Source of the DNA: Bryum argenteum
Lineage: Eukaryota; Streptophyta; Bryopsida; Bryales; Bryaceae
Length of the DNA: 64,000 nucleotides
Assembly: GCA_037043015.1 (NCBI GenBank)
Contig: CM073322.1
Span: 30,871,864-30,935,863 of the forward strand
Reading direction: 5' to 3'
Shown here piece after piece: positions 1-64,000 of this stretch. The notes under the pieces are model-generated. The model was not told the origin of the DNA. It worked only from the letters and a program-made list of their open reading frames with translations, and searched no databases. How positions within the stretch are numbered: position 1 is the stretch's first letter; the number at the start of each line of letters is the position of its first letter. The position numbers were made by a program, and so were the translations under genes.

Positions 1-641
1 ACAATGGAATTGTTGATTGAGACACTTTGTTTTTTTGTCCCAAACATGCATTACTAACAAAACAAAATTGATTGCTAGATGTTAATAAGATTTCATATCA
101 ATCTATGTCAATTGAAAGTCATGGTGAACAGTTTGGCATTGAAGTGAGCACAATCTTTAAATTCCAGAGTACATGCACATAATATTTTCAGTACAATAGT
201 GGGTGTGGGGTTAGAATGAAATTGAATTCCTCTTGTAATGAATGGATGTATGTATATGAATACATGTGTCTTTTCTGGTGGGTGTAACTTTCTTGTCCTT
301 GAAAGTAATATGATAGCCTTTGTGGACATGTGACATGTTACATGCTTTCACCATGAAATAAGTGATATTGACCCTTGTGTTACTTTTTTCCCTTGGCATG
401 GTTCAAATTAATATTTGTGTACCTTGTTCTCTAGTTATGGCCAAAGGAGATTGATAAAATGTATGACACTTCGTGTTTTTTGTGGATGATCAAAATAATG
501 AAAAGAGGAAAAGTGATATGTGCGACGATAATAGCAATCATCTCTCATGTCGATGAAATTGCTCGACATGTGTTACTCTTACTTGATGTAACTTGATGTG
601 GATGAATTTTGTGGAAGGAGAATCAGAAACATGTCATGTTC
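1..641. other. AT-rich intergenic DNA, no gene seen
   Basis: No reading frame with family resemblance, no RNA gene and no clear repeat boundary is visible here. It is flanking DNA to the left of the MITE that starts at 645. Confidence 0.5.
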
Positions 642-644
642 TTA

Positions 645-1165
645 GGGCCGCTTTACACGAGGGGCCAAGTAATTGATGGGGCCAAGTAATTGATGGGGCC
701 AATTCATGATCAAATCCTCTCTTATGATCGGTCCAATTTTTGAAATTGGCCCGAAGGACTTTACATGGGGAGTCAAGGCCAATTTTCTCAAATTATATTA
801 TAATGGGTGGGGGACAAGTTATGACACGGCCTGCGCTCCAAAAGTTGGGAGATACAAGAATGGAAGGCCAATTCATGGCCTAAAGGCCTTGTCTTCCAAT
901 CAAAAAAAAAAAAAAGTTCTCACTAAAATACTTTAACATAAACAAATTGAAAGCATGGAATGTAGGTTATAATACGAATTGGCCCCATGGCCTTGTTTTT
1001 CCTTCTAGAAATCTGCCCCAAGGGTTTTACACATGGGAAAATTGGCCCCCACTTTATTAATTGTTTAATGTGTTCTCCAAGTGGCCCATAGAGCCAATCG
1101 GGCTCAAAATGTGAGTGAATTGGCTTGGAGATTAGTTGGCCTTGACTCCCCATGTAAAGCGTCCC
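645..1165. mobile_element. 521-bp MITE, PIF/Harbinger (Tourist)-like
   Basis: The left end reads GGGCCGCTTTACACG and the right end ATGTAAAGCGTCCC, which are inverted copies with a few mismatches. Both ends are flanked by TTA (642-644 and 1166-1168), the 3-bp target duplication typical of PIF/Harbinger elements. A second inverted pair lies inside: about 24 bp at 762-785 repeats as its reverse complement at about 1137-1160, next to the right end. TTGGCC and GGGGCCAA occur many times. No protein is encoded. The superfamily call rests on the TTA duplication and GGG terminus only. Confidence 0.7.
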
Positions 1166-1199
1166 TTAGTCAGCTAAAAACAAGGTTAATCTATCAAAA

Positions 1200-1560
1200 G
1201 GTACCACAAGTTTTGGCTTGATGGTTAGGGCTCGTGGCCTCCAATGACGAGGTTTTGGGTAAGCTATTTCTCATGTTGGTGTGGTGCTCACCACTGTAGT
1301 CAACTCAATTATGATGTGGAGGGGGGGTCTTGGACCTTGTTGTATGGGTACCTCAAAGTTTTGTGGGGGATACAACGTTGGGTACTTCTAAGGCACCTAG
1401 TGGCTAGGTAGGAACTAGCATAGTGTTCACTTCGAGAGGAGGTAGTAGTCCGTTCGTTGGTGTTATTACCTTCGAGCATGCATACGAGAAGAGGTCGAAT
1501 GAACACTCTATTGACGCCCCTCTAAAATAGGAGTTCTTTTTCTTCTTCAACCTATCAGAA
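1200..1560. repeat. dispersed repeat, longest of three copies, SINE-like
   Basis: The stretch GAGGTCGAATGAACACTCTA near 1491 and its downstream pyrimidine-rich tail (to about 1555) recur at 17044-17148 and 53148-53233. The segment near 1215-1255 has a weak resemblance to a tRNA (possible A box and a GGTTTTGGGT box-B-like string), so this copy could be a fuller tRNA-derived SINE. I could not find its target-site duplication, so both ends are approximate. Confidence 0.35.
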
Positions 1561-1661
1561 TCTTATGTGAAAATTGAAGTTTGGACACTAAATTGCTAGA
1601 TACTAACCACAAGATAGGATAGGTAATTGGAGACTACCATGGCCATATTTATGCATTTTAA

Positions 1662-2630
1662 CCCCTAAACGCCCGAGCCTATTTTTAGCAAAAAAGCACA
1701 TTTCCATAGAAATTGTCATAGATGAAAATCAAGAGAAGCTATTAAGATCTCAACCATACAAACTTGTAATAGACTTATTGAAGATCATGTGGACCAAAAT
1801 TTGAGTCATGAGGCCTTATAGATCGGGAGATCATAACATATTAATATCAAAAACAAACTGCAAAATTTCATCATTTTCACTTTGAGGTGGAAATGCTACC
1901 AATATACCTATTGCAATGAAAAAGTCACCAACTAGAAAGATGTTCACCTTCATCTTAATAAGTCCCTTACCCAACAAAAATTCATCAAAAAAATTTCTTG
2001 GCTCAAATAAAAGCCATGCAATGATAAAAACTACCGAACATTTTACAAAGGAAAAATAGTCCAAACTAGACCCTTTGCATTCAATTTCATGCCTTATCTT
2101 CAAAACATCTTCGATCTTGTTAAGGTCTCTACCACTTAGACTAGACTCTAATTGGAGGCCATCCCAAAAAATTAAGTTGAAATCCAACGGTGGATGAGGG
2201 AGATATAGCTCCTCAAATATCATCCATTTTCTCACTATTTCTGTTGACAAAACATCATTGCAAATCCAATAGCAAAGTCATTTGGATCAAAAAACTTCTC
2301 ACTACAAAGTTGTTAAGAATCACCTTAAGATCATGACCATGAAAAAAAAAATCATGAAAAACTGTTTTTAATTTCACATAATTGGCTTGCAATGGTAATA
2401 CATGCCCCATGCTTGGAAACCCAAAAACAAGAGCTGTCTTCACTAAAGTGCATTCCATTAATTCATACTTTATTTTATGGGCTTGCAAATCTTACAACAC
2501 AAACTAGACTTGATTTGGAACCTAACCCAAGTGATTTAATCCAAAACGGACCTTAGATGAAGAAGATATGGCTCTTCAAAGTTTCTGATGTACATCCAAA
2601 ATGTCGTTTTTCGACATCGTGGGCGTTTAA
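1662..2630. mobile_element. TTAA-flanked piggyBac-like element, family A copy 1
   Basis: It starts with TTAA (1658-1661) then CCCCTAAACGCCC and ends GGGCGTTTAA at 2621-2630, where it fuses with the next copy. Its right-hand GGGG is missing. The body shares extended similarity with copies at 2631, 23690, 31600, 50290 and 58471, including the inner palindrome TGTCG-AAAAA-CGACA near its right end. The reading frames inside (for example 1831-2250, minus) are repeated in other copies but resemble no protein family, so I treat the element as non-coding. Confidence 0.75.
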
Positions 2631-3603
2631 CCCCTAAACGTCCCTAGTGTCGAAAAACGACATTTTGGATGAAGGGCAGAAACTTTGAAGAGCCATAACT
2701 TCTTCATCCCGACTTCGTTTTTGACGAAATCACTTGGGTTGGGTCCCAAATAAAGTCTAGTTTGTGTGATACAAATTGCAGACCCATAAAATAAAGTATG
2801 AATTAATGGCATGCATTTTAGTGACAGCAGCTTTTGGTTTTGAGATTTCAAACATTGGGCATGTTTCACCATTGCAAGCCAATTATGTGAAATTTAAAAT
2901 ATTTTTTCATGAATTTTTTTTACATAAGTATGATCTTTAGATGTATTCTAACAACTTTCTAGTTACAAGTTTTTTGATCCAAATAAATTTGCCAGTGGAT
3001 TTGCAATGATGTTTCTACAATGAAAAAAGTGAAAAAATGGATGATTTTTGAGGAGCTAGATCTCCTTCATCCACCGTTAGATTTCGACTTTATTCTTTGG
3101 GATAGATTCCAATCATAGTCTATTTTAAGTGGTAGAAACCTTAACCTAATTGAAGATGTATTGAAGATAGGGCATGGATTTGAGTGCAAAGGGTCTAGTT
3201 TTGGACTAATTTTCCTTTGTAAATTTTGAGGCAGTTTTCACCATTGGAAGGCTACTATTTGAGCCAAGATATTTTTTTGATGAATTTTTTTGGTACAAAA
3301 GTGTTTTTGAGATGAAGATGAACAACTTTCTAGTTGGTGATTTTTTTATTGCAAATTTCATGTTGGTAGTATTTTCACTTCAAAGTGGAAATGATGGTAT
3401 TTTGTAGCGTGTTTTGCGCACTAATATGTTATGATCTCGCAATCTATGAGGTCCCATGAGTCAAGTTTTGGCCCACATGATCTACTACAAGTCTATTACA
3501 AGTTTGTACGGTTAAGATCTGAATAGCTTATCTTTATTTTCATCTATATCACTTTTTTTGAAAATGAGTTTTTGGCTAAAAATACCCCAAGGACGTTTAG
3601 GGG
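2631..3603. mobile_element. TTAA-flanked piggyBac-like element, family A copy 2 (973 bp)
   Basis: It starts CCCCTAAACGTCCC and ends GGACGTTTAGGGG, between TTAA at 2627-2630 and TTAA at 3604-3607. It lies in the opposite orientation to copy 1 and abuts it directly. The palindromic TGTCGAAAAACGACA is at about 2648-2662. No transposase is encoded, so it is non-autonomous. Confidence 0.8.
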
Positions 3604-3607
3604 TTAA

Positions 3608-4226
3608 GGGTTAAAGAGGAGTTTGAAGTGCAAGGGATTCTTATTTTGAAACTTAAGTACAGCGGTTCTTGGATAAGATCGACCTCGTTAAGATCAACGT
3701 CTAGTTAAGAACGCTGGTCATGTTCCTTTATTATGCAAAGAGGCATTGTTTCGTTATGGTCAACGCTTGGTTAAGATCAAAAATTTTGTCTGTCCGAAAA
3801 CGTGTATCTAATCCAAGCACCTACTATTGAATCACAAATTGGATCAACAAATCCCAAGATAATTTATTTCAAAGTATTTATGGCCCCTAAAGTACTCGAA
3901 ATGATTTGTATGAGTGTGGCAACGCTACAGAGGTGTACCAGTAAATATTAAAATGCATGTTTCACCATTTCATGATATAGCTATTTGAAATGGATTCTTC
4001 TATTCATACAATAAATTACAAACATACAGAAATAATATATGATAGTATACTTATTGATAGTAATTTTAATATTATATTCACTTACCTCTACCTTAGAGAC
4101 ATCTATACCAACTGCCATGGTCTTACCACATCCAAATAGAAACCAAGTGAAAACACTGAGTACTTATTTGAGAGAGCAACCTATTATTTAAAGTTTTTTT
4201 ATTACTTTTACTTTAGGTTCTATCCC
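3608..4226. other. AT-rich spacer, nothing recognised
   Basis: This stretch lies between family A copy 2 and the left end of the 12-kb transposon. No gene, RNA or repeat boundary is seen. Confidence 0.5.
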
Positions 4227-4229
4227 TTA

Positions 4230-4530
4230 GGGCATTCCCAACAGACTCGTTAAATGTAGTGAGCCACAAAAGGGTTTCTAAGTATAGCACCCCTTTGATT
4301 TCACACCCTTTCCCAAAGAATTCGCTAAATGATCTTGCAATATTTTGGTTTTCCCTACACCACAACAAAAAAAAAAAAAAATAGAGTACTTGAAATATAA
4401 AACTCCAAGCATTTTGAGGTTTTCTAGTAGGTGGCATGAGATTTCCTAGAAGTCAAGTCAACTTGAAGTAAACAACAACGCGCAATTAAGCAATTATGCA
4501 CCCGGCTATTTAAAAGTGCACTTGGGTACT
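4230..4530 (+). repeat. left terminal inverted repeat of the 12-kb transposon
   Basis: Conserved blocks against the right end are 4230-4242, 4251-4265, 4482-4501 and a GTGCAC-containing stretch at 4516-4526. Between blocks the two ends have diverged, and the left arm is about 100 bp longer, partly through an A-tract near 4368-4381. Confidence 0.75.
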
Positions 4531-5065
4531 ACGATGACCATTTCTTGCAAAAATGGAATTTTTTATTTTTAAACTTGATTTTTTCTGGAAAAAAAGGTGT
4601 TTTGCAAAGAATGTTGCGTATTGTCAGAAGTGGTAATATAAAAATACTTCTAATGGCATTGTGAACATATTTTTGGTATAAATCCATGTGAATAATACAA
4701 ATATTTTTGTCCAGGGATATTTGAAATGCTTAGTATATGCTACAAATTGTGTAGATTATAGTTAATATATTTTTGGTGAGCAAAATGACGCGAGCACCAA
4801 ACTGTTAATAAAAGTAGGCACCAAATTGTTCCAATGGACATTTAATAAAAATATACTTCATATTGTACTTTGTATATATGTGTTAGAAAAGTATTTAAAT
4901 ACACAGATTCTAAATGTATACCAAGTTATGTATATAACTGATAATACAACTAAATTCAACCCATATGTTCATCGCAACAACACGTCTGAAAATAATCCTT
5001 GCGATCTTGTACTATCTAGTACGTATATACACTTAGAAACACCATGTGTACACAAAACACATGGA

Positions 5066-8000
5066 CTACATACTAATATCTAATGCGGCTTGCAAGCGGT
5101 CATCGTCGATAGCTTGGGTTTGCATTGCGATATATTCTAATATGTGGGCCTTCGCAGATTGGATAATGCAAATGTTGCTTGGAACCTGCACTCCAAAGAC
5201 ATTGCGGTTTCTCCCCCGACTATGACCAGACATGATTCTTTCTGGTTCGTCCGCCCATGAAAAAATACATGCCTCTTTCTCTATCCAATCGTGATTCTCC
5301 CCAGATGGCTCCCACAATGAATCCAAACAGTTTGCATACCGTTGTAAAGAGGAACTCGGTCCGTCACCAACTCCCCCTCGAATGATTGGCCAATACCAAC
5401 AAACTTTCATCTTGATTTTATTCCGGCCTTTTCCGTCTTCAATCACCTTCCCTAAATAAAATGGAACACCCTCGTGTACTTCTGCACGATCAACACTGAG
5501 GGCTACAAATTGTCCAGAACGGATATCGGATTGAGGATCAAATTGGGGAAAAGGATCGTCAGTACCTTCTGATACCGCTCTTTCTTCGGTTCCATCAAAG
5601 ATGTGACTGCGAGCCGTTCTTTGTGCCCTATGCACTGCTTGGTTAGGTGGCCTCTCTCTTCGATGACCAAAGTATCCTCTAACCTCAGAATTTGGAAGCA
5701 TCGCCACTATTTGGTCCACAATAGTAATCTCGTGGTTTGATTCATTTCGATCGTCAATAACATCTATTGATGCATCTACAATAGGTGATGTCTCTAATAC
5801 CTCTGAAGGCCAAAGCTGTGAAGAACTATGCTCGTTGCTACGATCTTTGCTTGGGAATTCGGCTAGGTATAGTTTCAAATGTTCTGCCTCTTTTAGCTTC
5901 ACCATTTTTTCCGGATGTTGGAATCTTTGAATGCACCTTTTTTTGTATGCAATAAAGTCATCCAATGCCTTCAACTCCCTTTCATCACCGCAAACACCTT
6001 TGCAAACGATGGTCGTTCTTCTTTATTTGGTAGCGATTGCAACGTCTTTGTCCCCGACTCGGTCCCCATTTATCCTTGCTATAATGTTTGTGTTGTCTTT
6101 CGGCCTTACCGACCCCCTCTCGATTGTCCATATAGAATCGCATGTGGTGCGGAAAGGTTATCCAACCAAAGAGTCCCCACCCGTCGAGAAGTGAGGGGTT
6201 ATGAAGGACTTCCAGTCCCACACATTTTCTAAGAGTCTGGCGCTAACAAACGCCTCTGTTATGGATGTACCTTGTTCTATTAGACTAAGCATTTCCTTCA
6301 ATGAGTCGATGTCCGACCTCTTCAATACATTAGATATACAACTAAAGCGTTGGTCGATATCTTCGTGTGTATGGCCCACTATAAGGAAAGAGAGCTCCAC
6401 CTCTTGAAAAAAACCCAATCCCACCAATGAAACACATAGAGCAAACATGTAAATGTTTTTATTCTCTCGTGTGCAGTTATACGCTTGGATACGTAATGTT
6501 GGAGGCAAAAAGCGTTTTCTCCTCTTCACATCTCCTATCACGTGCAACAATGTGCTCACCACCTGGTTGCTATCATGTTTGTGGTGCGCGCCGAACCACA
6601 CATCGCAGTATAAACCAATCCCATGTTTGAGGGCTCCACACAAATGGGTCTTCACAAACCGATCTCGATGTTCTTCACGGCGGTTTGACGATTCTCGGTA
6701 CTACCATGGTAGTGTTTTGATCCACGCCATCAACAATGATGCACATGTACAACTCCGGTGATATAGCACGACCTCTTAAATATCCAATAATCTCTCCGCT
6801 CCTCCATCCGAATACGCAGATGCATCATAAACAACTCTTTTATTTTGATCCGAGCATCTGCATTCGTGGTTCCCTCCACGGCACATTTATATTCCCAAAG
6901 AAATGATAACACTTTGAAAACCTCGAGAATGGAGGTACGCGGGCGTGAGGATACCTGATGCGCCACATCCTCCCTGAACGAGCTAATTGAAATGGTTTCT
7001 CCGTTACAAACTCTCTTCACCTCCTCGTTCACGTAATTGAATATATCGACTTCCGAGTATTCATGGGCGGGGAGAATAAGAGGCACCACTTCGTTGTCAT
7101 CCTTACGAAGAATTGAACGATGAGGTTGAGGACAACCGAGCCTTCGTCCACAAATGATTTAAATGAGGCCTCTCGCCGACATTCTATTCTAGTCTTCTCC
7201 CGAGCGGGTTTGAAAGGTCATTCGCGTGAATCGCCGCCACTCTTCCATATATTAAACACTCCTTCTTCATTGTTTTTAAACCGTCTTTGTGAATATCCAA
7301 TGCCCGGAAGCATACAAGCATTACAAACTTGTTTGCCATCTAACTTTGTGACAAATTTATCTCGTTGGAAACGTTCCGTCCGTGTATAAAAAGAAAGCAG
7401 CATTTGTCTCATCCAAGTACTTCGAATTGCATAAGTAGAAGCCCACGCATTATAACGCATGTCCAATAGATACCGTTCTTGAATGTCTCTCAAACAATTT
7501 TGTTTGCATCCTCCTCGCCCTATTGCCCTTTGCACGCTTGGAAGAGATACCTTCGTAGATATACCTTCTCTAGAAGATGTCTCCCTGGAATCTCTGCTTC
7601 TTCTATTTTGCATAGAATATGGACGTCGGGCCGCTCTGACATGAATAAGCCCATCTACATGGGGCAAATCTCGGATGTTGGAAAGAGTACTTTGAGAAAA
7701 TGGAGAGTTCTCATCTACGGGGTTTGAAGCTATCTTCTTTGCAGACCTATCAGTGGATCCAGGTGTGTTGAAGTTGTCATGGAAATCAAATTCTTGTGTC
7801 AACCTCCGTACAGGTGGTGTTTGAGACCCATTCAATACGTCCTCGCCATTTTGAATGGTGGGTTCCATGGCTATCGCACGTAGATAAGACTTGTGCCAAC
7901 GGATGATCAATCCAACACACATTCCAAGACGTTCTCCCACAATCTCTCCAGTCCAATGCAATGCATCGTCTACCCTAGTGATGCGTACTGCCACCTCGGA

Positions 8001-8267
8001 CGGGAATAACTTCGATCCATGCAATTGCGCGCCAGTTTCAAATGTATACTCCCTAGTTGCCAAGCCGACAACTTCTCTTCTTTCTGATAACAATTCAAAT
8101 GTCCTTTCCAATTGAGATGAAATGACCTGAGTAATACCATCTCCAGTCCGCCTTGCACGAGCTGCTCGTATTAATCGCGCTCCCACTGAACCGTTCGGAT
8201 TAATGACATCGCTTCTGTATTGGGTGTTTTGATGTACTAAAGGGATTTGGAAATTGGAGCTGTCCAT
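5066..8267 (-). pseudogene. DUF7869-domain transposase-like protein, decayed
   Basis: The translation runs through the family order I know for DUF7869 proteins. There is an N-terminal ~350-residue part (8267-7218) with a Cys-containing module (GGCKQNC ... KQVCNACMLPGIGYSQRR). Next come a central helical part (7089-6770), an acidic motif VDGVDQ (6734-6717), the block KTHLCGALKHG, then CTRENKN and VGHTHEDIDQRFS (6655-6158). A C-terminal region (5974-5066) carries VCWYWP and ends near IFSW. The RNase-H-like acidic spacing makes a DDE-type transposase likely, which is my inference. Breaks: an in-frame TGA at 7218-7220, and frame changes near 7110, 6770, 6690 and 6170. The Asp expected before NCTRENKN is Tyr (codon 6479-6481). 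Some gaps could be introns, but the stop and the Asp loss argue for a dead gene. Confidence 0.75.
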
Positions 8268-8289
8268 TGTCGTTGTTGAACTAATAGGA

Positions 8290-9630
8290 ACCTATACATT
8301 GCAAACATGTGAAAATATGTGTGTAAGCAATAGAAAATATCATTCATTCAAACGAACATATGTTCAAGGACATAAATTTTTGCTTCCAAACATGATTGTT
8401 AATGTTGGTTACTAAGTTCGTAATGATATTATATATAATTGTTAAGATTGTTTAAAGTTGTTAAATTACTTAGGATTATCTTGTGTACTTTATTTATATA
8501 TAAATTAACGGTTTATCTACCTCTACAGACATGTGTTGGATAAAATAATACGATGCTAAGTTTTGATTACGTGGAAATAACAATAATCATGTTTGATACC
8601 TTGTCCAGACTATGTTACACCTTAGGAATTGGATTGTTTGCGTTTCATAATACATTGCTAAAAATCGTTGATTGAAATAAAAATAGACAATGACAACATG
8701 AAATGGCGTCAAATTACTTTGTACCTATGGCAATTTCCATTATAAATCCTACATCATGCTTTGAGCGTGCATAAAATCACAAAGATGGTGGTATTGTTTA
8801 GGATAAAGGAATAATTATTGCAATGACAATGATTATAGAAAGTTACAACTTACTTAGTTACTTATAGGTTCAATTAAATTTGCAAGAAAAAATAATATTT
8901 GCAATATTCATTGTATGATCTATTTTCATAGCGATGGATAGAATTATCATGTGTTCTTGTATGAATGCAATATATTATTGTTTGGAAAATATGGTAATTT
9001 TAAACTTTAACTTTAACTTCTACTACATTATAAAAATGAAAGTTGAATAAAACTTGCAACCAATGATTCAATTGCACTCAAGTAGGAACAAAGTTTTATA
9101 GAAGAACAAAAAATATTAAATCAAATTGTAACTAAATTATTCCCACCTCAATGAGTTAGCTTTATAGGGCTTAGAACCAAGTGGTGTTCACACCACATGT
9201 CCATTCTTAGACATGCTCTTCAATAGATGTAAAATATATAGACCTGGAAACATACAACAAATAAACCGGAATTTAGCAATGCAAACACTCGTGCGTTAGA
9301 GATTATTCAACTAGTAACTTACATTTTGAGTCATCTTGGAATTTGAAAGAATAAATAAATAAATAAATTTCATTTTCAGTGAATTTTAAGAATTAAAAAA
9401 ATGATTCTCAACACACAACAAAATTTCAAGAATTTAGTGAAACAATAACTTGTAGATTACATTAGCCTTCTACTAAAATCATTCAATTGTTTTCATAATT
9501 ATAGAAAGTTTTTTAAAAAACTTAACATACAACAAAATTGCTATAATACAACAATAAAAATACCTTCGATTAGACATCCATCAACTAAAAATGACATAAT
9601 TTTTTATTTTATTTTTTTAAAAAAAAAATA
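8290..9630. other. AT-rich centre of the 12-kb transposon, no gene
   Basis: Very AT-rich DNA lies immediately upstream of the DUF7869 start and probably includes its promoter. No frame, hairpin or sub-repeat of note was found. Confidence 0.5.
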
Positions 9631-9634
9631 TAAC

Positions 9635-9688
9635 AAAAGAGGAGGTGGTAGAGGTGTCCGGGCGAACACCTCTACCACCTCCTCTTTT
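9635..9688. repeat. perfect 23-bp-arm hairpin
   Basis: Arms 9635-9657 and 9666-9688 are exact reverse complements around the 8-base loop CCGGGCGA. It marks the left edge of a compositionally distinct (CT-rich, GC-richer) island inside the AT-rich transposon centre. Confidence 0.85.
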
Positions 9689-9730
9689 GATTTTCATCTG
9701 ACCTCCCCGCTTCGATCTTCTGGCACACTT

Positions 9731-9915
9731 GCCGTTTCTTCCTCCTCCGCTCTTGCTCGTGTTTTTGAAGGTCGTTGTTGCCGTTTCTTCCTCCTCCGCT
9801 CTTGCTCGTGTTTTTGAAGGTCTTTGTTGCCGTTTCTTCCTCCTCCGCTCTTGCTCGTGTGTTTTTACGCAGTTGCTATTGCCTTTTCTTCCTCCTCCGC
9901 TCTTGCTCGTGTTTC
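9731..9915 (+). repeat. tandem repeat, ~49-bp unit, four copies
   Basis: Units starting near 9731, 9780, 9829 and 9881 share TTCTTCCTCCTCCGCTCTTG. Reading frames across this array on both strands are low-complexity (Leu/Phe-rich or Arg/Ser-rich) and I do not consider them genes. Confidence 0.8.
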
Positions 9916-10408
9916 TCAAGAACGCTGCTAGGACGATCTGTAGAGCACTAGGAGAGTTTCGTGACTTGTTGCAACCAAAAATCTTTTTGCCGATTCTCCT
10001 TATCGCTTGCTCTCTGCTGCATCAATCGCCGCTTGCTTTAGTACAATCGAATCGGCCTTTGCTATTGTACCGAGATCGCCGCTTCTTGTTGCTATCGAAT
10101 CGATGCTTGCTACTTGCGATCTTGTTGCTATTCCTCATTGCTATCACCGGGTATTGTTGCTCTCTTGTTGCGGCGTGCATTTTGGGTTCTTGTTCGCTCT
10201 TGTGCAGTGACGCTACTATTCAAGTCATCCCACTTTGTACTCGATATGTTAAAATCTTCGTCTTCCTCCCTTCATCCTCTTTGTGGTCTTTGTTGCAGCC
10301 ATGCAGCCGCCACCAAAGCCACCAAAATCCTAATCTTAAAACCTTAAACCCTAAAAAATTTTAAGAATCATTAAAAAATAGAAATAATAAAAAAATTATG
10401 AGAGATTG

Positions 10409-10436
10409 CAAGGGGTGTGCGCGCGCACACCCCTTG
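10409..10436. repeat. perfect 28-bp palindrome
   Basis: The string CAAGGGGTGTGCGC is followed at once by its exact reverse complement. Its GGTGT...ACACC core resembles that of the hairpin at 9635-9688, and the two bracket the CT-rich island. Confidence 0.85.
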
Positions 10437-10439
10437 AAA

Positions 10440-11570
10440 CAATCAACCAAGTGAACTCCAATAAACATCCCATTTACTATATTAAAGCCATTTCAAACGT
10501 CTGATACCCGCCCATGAGGGATACCCGCCCATATTGATACCCGTCATACATTATAATTACTTGCTTAAGAACAAGAAAAATGAAAACATTTAGCAACACA
10601 TGATAGTAAAAATATTAATGTAGATATTGCAGAACTAACATCTTTCACATACAGTCGTTTGAGACTAAAGAATATTACCTTCTTTTACGATTCCAAATTT
10701 CTAAAATTGTCTTCACTGTAAAAAGAGCATTTAACCCCAGTCAAACATGTTCGCACATTTTGGTCAAGGGAGAGAAAAAAAACACTATTTCCTACATAAA
10801 ACCTATAGATCTTCATTTTATTTTTTTTATTTTTTTTCTAGCGAAAAATTTATGTGATAAATAAATTCTTATCAATCATTTTGGATTTTCATTCTAAAGC
10901 ATGTTGAGTTCACAAAAGAATAAAATGTGGCATAAAAGTTTGTCAAATAATTTCAATCTCGATCCTTTGCATATTTGTTTTGAATATGCTACACACCTTT
11001 TCCATGTCTAGAAATTGGTTTTAAGGTAACCAGCATGATCATGCCAATCATGATTTTAAAGAAGTTAGACCTTGTATAGTGAATTTTTTTTAAGCCAAGT
11101 GAAATTAAAGTGTGCTAGACCACTCAATACAATTAAGCAAATGAATTATTCTTATGATTTCAAATGCTATAATATTTTAATCCTTCCGATGCATAGTAGC
11201 CTAAAAAATTTGGTGGCTTTATATCAATGTTTATTTTAAGATTCTAGGATTAGAAGTCTTAAATTTCACTCTAAAACTAGATTTTAAAGCCACTTTTTGA
11301 TAGTGACAAATTTGAAGTGTTTCTTGAAGAATAATGGCCTAGGCTTTTCGGGGCTAAAGAGTCGTCAACCATAAAACATCTTCCACATGAAGTCATATTA
11401 GAATCAAAACAAACAAAATGGCCTATGTTAGTCTATATTCACATGAACCATGTGGTCGGATGGTGAATTTTGGTATAAGTTATCAATATTTTATTGAATA
11501 GAAATCAAAACAATTGTCAAATAGACTCTAAATTACACCATATTAACCATTATGATATTGTGTTCCAATG
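10440..11570. other. AT-rich centre of the 12-kb transposon, no gene
   Basis: AT-rich DNA upstream of the rightward gene block, probably including its promoter. A short tandem (GATACCCGCCCAT, twice) occurs near 10502-10530. Nothing else is recognised. Confidence 0.45.
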
Positions 11571-11580
11571 ATGATCGAGG

Positions 11581-14500
11581 TTGCCATGCCGCAACGTCGG
11601 AACCAACTGCAAAATCGACAAGACATGGGAGAAGCACGGATGGTGGATTGTAGAAGAGGACCCCTCAAAGCCTTATTTGTGGATGACGCACCAACCTTTT
11701 AAAATAAGGGACCGTACGTCAGCGTTAGGCAAGCGTTTTGGCGAGATTCAAGCAATTACTACCCGCCCATCGTCTGACATGATATATGTGATGTGTGTCC
11801 CAGATGCTGATGAAGCAATGCAGAAGACTTCTCTCTGCCGAGGCGACCTTCTTCTTGCATCCATTCCGTAATCCTTGCTTGCAAGTTAAGGGTCCGTGAA
11901 ATTTCTCAATACCTTGCTGAAATTTTGGTGAATATCGCTCTGCAGTGACGCGTAAATGAGGCAGGAGCATATGTCACATTGTCTAGGGTTATCACAGGAG
12001 GATGTGGCACGAGCAATGGTTCTTATGGATGCCCATATTAAGTACGAAGCATTACTAGAGGCGGATCCAACACATGCAACATCACAAGGTCCACCAGCAG
12101 AACCAGAAGAGACGGATCCAATTCATCGTAGTTATGTTATCGGAGGTGAGTTGGATTACCAGCCACTTCAGCAGATTGCACAATCTGTGTCCGTTCGTTC
12201 AACATCATCATGACTCTCGAGCCGCTGTAGGAAGTGTTCCTCTATCCGGAAGAGGACGTCCTTCAAAGCGGCCACGACGTGAGAGAGGCGACATAGCATC
12301 TGGTTCGGGTGGACGATCGTCGAATGTGGCTCTGGTGGTGCGAGGTCAACCGGACGAGGATCGAGGCGCGTGGTAGGGGTAGTGGGTCTACAACCATGAG
12401 GTTTCACTCAACATGGAGCATCTCGCATGTACCGAGTTCTTCACTGAATGTATCGGCAGGTGGAGGACGAGTTTCGAAATATCGGACCGTAACGAAGAGG
12501 ATTGAGTCGGAACCGAGGATGGCGTTGGAGGCCTCAACGTCAAGTAAGTTCCTAGCACCGATACCTCACCAAGCGAAATCGCGAAAGGATCACTATGGGG
12601 GGACATTGTATTCGAGGTGAAGATCGACAAGATTATCCAAGTGGAGAGTCCTTTGACAAACCATCGGGTACTCTCTGCAAAGAGAGTTAGAGAGGTTTAT
12701 GACTTTATGAGACATCCAGAGAACAAGACTTGTGTGAGCAAGTTGGTTCTTCGTCCGATCAAGTACATTGTGGATGTCACTACTGACGATGGTGTGGTTC
12801 GGCAAGAAGAGGTGGCATTCCCCCTCGAAAGAGCTCAACGAGAGTTCCAACGCATATTTGATACACACGGATTAGCGTCTATTCACGGTACAACACATTC
12901 TCAGTTGTGTTGGCTTCAGGAGAGGATCATTTGGGAGCCAGTGGATGGACAACACATTGTTGCAGCCTGCAATTTTGCGAAGGAAGAGGTTGCCCAACAC
13001 AAACTCTCACATGCTGAGTTTATTAACATCTTTGAAATGCGGGAGGCAACATTTGTCGTATACGATGATCCTGCATTGTACCTAGCGAAGTCCGCGCGAG
13101 TCAACAAGAAGGAATGGAATAGGACAAAATATTCCACCATGGATGAGGACTTGAGAAAGCTACGCGAGATTTGGGAGTTGTATGGGAAGCCTGATAGCTT
13201 GGTTCGTGCAGACGATGAACGCAGGGCTAAAGCTCTAGTGTGTGCGGCTAATGCAGTGCAGAAGAACCTTGTTGAGGGCAACAAAGGTATAACAATCAAG
13301 AGGTTGGCAAAGCAGATGCATGACTTGACCATTCATGCGTGGAATCCTCGGCGCGAGTGTTACGAAGCTATCCTTCAAGTGTGCAAGGACTACGAAGATG
13401 GCCATCTCTTTTATAGCAAGGAAGAGGAGAAGAAGTGGAAGGCGTTTGCAGACAAGAACAACCTAGATCCTCTCTGTGGGATGTACGGGAGCATCGGAAG
13501 CGAATGACCATGCATTGGTTGAGGCCGCTGAATGTGGTTCCACAGTCTGCTTATCTACGGCTAGTCAAGTCTTGTGCAGCTAAGCCAGTGGGGGAGGACA
13601 GCCGCAGACCTCGACAATCATATTACTTTCACGCCATCAAGGATGCGTCTAGGGATACCCGTACTATTGCAGGTGCAGTTGACCGGATCATGAGACAAGA
13701 AGCGGTCGCTAATATCGCTCGTTGGTTAATGGTGTCCAACAAAGAGTGCTCACCCAATTCCATGGAAGAGTTCTTCCACATATCTGTACGGAAGTATTTT
13801 CCCGGGGGCAAGGAGCAAATTGATGCATTTGGCAAGGACTTGGCCAAAGACACAAAAGCCGCATGGGCTAAACCTACACGAGAGAAGGTGCCCAAGTTGG
13901 CAGACATAAGTGAACTTATTCCCACCTCCATCAGGTTCACTATCGTGACATTGCAACAAGAACACATGGAGAAGTGGAAGCATCGGCGAGATGAGGGTGG
14001 TGCGACTACCGTCACATGGAAGTGGGTGTTCTGAGTTCGAAGGCCAACTCGCACCAAAGACACCGGATCATCTTATGGTTCGAGCTTGGAAGGATTATTT
14101 CATCCCGATGTCCAAAGTGATTGACACAATCATACTTATGGGTTGTTGATTGTCGGCGTGGTGGGGAAAGCGTGGAGACGGTCCTTGGGAAGAAGAAGCG
14201 ATTCACCAAAGTTATTGCACAATTGTCGGCGTGGATGACGGGCGTTGAACGATGGAACAAGATTCTCTCGTTACCACCACCGTGTTTGCTAATGCCGAGT
14301 TGTTCGCGAAGCTCAAACTTCCCGGCGGTGGCACTCAACGACATGGATGTTGGGCATTTGGCGCAAACTCGGTTGATCGAGATGCCCTCAACTTTACACA
14401 TGGTGGTCGATTCTGACAAGTGGTGGAACCATTTGGAGGTGTTGTTGTTTATATGCAACACCGCGCTGATACTTCCCCAACCAGAATTATGTTTAAGGGG

Positions 14501-15324
14501 ACCGTCCCACTACCACTTGTATTTCACGATCAATGGAGTGAGACACATCAACCGTCGGAGGGTGATAGACTCGGCGATCGCCATCCGAGCTCTCTAGATC
14601 GGTGGATGCGTATTTGCCAATTGGTTGAGGTTTGGCCGCGTATAACATTACAACGGCCATTCCGACAATCCTTCATGGAGGTTTCCATGGATCGGAGATC
14701 ATTGTCATTGACGATAGCCTAGAAAGGCTAAACTTCTTGTATACAAAGTTGTTTGTCAACTTCCAAGGACAATTTCAGATCCCTGAGATGACAGTGCAAC
14801 AAGGAGCGCTAGCGTTGGCATTTCCGAGGCGAAGATCCGATGAACATAGGTTCGAGAGGAAGGCGGTAGTGACGAGGACGAGCTTGGAGATGAAGCGGAT
14901 ACTTCTATTCCAAAGACCATACACATTGGCAAATGTCGACGGCCGCCGCGTGAGTATGGCGATGATGTACCCCCCCGATCATAACTCATGTGACGACGGA
15001 CTTCATTCGTCTGTGGAACCTAATGGCTTTGAGGAAGGATCAGAGATACCGGAGGTGGTTCTAGATACTCCAATTCAAGCGAGACCAATGGTGCCATCCA
15101 TTCCACAATCTACAGAATCAGCGGACACCATAGCTTTCAACGAGGCCTTCGCACCAATGATGACATTTAGAGACGGCTTCTACTATAACACCGATGGCAT
15201 AAGGTACACTCGCCACGGTGAGCGGCGATTCTACATCGCACGAGTCTGCGTCCATCCCATGGTCTTGAAGATTCTATTGATCCCCAGTGTCGGCGGGGCG
15301 GTGGATCGATCGTATGGTACATGA
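11581..15324 (+). pseudogene. second transposon-encoded gene block: ParB-like and methyltransferase-like, decayed
   Basis: Successive open segments (11581-11871, 11956-12213, 12074-12376, 12617-13507, 13435-14034, 14035-14722 with three stops, 14632-15324) share codon style and order, as expected of one or two spliced or broken genes. A basic AT-hook/NLS-like GRGRPSKRPRRERGD lies at about 12248-12292. Segment 12617-13507 has SPLTNHRVLS, then WEPVDGQHIVAAC followed by FVVYDDPALY. This order resembles a ParB/DGQHR-type fold (inference). Segment 14401-14800 has VEPFGGVVVYM, then AIPTILHGGFHGSEIIVIDD followed by SLERLNFLYTKLF. The latter resembles the end of an N4/N6 DNA methyltransferase (weaker inference). 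I see no clear DPPY/NPPY motif. Frame changes near 12220-12600, 13490, 14030 and 14640 could be introns or decay. Confidence 0.5.
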
Positions 15325-16068
15325 GGCCTATGAAGCGTCTGCACTGTAGGACAATGGACGAGGATGATTAGAGCATCAGAGATTTATAAGTAGCAAGTCA
15401 ATATGATGTTTAGGTGGCATGTTAGGTTTGATTGATATGTTTGAGTAAAGTATGAGATGTTTGGTTATAGTATTATGCATGTTATATTATAGTATTTACT
15501 ATCGCTTTCTAAAGACGCGTTTATGAATTTTATGTATGGATTTTCATATAATATAGAGCGAGATGCTACATATTTTCTCGTTGAATAGCACATGTTGGCC
15601 TTTTATCTCTTATAAAGTATGTTTGTTGTATAAATGCCAAAAATAGTATATAAATGTCATATAGCAATGTACAACGTAGAAGTTCGTAATCAAAATTGCA
15701 TTGAATCTAAAAAGAAACACTATAGGAAGTTCAAGGACAAAATTGAATCTTTGAAATTCTTTAAATTTCAATTTTTGCACTCCAAGACGTGATGTTGTCC
15801 TTCATATTGATCCATTGGGATTTGTATTCCAAAAAATTATATGGTACACAAAATAATAAAATAGATGTTGGCAATATTTGAATATAATAATTTGGTAGTA
15901 TTTACAAAGCAATAAAACATGATTTAGCAACAAATTTGTTATTAAAAAAATACTATTTCTCATTAGTTTAAGTTTAGTGCCTCCACATTTAAAATTTTTT
16001 TTTGTGTGGAATTTTTGTTGTTTTTTTTCATTTTGGAGGAAAATGTTGTTGTTTTGACATGCCATTGA
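15325..16068. other. AT-rich 3' flank inside the 12-kb transposon
   Basis: AT-rich DNA between the end of the rightward gene block and the right terminal repeat, likely 3' UTR and subterminal sequence. No separate gene is seen. Confidence 0.45.
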
Positions 16069-16233
16069 GTGCACTTGGCAAAGTGCATAATTGCTTAATT
16101 GCGTGTTGAACGTGTTTGAGTGGGAGTTGAATGGATAGCCACGGCTCTGGCTGTCCATTGGAAAAAGAAAATGACCTTTGCCTCGCTACATTTAGCTAGT
16201 CTTGTCCTTTTTGCCCGTTCGTTGAGAATGCCC
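16069..16233 (-). repeat. right terminal inverted repeat of the 12-kb transposon
   Basis: The reverse complement matches the left end in blocks: 16221-16233, 16186-16198, 16083-16102 and a GTGCACTTGG string at 16069-16078. It is shorter than the left arm. Confidence 0.75.
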
Positions 16234-16236
16234 TCA

Positions 16237-17032
16237 AAGGTCTTAGAGGGTGGCAACCTTCAACTTTCTCGGAAAATGAGCAAGTCAATTTGTTAATTTT
16301 GAGTTCTTTCAAAAATCCCTAAAATTATAATTGTAGGAGCTTTTTGGATACTAAACTAACAAGCTCCACAAATTTTTTTGAATGTTTTACCACATAGATT
16401 GCCAGATCCATGCATTTGATGGGATCTCGAGCACTCAAAAAAAGAGATTTGGGGACTAGACTTTGGGCAAGTGGAACAATCACATATTATGCCCAACTCA
16501 CACCCTCTCTTAAGAAATGAGTAAGGAGGGTTACCTACCACTCCAAAAAACTCTTATAATCATTGAGTTTATAAACAACTGGTGTGGCTTGTGATCAAAG
16601 AGAAACTTAGGAACTTGTTCTCTTGAAAATAAAAAGAAATCATGAATACAAGGAGTTGGACAACGTCAACCAATCGGATTAGAATTTTTGAATCTAGTTC
16701 AATTGGTCAATGCAAAGTGCCCAAGAAAAAACATCTTGCCTTGCTTGTGCTCGGAGGCTTACAGAAGAAAAAACTTAAAAAGCAAGATGCGAATTTGTAA
16801 ATTGCATATGAAACTAGACCTCCAAAATAAAAATTGTATTTTCTAGAAACAAACATTCTAAAGGCTACAAAAACCTTTTAAATCTTGGATTCACAACAAT
16901 TGAGTAATGTCTATGGGTCCTTTAGAGGCTAAATTCCAAATTGGGATCAAGACTCCCTAAATTACGTAAAAGCTAAACCTCAAAGCCTAAAAACTAAATC
17001 CCAATGTTACCTTTTTGAACTCAACCCAAATG
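16237..17032. other. intergenic DNA, nothing recognised
   Basis: Lies between the 12-kb transposon and the micro-retroposon at 17044. No gene-like frame is seen. Confidence 0.45.
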
Positions 17033-17043
17033 TGATGAGACCC

Positions 17044-17148
17044 GTGTCCCGCCACTAGTACGATACCCTCCGGACATACATCCAAGGATAGGTCGAACGA
17101 ACACTCTATTCACGACAACCTCTAAATAAGTTGGAGTTTCTCTTATTC
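17044..17148. mobile_element. 105-bp micro-retroposon with 11-bp target duplication
   Basis: The insert is flanked by direct repeats TGATGAGACCC at 17033-17043 and 17149-17159. Its core GGTCGAACGAACACTCTATT is shared with the insert at 53148-53233 and with about 1491-1511. The right side is pyrimidine-rich. Long target duplications of different length per copy point to target-primed reverse transcription (SINE-like or truncated LINE-like). Confidence 0.7.
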
Positions 17149-17438
17149 TGATGAGACCCCTACCTTTGTCAACACTTCATTTGTCAACGAATGACAGTTT
17201 TCATCAATTCTTGTCTAGATTGCAGACTTCGACTACAAAAACTGATTGAATCTGTTCAATTTTTTCCCGATTGAACTGACTTCAGGGGAGAATGGGTTTA
17301 GGCTCTTCAGACTCTGGCTGGTCAAAAGGTTGTTGTTTGATGTGAAGGTCTTGTGGAAACTTGCTGTCGGTGGGCAAATCATTAGTTTGAATTTTCAAAG
17401 CACGAGAGGTTTGAATTCTTTACTTCCGGGCTGTGGCT

Positions 17439-18977
17439 ATGGCGGGGGCACGACGAATGGGTCTTGTGGCTCTCGTCCCTCTCCTCTCCATTCCACAAGA
17501 ATCTCTTCTCTCACAATCCGATGACCCTGCCGGTACTTACGATTCTTCTCTCTTTTCATTCTCTGGATTAGTGTTTGCAATCAACAGGGTTTAGGGTTTA
17601 GCAATTGTTGGATGATTGTTTTGTTTTTGCAGGCAAGGTAGTGAGGGAGCCTTTCACCGGCATCAGATTTGATCAGCACAAGCAGATCGACAACAATGAC
17701 TATCATCTGCACGCAACTGCGGTCCGCTGCATGCTGGGCCAGGTTCCAATCTCTTTCGGGAATTTGAATTGCTGAAAATTGAGCATGGTTCGATTCTCGA
17801 TGAGTTATAATTGTATCATACAAGTAGAGTTATTGGATTATGAGATGATCACTTATTGTATTGTTGGCGACAGTGCAACATGGCTATGGCCAGGGCTTAC
17901 GCAGTTGGACTCTATACAGAAGATAAACAACCTGTGAGAATCCACATTCTCTTTGTGACTTTGTTGCACTTTTAGCTGTTAGAATTGCCTGGTTCATTTT
18001 TTTCCCTATGAAAGCACGAGTGGAAAGGTGTCTTATCTCTTCTTACCAAGAATGTCTTCTTCCTTCCTCGAAGCTTGATGCAAATCCTCATGGAATGAGT
18101 CACTTACACACCAGTGAATGTTCTTTGTTGACTATTCTATTAGTTTTGATGTACTAAGGCAAAAAGCACAGGTCAATGAAACGGCAGTGCTGACGGGGGC
18201 GATGAAGCGCAGTCTTGTGCTTGTAATGGACAAGGATGTAGCAGGCCATCATATTGCTAAGGTGCAATTCTGACCTCACCTTTTCAAATCGAATGGTACT
18301 TCAAAGATTCATCGTAATCTCCGATTGTGTTCAGGGCTTTGACAAGTCACTATTGCCACGAATTCGTAAAGCACAAGCTGGATCCAAAAGAGGAGCAGGC
18401 AAGGATGCAGTAAGTGATGCTTTCCACATTCTTGCTTTGAATTTAGAAACCTCTACTACATTGTGTACAATATAAACTTCCACTATGCAGTAAGTGTAGC
18501 TCTGCTTATGGTGTCTGACCTAATTGAGCATCTTTTTTCCCCGGAATCAGTTGCGAGACTTCACAAGTTGCTTCAATCGGCAGAAAGTACTGAAGAAAGG
18601 TTCCGAAGTAGCTCTGGTATGTACTCTCTCTCCTCTACAACAACAATCGCTGTTAGTATTGCAAGTGAGTCGTCTTCTTCTGCTGATGCTGATTATCTCG
18701 GATTCTTGGGGTGTGTGCAGCTGTGGACGCCGGACAACAAACTTGTTGTTTACATTGATAATCGGTTGGTTTTTTCGAACGCCTCACATTCTGTTTGCTT
18801 TGGTGTATGGGCATATTGTGTGTTGGAAACTGACATGATGTTTGAGCTTTGTGCAGGGTGCATGCAGTGATCGATTCGCCTATTTTGTGTAGGGCTGTGT
18901 TTGACATGTACCTCGGTGAGGATTCAATATTTCGAAAATACCGTAACATGTCATTCAATTTCATCTCTGAGACGTAG
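17439..18977 (+). CDS. chalcone-isomerase-fold protein (non-catalytic CHI-like), 8 exons
   Basis: Exons 17439-17532, 17633-17742, 17874-17933, 18172-18261, 18335-18409, 18551-18616, 18721-18764 and 18857-18977 join in frame with GT-AG borders to give 219 residues. The family signature appears as TGIRFDQHKQ, then RAYAVGLYTED, LVMDKDVAGHHIAKGFDKSL, and VIDSPILCRAVFDMYLGED at the C-terminus. The layout is closest to the CHI-fold group without flavonoid-pathway catalysis (AIM18-like or fatty-acid-binding CHI-like), often organellar in other species. The short N-terminus gives no clear targeting signal. The last exon is uncertain: a possible donor at 18916 and acceptors near 19257 could replace the last ~20 residues. 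Intron 1 contains a telobox-like GGGTTTAGGGTTTA at 17587-17600. Confidence 0.72.
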
Positions 18978-20748
18978 GTTTTTACAGGCACCTAATTAGG
19001 TGATGGTTTCTAGCCCAATTGTATATGAGACTTTTTAAATTAGGAACCGGTGATGTAGATGAGAATTTCAAAATGTATTCAAGTAAGACCTTGCCTCTTG
19101 CGTACAATATTTGAATCATGGATCATTGGAATCCTTTTACACTTCCTACAAAACGATGTGAAGATTCAACAATTCTAATTGTAGTAATCTGCACTTTCTT
19201 ACAAAAATTGTAACTAATTTTTAGGTTGTAATTTTACATTTTTAGGCAGAATCTGACAGTGGACAATCTGGTGCTAAGTGGGATCAGGATTTTCGTATTA
19301 TTGCTCTGATACTTTCGGTCTGATGTAAACTACTAGTATTTGTCGAATGATTCACTTTTCGAAGTACAAGTTGTACCATAAACTAGATTTTGAAATTTTC
19401 GTTTGAGTTTCGTAACTTTGTTTCAAACTTCGTCAGGAACATCAAGAAGCTTTTTGGGTTACTGTATACTGTCATGAAAGGAAGAAACTGATGATGAAAA
19501 GTATTCTAAAGAAACAGATCTGAGTAGTAGCTCAGTACGGGTTCCTGTGATGAGAGCAGGAGCGAACAATCTAAAGGAGCCAATTCAATCTAGTTTCTGA
19601 ATCAACATTCCAATTGATACAGAAATCACCTGAAAAGTATAATTCAACTTGGATTGTTTCGCTATTGTATTTCCTTGCATGTAAAACCATACTTCATACT
19701 TCAATTGTATTGGGGAACTAGAAGAATTCCTTAGATGCGCGAAAGCAGTTCTACAAGTCGAGACTCCACAATTTGTGCAAGATGTGCCTCAAACCTGATC
19801 AACCAAAACCAAACCTGAAGTACAGGACACAAAGCTTTGGTTCATCCGATGGGCGGGATGTGAAGAATGAGAGCTTTTTGTTGAAACCGTTCTTTGCCTT
19901 ATATGCCCTAGGAATGCCCTAGAAATTAGGTCAAATCGCATCGTAAACAGAATGCGAGGGGTAACATCATCTTCCTTTGTGACGTTAACGCCACGTACAG
20001 TTTCACGTACTATTTGTGTGCTTGTTGACCGCGTCCTCTTGATGATGGCAGATCGATCGAGTTCTGATCATGTCCCAGTTCTTCGTAGTACATCGATCAT
20101 ATGATTGATCGATTAGTACTTATGATCTGTACTAACGAAGCTTCCGTTGCTTTGTGTAAAAAGATGTTGCTTCGCACTTTCGAAAATGAACCCTGTGATA
20201 GGAACATCGCTCACTCCCTTCATCCCAGCCAACAATTCCATGCTCCCAGTGAAAACGATCAATGCGAAATGATGTCAATGCGTTATGAATGAGGATAACT
20301 CGATCAGATCCGAAACAGTATTTCTGAGCCCATCTACAAATCTAGCACGGTTGTAGTTGGAACATGTGTAGATACTTGAAGTTTCGGAGCGAATTCGGGG
20401 CACTAGTTATGTGTGACCTTGACAATCTTCATCATCATGGCAGCAACGTAGAAACATGTTCACACTAATCTTGCAAGCTGTTAATGCGGACGTTTCTTTT
20501 TGTTGGCTCTATCCGCAAGCCCAGTTCTAAACATTCTGAGACTATAAGTGAGGAGCTTCAGTCACTAGGCAATCCAGTAGACTGTCAATGAGTCATATTC
20601 AACCTCGCAATTTGAAAGTGTATTGATTCGTTCTTCCATAAGGCTCTGCTTGATCTATAATTGTTGGAGCCTCTGCTTGTCGTGATGAAGCGTGTGGTGG
20701 ATAGGAAATTATACAAGTAACGACTTGCGGTTGGATTGATACCTGAGA
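18978..20748. other. 3' flank of the CHI-like gene and intergenic DNA
   Basis: Probable 3' UTR of the CHI-like gene, then about 1.4 kb with no recognisable gene before the pectinesterase start. The 63-codon frame at 20101-20292 has no family resemblance. Confidence 0.45.
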
Positions 20749-23042
20749 ATGGCAAACAATGTGAGATGGGGTTCGAATCCCAGATATGTTGTGTTGGTGT
20801 TGATTCTTAGCAAAATTTTGTGTCCATGCTATGGACAATGGTGGTTTTCTACGACCGAAGCATCGCCGCCGTCCTCCTCTTCGACTGCCAGCCCTCCTTC
20901 CACCACTTCCGAATACTACTCAACAGCTCCTCCGCCACCTTCCACCTCTTCCGAATACTACTCAACAGCTCCTCCGCCACCTTCCACGTCTTCCGAGTAT
21001 TACTCGACAGCTCCTCCACCTGAATTCGGTGCAGCCAGTCCGCCTTCGACAACAGACTATTCGCCGCCAGCCTCGGTCACTACAGCGAGTCCACCCTCAT
21101 CAATATACGATAATCCGCCGCCTCCGAACAGTTTCGCATCTCCAACAACGCCTCCGCCGCCTAGTTTTGATTTCCCGACTCCCCCAGCCGCATCGCCGAC
21201 TGCTACTGCTCCTCCACCTGTAACTACCACCAACAGTACCACTCTCATTGTCATGTCTTACTCGTTCTCATTCGGGCCTGAGACTATCTACACGTCCGTG
21301 CAGGATGCTATCGATGCGATCCCAGGTAATCCGAAATCGATCCCATCTTTCGCTATCTGTTCCCCTGAATCGATAACCTTCGTGGACTTTTCGCCGTGCA
21401 TGATACTGATGGTTCATGTTCTCTGGCAGAAAACAACACACAATCGGTCACCATTGTGATTCTCTCCGGCACTTACACGTGAGTGTGCCCACACTGTTAT
21501 TCTATTTTCTGGATACCCGGCGTACCATTCTAATTCAGAGCTCTTTTATAATTTGGGCAGGGAGAAAGTATCAATCCCGGCAACCAAGCCTTACATCACA
21601 CTTCAAGGAACTGGAAGAGACTCCACAATCATCACATACAACGATACTGCCAATAGTACCGGCTCCACCACGAAGAGTGCCTCGGTCTCTGTGTACGCCG
21701 ACAGTTTCACGGCACGGAACCTCACATTCCGGGTGCTTGCTTCTCAACTCCACTCTCGCCAGTTCAACTTCTTGTGTTCAAACTCGCACAGAATTTTCAA
21801 ACTGAAAGCCCTCATTCTCGCTGCAGAATTCGGCACCACATGCTTCGGGAGGGGAAATTGGTGCGCAGGCAGTTGCGTTGCGGATTACAGGAGACATGGC
21901 AGCTTTCTACGGTTGCGGTTTTGTTAGCTCGCAGGACACTCTCTTGGATGAATCAGGTCGTCACTACTTCCGAGACTGTTACGTGGAGGGGAATATTGAT
22001 ACGATCTGGGGTAACGGACAATCTCTATACAAGGTACCTGATCGGCCTCGATCTAGTCCCACTCTTACTCATAGTCACTCAGTGGTGTCTTCTATTTAGG
22101 ATGTGCATTTGAATGTTGATCGATGCTGGCATTTGCAGTATTGCGAGATAAATTCGACGGCAGGTGATAGCGGCGGAGGAAGCATCACAGCCCAAGGCCG
22201 TAGCTCAGACAGCGAGTCCACCGGTTTCACGTTTGTGGGGGGCTCCATTACTGGCAGTGGCGAGAGTATCCTTGGTCGTGCCTACGGTTTGTACTCGCGA
22301 GTTATTTTCATCGACACATACATGGATGACGTGATCAATCCCGTGGGTTGGACTGACTGGCCTGTATCCGTGTCCAAAAGGTACCCCTATCACCATTCAG
22401 CCTCTTTGCTCAAATTCGAATCTGTAGAGCTCTCAGCATATGGACAATTCTTTCAAAATGGCAACAGTGTGTTGCCATTTGTCCAGGTGCCAATTTGACG
22501 TACCAGGCCTGCCATTTTGTCACAAAAGCGTCACTTTGTTGACATACTTGGTTATGGTTTTTAAATGCACCTCCAACGCCACTACGGAACACTCATTACT
22601 TCTCTATAATATCACCCGAGCTTTTCTTACCAACTTCTGGAGTACTTTAAAATGATATTGTCATTTTCATTGTCTGTAATTTTAATGGTCAATATTGCTG
22701 GAGTGATCTTGACGTTTCTTCTCCCTGAGTGTGTGTCTATGCAGCAGTTCGCGTCGCCTGTTACAGAACTCAACAACAAGGTAACCTAAAATTCTGTTGG
22801 TGTGAGTTTCCACTTATTGATTCTAAGGATGATCTGATCACTGCCGAAAGGATCCGCGTTAATATGTTAAGAGATTGTGTTTTTGCAGACATGAGTACTA
22901 TGCTGAATTTAATAATACGGGTCCAGGAGCAAACTTAACAAGTCGCGTAAGCTGGATGATTAACTTAACTGAGGCAGAGGCTGACAACTTCTCAAGCACA
23001 AGTTTCATTGATGGATCCATATGGCTCACTTCGGAGACCTAA
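20749..23042 (+). CDS. pectin methylesterase with Ser/Thr/Pro-rich N-terminal region, 6 exons
   Basis: Exons 20749-21325, 21430-21478, 21561-21732, 21827-22033, 22139-22380 and 22889-23042 join to 466 residues. A signal peptide (about residues 1-29) is followed by a ~130-residue Pro/Ser/Thr/Tyr-rich stretch with repeated SEYYSTAPPPPSTS, extensin-like and probably wall-embedded. The CE8 domain follows: GTYTEKV, QAVALR (Q280), GFVSSQDTLL (Q302, D303), YVEGNIDTIWG (D324), LGRAYG (R382) and YMDDVINPVGW. The catalytic acids and Arg are present. The usual Trp after LGR-P is Tyr384, as in some group members. There is no inhibitor-type (PMEI) pro-domain. It would hydrolyse methyl esters of wall homogalacturonan. 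I chose the 21827 acceptor over a nearer AG because only it restores the frame. Confidence 0.88.
20906..21020 (+). repeat. 42-bp in-frame tandem repeat in the pectinesterase gene
   Basis: About 2.7 copies encode SEYYSTAPPPPSTS. The period is 42 bp (14 codons), so copy-number change keeps the frame. The copies differ by only a few bases. Confidence 0.85.
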
Positions 23043-23689
23043 GCGAACACTCCATTGCTCGAACAACTTCTAAATGATCTGCAAGTGGCCACCCCTCATT
23101 CCACATGATCATGGCGAGGATGCATACCGCCAGGATCGAACGAAGGATTGTGTCTGTGGCCAACATTCTGTAGGAGTAGCTTGGTTGAATGCTATGGCTA
23201 CAGTGGATTCAGGCTCAAACGCCGATTTTTCAAATAGTTTTTGCTAGTGCGAAGTCCTGGCTCCAACATATCCTATTCTGGTGAAAGAATCTGCAATAGA
23301 AGAAGAACGAAATTTTCAGGTAAACAATGTTGTTCACTGGTGAAATGGAAACCTATTCTGGTGAAATGGAAACCTATTCAGAAACTAACCTGTAGACTTT
23401 TCCATTTTCAGAAACTAACCTGTAGACTTTTCCATTGTCACACCTCGCTGGTACAAATTTCCATTCATGATTCGACCCAAAACCACCAGCTTTTTGATGG
23501 TTTTGATTGGTCAGTTTGAATTTAGTAGTTTGAATTTAGTGATCTGACAATGCTAGTTCAGGCTAGGTGCGGTTATGGGGAGACCTACAGGTTGATACTG
23601 GGGGTGGTGGTGGTTTTAGGTACTTCTACCATATATGTCTAGTGTCTTGAACTTCCTGGTGAAATTTGAGGATTCTTTGTGACTTTACT
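23043..23689. other. 3' flank of the pectinesterase gene with small tandem duplications
   Basis: Two back-to-back local duplications occur. CTGGTGAAATGGAAACCTAT is repeated at about 23337 and 23358, and CAGAAACTAACCTGTAGACT at about 23379 and 23409. No coding region is seen. Confidence 0.6.
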
Positions 23690-24677
23690 CTTGAATGTTC
23701 CAACCTATTTTTAGCCAGAAAACACATTTTCAGAAAAAGGTCATAGATGAAAATGAATATAAGCTATTAACATCTCAACCGTACAAACTTGTAAAAATAG
23801 ACTTGTTGCAGGTCATGTGTACCAAAATTTGAGTCATGAGGCCTCATATATCACGAGATCGTAATGTATGAGTACTAAAAATAAAGTGCAAAATTTCATC
23901 ATTTTGATTTTAGAGTGAAAATTCTATTAACAAACCAATTGCAGTTAAAAAAGTTGTTCACCAACTTCAAAGTTGTTCACCTTCTTCTCAACAACACCTT
24001 TGCCCAAAAAAGAAAATCATCAAAAAAATTTCATGGCTCAAATGATAGCTTTGCAATGGTGAGAAGTGCCAAAAACTTTACAAAGGAAAATTTGTCCAAA
24101 AGTAGACCCTTTGCACTCAAGTTCATGCCTTATATTCAAAAGATCTTTGATCTTGTCAAGGTTTCTACCACTAAAACTAGACACCTATTAGAAGCCATCC
24201 AAAAGAGTAAAGTTGAAATCCTACAGTAGATGAAGGAGATATAGCTCTTCAAATAGCATCCATTTTTTTTCACTTTTTTACAAAACAAGACATCATTGCA
24301 AATCCAATAGCAAAATTATATGGATCAAAAAACTTCAACTACAAAGTTGTTAAAAATCACATCAACATCGTGATTATGAAAATGTAAAAATAACATGATA
24401 AACTATTTTCGATATCACATAATTGGCTTGCAATAGTAAAACATGCTCCATTCTTGAAAGCCCAAAAATTAGAGTTGTCTTCACTAAAATGTACGCCATC
24501 GATTCCTACTTCATTGTATGGGTGTGCAATTTTTACCACACAAACTAGACTTGATTTGGAACCTAATCCAAAAGAAATCACTCAAAAAGAACATCAAATG
24601 AAGAAGTTGTTGCTCTTCAAAGTTGCCGTCTTTCATCCAAAATGTAGTTTTTCTACATTCGCCCTCTAAGAGGTCAA
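23690..24677. mobile_element. family A element, degenerate copy
   Basis: The whole body aligns with family A copy 1 in the same orientation (for example CCTATTTTTAGCC, CATCCAAAATG). The TTAA ends have decayed: the right end reads CCTCTAAGAGGTCAA instead of CGTTTAGGGGTTAA. This is an old insertion. Confidence 0.65.
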
Positions 24678-24679
24678 AG

Positions 24680-27352
24680 AATCCTATGGCCAGTGATTTT
24701 CACTGCTATATCTAAGGACTATGGCCCTTCAAACTCATGTTCCATATTCTTAAACTTTAATATTAACAAGAAATGTTATAAGAGTTCCTCTGCTGTCAAA
24801 TCACAATGTGAAAGTTGAGAGTTCAAGTCCATTGCTTATGATGAATGCCGGTTAGCCCCTAAAGATCCTTGATACAAAATCAGCAAAACCTTTCACTACT
24901 TCATGCCCAAAGAAACTCAATCTAAACATTAATTAGAAGATTCAACCGTAGGATCTTAAACTTAACTTGACTCTTTACTCAAAGGTTAAAACTGAACCGT
25001 TAAATTTTCTCCGATTCTGAGATTATAGTGGTAAAAGTCTGCAAAAATCCCAAAAAGCTATCTTGGCTTTCTTGGATCTGTAGGGGTCAAGCGGCCAGGG
25101 GGGGGGTGGGGCACCGGCACAGGCTTAATTACTTCAGTGCGGGCATCCAACTGGAGACTGGAAAGCTCACAATCGACGCGGCCATGGGCGTTGACATGCT
25201 CATTTAACGAACTTGGCAAGTGGGGCATGTGTCCGCTGCCTGCATGCATGGCCGCTTGGACCTGATCATACACTCATTGCACAAGTTGCAACAAGTGCAC
25301 ACACTAGCTCTCTTCATAAACTCTGCAGTAGAGAAAGCTGTGTTTCTTAACCGAACGCGAGCTCCTCGTCGTCAACATGTGCTGCTCGATCAGTGCTCCT
25401 GACGAAGTTGACTTATGTGCCGCTACTTCTCAAGAACGTATGCCAAGCGCTGCATGCCGCTCGATCAATGGTTATCGTATCCTTCACTCTGCCTCTGGAT
25501 ACGCTTCTGCTGTATTCCCATTATGGCTGCAATACCTCCACTGTGTGTGCCGGTGTGAAAAGTGCGCCCTGTCAGTGCACTCAGTTGCAGCTTTTTGCTT
25601 AAATGCACCCACATATTTTATTTCGAGAAGGATCTTCATCGATTTCAGTTGTCGTTCAAGAAGCAACGTTAAAATTCTTTCCTAACCTCTAAGGGGCCTA
25701 TTCACACTACGGTCATGATCGAGCTTCGAAATGGAGAAAATTCTTGATAGGTTGAGAATGCGACTCGTGACCGGTGAGTACGTGTTCAAATCATAGTCAA
25801 ACTGACACTTTGGGGATGAACGATGGAATGATATAGCTGGTTCCAGAAGAACACAGTTGTGATCGATTGTCTTTTAGAATTGTCTTACATCTATACTGTC
25901 ACATTCTACCTAAGTATCTATCTAGCACATTCTACCTTGCGTCAAAAAGAATCATTTTCTTGAACAAAAATTCTTGATTGCGGTGGGGCCTCCTGCACTG
26001 AAGTGTAAATCGACTCTACGCATACTACAACATGGCCATGTCAAAAGTATGAATCTGATCACCGGAACCCTGACATGGCGTGGTAGTACAGTGCCCTAAG
26101 ACCGTGATGACAACGTTGCATGGACAGATCGACAAGCAGTGCCGAAAGTGTAAAAGTCCTTGTGAGTGCACTCGGTTACACAAGAAGCCGGAAATGATCG
26201 ATTCGTACTTAATTCTCCTTCCTTTTGACAAAAAAATGCCAGAAGTTTTCCGACCACATCAGCACAAGACGGAGAACATGTTGTAAAAACAATCATACTT
26301 GCTTTGGAATGCTGCAGGGTACGGTGTGGACTGTGCATTACTTGCCGCCGAGGAAAGTTCCGGTTGGTATTGAAGAGAAGGAGGAGGACTCTGCATAGCT
26401 GGAGACATAAGAGAAGATTACGAGGCCGCGACGCACATGCAGGAGAACATGATCACCAAGCAGATGCCAAAAGCCAGCAAAAAGTGATGACGCTCTTAGC
26501 CCATGCAGAATCCCGTACGCGTGGATCTCGTTGCCAATGATCGAACTAGCTAATTTTTGTTTCACCGCAAATATCACTCCATTATTCAAATCGTCCCGAA
26601 GCTACGCAACAAAATGGTCGTCGAACTGTGATCTGTGAGCTCTCGAGAGGATTTTTTTTGTCATTTCCAAACATTCCCTTCATGCTTGGATCTTCCTTCC
26701 GAAACCAACAAGACGGGAATAGTCCAAAGTAGGATTAGTGCGTGTCTGCAACTTTAAGCGATCTCAGTCTGTTATGTAGGCCATCAACGGTTGACCAGGG
26801 CTTCAACTCCGAAACTGTAGCTAATCTGTTCGATCGGATTGTCTGCTTCCTATTGTGATTGATGCAATCGTGATCGAAGACGCAGGTATGAACACGGATC
26901 GACATTGCTGACAGAAAAAGCGCAGAAGAAGCAACTCGCGAAGAGCTTGGATGCGTCGTTATTATATTGCAGCCGATCGAGATTGATGACGATATTGTGC
27001 CCACGTTTGCAAGGCGGCACACAAAACAAGAAAGAACACATGAGCAGCAGGAGAAAAGTAGACTGATCATTCTCTATGGAGCTGGCTAGATCTAGAAGCC
27101 GAAATACACTCGAGGGCTCAAGGCTGGCTGGCTGGCAGGCAGACAACAGGCGCATATCATTCTCGATGCTCGTTGCAGATAGCCAAATACTGTTACCACA
27201 TCAATTGGGCTGTCTGTCTGCTGAAACTCGCAATGCACCAATTCTCCACTTTTCACCAATACTAGTCAGACTACATACTAGTACTAGATTCCTTCCATTC
27301 CTCTATTTTCACGGCAGGATGCTCAGAACTTGATCCAAGTTAGCGACTCTGT
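24680..27352. other. intergenic DNA, no supported gene
   Basis: Several frames of 60-110 codons occur on both strands but none shows family motifs, good splice partners or a consistent codon style. GTTAGCCCCTAAAG near 24851 may be a decayed TTAA-element end. Composition is less AT-rich from 25.1 to 27.3 kb. Confidence 0.4.
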
Positions 27353-27356
27353 TTAA

Positions 27357-27616
27357 CCCGTAATTTTCCTTAAAACCGGAAACGGGTTTTCGGAGGTTCC
27401 GAAGGAGAATCAGTCAGCCAACTTTGACCATCATAATCTCACAAATGAGGAAGAATGAACAGTTCAAACTTGGTATGTGAGAAGAATGTCAAGTGAACTT
27501 TGAGATCTTACAGTTGAAATTTCTAAAGAATGCTCAGATTGAGATTTTTTGAGCTTAATCCAAAAGAAGGTCAAATTTTATGACTTAGACCATTTTGCAA
27601 CAAGGAAATTTAGGGG
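27357..27616. mobile_element. TTAA-flanked MITE, family B copy 1 (260 bp)
   Basis: Ends CCCGTAATTTTCC and GGAAATTTAGGGG lie between TTAA at 27353-27356 and 27617-27620. It is highly similar over its full length to 28734-28992 and, inverted, to 30448-30710. It is non-coding. Confidence 0.8.
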
Positions 27617-27620
27617 TTAA

Positions 27621-28729
27621 ATCAGCGGGGCAACTGTAGCCAAACAATAAAACCCAATTGCTTTTGCAAAATGGCCGACTGTAGTTTCAAGGTCCAGGTT
27701 GGTTTTTGCTGGTCAATTACCCCAGTATCACAGGGTTATTACATGTGTATCACGCGGGTATCAATCAGTATTACCGAATGATCATGTGAAGTAAGGGAGT
27801 TTTGATAGCCGGATGACCTCAGAAGACTCCCCTGGCAGAGAATCACTCTGGGGATAGAGAAAGTATGAGCAATGCTTTTTAATTTTTGAAAGTTTGAATA
27901 TTTGTTTGAATGTAGTTATTAGCACTGACACATGACCACCTTTTGAACTGAATTCTGTAATTTCCTTGTTGTAAAGAACAGATACAATCAAAAATTATGG
28001 TTGCGTTTCATTTCCTTTGTGCCAATTCTCAAGGTTGCTCTTTCTTTCTTTTAAGCTTTGTATGTTAAAAAGAGACCAGTAACCTTCCTCTGCTCACATC
28101 TTACTCCATCTCAACAATAATGGTCTAAGCAGAATAGAAAGATGAATATTGCCAATAACTCGTAAGAAGCTTGCTTATGACGAGTTAATAGCGAAGTGTA
28201 CCTTACTTTGACTGTCAGAAGCAAATGTCCAAAGTATACTTATTATGATCCATTGTCATTTGTACGCGCATGGTTTCAAAATATAACAATTATGGTGATT
28301 CAGGCTCGAGATCTAGAAGAAAATTGCAAAAAAAAAGACATGATACTCTAAATGTAAAAGAATTGAAGGTTCGATTATTTGAGTACATTGGAAGGTTGAT
28401 TGATGCATGATGAAATAGTACTAAGAGCAGGACCGAGGGTTTTATTTCTTTCTACCTAACATTCATGACTTGTTTCTACACACGCAGCGGAATTGTATAT
28501 CTGACACCACGCAATGTTGCAATCTTCCCGGAAGAAAATTCAACTGACAAGCAATGTTGCACATGGAAGGTGGATGACTTCATTTAAATGCTCTTGGACT
28601 AGAGCCCTCAAACAAAATCGTGCAATCCAATATGAACCAAATCAATATTTTGACTAGACCCCACCATGTCAAGCACTGCTCAAATGCGTAAAATCATACC
28701 AAGCAATTTCACATTGTATGAATCTCTCA
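27621..28729. other. AT-rich spacer between family B copies
   Basis: No gene, RNA or repeat boundary is recognised. Confidence 0.45.
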
Positions 28730-28733
28730 TTAA

Positions 28734-28992
28734 CCCCTAACTTTCCTTAATACCCGAAACGGGTTTTGGAGGTTCCCGCACGAGAAAAACTCAGCCAACT
28801 TTGACCACTATAATCTCACAAATGAGGAAGAATGAACGGTTCAGATTTGGTATGTGCGAAGAATGTCAAGTGCACTTTGAGATCTTACGGTTGAATCTTT
28901 TAAATAATGCTCAGATTGAGATTTTTTGAGCTTAATCTAAAGGAAGGTCAAATTTTGTGACTTTGACGATTTGCAACACGGAAATTTAGGGG
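28734..28992. mobile_element. TTAA-flanked MITE, family B copy 2 (259 bp)
   Basis: Ends CCCCTAACTTTCC and GGAAATTTAGGGG, between TTAA at 28730-28733 and 28993-28996. It has the same orientation as copy 1 and an inner inverted pair, CCCGAAACGGG. Confidence 0.82.
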
Positions 28993-28996
28993 TTAA

Positions 28997-30443
28997 TCTG
29001 TAAGATCGTTTTGTGGCATGTCGTTATTTTCTTACATGGGGGATTCATAATCAATCACGGGCCGCGTTGATATTTTCATTTAGGCCGGGAGTACTTGTTG
29101 ATATGGACTCCTCCTGAATTTCAGGGGGTTAACTCAGTTCTCGTAGAAATCAGACGGAAATGAGAAGTGACCATGTGGGGAAATTCACATTGATTAGGAC
29201 GCAAAACAACCCGCCGAATCATGTCAGAATTATGTCGGAAATTCGGAATCAAGCGACGTCAAAATATCACGGAACGATCGACCCGTCGTGTACCGTCCAC
29301 GACGACGCCACAAGTGCGATCGATTTTCATAGGTCATTACATCTTATGATGGTCATCTTCAAGTACCCCGAGAGCTTCCCGTCCCGTCGGTCGCAAGTAG
29401 TCTTAGTCGGTCGATCACAATTTTCGAAGTACACTTGACCCCTAGCTCATCCCCCTGCAAAAACCTGTGTTTTCATGCCATGGATTACGATATGTACACA
29501 TACGATCACCGCTCAACACTCATCATGAGCACGTTACGATTTTCACTTTTTTAGCTTTGATCTTACTATGAATGCTCAGTACCTGAATTGTACTATACTC
29601 TTGCTCACTCTTTTATGTATGTCATCAATTTGTTTCCTTACATTGTAACACACAATTACGTGTAAAATACCCATTTTCACACTCGACCATGTTCATGATA
29701 GAAAGAGTCAGACCCCGTGTTATTTTAGGACTATCATAGACCTTTCCGTTTGGGTTTATGGATGGTTTTGGGTCTTTTATGTATGTCATCAATTTGTTTC
29801 CTTACATTGTGGCACAAATAATCAAACTAACAGTTACGTGTAAAAAACCATTTTCACGCTCGGCCATGTTCATGATGGAAAAGAGTCAGATACCATGTTA
29901 TTTTAGGACTTTCCGTTTAGGGTTTAGGGTTTATGAATGGCAGAGTATTTCAAGGCATGTGTGGTCTGCACATGATTTTGTTTCAGAAACTTCATTTTGT
30001 TTGGTTGTTTGCAGTGAGAACGAGGGTTATACATAAGAATATTAGACATGCAGAATAAATTAATGTCATGCAGAAAGGTGTCATACCATCCCCCTCTGAC
30101 TGACTTCAAAACATGCTCATACAAAAAAGGCAGAAACTGCATGTCAGTCGGTTTTTTTTTCTTTTCTTTTCGTTTAATGCGTGCTGAGTTGATTACGATG
30201 CTAATCTGATTTTTAATCGTAATTTTAAGAGAATCGAATTAACAAGAATGTGTTTCATTATTGAAGGCTTTAATGTTTCGAGTAGAATAATAGGACATTA
30301 GTTTACCAGCTTTTACATTAAGTAGCCTGTAGGAAAATAGAATTTAAGTAGGTTGCACTAACTTAAACCCAGATTTGTGGAAAAATATGAAAACTTAATA
30401 TTAAGAGTGTGCGATGTTTTCGAGAAGTATCCTTAGGAAGGTC
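28997..30443. other. intergenic DNA with a tandem duplication
   Basis: Contains a GC-richer stretch at 29160-29440 that is open for 92 codons but has no family resemblance, and a 164-bp tandem duplication described separately. No supported gene is seen. Confidence 0.45.
29611..29945 (+). repeat. 164-bp tandem duplication ending in telomere-like repeats
   Basis: The unit at 29611-29774 recurs at 29775-29945 with scattered differences and a small insertion. Each unit contains TTTTATGTATGTCATCAATT near its start. The second copy ends in GTTTAGGGTTTAGGGTTTA (29915-29933), nearly three plant telomere units, where the first copy has only GTTTGGGTTTA. Confidence 0.8.
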
Positions 30444-30447
30444 TTAA

Positions 30448-30710
30448 TCTTTGAATTTCCTTGTTGCAAAATGGTCGAAGTCACAAAATTTGACCTTCCT
30501 TTAGATTAAGCACAAAAAATCTCAATCTGAGCATTATTTAAGAGATTTAACCGTAAGATCTCAAAGCTCACTTGACATTCTCCTTACATACCAAATTTGA
30601 ACCGTTGATTCTTCCTCATTTGTGAGATTATAATGGTCAAAGTTGGTTGAGTTTTTTTTTTTCCTGCGGGAAACTCCAAACCCGTTTCGGGTTTTAAGGA
30701 AAGTTAGGAG
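30448..30710. mobile_element. TTAA-flanked MITE, family B copy 3, inverted and older
   Basis: Full-length reverse-complement match to family B copies 1 and 2. The left TTAA is at 30444-30447. The right border reads GGAAAGTTAGGAGTTAC, so one end has mutated. Confidence 0.72.
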
Positions 30711-31211
30711 TTACTACGTGCATTATATATGACATTTGGTCTCGTGGAAAAGTTGAAATATTGGAAAATGTGACCCTCGTTTGCTCGAAGGTTCTTATGA
30801 GGGTAGCATGGAGCAACTTGAGTGAATTGATTGAACCGGCAGACCCGGCCAAACAAGTCGGGTGACCGTTTGTTCTCAAGTGGCTGACTTGCGATGGAAT
30901 TTTGTCTTGTCCCGGTTGCCCCACACCAAATCAAAAACTCGCACTCAGTTCGTTACATGGCCATTGATACAGTATTCTGGTCGATGACCATCATCTCCAT
31001 GTTACCGGGACATGATTATTTTTCATTTGAAGCCAAACTCGCATTGAAATGGCAAATGAGTGACTTGGAAAAAACAATGGGGGGGGACCTTATGTCCTTA
31101 TGTACTAGGAGTAACGAATGAAGAATGAGCCGAGAAATATTTGGAAAGAATGTTCCGCAATCTTTGGAATGATTGATTTCCGAATTCCGATCAATTAGAC
31201 CTCTTACTTTG
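30711..31211. other. intergenic DNA, nothing recognised
   Basis: Short frames on both strands show no family motif. Confidence 0.4.
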
Positions 31212-31386
31212 AGGGGCTATCATGGTTTTCATATTGGGCAAATCACTATTCATGTTATGTCCTACATGAGGAGTTACTATATATATCAAATGTGCCTTTC
31301 AAGTACAAGTGATGAATATAGTAACTTGTCCTCTAGGACATGAAATGGATAGTGATTTGTCCAATATGACAACCATGGGGGCTAGA
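31212..31386. mobile_element. foldback MITE with ~65-bp arms
   Basis: The left arm (31212 to about 31277) contains TTTTCATATTGGGCAAATCA. The right arm (about 31318-31386) contains its inverted counterpart TGATTTGTCCAATATGACAA. The arms match at roughly 80-85 percent by eye around a ~40-base loop. I cannot fix the exact ends or target duplication. Confidence 0.65.
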
Positions 31387-31599
31387 AGTGGAACAATGTC
31401 ACTAATGAGATTTTGAAAAAAACTTGTTGAGTAAATGCTATGTGGGGTTGCTTTGACACCACCAAAAGAAAACCTTGTCCATGACGACTTGTTGGTAGTT
31501 TCTCAGACAACTGTAAAGATAGTTGTAAAGAACACTTTGTGACTTGCTTATAATTGTTTGAGTTTTTATGAACAAGTTATAATGAACAATTTTTCTACT

Positions 31600-32361
31600 A
31601 GTGCACTTAATCCAGCTTAATGCAATGGAACTTCTCTCCTCTAATTACCATGTTGGTAAACTAAAAAGTTTTTCATCTTCATTTCAAAGTCTCTATTATA
31701 CCATTAATAAACCATCAAAAAATATCTTCAAACAATAGCCTTGCAATGATGAAAACTCCCACACATTTTACAAAGGAAAAGTAGTCCAAAGCTAGACCCC
31801 TTGCACTCAAATGAGTCAAATACATGCCTAGTCTTAAATACATCGTTGATTGGGTAAAGATTTCTACCATTAAAACTAGACTTTAATATGAATCCATCCC
31901 AGAAAATAAAGTCAAAATCTAACCGTGGAGGAAGGAGATGAAGCTCCTCAAAAAGCAGTCATTTTCTCACTTTTTTCATTGTAGAAACATCATTGCAAAT
32001 CCGATTCCATAGTTGTCCGAATCAAAAATCTTTCAACTACAAAGTTGTTGAGCTGCATCTAAGGATTACACCCATGTCAGAGAAATTCATGAAAAACTAT
32101 TTCTGATCTCACATAATTGGCTTGCAACGGTAAAACATGTCGAAACCCAAAAACAAAAGCTATCCTTCACTAAAATGCATGCCAATCGAATCAAAATTTA
32201 CTATATAGGCCTACAATTTTCACCACACAAACTAGACTTGATTTGTGACAGAACCCAGGTGATTTCGTCCAAAACAGAGTCTGAATTAAGAAGTTTTGGC
32301 TCTTCAAAGTTTCGCCCTTCAGCCAGAATGTCGTTTTTTTAACACCAGGGACATTTAGAGG
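31600..32361. mobile_element. family A element, degenerate and shortened
   Basis: Its body aligns with family A copy 1 in the same orientation. The right end reads GGACATTTAGAGG followed by TTAA at 32362-32365, with the inner palindrome decayed to GTCGTTTTTTTAACACC. The left end is not definable. Confidence 0.6.
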
Positions 32362-32365
32362 TTAA

Positions 32366-33372
32366 TACATTGTTAGATTCAACAAAAAATAGTACCACCA
32401 AGTTGATGAAACTGAGGTACTAGACAGAAATCCCGACAGAAAATTGGGAGCAGAGCAACAAATGTAAGTGGCTGAGAAGTGGGACTGAGCCACAACAAAA
32501 AGCCTGTGGTCAAGTTAAGCGTACTAAGAGCTCGGTTCACTTCACTTGGCCTCCGAAATGACAAGTTCACAAGTGGGAATGAAAGGGGAATGGGGGTGGA
32601 GTACCAAATGGTAACTTAAATGGTTGTCCTGGCGTCGTAAGCTTTCAATTCAGGCACTTACATTGGTGAAAAGGCAATGGAGTTTTCTGAGGGCAATTTG
32701 GCATTAAACGTACTCTGCAGTACCGGAGTGATGCACCATGTCAGCGTCTCATCAAGCAAGGCCAAACGCCGTGAATTATGGGATACTACCACTAGCATGG
32801 CGAGGGGAGCGAGCAAGCTCGTACTACCCGTCCAGGCACCACATTCCCTTGCTTGCTTCGTCACCGCTCTCTGATCCATGCCCTCCACCCGCCTATATAG
32901 CGCTCGCCACCCTTCGACGGCATATCATTCCCTCTCTCTCTCTCTCGCATTCCCTGGCTGGCCTCCGTGCCCCTAGCCTGCTTCGTTTCATTCAAGCCGC
33001 ACTACCAACTCGGCTGATGCATGTTCATCGCCGATAGTTTAACATACTCGACGTCAACTCTTGTTTCGTCGCGTTCCAATGCTTGCGTTTGCACATTATG
33101 TGCCCACTCGGTGTGAGTGGCTACTTTAGTGAGTGATCTCATTATACGCACGTTGCAGTGACCTACAATATTTCATCATATGCGACTGCAGCAACTGATC
33201 GCATCCATCTATTTAATGCTGTATGTGCTGGCGAGGTAGAGATTAATAGCTCTGTTTTTTGTCATGGGCTTATAAACCTGGCTTGTGCAGCTTTCGGATA
33301 TTGATCAGTACTTGAGGATTGTAGAGTGAGTGATTGAGTGAGTGAGTGAGGGACGAGGTAGGTAGTTGCGCC
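32366..33372 (+). promoter_or_regulatory. promoter and 5' leader of the ketoacyl-CoA synthase gene
   Basis: A good TATA box (CTATATAG, 32893-32900) is followed by a pyrimidine run (CCCTCTCTCTCTCTCTCGC near 32931-32949) typical of plant core promoters. This predicts transcription from about 32920-32935 and a leader of about 440 bases. GTGAGTGAGTGAG repeats occur just before the start codon. ATG triplets in the leader would form short upstream frames unless part of the leader is spliced out. Confidence 0.5.
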
Positions 33373-35160
33373 ATGGCGACTGCGGCGGAGCAAGGACCTG
33401 TCATAGCGATCAAGATTCGAAATGCGCTGCCGGACTTTCTGCAGTCAGTGAAACTGAAGTACGTGGTGCGAGGGTTGACGCACTCGTTTACGCTTCACGC
33501 CGTCATTTGCACGGTGCTGATCCCGGTGCTCGTGTTGTGCGGCGTGGAGCTCAGTCGTGTGAGCCAGCAGGTGACTTTGGAGCTGGTATGGAACCAGCTG
33601 CGATACAACTTCGTGGGTGTTCTGGTCGGGTTTGGGGTGTTCGTGACCGCACTTACTTTGTACTTTCTACTGCGCCCGCGGCCGGTCTACCTTGTAGACT
33701 TCGCGTGTTACAAGCCGGACAAGAGCCTGTCGCTTTCGAAGCAGGAGCTCGTGAACTACGCGACTCGTTCGGGCATCTACAACCAAGAGAGCTTGGATTT
33801 CCAGCGAAAGATTCTCGAGCGATCCGGTATGGGTGACGCCTGCTTCGTCTGGAAACCCGCCATGAGCTGCATTCCTGTGGACCGCTCCATGAAAACCTCG
33901 CGCGAGGAGGCGGCGATAAACATGTTTTACTCGTTGGACCAGCTCTTCGCGAAGACGGGCGTCAGTCCTAAGGATATCAAGATCCTGGTTGTGAACTCCA
34001 GCTTGTTCAATCCCACGCCGTCGTTGTCCGCTATGGTGGTGAATCGATACAAGATGCGGGGTGACATCAAGAGCTTGAACCTCGGCGGTATGGGATGCAG
34101 CGCGGGCATCATTGCCATCGACTTGGCGAAAGACCTGCTGCAAGCGCATCGAAACTCGTATGCTGTTGTTTGTAGTCAGGAAATTCTGACGCCCAGTCCT
34201 TACTTCGGCAATGACCGCGCGAAGCTCGTCACGAATTGCTTGTTCAAGGTCGGTGGAGCTGCGGTCCTGCTCTCCAACATGAGGAAGGATGCGCGAAGGG
34301 CCAAGTATGAGCTTGTCACCACTGTTCGAACCCACAAAGGAGCTGATGATCGCTGCTACCAGTGCGTCGTCGAGGTACACACCGTCACCGGTTCCCTTCT
34401 TTAATCAGCCTGATTGATTCGTAAATGCAATGGCCGCTGGCAACCTTGACTATGAAAGTAACGCAGTGAGGTGCATTTTTGTGTGACAGGAGGAAGATGA
34501 GTTCGGGAATGTGGGCGTGACATTGAAGAAGGAGCTCATGAGCGTGGCAGGAGACGCACTGAAGACCAACATTACGACGCTGGGTCCTCTGGTGCTTCCG
34601 TTTTCGGAGCAGCTGCGGTTCTTCATCAGTTTGGTGTGCCGAAAAGTGTTGAAGATGAACAACAAGCCTTACATCCCCGATTTCAAGAAAGCGTTTGAGC
34701 ACTTCTGCATTCACGCCGGTGGGCGAGCAGTCCTGGACGAAATGGAGAAGAATCTCAAGCTCAACACCTCCGACATGGAGCCCTCACGAATGACCCTCTA
34801 CAGGTAACAATCCAAGCTTTCTTTTGTCACTCTCGATAAATCTTGCGTTTGAATCATCGGAGTCTGAATGGGTGGTTTGTGATATGCAGATTCGGCAACA
34901 CCTCCAGTAGCTCATTGTGGTACGAGCTGGCGTACGCGGAAGCTAAGGGCAGAGTGAAAAGAGGAGACCGAGTGTGGCAGATTGCGTTCGGCTCCGGATT
35001 TAAATGCAACAGTGCAGTGTGGCGAGCAATGCGGACGATCGCGCCTCCGACACTCAATCCCTGGAGCGACGAGATTGATCAGTTCCCACTCAAGGAAATC
35101 CCCGACGCTAAATTGGTGCTTCCTCCTCTTCCACCTTCCGCCATTTCCAGAGCTCAATAA
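33373..35160 (+). CDS. KCS: 3-ketoacyl-CoA synthase (fatty acid elongase condensing enzyme), 3 exons
   Basis: Exons 33373-34374, 34490-34803 and 34890-35160 join to 528 residues, usual for the family. Two N-terminal membrane segments (about residues 48-65 and 80-97) would anchor it in the ER. The FAE1-type domain shows [10 protein letters not shown] with catalytic Cys242. Downstream are [23 protein letters not shown] (His409) and [16 protein letters not shown] (Asn442), completing the Cys-His-Asn set. It condenses malonyl-CoA with long-chain acyl-CoA, the rate-limiting step for very-long-chain fatty acids of cuticle, waxes and sphingolipids. The start is the first ATG in a good context (GCCATGGCG); no ATG lies upstream in frame. 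It ends 297 bp from the stop of the convergent GT92 gene. Confidence 0.95.
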
Positions 35161-35457
35161 CTTCTCGCTCTAATCATATCAACGCGCATTCTTCGAGCGC
35201 ATTTACAGATCCCCCTGTAATTTATCATCAACACTTTGTAGTTGTAAAAGTGCACGCTTCATTTTTGTGCAAGACAGTGACACTTGCTCACCAGGCTCAT
35301 AAATCAGATAGTAGTTTGTGTTGTGTGTACTCTGAATAGTGCAATGAATATATGACACTCAATTCTTTCCTCTTCCAATCCACATCCATACTTTTCATGA
35401 GAGTGATCCACATGTTTGTAAGCTACGTTCGGGACACCTCGTAGTATGCCAGTGGCA

Positions 35458-37549
35458 TCAGAGAATGGTAGAGGGCAAGTGGGGTCCAATAGCATCAAGC
35501 TCAAATTGTTTGGTACGAGGAGCGAGCACAGCCAAGCCATCGTCAAACGCAAAGCGGTCGCTCTTGTTACGAGGATTGACCCAAACGAAATTCGGGTCGA
35601 CATACTCCTCGCAGACATCCTCGCGCTTGTTGATGGTGTTGTGGTAGTGGTAGTAGTTCAACGGGTCCGCGTACGTCGTGGCATTTTCGCCGATCAAGTG
35701 CCCAGAGCGGTGGATGCCGGTGGCCATGGCCTTGCGCGGTTGAATGGCGTACTTACAGTCGTGGGACTCGCGCACCTTGATGCTTTTGAATACGAGTTTC
35801 TCAAATGTCCAAGTACTGTGCATCAACAAAACTCGTCGTCATTTACTACCATGACAGAGTCAGCAGGTGTAATTAAGACCTGACAATGCTCAACTGAATA
35901 CGGGATCCCTATTCGGTTGACCGTCGTGATCTCTCAACTTGCGCAGCTCTCGTTTCTGAGTTCTGGCAATGTGTCGCATCTTAATGGTGGTCATGAGCAC
36001 TTGGAATTAAAGGCAATGACACTGTAAGGGAGAAGCAGCTTGCCTGCTGTTGTCGTTCATTTGAGTGCTGCACAGGTTTTTGGACATGGGTTTTTGCCAG
36101 ATGATGATCTGCGACTGATTCTCGTAGCGGCTCACGATATCAGCGAGGTCGTCATCGTCAGGCGGAGCCCAGAGATACTCATCGACGTCGAAGAAGAAGA
36201 GCCATCGGGCGAGGTGACGCGCGCGGTGGAAGCAGTCGTTCACCACCATGAACTGATTGTGGTAGTACCCATCAAATTTTTCCTGCGAGCGTATGTTATC
36301 CAGTGTCACTCTGCCTGCTTTGATCCAAGGCGCGATGACGCGCAGTACCTCGTCGTGCACCCCGCCTGCGTCGTAGAGAAAGAAGTGCGAGCGCGGGCCG
36401 AAGAAATGCGCGTGGTACGCGAGCCACTCCCTGATTTTTTGGGGGCTCAGGTTTCCGAACAACGGCGAGCCGCAGTAGATGTAATCGTATTGGGGTGGGC
36501 TGTCTGCGTCTTCGAAAGCTTCCACGGGCTCCGTGAGCGCCAAAATGCGTTCTGCGTTGCGAGGGAAAAAGTCGCCATAGCTGGCGTACAGCACGAGCTG
36601 CCCGCCTTTTCTGTCCACACCCACGTCCTGTGCGAATGTGCAGTTGATTATCACCGCGCTGTAGAGGCGACTGTACACGTTGCCTGTATCTGGCAGCAAC
36701 TTGGTAGCTGTGCCTTTGAGCGGCGCCCATGTCACTGACTCCTGCCCCGGAATCCACACGCACTCGTACGGCGGGTCGTTGTAAAGCTCAGCTGGGTTCT
36801 TCGCTTCCAGCCCCACCACGGCGAACGAGTTCGCGCTCCCGCGATACGCCGACATCTTGATGAACTGATGCACTGCCACGCCGTGCGTGTCGAAGTGGCG
36901 CACATTCTCCAATTCCCTCGAACCATTCTGCACATGCCCAACTCTCTGAGTTTCAAATGAGACGTACCCACTTCAAGCCTCAAAAGCAGAGCTCTGATTC
37001 TCGATTTCTCGATTTCTCATATATACAACTTCGATCAAAGTAGTACAGCATGACTTTCATCATTCCATAGATATGCATTGGCTTACGAATTCGTGCAGTA
37101 AATGATGTTTAACGGAAGTCAGAAAGCACTAGTGATCATTGCAAGGCTATCTCGGTCAACGGGAATTCCACTCATAGCGAATACATGGATGGAGTCGGTA
37201 CCTTGGCAAGGGAGCTGCTAGTACTGGATTTGGAAATGCGATGATGGTGAGTAGTAGCAGCAGCTTTAGCAGGCAACGGCATGGGATAGTGCAAATCGTC
37301 AAGCCCGCCTCTCAAACAACCATCGCCGATTCCGAACGAGTCATGACGTTTGGAGTGGAGGACATGCAGAGCAGTGAGCAGGAAGACGGAGTTCACCACC
37401 ACGAGGAGCAGCATCTTGGCCAGCCATATCCGGCAATTACTCACTTCCAGCAGGGCGTTGCTACTGTCTCCTCTCCACAGCTTTTCATTGAGCTCTGACT
37501 TTCGAAGCCACTGCTGCTGCTGGCGCCCCATGGCCATGGGATTATTCAT
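35458..37549 (-). CDS. GT92 glycosyltransferase, beta-1,4-galactan synthase-like, 3 exons
   Basis: Exons 37549-37202, 36927-36044 and 35815-35458 (minus strand) join to 529 residues. A type II membrane anchor (MLLLVVVNSVFLLTALHVL) follows a ~45-residue cytosolic tail, as expected for a Golgi enzyme. The GT92 (DUF23) domain shows PPYECVW, YDYIYCGSPLFG, REWLAYHAHFFGPRSHFFLY, DGYYHNQFMVVNDC and the nucleotide-sugar motif FFFDVDEY. The last exon carries YYHYHNTINKR. Plant members (GALS) extend beta-1,4-galactan side chains of pectic rhamnogalacturonan I from UDP-galactose. Intron 2 uses a GC donor (AG/GCAAGC at 36044/36043). The last exon has the same length (358 bp) and intron phase as in the paralogue at 55027. 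Confidence 0.9.
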
Positions 37550-38551
37550 TGATCACAGCAAGCTAGCTAGCTAGCTAGCGATGGCGCAACATGTGGCAGT
37601 TTTGGATCGATGGAGCAGAGCAGCCATGCGTGATCGATCGAGTGTTATTGCAAGTCAACCTGGAGAGTGTCTGAGGATTTATGCGACAGTTCTAATGCCT
37701 GCGTTGAATGAGTATTTGAGTGCATGGCGCTGTTGCTGTGTGCTCGACGGACGAAAGTGGGTTGCTCATGCTTTTGTTTTGCTGTTGGTCAATTTCCTAC
37801 TGACTGTGTTGCAGGTATCCCCATGCTTGTGGCATTTGGCTCTCTCAAGTCAATCGAAGGGGAACCTCCAGATTCTGTAAACTCTTTTCTTTTCCATGAA
37901 GTCCTCAGGATTTTTCATTTCTTTTCTCTTGAACCAATTGATGATGAGCTGATCAATTGAGCAATACATCATGAACCACAACGAAATTTGCGTGAATAAT
38001 TTTTTTTCTTTGTTTTTATTTTTTTATTTTTTTTATGTGAGAGCTAACCTATCCTCCTACTCTTTAGTTGAACTTTAGTAAGGGAGACATGGTATTCACT
38101 CAAGTTCCATATTAGTTCTTCTAGCGAAAGTATCACAAGTTTGGTTGTGTTTGTCGAACCTCTTGAGAAACTTCAAGGTATGCTGAGGGTATTTCGTGCT
38201 GAGCTATGTAGTGCTAAGTCAAGCAATTTCAGTAGCCTTTGTGGTTGCCTCTCATGTTTTGTCTCTTTAAGGCAGGGTTGTTTTACATGACACACTTTTG
38301 GTAATGTTTGTCTAAATTGTTGTGTTCGACATGTCCGTCTGACGTCGAGTTTGACGAGAATGTCCGACCATACGAGAAAATGCATAGTAAAAACATGAAC
38401 ATTTGCCTCTTCGATGTCGTTTGTCTCCTCCAAGGGCAAATGTGTGTATGACTATATGACGTTCGACAATGTCGCATAAAACAACCCTGCTTCAAGTGTG
38501 GTGTTTATATTTAGGCAATGATGACACCATCTGCAATTTTATCAATTCATA
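37550..38551. other. upstream region of the leftward GT92 gene
   Basis: Holds the promoter and 5' leader of the GT92 gene on the minus strand, with a short CTAG tandem (about 37561-37578) just before the start codon. Further right nothing is recognised; the open frames have no family resemblance. Confidence 0.45.
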
Positions 38552-38811
38552 TCTATATATATAATAAAATATTGGACAACGATTCTTCCTTCCTACCAAC
38601 CTACAAAGTACAAACTCACCAACCTGCCTACCTACCTTCTTTCATGTTTTTTGGATTATGTTAAAAAACCAAAAAAAAAAAAAAAAAAAAAAAAAACACG
38701 GACATATATAAAATTCATAAAGATAATATGAGGGAATGGAAGACACGGGATAACTTTATAAAATACCATATAAAGAGCTTTCCCATCGGAACGTCGAATA
38801 CATGGCAAGTG
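38552..38811 (+). mobile_element. Helitron-like element, copy with decayed 3' end
   Basis: It starts TCTATATATATAATAAAATA after an A, as plant Helitrons do, and aligns with 52542-52873. Shared parts are the CCTACCAACCTAC-type tract, a long poly-A stretch, ACACGGGATA and AAGAGCTT(T)CCC. The 3' end, where CTAG is expected, reads GGCAAG, so this copy has decayed. It is non-coding. Confidence 0.6.
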
Positions 38812-41740
38812 GTATATATAAAAGTAAGCCCCTCAACACTTCTCAACTATTACTTGTTTTTCTTAGTGTTTGTGGAAAGATATAGGATTCTTTTTCTTAT
38901 AGGGAAACTTTTTTGATTTAAAGAGTTCATTAATTGCTCTAGAATGAAAAGCAGGTATTGAATTTCAAAGTAGTAGGATCTAAAGCAAGACACACGTAAA
39001 ATACTTGAAATAAATTACACAAACAATTTATTGTTTTGGTTTGCCTTACATTTATGATTGACACTAATTATGAGACCATTGTCTTTGCAATTAACTGGTA
39101 AATGATTAGGATTTTATATTGCAACTTGATGGTAAAAAAAAATGTTGAAAGTGCCAATGATGGTCTCACACTACATTCTAAGTTCCTTTGAAGATCTTTG
39201 AAATTTTCTTTAATCTCAATTTTGTCAGAATGGCCGTATTCTTTGTGCCATTTTGCCATAATCATAATTTTATCATTTTGGTCGCGTTCTAAAACTTGTT
39301 CTTTGTGCAGGCATATTTCTAAACTGCATTTTAGAAATATTTATGCTTGCAAAATGGTACATATTTTAATATCACGCATATCCTCGGTAATATAAAATTC
39401 TTTCTGTGATATCACCATATATTCAATAATATTACACTTTTTGAATGGTTTCTAACCTTTGAATGTGGTCAAAAAGCAATATCTAATTGAAAGTCCAAAT
39501 GAATGCAACGTTCAAAAACAATAAAGTTGGTTGAGCCAAAGTTCAAAAACATTGTTGTTTTTGGATAGAAGTTCAAAATTATTTTTCCTTTGATGTCAGA
39601 AATTGACAAAATTCAACGTTATTCTTTTCATTTTAAGCATCCAAAAACGCGCCATTTAACGTGATAATGTCATTTTTAGAGAATGGAGGTTCTTTTGAAG
39701 ACTTTGTAAGGTCATATAGAACCTTTGTCTTATACAAGGATAATTGTCCAAAATCAAAGCTCTTACACTGAAATACTTGCAAAAAGTTTGGCAACACTTT
39801 GATCACTATAAGGAAAGTTAAATAAGATCGTATTTTACTTGTTATTCATGAGACATCAAATGAAGATGAAACTTTTTATTGAAATTATTTTGATTTCTTT
39901 ATTTACAAATAAATATATTAGAATTGTATAGATGTATTCTTTTAGATATTTCTTATATTAAGGAAAAGGGATAAAAACTATCCTACTTGATTTATCTATT
40001 CTAAACTACCACTCTAAAGAATGATTATTCCTACTAATGAACTATACTATTGCAAGTTTAAGTTGGAAGTTCTTTCAACATTCCTCTTTGTCTTTCTAAT
40101 GTTGTACTTCCTCCCACTGTAAAGTGCCCAGTTGTCAAAAGTCATGTCTATTCTCTCATGTTGCTTATGGTAGAAACATCTATACTCGTACGCCCTCCCT
40201 CCTCTCCAAAAGCAGTCCCTACAAATGTTTGCATTCACAAGCAATTCCTCACTCATTACTGTGCACTCAAGATTCTAATTTTAAAACAAATTAAGTAAAA
40301 GGCACTCATTGTTAGGCACTTGCCACCAACTAGTGAGTTGTTCTCATGCACGCTTTAGGAGGGGTCTATGCACACAAACAAGAGTAGGCATACAAAAGTT
40401 TGAAAATTTATAACATGTACATAAAAGATGAGAAAAATATAATTCCAATTAGGTTCACATTTTTTGAAGTTTCTAACAAGCTATAAAAAAATGAGCATCT
40501 AAGCCTCATTGAAATTACCTCCTTTACTGCCAAGTATGGGTGTTCCACCATAATTATTTGTTGATTAATCTATTGTCTCTTGAGACACATGAGTGACTTT
40601 GAAATCCTCTTCTAAACATCCGTTCGACAATCCTTGTATCTAATAATCTACATACTTAGTTAAGGTTATTACCATATCCTGTTGATAACAAGATTACAAT
40701 CAGTTTCACAAGATGGCCTTGAATTGGCGCTCTATTAGTGAGATCTTATAACAAGTGAGCCCATGAGTGTAAATGTCAGCTGTGACGCAACCATGTTCAC
40801 GCTTTTAAGACTGATTTTAATTCATTTGGAGTGAAATTTTAGGGTGTAGATATCAGAGTCTAGTGGTGCCACAATGTAGAAAAAATAAATAAATATAAGA
40901 GCCACTCAAACACTCCCACCCAAGCTCTATTTCTCTCAATAACTATGGAACAATAGATATTTAAAAATAATATGTTACAATAAAAATCAAATAAAAACCT
41001 TGTTTCCTTGAAGATCACGAATAATGTATTCTTAGAATTTTGAACATTTATTATTAAAATCTAAGAGTTTAATGACCAAAAATAATGTAAGTATAGTTTA
41101 AAATTTTAAATACTACTAAACGAGAAAAAATGTGGATATTATTCTTGTACACGTAGGTATGACAATCGACAAAACACAAATGAAATATTGTGACTAATAA
41201 GCTATGGTACCAATGGATTTACAAAATGATCATGAAGATGTTGTATTTGCTTATCAAACTTGGCATAAAGTATATCACTACATCGAAAATGGAGTTTCTT
41301 GGACTATATATGTCGTCATATTGTTGAAAGCGTCTAATCCAAAAGTATAAAGATTTTAACTAGTTGTAGTCATTTAAGTGATGATTATTACTATTTGTAG
41401 TTACATAGCCGGTTCAAGATTTATTGGAGATGATGACAATTCTAATCTACACAGAGCTTCAGAACCCTTATGATTTTTGTTAATATGGAATGTTAGTGCC
41501 CACTGTAAGAACCTCCATGCTTGAAAATCTGTATGCAATTTCCGCCTATCTTGCAACTTGTACAGAAAACCCGCAAACACGCTTTTGCTTTGCAATCCTC
41601 GCACATTACATTACAGACAACGACTAATTTTACTACAATACATACGTGCCATGCTGAAATTTGCACCATTATTGAGCATGATACTTTGAGGTACAAATGA
41701 TATATCATTTCAGACAGATAATTTGTTTTGTTTTTGGACA
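38812..41740. other. AT-rich intergenic DNA, no gene seen
   Basis: About 2.9 kb of AT-rich sequence with short frames only. No motif-bearing frame, RNA gene or clear repeat end was found. Confidence 0.45.
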
Positions 41741-42001
41741 TGACATTATGATCTTAGGCACCGCTGACCGGATCGGGCCGCATGAGTTGTTGTTGGAAGC
41801 GGGTTTATTTTTGTAGAGTTGATAAGAACGATCAGATCGCAAAACGAGTCGACGGATCTCAAGATATTGAATGTTCTAGCCCCCAAATTATCGAAAATTA
41901 CAAAAAAAAGAATGACCTAATTATAAATATAGCAAGAAAAAACAAGAGAATCATGATAAAATTATTCAAGTGGGCGTGGCAACCCTGCAAGGGCATACTA
42001 G
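41741..42001 (+). mobile_element. possible Helitron 3' terminus
   Basis: The string AACCCTGCAAGGGCATACTAG ends at 42001 and is followed by T. A small hairpin just before CTAG/T is the Helitron 3' signature. I could not find the matching 5' TC end, so the left coordinate is only a placeholder and the element may be a fragment. Confidence 0.35.
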
Positions 42002-42002
42002 T

Positions 42003-42533
42003 TATACACTATTAAGATTTTCAGTGCACTACCCGTTGCAAGGCAATAGAAACATGTAGCAATTTATCAAAGTATCTTGATACTAAAGTCTTAACTAGAA
42101 ACACTCTCTATTAAGAAATCTGTAGTTCTGTTCATCACCATATCAATTTCATTATGCAAAAGTCTCCTTCGGCACTTTTCATATCAATTGGCCGGGTATC
42201 AGGGTATCAGGGCGTCTCGCGCCCAATATAGGAAGCGAATGAGACGAAGATGCTCATCAAGCAATCGGTCAAATCCGCCAACAACGAAACAGTCACTCAA
42301 TCAATCGAAACAGCAGTAGCAACCTCAACTGCTGCGGATAATCCTCAAAATCTTTCCCTATAGCTTCCGTAATGAGCATCGCTGCCTCTTGTCGCATTCC
42401 ATCCCAGCTTATGTCGCACCTTTGCGTGCTCTACTCACTTATCGCATGCAACACCGGTAATTGAACACCCTTTCGTTGGGGGTCCAATGTGTGGTCACAT
42501 CAACATCTCTTTCTCCGCCTGACGCTGATTCCA
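42003..42533 (+). promoter_or_regulatory. upstream region of the ChaN/DUF3411 gene
   Basis: Presumed promoter and leader of the gene starting at 42534. No convincing TATA box is seen. Confidence 0.35.
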
Positions 42534-45500
42534 ATGGCTGCTGCTCGAGCTGCAGCTCCTACTCCCGCTTTCGAATTCTGGGGACTTGCCAATCGCTGCA
42601 ATGATGCCAGTACTAGGGCAAACAGGGTCCGATTCCCAATTAGGCAGAAAGTTCCCAGTGGGCGGGCATCATCCGTTGTGAGAGCATCAGCGGATGGAGC
42701 CGAATTGGGTGAAGTGCATTTAGGGCGGCGAGTATTGCTAGGAAGTGTAATCACTGCAGTGGCATTGAGCAAGATTGATAGAAGATCAGGGTTGGCCATT
42801 GCGGAAGGGACAAATGAGGAAGCTAAAAGTGAGAAGGTGGAGGAAGCCGCACCACCACCACCCCAAGTGAAGGAGGAGAATTGGAAAAACTCGAGGGTTT
42901 ATGATGCTACGGTGCTGGGCGAGCCGTTGGCTGTGAGTGGCGATCGCAGTCGAGTGTGGGACAAGCTGCTGCAAGCGCGCGTTGTGTACCTCGGCGAAGC
43001 GGAGCGAGTGCCTGACTCTGATGATAGGGTAACCATTACCGTCGATTGTGTAATTAGGGTTTTTGAGGATCATGCAGCCAATTGATGTCTCGTGATTGTG
43101 CAGGTTCTGGAGCTCGGAATTCTGCGCACACTTCGAGATGCTTGCTTCGAGCAGAAACGTCCTGTGTCTTTGGCACTTAACGCCTTTCCTGTTGCTTTCC
43201 AAAGCTCATTAGATCAATACATGAATAAGAGGTTTCTACCATCCCTGGCTCAATAGCTTCTTATAAAGAATCCTGGAAGTACCATCATGAGAAGCCTCAT
43301 TCTTTTTGTGATTGCAATTGCAGGTGAATTACATTGAGTACTTTCATGTGCGTTGATTGAAATGTTTGATACCTTCTAGACTGTTGTTGGAGTGACAATC
43401 TCAGCTCTATTGACTTTTGATGCAATTGGCATGGTGGCAGATTATCTGACGGTGAGCTTCAGGCTATGGTTGAGTTTTGGCCGAAGGGCTTGTGGGAAGA
43501 GTACTTACCAATATTACAGTATTGCCGTGCGACTGGTGTTCGGTTAATGGCCTGTGGAACTCCTCCAGAGGTAGCTGCCATCTATTTCGCTTAATGCTTT
43601 CACATGTCGATATAGTGTACGATCTAACGTAGATGTGTCTTGAATTCAGCTCTTGCGCAAAATTCAAGCAAAAGGAATACAAGGGCTTAACGAAGAGGAG
43701 AAGAAATTGTATGTTCCGGCGGTTGGAGGAGGATTCGGAGACGTTTCTATTCCACTTGTCGACCAATTAGCTCTGGCTCAGGTCACTCCAAGTGCAGCCA
43801 TTCCTTATGGCCCAGGCCCCTTTCAATACTCTCAAGCCCGTATTGTCGCTGATCATGTCATGACTGAGGTACATATATTGCTGGAATCGTACTTACATTG
43901 TTGCCTCAACATAAGCACACGATGTCATCGACCTTTGTGGAACAGCTATGGAGTTGAGTTCGTATGATTTCTAAAGCTTAGCACTTATGCTGTGCACTGA
44001 TTGTGCATAGGTGGTTGAGAAAGGTATGGTGGACGGGGGCTCGGTGGGGCTATTGATTGTAATCACGGGAGCCTCTCACGTAGCGTACGGCGCAAAAGGA
44101 ACTGGGGTGCCTGCTCGAGTACAAAAGAAGCTATCCAAGCGCACGCAGGCAGTGGTGTTATTGAATCCGGAGCGACAGCGAATACGAAAGGAAGGCAATA
44201 TCCCGGAAGCGGATTTCTTGTGGTACTCTGCAGCTAGAGCGTGCAATCGGAATTGCTTCGACCGCGCTGAGGTTGCTCGCGTCATGGATGCCGCCGGCAG
44301 GCGTCGTGATGCATTGCCTCAGGTACTTTACTGAATGAACTTCTAAACACACTTTCACGACTGCAGATTTACTTGTACGAGTGATCTCTCATATGCTATT
44401 TGAGCTCAGAGCAAGTCTGTTTGTTGTGGACGTGCAGGACCTTCAAGCAGGACTCGAGCGGGGACTTGTAGATCCAGAAGTGCTCAAGAGCTTTTTTGAG
44501 TTGGACAAGCACCCTATCATCGGATATCTGACTGACCGTTTCCAGGTTCCCCTGCTACTACTACTTTCGTTTTGTGAATAACTGGAAAGTAGTGTATGAT
44601 CTACGGATTGTCGCATTGTGTCATTATGGAGAAATAAGCATTGCCAATTGGACTTTACAATATGCTTGCAGCTCAATGTGGGTTCAGTAAGAATATCCAG
44701 TGCGAGTTGATAAACAATGAACTATTGGGTTTTGATTTCAGGGTTTAAGAGAGAGATGGCTTGCCGACCCTCGGTTTCTGCAAAGGCTAGCAATTGAGGA
44801 ATCGATATCCATCACAACAACGTTACTAGCACAGTATCAACGAAGAGGGGACCGTTTTTGGCAAGAAATCGAGTATGTCATTACAGACTCTGTGCGTGGA
44901 GCTGTTGTCGATTTTTTCACTGTGTGGCTGCCAGCACCCACACTCTCCTTCCGAAAAGATTCGTCTCAGGTGCGCAATAAGATCATGCACTTACCCAGTT
45001 ACTGTGCAGGCTTGTTTTGGTTCTCATTAAGTCCGCTCCTTGCTTGACAGATGACCGAAGGATTTTTTGGTCTGCTCGGGACTGTGCCGGATAATGCATT
45101 CCAGAGAGCAAGGGTAGGAGAAAGTTATGATTTGAGATCAAGGATACTTGCGGTTATACTTGGTGGCTTGAAACTCTTCGGCGTTGGTTTTGTATCAAGT
45201 ATTGGCACTCTCACGGTTTCCAACGGCATCTGGAACATCCGTAAAGTTCTCAAGGGTGATATGTCTCAAAAACCTGCCACCAAGCGCTCCCCTATGTTTA
45301 AAACGGCCTTCGTTTATGGCAGCTTCTTAGGTCTCTCCGCCAATCTTCGTTACCAGGTAAGTCGACAATTTGACAATCTTAGTTCGTATCATCACTTTTC
45401 TGTTGTATGCACTATTGTTAAGATTGTCTCAAGTGCTTCGTTGTCATATGATTGATCCTTATGTCTGACGTTTCCGAGATGATGTAAGATGCTCGTGTGG

Positions 45501-45957
45501 ATGGTCTCAGGCAATTGCAGGGATCGTTGAGCATTGGATTGCTGACTACTTATTGGCATCCCAACCGCTAGCAGGGAGTGTGCTATCCTTTAGTGCACGA
45601 ATCGCAAATTCGTACTGGGGCACTGGGGTATGTTGTCCAATGCTCATCTTTTAGTAATCCAAGTTTGTGATATTACCAAATGAGTCTTCTGGAGCAAGTT
45701 ATACTGTACTAGAAGCTTTTCTGTGATTGACTTGAATGGTGGGTGAATGAATGCAGCAATGGGTAGATCTCGCTCGCTTGACTGGTCTTCAGTCCTCGGA
45801 GGACGAGGGTCCTCCATCGCCAGTTCTTGAAGAACGGGAAACTGAGGTCGAGGACTCGGTCGAGCCCAAAACCTCAGCGTGGGAACAGCCTTCGTCTTCT
45901 TCAGCGGAGGACACGGAGCCCGCGGAAGTGACACAAGAGTCAAGAAAATCACCATGA
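42534..45957 (+). CDS. plastid ChaN (DUF399)-DUF3411 fusion protein, RETICULATA-related type, 10 exons
   Basis: Exons 42534-43028, 43104-43231, 43441-43570, 43650-43868, 44011-44322, 44438-44545, 44742-44969, 45051-45356, 45511-45627 and 45757-45957 join to 747 residues with GT-AG borders. The Ala/Arg/Ser-rich N-terminus looks like a chloroplast transit peptide, followed by a hydrophobic stretch ([12 protein letters not shown]). Residues about 130-430 form the ChaN/haem-uptake-like domain ([54 protein letters not shown]). Residues about 465-700 form the DUF3411 domain of the RETICULATA-related envelope family ([20 protein letters not shown], then [15 protein letters not shown]). Arabidopsis relatives with this architecture (At2g40400/At3g56140 type) sit in chloroplasts and affect greening. 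The acidic C-terminal tail is low-complexity. The start ATG is the first in frame. Confidence 0.9.
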
Positions 45958-47619
45958 ACTGGTCTTCCGTTCATAACCCTCTTGTGTTGGATTCATGGCG
46001 GGGAAAGAGGAGGCTCTAAATTGATCTCCCCAGAGCTTTAGCTCTCAAAGACGTAACCCTAACTGGTTCGTGTATAGTTCATGCCAAGAGTAGAACAGCA
46101 CATCAGGTCTTCGTATCTACTTCGTCGTTGTACCATGAAACTCCTACACTTTTTACCGGCAACTGCAAATCGTTATCCCTGGTGCAGGTGATTACCGCTG
46201 CAGCGGCCCTGATTTTAGACATGGTGAGTTGTGTGTATTCTAAGTCTCTGAAGTGGTACAGTAGATTGATGTCAGAACCAGAGATAAATATTAGACAGCT
46301 TGCAGGCCTCCATTCAGAACTGCAAGACACGAGTTAGCCCACGTTTCACATCATTCATTAAGGTGACCTATGATTGATCACCTTCAATTTGTACTTCATA
46401 AATTAAACGTCTATCTTTGGGTGGTCTCCCAGACGCTTGAGCTGCATACTCAGAGTTGATGTTCTGGTTCATGCACATGACTGGAGATTGTCGCAAGCAA
46501 CATCGGTAGTTTCCGCTTAGCCTCTGCTTGTCATGTGCCATATCAGACAGATCTCGTAATTACCGATGATCAGTCAGAAAATGCAGGAACTTGCAGAAAG
46601 TGGCAACATGGCGACATTCTTCTGGAAGTGGATTCAGAGTATAAGGTTTACAGGCTCATCATCCATGGTGGTCCTAGAGCTACAGTTCTCAGGTAACCCC
46701 TCCTTCCCTTGTACATTTTGTGTGTAGTATATGAAGTTCTTTGTCGGGCCTCACTGTACTTTACTAGTGCTTTTTCCATTTGTGGTCAAAAAAACACCGA
46801 ATCCGCTGTTCAATTGTCTGTTCCTGGTATCGTAAAAGCTTACTCTATCATATTGTATGTTGAACAATTGGGAAATGAGTTGACCATGCTTATGCAAAAG
46901 CTGTAGTGATGAGGTTTTTTTATAGAACTTTTGAGAAGTAAAAGGCTTTTAAGTGAAAGTGCATGTATGGGGGTGAGGTGGGTTTTGCTTCATGACAGCA
47001 CAGATGAAGTACTGGGTCCTGGGATGAGGGCCCCAATTTGCGAGAGCTTTAGATTTGCATCATATGCTTATAGCCAGTTGGCCCTTCGGTGGCCGCTGGA
47101 ATGGTATTGGGAATCTTCGAGGAGCAAGGCGCGCTCCTTTCTCCACCTGGAATGAGGGATCTTACTGGGATTTAGTGTGGGTACTTTGCGGTCTTTGAAT
47201 ATGAATATCTTTGGCTTTTTTCATCATGATGAAATGTCATTCTGCGTGTACAATGTAGAAATTGCATTGGGCAAGAGGTTCTACTGATGAAACATACGAC
47301 CACTGCACCAAGGTTGTTACCATGGTACAAGAATGAGAACTGATGAATATTCTAAAACATTTAACCTACTGCTAATCCATGAGGGAAAACACTTAACATG
47401 AGAGCTGATGAATATCTTCCAACACTCAGCCCACAGCTAACTTATCTGAGGGTCAGTCACTTTACTCTTAAGGTAGTTGGACCAAGGAAAAGTTAGAGCT
47501 CTTCCTTTGGATAGGGCTAATTGATTACAATAGAGTGGCTTGGTGTAAAACCCCAAAGATCGAGACTACAACAAATATTCTAAGAATAAAGAAGAACTCA
47601 TTCATCAGTTTCAAGAAAA
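45958..47619. other. 3' flank of the ChaN/DUF3411 gene
   Basis: Probable 3' UTR and spacer. Two stretches (46570-46690 and 46930-47155) have moderate GC and short open frames with splice-like borders but no family motif. They could be spliced UTR or remnants. Confidence 0.4.
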
Positions 47620-47623
47620 TTAA

Positions 47624-48917
47624 CCCTTAACCCCTAAACTACCAAGGCCTCAGATTAAGAGATTTGCAATTTCGGGCAGCCTGAGTTAAGATGTTAAAAG
47701 TAATATTTTTGCCTAAGATTTTTACTGGATGTTCCCTATACTACAAGGTGTATGTGGGAAAATTTGCAAAGTCAAACTCCACCTATGGAGTTCTTAAACG
47801 CAAATTTTAGTTTTCAGCCTTGGGGCGGGCAGAAAAAAACTTTTTATTTTTACCTTTTTTTAATTTTTTTTTTTTTTGGAAATCTTTTCTTGATTGATTT
47901 TGTACTTGGGTTTCCAAGTGACCCAAGTTGAAACTTTTACCAATCCTAGAAGGGCACCCTTCAAGAATTACAAGAGCTAGATTCAAAGTTTTCTTTGATA
48001 TTTCAATTTTTTCTTTCAAAATTTGCCAAAATTTGAGATTTTGGAATTTTTGGAATTTCTTTTTTCTTGAAATTCAAAAACTCAAGAAGGTATATACTCA
48101 CCGTTCACTTTCCCCCTAAACCATATAGAATAAACGAGGTGCATGTTTTACCATATCCTTGATTTCTACCTTCTTCTAGTAAATAAATTGCATGAAGGTT
48201 CAAAAAGCGAAATGAGTGTCTAAAATTTTGCATGGGCATGCCCAACTTAGTTATATACATGGAAAAAAATATGAGCTAGATGTTTAAGGTAATAAGCATC
48301 ACATTTTCCTTTGCACAAAGTCGACTATGTTTGCTGAAAAAAAAATTGCATCAACTTTGAATGTTATGATCTTACAATTTCTAGGATCCAACGATTGAAA
48401 TTTCAGCCACTACCTCTAATAATAGTTCTCTTCAAGATCATACGGTTGAAAGTTTCAAAAAAGTGTAAAAAAATATTCTCACACTCCAAAGTTTACAAGG
48501 TGGTATGGAATTGCAGTTTTGGAGTTTGGAGCTCACTAAACACCATGGTAGTTTAGGGGTTAAACGCCCAAGCAAGCCCGAGGGGCTTGATTCCAAAAGA
48601 ATCTTCCCTGTAGCTCTCATTGTACTCAACTTTTCACTTATATTTTGATGTCAAACTGGTCACCTTCTTGTATGCATTCAAAAAGTGAAATTTTACAATT
48701 CAAATCACAATTTGTATGAATGATTTTGTGCTTTGAAAGGATTGTGGTAGGTAGGTTGGGGTCGTACATAACCTTGTAGGAGGTTGCAAGCTCATCATTG
48801 CTTGGTCCATTCATGATGCCCAAGGTCAAAAAGTGCACTATTCATGATGCCCAAGTCCAAAAGATGCTCTGATCCAATTTTGGGCTGCCCATTTTAGACC
48901 CCATGGGCGTTTAAGGG
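47624..48917. mobile_element. TTAA-flanked element, family F, split by a family C insertion
   Basis: The outer ends are CCC-TTAA-ACGCCC and GGGCGT-TTAA-GGG, perfect inverted copies, flanked by TTAA at 47620-47623 and 48918-48921. Family C (47631-48559) sits in the TTAA inside its left terminal repeat. Without the insert and one duplicated TTAA the element is about 361 bp. It is non-coding. Confidence 0.85.
47631..48559. mobile_element. TTAA-flanked element, family C (929 bp), nested in family F
   Basis: Ends CCCCTAAACTACC and GGTAGTTTAGGGG are perfect inverted copies, flanked by TTAA at 47627-47630 and 48560-48563. The body is AT-rich and non-coding, and differs from family A except at the termini. 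Confidence 0.88.
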
Positions 48918-48921
48918 TTAA

Positions 48922-50164
48922 GGCATGAATGGAGTGTTGGCAACATAGAGAGGACTTTATCCCCAATGGCGGCTGACGGAGTAGTTAAGTCCTTGTTTTG
49001 TCTCTCAGTTTAGGGTTTTTTGTACTTGTTAGTTTGTAGCATGGACCTTGGTGTGGCTTTGCCGAACCTGGTGGAGGAAGCTTTTGTATTCTATCTTTGC
49101 AGTGAAGGGTTCTATGTATTTTGTGTAAAAAATAAAAAATAAAAAAAATTAAAAAATTAAAAAAAAAATAAAAAAAAAATTGCATGAATTATAATGCTAT
49201 AATAGTTTACTTCTAATGCAAAAAATTACTAGATATGTCATAGAATCATCTCTTTATGGATAGTATAATTATATTGTAGTTAGGATTTTTTTCACCAAAA
49301 CTGTATTTATCTCGTCCCGGTTGTGTGGTGTCACTCAACAATAAGGTGTGAACACCTTTTTTTGTTCAATCTAGGAATTCATTACACTTGGAGTGGTGTC
49401 ATGAGTGGCTTAATATTTTTTCAGTGACTAGCAAGCACAGAAAACAAAGTTTCTCTATTTTTACAATATTCATTACAATTACCAGTGCACCTTAAGAACT
49501 GACCACACTGCTTTTATTTTAACAAGTTGGGTGTCTCCAAGTTGCATAGAAGCCACCCTCACCCCCAAATGAAAGCGGCTTGGTTGGAGCATGGAGAGAG
49601 GCTCTAATTGATGCAAGCTTCTTGATGTTATAACCAACCACGTATGGTTGGACCGCAATGCTCCGTGCTTTTTAGATGCGCCCTGGTATGACTAAGAGGG
49701 GAAATTCAAAATCTAGGAGGCCCTGATCAATGCAATTGGTGCAACATGGTTTAGCACGTTGAGGCTGATTCAGAGGTGACCTAGAAACAAAGAGAACTAC
49801 CTCGTCAAGTTTGATAGGAAATGGTTATCCCCCTACAACGTTGGCAGAACGAGTTGATATGCAAATTCTAGGCTAGGTTCGATTGGCTCACTTGGTAGAT
49901 TGACAAGCTTCTGGTAAAGCGAGGGATTATAGCGGATGCCTGTAAAGGTGTGGGCTAGGGCCTAGGGAGCTAGGCTTGTTATATATGCGTCTGATTAGAT
50001 AGTGAAAAACGGGGATGCCAGTCCCCTCATTTAAAAATAGATCCGTCGGGTAATAACCTTGTTTCAGTTCATACTATATTGATATCAATTAATTAATACA
50101 TGAATTATTTCAAAAATAAATTTAAAAAAATAAATTGAATCTCTAAAATGATTCTCCCCTCACA
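48922..50164. other. intergenic DNA, nothing recognised
   Basis: Contains a low-complexity A/T tract (about 49127-49182). No gene or element border is seen. Confidence 0.45.
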
Positions 50165-50168
50165 TTAA

Positions 50169-51013
50169 CCCTTAAACGTCATATGCTTTCCTGATACCAC
50201 ACCCAAAATCTCTTTTAAACTCCATTTTTAGCATTATTCTACTTTTAATTTGCTTGAGCTCTATTCTAAGAAAGTATAGATCTCTTTAACCCCTAAATGG
50301 TTTGACTCATTTGTAGTAAAATGAACACATCCTCAAAAGCATTGTCATAGGTGGAGGTAAAAGTGTGTTATCCAAATCTCAACCGTACAATCTTGTCGTA
50401 GACATATTGAACATCATGTGGGTCAAATTTTGAGTCATGAGGCTTCATAGATTGCGAGATCATAATGTATTAATACTCAAAAATGATCACATAATTTCGT
50501 CATTTTCACTTTAAAGTGAAAATGCTACCATTAGACTTATTGCAATGAAAAAGTCACCAATTAGAATGTTGTTCACCTTCATCTCAGTAGCATCCTTGAA
50601 CAAAAAAAAACCATGAGAAAAATTTCTTTGTGCAAATTATGGCCCTGCAATGGTGAAAACTGCCCTAAATTTTACAAAGGAAAAAATGTCTAAAACTAGG
50701 CTGCTGTCACTGAAATGCATGCCATTAATTCATACTTCATTGTATGGGTCTGAGATTTTTATGACATGAACTAGACTTGATTTGGGACCCAACCCAAGTG
50801 ATTTCGTCCAAAACGGAGTCCGGATGAAGAAGTTATGGCTCTCCAAAGTTTCTGTCATCCAGAATGTCGATTTTCGACATTCGGCCCGCTTAAGGGTTAA
50901 GGTGCTCAGTTTGGAGTTCTAAAAATTCCATTTGGTATAATGGAGTGTAAGTTATGAGCTAGATTCTCTTAAAAAAAAACCCAACCCCTCAGGCTGGGTC
51001 TGACGTTTAAGGG
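50169..51013. mobile_element. TTAA-flanked element, family D, split by a family A insertion
   Basis: Ends CCCTTAAACGTCA and TGACGTTTAAGGG are perfect inverted copies, between TTAA at 50165-50168 and 51014-51017. A family A element (50290-50896) lies within it; without that, the element is about 234 bp. Its termini resemble those of family F. Confidence 0.85.
50290..50896. mobile_element. family A element (607 bp, internally deleted), nested in family D
   Basis: Ends CCCCTAAATGG and CCGCTTAAGGG lie between TTAA at 50286-50289 and 50897-50900. The body matches family A copy 1 but jumps from the region near TTTTACAAAGG to CTGTCACTGAAATGCATGCC, so about 360 bp of the middle is missing. Confidence 0.8.
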
Positions 51014-51017
51014 TTAA

Positions 51018-51432
51018 CATGCTTTCTGGAATTCCTTTGTTTGGGGAGCTCTCAATAGTTCACTTTCTGCTTCTTCTTCTTTCTTTCTTTTTAATTATTT
51101 TTAAAATCTATTTCAAAGCCTTCTACAGTACTTAAAATAATACGACTCGGTTGGAGCACAGGGAAGCGCTCTTAGAGCTAATGAAACTCCAACACTTTCC
51201 TGTAGAAAGGGGACGAGGTCAAGGCCGAAAGCTTAAAAATTGATTATTGGTCCCTAACATCCTATACTCGTGTACTATCTACGGAAAGCTAATGGAAAGC
51301 AGGGGGTACACAAGGCTGGATTATTTGACTTTATAACTCATTGATGCAATTACATTACTGCATTATTGGGCTAAAATGAAATAAAAATAATGAATATTGA
51401 CCTATGGGATGTAGCAATAGATTCATACCCAT
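51018..51432. other. spacer between TTAA elements
   Basis: No gene or element border is seen. Confidence 0.45.
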
Positions 51433-51436
51433 TTAA

Positions 51437-52506
51437 CCCCTAAAGTCGAAAGCCCCCAAAAGTCCTCAAAATCACCCTCATTTAATGCAAGATGGAAAAT
51501 TTCAACTTTTGACGTAATCTCAGGTATGAAATCGTAAGATCTTATACCCAACTTGTCCATGTATGTGTGTACCAGAATTTATGTTTCAAAGTCCTTACTA
51601 GTTGTGAGATCATAACATTCAAAGTTGATTTTTTTTTTTTTTAAATAAATATTTTTTCCTTCTTGATACAAAATGCGTTTGAAGTTTTTTGTGAGCCCAA
51701 AAAACCAAATTTCAAGAGTAAATTTGAACTGTGGCTCTTCAAAATCTTGTTCCTAAATGAGTTAGGAACATGTCTATGCAAATTTTACCCTCATGCAACC
51801 TATAAAACCTAAAGAAATGGTTGATTAATATTCACATGGCGGTATGCTGGAATTCAACTTCAAAGGCCCCTCTTTGATAATAAAAATGGCATGTGAAGAA
51901 TAATTGGATGAAAGATCAAAATGGTGAGATCATGTCCTAAAACCTTATTTCCAAGTACGAAAAACAAAACTTGAAAAAAAAGTAAAATCTGAAATTTTGA
52001 TGAATTTTTGAAGTTTCCGCGATCTTATTTATTTTAGGCAAATCTCGAGAATAAACGAGCATATTTTGTAGTTCCAATTGTTTTGGGCAATATTTTTTTC
52101 AAATTTTGACCCTGAATATCTCTTGAATTATGGGGGTAAGCGTTCGTAGCAGCTACCAAGAGGATGGAGGAGGGGTAATGAGCCACCTAATTTTTTTATT
52201 TATAGACATTAAATGCCAAGGAGTAGGCTTCCAAGGGTAACTTGGGGTCGCAGACCCCAAATTTGAATTCAAAATTATCAAAAACGGCCTTGGGAGGTCC
52301 CTACGGATTTTAGGGTGCCTCCTTGGTAGCTGTCATGAACCTTTGCCTGAATTATGTTGAAATTTGAAGCAAGAAATGACTTAAAAAAGGTATGGAAAAA
52401 CTCTACAACCTCCATAAGGTTTCACTATCATACGAGCAAAGTATAGTAAATAAGGGGCTGACCAGACCCCAAACAACCCGTGTTGGGCTCTTTTCGATAT
52501 AATGGG
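51437..52506. mobile_element. TTAA-flanked element, family E (1070 bp)
   Basis: The left end CCCCTAAAGTCGAAAGCCCCC and the right end GGGCTCTTTTCGATATAATGGG are imperfect inverted copies, between TTAA at 51433-51436 and 52507-52510. The body is AT-rich and non-coding. Confidence 0.7.
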
Positions 52507-52541
52507 TTAACTTCACTAGTCATTATTGGATTGCAATCATA

Positions 52542-52873
52542 TCTATGTATATATTAGAATTGGGTCCGCCCGACAATCCTTCGTACCCACCAACTCACTA
52601 GCCTACCAACCTACCAACATACAAACCTCCCAACCTACCTACTAACCTTTTCTTACGTTTTTTGGAATATGTATTAAAAAAAGAAGAAAAAAAAGAATAA
52701 GAATAAAGAGAGGGGGAAAAAAAAAGAAAAAAAGAAAAGAAGTGCATATATAAAAATAATAAGCATAACACTATTTGAGGAAATGGTAGACACGGGAAAT
52801 GGTAAACACAAGATACTTTTCTGAAAGTACCATATGAAGAGCTTCCCTGTGGAGACGACGGGTACCTTACTAG
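52542..52873 (+). mobile_element. 332-bp non-autonomous Helitron
   Basis: It begins TCTATGTATATATTAG and ends GGTACCTTACTAG, inserted between A (52541) and T (52874): the TC...CTAG termini and A/T target of Helitrons. It contains a CCTACCAACCTACCAAC tandem tract and a long A/G-rich stretch. A second copy is at 38552-38811. There is no Rep/helicase gene in the window. Confidence 0.72.
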
Positions 52874-53147
52874 TTAGAGGGTATAAGTGATTTGTGGTAT
52901 TATTTTCAGTTTTAATAATTCTTTCATCTTGTATAAAATCTTATACAATACAATTGTACTGCTTCACAAAAAACTTGATTCATTCCAAAATCATCGGATT
53001 CTCAATAATTTATGAGAATCTTTATACACCCTCATTTGTTATTAGAATATGTTAACTCTTTGTAGTTTTTTTTCTGAAAGTTTTCACAATTTAATCCTCA
53101 TCAATATCGAGATGATTAGCCACTATACATATGCTAAGCGGAGAAGG

Positions 53148-53233
53148 TCCTGTGGGCATATCATCAAGGGTAGGTCGAACGGACACTTTATTCACGCCAA
53201 CCCTTACGGGTCTGGTGTTCTTCTCTCTCTTCT
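53148..53233. mobile_element. 86-bp micro-retroposon with 14-bp target duplication
   Basis: Flanked by direct repeats CTAAGCGGAGAAGG at 53134-53147 and 53234-53247. The core GGTCGAACGGACACTTTATT is shared with the inserts at 17044 and about 1491. The right side is a pyrimidine run, TTCTCTCTCTTCT. Confidence 0.75.
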
Positions 53234-53617
53234 CTAAGCGGAGAAGGCAAAAACCCATATAAATTTTTTCAAGTTGGTGTACCACGACTCTTTTGGAGAG
53301 AAATAGTGCACATTAAATTAAAATTCCTTGACTTTGCATGAATTTCATTTACTTCCGAGAAAATGCCCTATGCATTTGTGAAAAGGTGGTTCAAGTAAAG
53401 CCACAATGGCACAATATGGCTTTAAAGTGCCACTATGGCTTTCTCACACCACCCTTCCACTACACTAAAATTTTAATTTAGTGTTGTCTACACTAATTGA
53501 CATAAAACCACTATAACACTGATACTAGCCATGTCCATAAATTTGCCCATCTTTTAAAACTGTAGGTAGTTCTGTTCTTGGTAATTTTTTGCTTTAGAAG
53601 TAAAAAGTTATAACCCT

Positions 53618-53712
53618 AATCATATAGTGTAGCTATGATATAGTGTAGCTATCAAATAGTGCAGCTATTATATAGTATAGCTATAGTATAGTGTGGCTAT
53701 CATATAGTGTAG
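53618..53712 (+). repeat. minisatellite, ~19-20-bp unit, about five copies
   Basis: Variants of ATATAGTGTAGCTAT follow each other head to tail. Each unit differs slightly, so it is not very recent. Confidence 0.8.
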
Positions 53713-55026
53713 GGACTATACATGGAGGCTCGCCTACAGAGGTGTACAGTACCTACCTTTAGACCATGTCCTCCTCCTACACACGATTTCCTCGATTTGT
53801 GTCTGCCATGATCAGTGGAAGTAAACCCCAGCGACAATTGCTTGAAAGCAAGACAGGGTAAAAAGTTCAACATCATTGACCCGAAGACGGGGAAAAGACT
53901 ATACTGATGAAGACTCGTGTACACAATACAGACACTTCTGCCATTTATACACACAAATGACAAGCTCACGAGCTTCGTGACCGACAGAGCTGCTTCCGAC
54001 TGATGCCGAAATCAACACTTTTCCATAGAAATAGGGTAATCATCCCTCCGACCGATGGCTGACCCCGTCAGTCCTCCAGTTGATGAAGACGACGACGGCG
54101 CACCAGGATTGTTGAAAATATGATACAAGCTGAATGGTTAACCTGAAAATGGTAATGAAAAGAACAGCACCTGTCCTGCAAGTGTGCCGTGTGAGTAACT
54201 TTTTGAGTGAGAAAATGGTGGTTTATTGGGGAAAGTGGAAATGTTTACTCATTCTGTTGTGATCAATTATTGGGTCTTAAAAGGGGCCTTGAGAGAGTTT
54301 ATAGAAGCACCTTATTTGTGTGATGGACTTTTCCGTGTTATGTAAATAGAACACAGCTCATTAGATACTTGTTAAGAATTTTCCACAAGGGAGAGGTTGA
54401 TCGTACTTTCGGATCAAGGCTCCTGTTGTGTAGCAGTGAGCCAGGGCGAGGAACTGTGGCTCCTTCCTTGGGCAGGCTGCCTGCTCAGGTGCAACCTCGA
54501 ATGAAGTAACCAGGCAAAAGCCCCGAGCAAGGTGCTGCCTTGCCGCGCTCTGACGGCCACACGTGGCCCGGACTCTTTCATGTTTCAGGTTCGCTCGATT
54601 GTCCGAGCTCAACCAGGACAGGACAATTCGGAGCTCGAGGTTGCAAGCAGGGAAGGAACTCCGGCGTTTTGCGGTGCGGGTACTAGTTAGCTGGGTTTTG
54701 AACGCCGACGAAGCTTAGCAAGCTCTGACAATCGTCGATCTTCTATTGAATTTTCCTGTCGACAATCGCGTTGTAGCACTGTAATTGGAGTTGGTGGGAT
54801 CAATGAGTTGATGAGCTCGGACATGGATTGAGAGATTTACGGAGAATCGCAATTTTCTCCCTGGGGGATGCGGGCTGTACTGCTAGACTTTCTTTCTCAT
54901 GATATGCGAACTGTGTTAGCGATGGAATTTTTGGGTTTGCAATCTGTGAGAGAATTTTGTGAGAGAGTTATTGAAATAGACGAGCGGGGAATTGTTTGAT
55001 TAGCTTGGTTGGACATTCCCAAAACT
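53713..55026 (+). promoter_or_regulatory. upstream region of the rightward GT92 gene
   Basis: Holds the presumed promoter and leader of the gene at 55027. Composition becomes GC-richer from about 54.4 kb. No convincing TATA box and no other gene are seen; the frame at 54361-54612 (minus) has no family resemblance. Confidence 0.4.
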
Positions 55027-56910
55027 ATGAAGGATTTCAAGGATGGTGTGAAACAGGGGAGGGAGGCAGGGAGAGTGAGGCAGCAGGAGAAGCAGCTGTG
55101 TATGAGGGAGCTGGGTTGCCAAGCAGCCGTGAAGTTCCGCATGACGACGTGCTCCGACATGCGGATCAACATGGTGTACATCCTCGTGCTAGCTTGTGTC
55201 GTCTTCGTAATCCTGGCGCAGCTGCTCTCGCGCAATTTCTACAGTACTCGGCTCCTGTGCACTTCGAACCAGGTTCCCGAAGTGGTCAAAATGACCCGTT
55301 CGGAGCCCACTTACGTTGAGAATCTGAAAACACTCCCCCCTGACACGTCGAGAGGAGAGCGCCGTGTCTTTAAGGCGCACGGGATCGCCACGCACTTGTT
55401 CATCGAAATGGGCGCGTATCGAGGGAGCGCCCTAGAATTTAGCATCGTGGGTCTCGTGGCGAAGCCAATTCAAACTTTTCATGAGCCACCGTACGAGTGC
55501 GAGTGGCGTGGAAAGGGGGAGGTCCGCAAGGGAAAAGCGCACAAGATGCTTCCGGATTGGAACTATGGGAAGCTTTATACTGTCGTGGTGATCACGTGCA
55601 CGTTTCGGGAGAGTGTCGGGGTGAAGGGCGAGGGTGGGACGTTGTTGCTGAAAGTTGGCTATGGAGACCCGTACAGGATTCCTGAGGAATTCCTTGTGCT
55701 GGTGGAGCAGCCGGGGGAGTACAATGCGACGAAGTTCAATCCTCCTTACCCTTACGACTATGTGTACTGCGGATCGTCGATATACGGCGACGTGAGCCCG
55801 CAGCGGGTGCGCGAGTGGCTGGCGTACCACGCCTACCTCTTCGGTGAGCGCTCGCACTTCATATTCCACGACGCGGGCGGAATCCACCCCGATGTGTGGA
55901 CGGTTCTGGACCCGTGGGTGAAGGCCGGAAGAGTGTCGGTCCAGAACGTCAGGCAGCAGGAGATTTACGATGGGTATTACCACAATCAGTTTCTGGTGGT
56001 GAATGACTGCTTGTTTCGATCAAGGTTCATGGCCAACTGGACCTTCTTCTTCGATGTTGATGAGTATATGTACGTTGCGCCCACGACCACCCTGGATAAA
56101 GTCCTGAATGCCGATCCGAACGTCACCCAAATTACCATCGAGCAGGTCCCCATCTCCGAGAACATCTGTGTCGCCGACAACACCACTATCGACGGCCATG
56201 CACGGTATGCTTAACCAGTCCATGGGGTTCATTACCGTATTGGGTTCCGCACTTTCAAATGTCTGGGTAGAGTCATCAGTGTAATATCACGGTTGACTAT
56301 TCACACGCTTCTCCTCCCAGTCATGAGTACCTACAAGAACGAAATTGTCTGCCATACTAACGAAGGTGGAAGCAACCAGTTTCATCCCTCATCGAAAAAG
56401 AAACTATGACGTTGCCTAGAAATTAGTGTAATCGCAATTTCCATGTGATAGTTTGCAGTGCCAACTCAGGCTCCAGCACGGATGACTCATTGCTAATCTC
56501 GGACACATGTAATGGGTGATGCTAAAGTGTTAAAAGTGTGGTGGTGGTGCAGGAAATGGGCATTTGAGAAGCTAGTGTACAGGAAGACCTCGAGGAGAGG
56601 GGTGCGATCCGACCGGAAGTACGTGGTGCAAGCGCGGCACGCAGCGGCGACGGGGGTGCACATGTCGATGAACATGCGGACGGGGAAGAATCTGTACCCC
56701 AAAGGTACTCAGCTCAGGTACTACCACTACCACGGCACCATCAACCAGCGGCAGGAGCTTTGCAGTGAGTTTATCCGACCTGAAAACAAAACCGGAGTGC
56801 AACGAGTCCGGAGCCAGAACCACCGACTCGACGATACCTTGGTCCCCATTGCGGACCTCGTGAAAGCCTACGAGCTTCGAACTGTCGGAGCACTGCCTTT
56901 CATCTTGTAG
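55027..56910 (+). CDS. GT92 glycosyltransferase, beta-1,4-galactan synthase-like, 2 exons
   Basis: Exons 55027-56204 and 56553-56910 join to 511 residues. A type II anchor (MVYILVLACVVFVILAQLL) predicts a Golgi membrane protein. The GT92 domain shows PPYECEW, YDYVYCGSSIYGDVSPQRVR, EWLAYHAYLFGERSHFIFHD, DGYYHNQFLVVNDC and FFFDVDEYMY. The last exon contains KWAFEKLVYRK and YYHYHGTINQRQELC. As in plant GALS enzymes, UDP-galactose-dependent extension of pectic beta-1,4-galactan is expected. It is a clear paralogue of the gene at 35458-37549: the last intron has the same position and phase and both last exons are 358 bp. Unlike that gene, it has no intron between the stem and the catalytic domain. 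The start is the first ATG in frame. Confidence 0.9.
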
Positions 56911-57968
56911 CTTTACACCTCCGAATCATGTGGCCAGCCCATTCATCAGAAGGACCCTGCTCCACTCACATCAATTGCTGAAGCTCAAGAGAGGACCTCG
57001 ACATATCCGAGCTCCGCAGTTACAGGGTAATGGGATTGTTCCGACTAGAGGATACCGACGAAGGATTCTCTGGATTTCGCGAAGCTCAAAAGATTCTTGA
57101 ATACTTCGATCGGTGATGAAGCTCTAGTTGATTTGTGGCACCTCCGGCCGTCTGTCGGTGGGTGTTTTTGTTATGATTTTGCACGTTTGTAATTCTGAAT
57201 CTGGTACTTTTAGGTCACAATGGTTTAGTTTAGGTGCGAGAATTTGAGCATTCTGATCCTCAAACTTGCATGTTCATGGTACCCGAGGTTAACTAGGAAT
57301 GTCATCAAGACAAATCATTGGTGCTTTTACGTTCAAGTAAGTTGCAATTGGATATGTTTGTGGCTGATTGGTGATCGTATGATTCATTTTGTTTCAAGAA
57401 ATCCAAGGGTCTATCCGTGTCAGTGGAACTGGATACCATGTCATTGTAGTTGGAACATTGTGGTTGTATATTGGGAAGAAAGAAAAAAAAAAAAAAAAAA
57501 AAAAAAACATAACCTATTTTTTCCTACGTGGACGGAGGAGCGCATGGCAGGTAGTAGGTAGTTTTTTTAGGGTTTTTTATGCATCAAGTAGGGAGGTGCG
57601 TTTGCACGGGTTGAACCAAAGACCTCATGGTTGACTCTTGGGTAGTACACTAAATCCCTCCTCTCCCACCATCCTTTGCTAAAAGGCCTAAGGAGTTTGA
57701 AGAGAAACTTAGATGTGCTGTAAATTGTGTATTCCCTAACTCTTGTGAAGCTTTAATCAAAAAACAATGTGAAGAACTTAATGCTTAAATTAGATCGGTA
57801 CGGTTGAGTTTCTATTCAAAATAATAACTATCCAATATGTGATGAATTAAAGATACTAAACCTTTGAAAATCAATAGAAATCACACTTTCTATTACTAGT
57901 ATTTGATAATTGATATGATTGGCTAAAACTTTATAACGGATAAAGAGGCCACAAATAACCTACCCAAA
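56911..57968. other. 3' flank of the GT92 gene
   Basis: Probable 3' UTR, then AT-rich spacer with a 25-bp A tract at about 57483-57507. No gene is seen. Confidence 0.45.
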
Positions 57969-57972
57969 ATAC

Positions 57973-58403
57973 CGTTGTAGGAAGGCAGGGTCGGCACTTT
58001 TGTGCCGAATAATTAATTAAAGTTCAAAAAGTAGGGGTCGGCAAACTCAAAAACAATTATTCAAAAATTGGCTATTTATAGCCATCATTAATTTTTTCCG
58101 GCGGCTGTCTAACTGTTTTGTTTGATTTTCGTTCATACTATTCATTGAATGCTCGATTTTCATCCACTTTCACTGTTTTCGCTGATTTTCATCCATTTTC
58201 ATCCATTTTCAACCATTTTCCTGTTCAAGGGCTTCTTCTACAGCTGTAATTTTGAAGATTCCGACTTGTAGACTTTTTTTTCTTCTTTTTGGCTTTTCAT
58301 TGAATTAATTTTTGTTGAATTCGACAAATTACTCCATTAATTTATTTTATTTTTTGACAATGTTTTTGGGAATTATTTTTGCCGACCCTGCCTTCCTACT
58401 ACG
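57973..58403. mobile_element. 431-bp MITE with ~24-bp terminal inverted repeats
   Basis: The left end CGTTGTAGGAAGGCAGGGTC and the right end GACCCTGCCTTCCTACTACG are inverted copies with one mismatch. ATAC flanks both ends (57969-57972, 58404-58407) as a likely 4-bp target duplication. An inner hairpin TCGGCAC-TTT-TGTGCCGA follows the left end. The centre is a degenerate TTTTCATCCA-type repeat. I cannot assign a superfamily. Confidence 0.7.
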
Positions 58404-58470
58404 ATACTATTAGTTTCTCAAAGTAGCAAGTTTTACAACACTACAAAAACCTTGCCCTGTTTGTGTTTAA

Positions 58471-59440
58471 CCCCTAAACGCGCCGAATGTCGAAAAACGA
58501 CATTTTGGATGGAAGGCAGCAACTTTGAATAGCCATATCTTCTTCATCCGAGGTCCGTTTTGGATGAAATCACTTGGGTTAGGTTCCAAATCAAGTCTAG
58601 TTTGCGTTGTAAAATTTGCAAGCCCATACAATAAAGTATGAATTAATGGAATGCACTTTAGTGAAGACAGCGCTTGCTTTTGGGTTTTCAAGCATGGGGC
58701 ATGTATTACCATTGCAAGCCAATTATGTGAAATTAAAAATAGTTTTCATGATTTTTTTTTCATGGTCATGATCTTAAGGTGATTCTTAACAACTTTGTAG
58801 TGTGAAGTTTTTTGATCCAAATGATTTTGCTATTGGATTTGCAATGATGTTTTGTCAACGAGAAAAAGTGAGAAAATGGATGATATTTGAGGAGCTATAT
58901 CTCCTTCATCCACCGTTGGATTTCAACTTAATTTTTGGGATGGCCTCCAATTAGAGTCTAGTCTAAGTGGTAGAAACCTTAACAAGATCGAAGGTGTTTT
59001 GAAGATAAGGCATGAAATTGAATGCAAAGGGTCTAGGTTTGGACTATTTTTCCTTTGTAAAATTTTTGGCGCTTTTACCATTGCATGGCTTTTATTTGAG
59101 CCAAGAAATTTTTTTGATGAATTTTTGTTGGGTAAAGGACTTATTAAGATGAAGGTGAACATCTCTCTAGTTGGTAATTTTTTCATTGCAATAGGTATAT
59201 TGGTAGCATTTCCACCTCAAAGTGAAAATGATGAAATTTTGCAGTTTGTTTTTAGTATTAATATGTTATGATCTTCCGATCTATAAGGCCTCATGACTCA
59301 AGTTTTGGTCCACATGATCTTGGATAAGTCTATTACAAGTTTGTACGGTTGAGATCTTAATAGCTTCTCTTGATTTTCATCTATGAGGATTTCTATGGAA
59401 ATGTGCTTTTCTGCTAAAAATAGGCTGGCGCGTTTAGGGG
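58471..59440. mobile_element. TTAA-flanked piggyBac-like element, family A copy (970 bp, well preserved)
   Basis: Ends CCCCTAAACGCGCC and GGCGCGTTTAGGGG are perfect inverted copies, between TTAA at 58467-58470 and 59441-59444. The inner palindrome TGTCGAAAAACGACA is at 58489-58503. It has the same orientation as copy 2, and its body is very close to copy 1 (inverted). Confidence 0.88.
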
Positions 59441-59444
59441 TTAA

Positions 59445-59892
59445 ATGCTTGGTGTGAACAATCAATGATTCTAGACGAGGTTTTGTAAATTGGACGTGGT
59501 TCTCAACTTACCAAACTTCTAGAAAATCGTAGGGGTTTTTTTATTTTTAAAATGTCTTTTTTTAGTGTCTACAACTCCTCAAAATTCGGGATCGACCATG
59601 ACCAACATGGTTGAATGGGCTCATAGGGTAGGGGTTAAAGGGGTTAAGGTCATTTCGGACCAATTAGCTGATCAATTTTAAGAACTTGTTCCATGGTCTT
59701 TCAATTGCCCCACTTGAAAGACTATACTTGTTGGATGATATCCCAAACGGATGAAAAAATGGACATCCGATGAAAAAAAGCAGAGGAGGGAGAGCCATGA
59801 GTCCAATGAGCTCGCCACTGCACGCGATTCACAGCCATTCTTTTGATTGATTGTGTTTTTTTCCAGCTTTTGCAAATTTTCCAGCGGTGGCG
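59445..59892 (+). promoter_or_regulatory. upstream region of the hydrolase gene
   Basis: Short spacer between a TTAA element and the hydrolase start; presumed promoter and leader. A decayed element end (AGGGGTTAAAGGGGTTAAGG, 59632-59651) lies within it. Confidence 0.4.
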
Positions 59893-61956
59893 ATGGCGAT
59901 GGCATCGCTCCAGTTTCAGCTCCCTCATACCCTTTCCCCACCTCCTGCATTGTCTCCTAATTCGAATTCTAGACATAGCCACTTCACCTCGTTGCCTCCT
60001 CTCACGAATTTCACGTCTCGGGGCAGACTGCTTGGCTGTCAAATGCGTGTTCCCAAATCCAGAATCAGAGCCGTATCTCTCGGTGAAGACACAGAACAAG
60101 TGAAAACGGACGTGAAGAAGACCTCCTATCGACCTATTGTGATACTCCCGGTACGTGCTCCCACATTCCAATCACCAATTCTTTTCGAATTGCAGTAGAA
60201 TTCGTAACCTACGTTTCGTGTGAATTTTGAATCACAAATTTCGAATCTTAAAATTTCCTATTCTAATCACGAGTTCTTTGATATAGTGCGCCATTTTCTT
60301 GATATAGTGGCTTTTCTTTATATAGAGGAACTCGTGACCTAGATTCTGTTCGACGTGTACATGGATTTTGTACCAGTTCGCTTCACAACCCATTTGAATT
60401 GTGGGGAATCGTTTGCTCGGTCGGTTTGAAAGGTAGGGAATAATCTTATGTTCGAATTGTGCTGTTCGTCTGTACCTGATTCGATTTCCTCACATGAATG
60501 CAGGGCCTAGGAAACAACACGGGTGATTATAACGAGCTTGTGGCCTCTCTCGCAGCGCGTGGATTGACCGCAGTAACTGCGAAGGTTTCTCGTCCTGATT
60601 GGCTGCGAAATGCTGCTGGACTTCTTGATGCTGCTTACTGGAAAGGCACCCTTCAGCCCCGGCCCACACTTGATTGGTAAGTTGTAGTCACTTTCCTGTT
60701 CTGGTTCTGAGGCTATTGGGAAGTCGAGGTTGATTATGTTGCGTTGTCCAGGTATTTGGAAAGGATAAAAAATGCCATCGGAGAAGCGAAGGCTATGGCT
60801 CCTGGTAAGCATTTCTAACTCCTTCGTTCAGAGTATGCAGGTCCTTTTCTCGAGTTTATTGATATCAAGATCTCTCACTGTCTGCAGGAAGCGAGAAGGT
60901 GACAATCATAGCGCATTCAGCCGGTGGCTGGTTAGGGCGAGTGTACATGGCTGACTTTGGTACTGACGACATTGCCTTGTTCTTAAGCCTGGGGAGTCCT
61001 CACTTGTATGTCCCGCTTCTCAACTAACTGGCCTCAACTGTTATGGAGTTTTCATATGTGATCAACACCTCGATTGCATCACCTGTAGATGGCGAAGATG
61101 TTTAGTTTCATACTATCGTCTGCCTATTAAAGCCCGACATTTGAATGCAGACCTCCTCCTAGGAACGTTCCTGGGGTTGTGGATCAAACGAGAGGGCTCC
61201 TGTACTACGTCGAGGAGAATTGCCCAGGTGCATTTCATGCGCCTCATGTGAAGTACGTTTGCATAGCAGGCAGGTACATGTCCGCGCCTTAAATTCAGGT
61301 CACCGGCAGCAGCTTCCGTTACTCGTGATGTTATAGGGAGGATTACATAAATTGAAAACCGACATGGAGAAGGACTATCAAAACATGAATGTTCCTACAA
61401 TTCTAGAAGAAAGTGTCAGGTAGAAACTCAACAATACAAGTTGTGTAAGTGCACATGCAGATACTTGAAAGGTGACAAACTGTTCCCCGGAGCTGGCGCA
61501 ACTGTAGCCCCGACTGGGCTCGGAACAGTGGACACCGCAGGAAGCAGCGAAGCAGCAGCTATATCGGCAGCCGAAGAGGGAAAGATGGAGGCAGGGGTTG
61601 GCGAGGTGATAGAAGATGGTGCTGTGAAGCCAGCCCCTCCTACTTTACGAGCGCGTATCGTTGGCCAAGGCTACAAGCAGGCACGCAGCCATACATCACC
61701 AACCATCATCGCATGCCGAATTTTCATATGAGATGTGTTGTTAACACTGATGGAGGGTGTTGTTTCTGTGTAGGTTTGTGGTCAAGCCGACGTTTGGGGA
61801 GACGGTGTTGTGCCAGAGGTATCGGCGCACTTGGAGGGCGCCGAAAACCTCAGTTTTGATGGGGTCTACCATTCCCCGGTTGGATCCTCGGACGAAAGGC
61901 CATGGTACGGGACGTCCAGCATTCTGGACCAGTGGGTGCATTACCTGCTGGAGTAG
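59893..61956 (+). CDS. alpha/beta-hydrolase, PGAP1/lipase-like, plastid-type N-terminus, 7 exons
   Basis: Exons 59893-60150, 60504-60676, 60752-60804, 60888-61005, 61151-61273, 61461-61680 and 61774-61956 join to 375 residues. A ~65-residue Ser/Pro/Arg-rich N-terminus resembles a transit peptide. The fold starts at RPIVILPGLGNNTGDY (oxyanion region). The nucleophile elbow is IIAHSAGGWLGR (Ser172); the acid is in VWGDGVVPE (Asp325) and the base in GVYHSPVG (His348). The set is complete, so it should be an active esterase or lipase; the substrate is unknown. Intron 6 uses a GC donor (CAG/GCACGC after 61680). That choice is forced by the conserved GYKQ-VCGQADVWGDG junction. A second in-frame ATG is at 59899. 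Confidence 0.88.
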
Positions 61957-64000
61957 GTGTGTATATGACGCTTGTGCTGTACAAATGAGGAACTTGCATG
62001 TTCAAATGCATTACGGCTGTACTCAAGAATGACGAGATGCACAAACCTCAGCATGCGTCGAGAGTGTTACAGATTCTGGCAGTCTCCTTGATTCGAAAGG
62101 TCCTTATCTCGAGACTGCATGATTTGGACTTCAAATTCGAGATGAGCTAGCAGGAGACGATGAACTAATTTTCTCGAAGCACGGAACTCGCTCTTGCGTA
62201 GTGTGCTTTTCTGCTGACCTTTTTGAGTCTTTCATGTGGTACAAAGTCCTGCTGACAGACGCAATTGACTGGTTTAATCCCGCTTGACTCGGAAATAAAT
62301 CTTTGATGTGTGAAATGGCCTGTCTTTAAATGGCACTGCTGCAGAGTTAGTGGTGTCTTATCCTGTGGAATCGAGTTGCAAAATTGTCTGCAATATATGA
62401 AGGTGGAGTATGCTTGAAACTTACCCTAATATGTGTCTTCTATTGAGCCGGGGGGTGGTTTTCCATTATGCGTGGCTTGCAAACGAATAGAGCTATTTCA
62501 AAGCCTCATCTTGGTCAGAACTCTAAAGGTTCATCCCCCTTCTCACTTTCAATCAGTATTGACAGTCATATTTATATTTCCAGTTTCTGAAGAATCTTCG
62601 TAAATGGGAAAATAGTAAGTATTCTATTGAGCTTCCTAGTATTTGAAATGAGGGTAGCAACATTTCGCTTCAAACTCGAAGAAACGAAACAGTACAGTAG
62701 ACTCACTTCTTAAAAATTGAGTCACTTTTTGTGATCCTGTGTAGAGATTTACTGGTTTCTATCACTAATGTCTACATAGATTTACAATCATGCTAGAGAT
62801 GAAAAACTAAAAGAATATGATAAGTGTTGTTATAAGACATCTCTTATGTTTCCACGTACTACTCTAATTTGAACTACCTCAGTTTTACAGGTACATTTAC
62901 ATGAAATCGATCATATACCCAATGTGAAGTGAGAATGTTCAAGTCTGAGTGCCTTCGAAAAGCAAAAGTTAGATGAAGCTACTCTCAGGCTCATGCAAAG
63001 GGGATTAGATGGTACAATGTAAAAGAGAATTCTTGAACTATATCTTCTGAGTGGGTAACCGATGTTGAAGTTCGAGATTTATTAATATCTACTGCTAATG
63101 AAGCATTATGATCGATATCCGAATGGGGTGTGATGGCGGGCCATCCTGGTGTACTGGTGCGTCACGAAATGAGTATGTCGCTGCCCCGCCACGAGAGCGC
63201 ATCTTCCGAGGTTATATGCAACATGCTGTGTGTGTACTTGCCACGGCAAACGTGCACCACTGTCCATGACAACTGCCGTTCCGCCATTGCAGTCAGCAGC
63301 TGCTGCCTGTCAGAACATGTAAAGCAAGCGCACGCGTACTTCCACTACCCGCCCAATGCCTTATCTCACACCCAGTTCCCTTTCCCTCTGCAATCATCCA
63401 AGTGTTCGCTCATCAACTACGGACCTCACTGAAGCTTGCATGGCTCCTTCGTCGTGCACAAGCCCCCCTTTTCGGTGATTACTTCGTTACGACAGAGGAG
63501 AAGCTTGTGCTACAGGAACGCGGATTCGAATGATTCACTAGCTTGTCGGCAGTAGCCGCAGCGAGAGACCCGGGTCCACGCTTTCGTCGCAACGCCGCGG
63601 ATCTAGACTTCTCTTCGACTAATACGCAGGCAGATCACAATTATCGTGAATTTCACGTACGCGCGTTACCGCTCATCGTTGAGCAGCTGTATGTAGTGTC
63701 CTTGGCAGCCTCGACAATACTAACAGAGCAATCTCTCGCCGATCGACCAAGTCGGTCAGAAAATTAATCAGGAAGGTAGAAACCCGTCGTTATAGTTCTG
63801 CAACTGCTAATTTGTATAGATTGGTGACTTTAGTTGTGCAGTGTAGAAACCCATCGTTCTTAGTTCTTCAATTGGTGACTGCCTTGGTTGGATCTTGATA
63901 GCGTTGTGGTGAGGGATGGCCAACAAACACAGACGCCATAGTTCTCTCGATACGCTAGGATGGATGTACACGCACCGCGCGCGCGACGATCCGCCACCAG
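61957..64000. other. 3' flank of the hydrolase gene and intergenic DNA
   Basis: Probable 3' UTR to about 62.3 kb, then spacer. From 63.1 kb onward the composition is GC-richer with frames of 74 and 100 codons that show no family motif. This may be the promoter or leader of a gene beyond the window edge. Confidence 0.4.

Follow-up and report, generated by a model that had tools for sequence, protein, structure and literature searches.

The window analysed here is a 64,000-nucleotide stretch of the moss Bryum argenteum (GCA_037043015.1, contig CM073322.1, positions 30,871,864 to 30,935,863). Positions 4477–16107 are a decayed, 11,631-bp copy of a large, high-copy plant transposon carrying the domain DUF7869, its limits being set by genome-wide copies, which end at about 4477/16107. 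The element possesses 25-bp terminal inverted repeats (TIRs; AACRCGCAATTAAGCAATTATGCAC) terminating in AACRC, recognized by an inverted-match search and by comparison of ends across copies: the left one, AACGCGCAATTAAGCAATTATGCAC, occupies 4477–4501 on the plus strand, and the right one (reverse complement AACACGCAATTAAGCAATTATGCAC) occupies 16083–16107 on the minus strand. An exact 20-base inverted match (4482–4501 with 16083–16102) had been claimed from the letters alone; it is present and longer, extending over 26 nt at 96% identity (4476–4501 with 16083–16108). The flanking target-site copies, CAAC (4473–4476) and GAAC (16108–16111), differ by one mismatch, and their 4-bp length is taken from other copies of the element.

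A broken transposase gene occupies 5069–8267 on the minus strand, as defined by open reading frames and a profile match, and is frameshifted in this copy. Within it, an open frame at 6158–6700 (minus strand) matches PF25273 (DUF7869) over residues 11–172 of 180 with an E-value of 8.9e-48, in agreement with the sequence-only reading, which had placed a DUF7869 gene between the ends. Alignment and the predicted fold locate three putative catalytic positions on the same strand, numbered after P0014: the Asp codon of the IIVDG motif (6729–6731; D520), a second position that reads Tyr in the window copy (6479–6481; D602) and the acidic motif D642-I-D644 of GHTHEDID (6353–6361). Since the gene is frameshifted and the second Asp is missing, no active transposase is expected from the window copy. 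Its main segments are 95.5–96.8% identical to the C4 copy (L069+L070). There the frame stays open for 831 aa and encodes Asp at the second catalytic position, after which a separate frame break precedes the C-terminal part. Weak hints of a BAH/SH3-like C-terminal and an RFX-like N-terminal region were also seen in the transposase, as was a weak PF07592 match (E 0.025) in one of 61 cases.

A broken partner gene (11611–15324, plus strand; tblastn of P0003 and P0006, open reading frames) diverges from the transposase gene, so that the two head-to-head broken gene blocks described earlier were borne out by both approaches. A repeat search of the spacer between them (8300–11600) revealed a tandem repeat with 49–52 bp spacing (9729–9947) and a 27-nt hairpin (9634–9689). 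Two motifs of the partner, DGQHI (12944–12958, plus strand) and LWVVDCRRG (14136–14162, plus strand), are conserved across families by alignment. More complete relatives are found at L079 and at L076, the latter with one in-frame stop; open frames of the partner reach at most 1,411 aa, one being read over 1,381 aa. A first look at the 259-Mb host genome gave 1,809 DUF7869 candidates. Where DUF7869 and partner genes are co-located, 45 of 47 pairs are arranged head-to-head. Counting against a two-gene element, no head-to-head DUF7869 gene among the 150 of 1,809 candidates listed accompanies 57 of the 102 partner loci, and only three of entries 101–150 of that list are paired with a partner.

Other copies define the target-site duplication (TSD). 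Nine of 13 paired host-genome copies have an exact 4-bp TSD, versus 6 of 768 mismatched pairings; three more have a 4-bp TSD with one mismatch and one has a TSD of 5 bp. Two other families show ATAT and TTAT. The ends of the C9 family agree at 16 of 16 bases (best shuffle 13). Those of the C3 family are less secure, agreeing at 14 of 16 where at least 4 of 30 shuffles reached 13, the best shuffled score. For L071 and L072, whose first pieces measured 8.4 kb, likely ends were found in adjoining stretches; long inverted repeats in L072 were considered as element ends and rejected as other repeats. As a further counterpoint, neither a partner nor a TIR or TSD was found within 16 kb at C1, a remote DUF7869 locus of about 26% identity.

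An RNase H fold, sought in DUF7869 at the suggestion of the sequence-only reading, is indeed predicted for this protein together with an acidic triad: D520, D602 and D642/D644 are near-invariant on the predicted fold, as would be expected of a DDD transposase. Foldseek alone gave no match to the transposase model at E ≤ 0.001, and the PDB matches it listed are Argonaute proteins of PIWI type, whose RNase H fold is a different one. Among the comparisons listed, Mos1 mariner transposase and retroviral integrases share 6–15% identity with the DUF7869 protein over the aligned part. Mariner elements target TA, whereas the target of the DUF7869 element is 4 bp, and the DUF7869 protein is much larger than these enzymes. 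Of 50 pattern matches to DUF7869 in viral_contigs, none was confirmed. Two of 23 in genome_contigs, at 25% identity, lie on 5–6 kb contigs labelled as Bacteroidetes MAGs on which no element ends were recognized; they are probably eukaryotic contamination. The name DUF7869 was not found in the literature text searched.

Given the predicted fold with its acidic triad, the TIRs and TSDs of the surrounding elements and the recurring partner gene, it is almost certain that the DUF7869 protein serves as transposase in a large class of DNA transposons, as had been proposed, with catalysis and TIR binding predicted from the model. The minus-strand gene would produce a transposase some 1,000 aa long, in which the DUF7869 region and the immediately preceding strand would fold into an RNase H domain of integrase type bearing three Asp residues. 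This domain would cut at the AACRC-ended TIRs, and the element would insert into mostly A/T-rich sites at breaks staggered by 4 bp. A large accessory protein would come from the plus-strand gene; in almost all the pairs identified, the two genes run divergently.

The motifs of this accessory protein suggest that it may be a ParB-like DNA methyltransferase, a function read from its sequence throughout. DGQHI and LWxxDCRxG are conserved without a profile match for ParB-like or N4/N6 methyltransferase domains; Pfam, NCBIfam, PHROG and PDB gave no credible sequence match, and tblastn against phages returned three records only, with E-values of 1–7. The structure predicted for it is of low quality (pLDDT 50), and Foldseek on this model returned nothing usable. 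The canonical methyltransferase motif for comparison is DPPY-like. The partner lacks it, which sets it apart from the Sola1 accessory protein, and reads DCRxG at the DPPY-like position in all four alignment rows covering the site and in L079. This substitution, together with the head-to-head pairing with the transposase gene, favors a plain DNA-binding component of the transposition complex rather than a modifying enzyme, a serious possibility that falls short of even chances; against it, a 2025 paper predicts the like-sized and like-oriented protein of Sola1-1_Ec32 to be a methyltransferase. Taken to its full extent, the methyltransferase-like reading would give a land-plant transposon class its own ParB-guided enzyme for DNA modification, with DCRxG as a non-canonical catalytic motif and its gene locked head-to-head to the transposase across divergent families. 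Such self-marking would hide or license the element and be a source of bacterial-type adenine/cytosine-N4 methylation on moss DNA, a speculative and rather doubtful proposal.

As a whole, 4477–16107 is most probably an inactive copy of a DNA transposon that moved by cut-and-paste and carried two genes, one for a DUF7869 transposase of roughly 1,000 aa and a divergent accessory gene; it would be of the Sola type, with Sola1 the nearest counterpart. The comparison was made with descriptions of Sola elements rather than Sola transposase sequences, so that the assignment rests on anatomy: TIRs, a 4-bp TSD, a predicted DDD transposase and an opposite-strand accessory gene. As described in the literature, Sola1 (Ectocarpus Sola1-1_Ec32, Physcomitrella Sola1) combines a DDD transposase, a 4-bp TSD and large size with an opposite-strand gene of about 1,100 aa, read in Sola1-1_Ec32 as ParB-like plus DNA methyltransferase. 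That element is 21.5 kb long, versus 11–13 kb for the DUF7869 elements, which reside in a plant-like genome and have AACRC ends. Sola2 elements of dictyostelids (PMC3627910) resemble ours in an AT-rich 4-bp TSD, short TIRs and an 888-aa transposase; however, TSDs of the DUF7869 element are not limited to AWWT, and the Fanzor genes of those elements were not seen in its Pfam scans.

It is unlikely that DUF7869 transposases form a superfamily of their own, close to Sola or Academ, with a 4-bp TSD shared by chance. The anatomical basis of the Sola link would allow it, as would the spread of DUF7869 over sea urchin, mussel, amphioxus and liverwort, and AcademX also leaves 3–4 bp TSDs (PMC10045372). 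However, the helicase or nuclease that the same source gives for Academ lineages has no counterpart among the Pfam matches listed for the partner pieces and the long open L079 (helicase and XPG nuclease, by profile), and the partner type is reported together with Sola1.

Ends lying apart from DUF7869 genes, named in the sequence-only reading as a sign against a transposase role, do occur: the gene stretch used as a test is missing from 14 of 30 left-end loci. We do not count them against this role, since each of the four short copies examined arose by internal deletion and has lost most of both genes. Their ends were evidently mobile without most of either gene, as would fit a passenger DUF7869 gene in elements moved by another factor; this is very improbable in view of the integrase-like predicted fold with near-invariant Asp residues, the presence of DUF7869 in three families with different TIRs, and a Pfam scan of eight open-frame pieces of the window element that gave no other transposase match.

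The DUF7869 element jumped into an older, unrelated Harbinger-type MITE, whose halves flank it at 4230–4476 and 16112–16233. Forty scored genome matches to 4230–4530 fall into two classes meeting near query position 246, with 72–75% identity before this point and 95–100% after it, the window itself aside. In empty copies the two halves join as one MITE, and the empty-site relative L007 reads CAAC. The inverted GGG-type blocks at 4230 and 16233 are real, as claimed, and are not the ends of the DUF7869 element. The original model of one PIF/Harbinger-like element at 4230–16233, with GGG ends, a 3-bp TWA target and a DUF7869 transposase, could draw on these blocks and on L006, an outer-repeat relative resembling PIF/Harbinger and Tourist MITEs in its GGG-type ends and TTA duplication, but is scarcely tenable: a single 12-kb element is refuted both by the alignment with the empty site and by the paired ends, the 4-bp TSD and AACRC ends rule out Harbinger membership, the GGG ends and triplet belong to the MITE, nothing else was found to connect DUF7869 with PIF/Harbinger, and no Harbinger transposase domain appears in the gene pieces and relatives among the 25 of 36 Pfam families listed.

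The kind of element described here is already known; the assignment of DUF7869 is what is useful, as an orphan domain gains a function as the transposase of large DNA transposons. Annotators could accordingly reassign many DUF7869 "genes" of plants and animals as transposons. The partner gene proves to be a standard component of the element in a plant, where the proposed self-modification of transposon DNA would be testable.

The stretch 4230–16233, taken by the sequence-only reading as one transposon with GGG ends and a T-A-rich triplet target recalling PIF/Harbinger, contains two elements, one nested in the other. When 4230–4530 was searched against the genome (258.8 Mb, 25 contigs; window at C2:30871864–30935863), the 40 scored rows fell into two classes meeting at query position ~246: an old class before it (72–75%) and a nearly identical class after it (95–100%, the window itself excepted). 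Queries 4470–4970 and 15700–16240 gave 40 scored rows each at 97–100% identity, and their alignments, the window's own rows aside, start at 4471–4482 and stop at 16107–16120. Side-by-side reading of copies places the ends of the DUF7869 element at AACGCGCAATTAAGCAATTATGCAC and its inverted partner AACACGCAATTAAGCAATTATGCAC.

Joined together, 4230–4476 and 16112–16233 form a 369-bp repeat with seven relatives (L002–L008). BLAST matches of L002, L004, L005, L006 and L008 clearly cross the junction, that of L003 crosses it by 14 bases, and that of L007 ends there. L003, L005, L006 and L007 were aligned; L002, L004 and L008, with matches spread over more than 800 bp, were left out. In this alignment L005 and L006 are continuous across the junction, as is L007, which has the CAAC target; L003 has a gap at that point. 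L006 also reveals how the outer repeat ends on its other side: its termini are GGG-type and its duplication is TTA. Given these empty-site relatives and the L006 termini, the GGG ends and the triplet therefore belong to an older Harbinger-type MITE and not to the DUF7869 element.

Just left of the element lies a large foldback (1692–3573) in which inverted repeats are nested, one of 567 nt (83%) and one of 374 nt (81%). Elsewhere in the window, 42-bp tandem repeats occur in a proline-rich open frame (20893–21018), and related-looking open frames at 36007–36972 (minus strand) and 55000–56214 (plus strand) share stretches such as YDYxYCGS and DGYYHNQFxVVNDC; we take them to be an apparently duplicated glycosyltransferase-like gene.

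Among the end loci fetched, 13 left/right pairs were found, spaced 4.0 to 23.9 kb. Nine carry an exact 4-bp duplication, one a 5-bp duplication (TTAAG), and three, including the window copy (CAAC/GAAC), differ by a single base at 4 bp; of these three, one has an altered left end too. Exact duplications of 2, 3 or 6–9 bp were found in none of the 13, and mismatched end pairings used as a control agreed exactly at 4 bp in 6 of 768 cases. The 23.9-kb copy of the same family (G000:C2:30824125–30847999; L028, L041; TSD TCTA) shares its chromosome with the window copy and ends ~28 kb upstream of it, which may reflect local hopping.

Four short copies, assembled from adjoining end loci with 123–771 bp unread, retain ~1.0–1.2 kb at the left and 1.4 kb at the right; all have lost most of both genes. 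The deletion 11186/14667 is common to all four and 5687/9188 to three. Among 30 left-end loci, counting that of the window, the gene stretch 5701–6450 is kept at 15, partial at 1 and absent at 14; for the partner stretch 14200–14660 the counts are 23, 1 and 6 of 30 right-end loci.

A first look at the genome with the DUF7869 Pfam profile turned up 1,809 candidates, of which the best 150 were scored, all above the cut-off. DUF7869 proteins also occur in sea urchin, mussel, amphioxus and the liverwort Riccia. Similar genes (~25% identical) in two contigs labelled as Bacteroidetes MAGs (L073, L074) are probably eukaryotic contamination. The transposase profile (P0012/P0013) has weak BAH/SH3/Agenet-like matches at its C-terminus and a weak RFX-like match at its N-terminus.

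The divergent partner gene occupies ~11611–15324 on the plus strand. Its genome search, with 117 of 419 candidates scored, gave at least 120 rows; three of these have open frames above 1,400 aa, and in one fetched copy (L079) the open frame runs for 1,381 aa or more. After merging into 102 loci, at least 47 have a DUF7869 match within 15 kb among those best 150 candidates, and 45 of the 47 pairs are head-to-head, with centres 5.4–11.6 kb apart; 500 random placements gave 0.4 head-to-head pairs on average and never more than 3. Because only the best 150 candidates were used, the number of head-to-head pairs is at least 45, and the remaining 57 partner loci are hardly informative in either direction. 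Few DUF7869 rows in the lowest third of the list are paired (3 of 50); at C1, the one locus read from that third, neither a partner nor a TIR/TSD was found.

Two further DUF7869 families, C9 (13,449 bp) and C3 (11,694 bp), are ~40% identical in the transposase, and their partner genes are 29–31% identical to that of the window family (P0015). Their ends are AACACAG (C9) and AACACTC/AACACTT (C3), their target duplications ATAT and TTAT. The C9 TIR-plus-TSD agrees at 16/16 bases, versus a best of 13/16 in 1 of 30 shuffled-flank trials; for C3 the agreement is 14/16 and shuffles reach 13/16 in at least 4 of 30, so the C3 ends lean partly on the shared AACAC start. Subterminal AAAAGTGCAC is common to the window and C3 families.

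Partner relatives share a DGQHI block (V for I in L079) and LWxxDCRxG. The motif order TNxR, LxLRPxxY, WEPVDGQHI, VVxxD, SxRxN may denote a ParB-like fold, and LWxxDCRxG, together with a Rossmann-like stretch late in the protein, a methyltransferase-like domain, both read from sequence patterns. Profile searches gave no support for either reading, and the predicted structure is poor; judged by its motifs, the partner may combine ParB-like and methyltransferase-like functions. This motif reading came before PMC12477816, which was then found by looking for ParB-like proteins. In that paper the Ectocarpus family Sola1-1_Ec32 (21.5 kb) is reported to carry opposite its transposase a gene for a 1104-aa protein that combines ParB-like and N4/N6 DNA methyltransferase domains, and proteins of this sort are noted in green and red algae; by this description it agrees with the partner in size, orientation and domain reading.

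Sola elements are described, in PMC10741241 and a table of PMC9033089, as having a DDD transposase and a 4-bp TSD, some exceeding 15 kb, and as present in Physcomitrella. The three Sola features checked, a 4-bp TSD, terminal inverted repeats and a predicted DDD transposase, were found in the DUF7869 elements; by this anatomy the window element is filed as Sola-like, most likely Sola1. As far as literature searches show, two things are new: the tie of DUF7869 to elements of this kind, and the recurrence of the gene pair in a plant genome.
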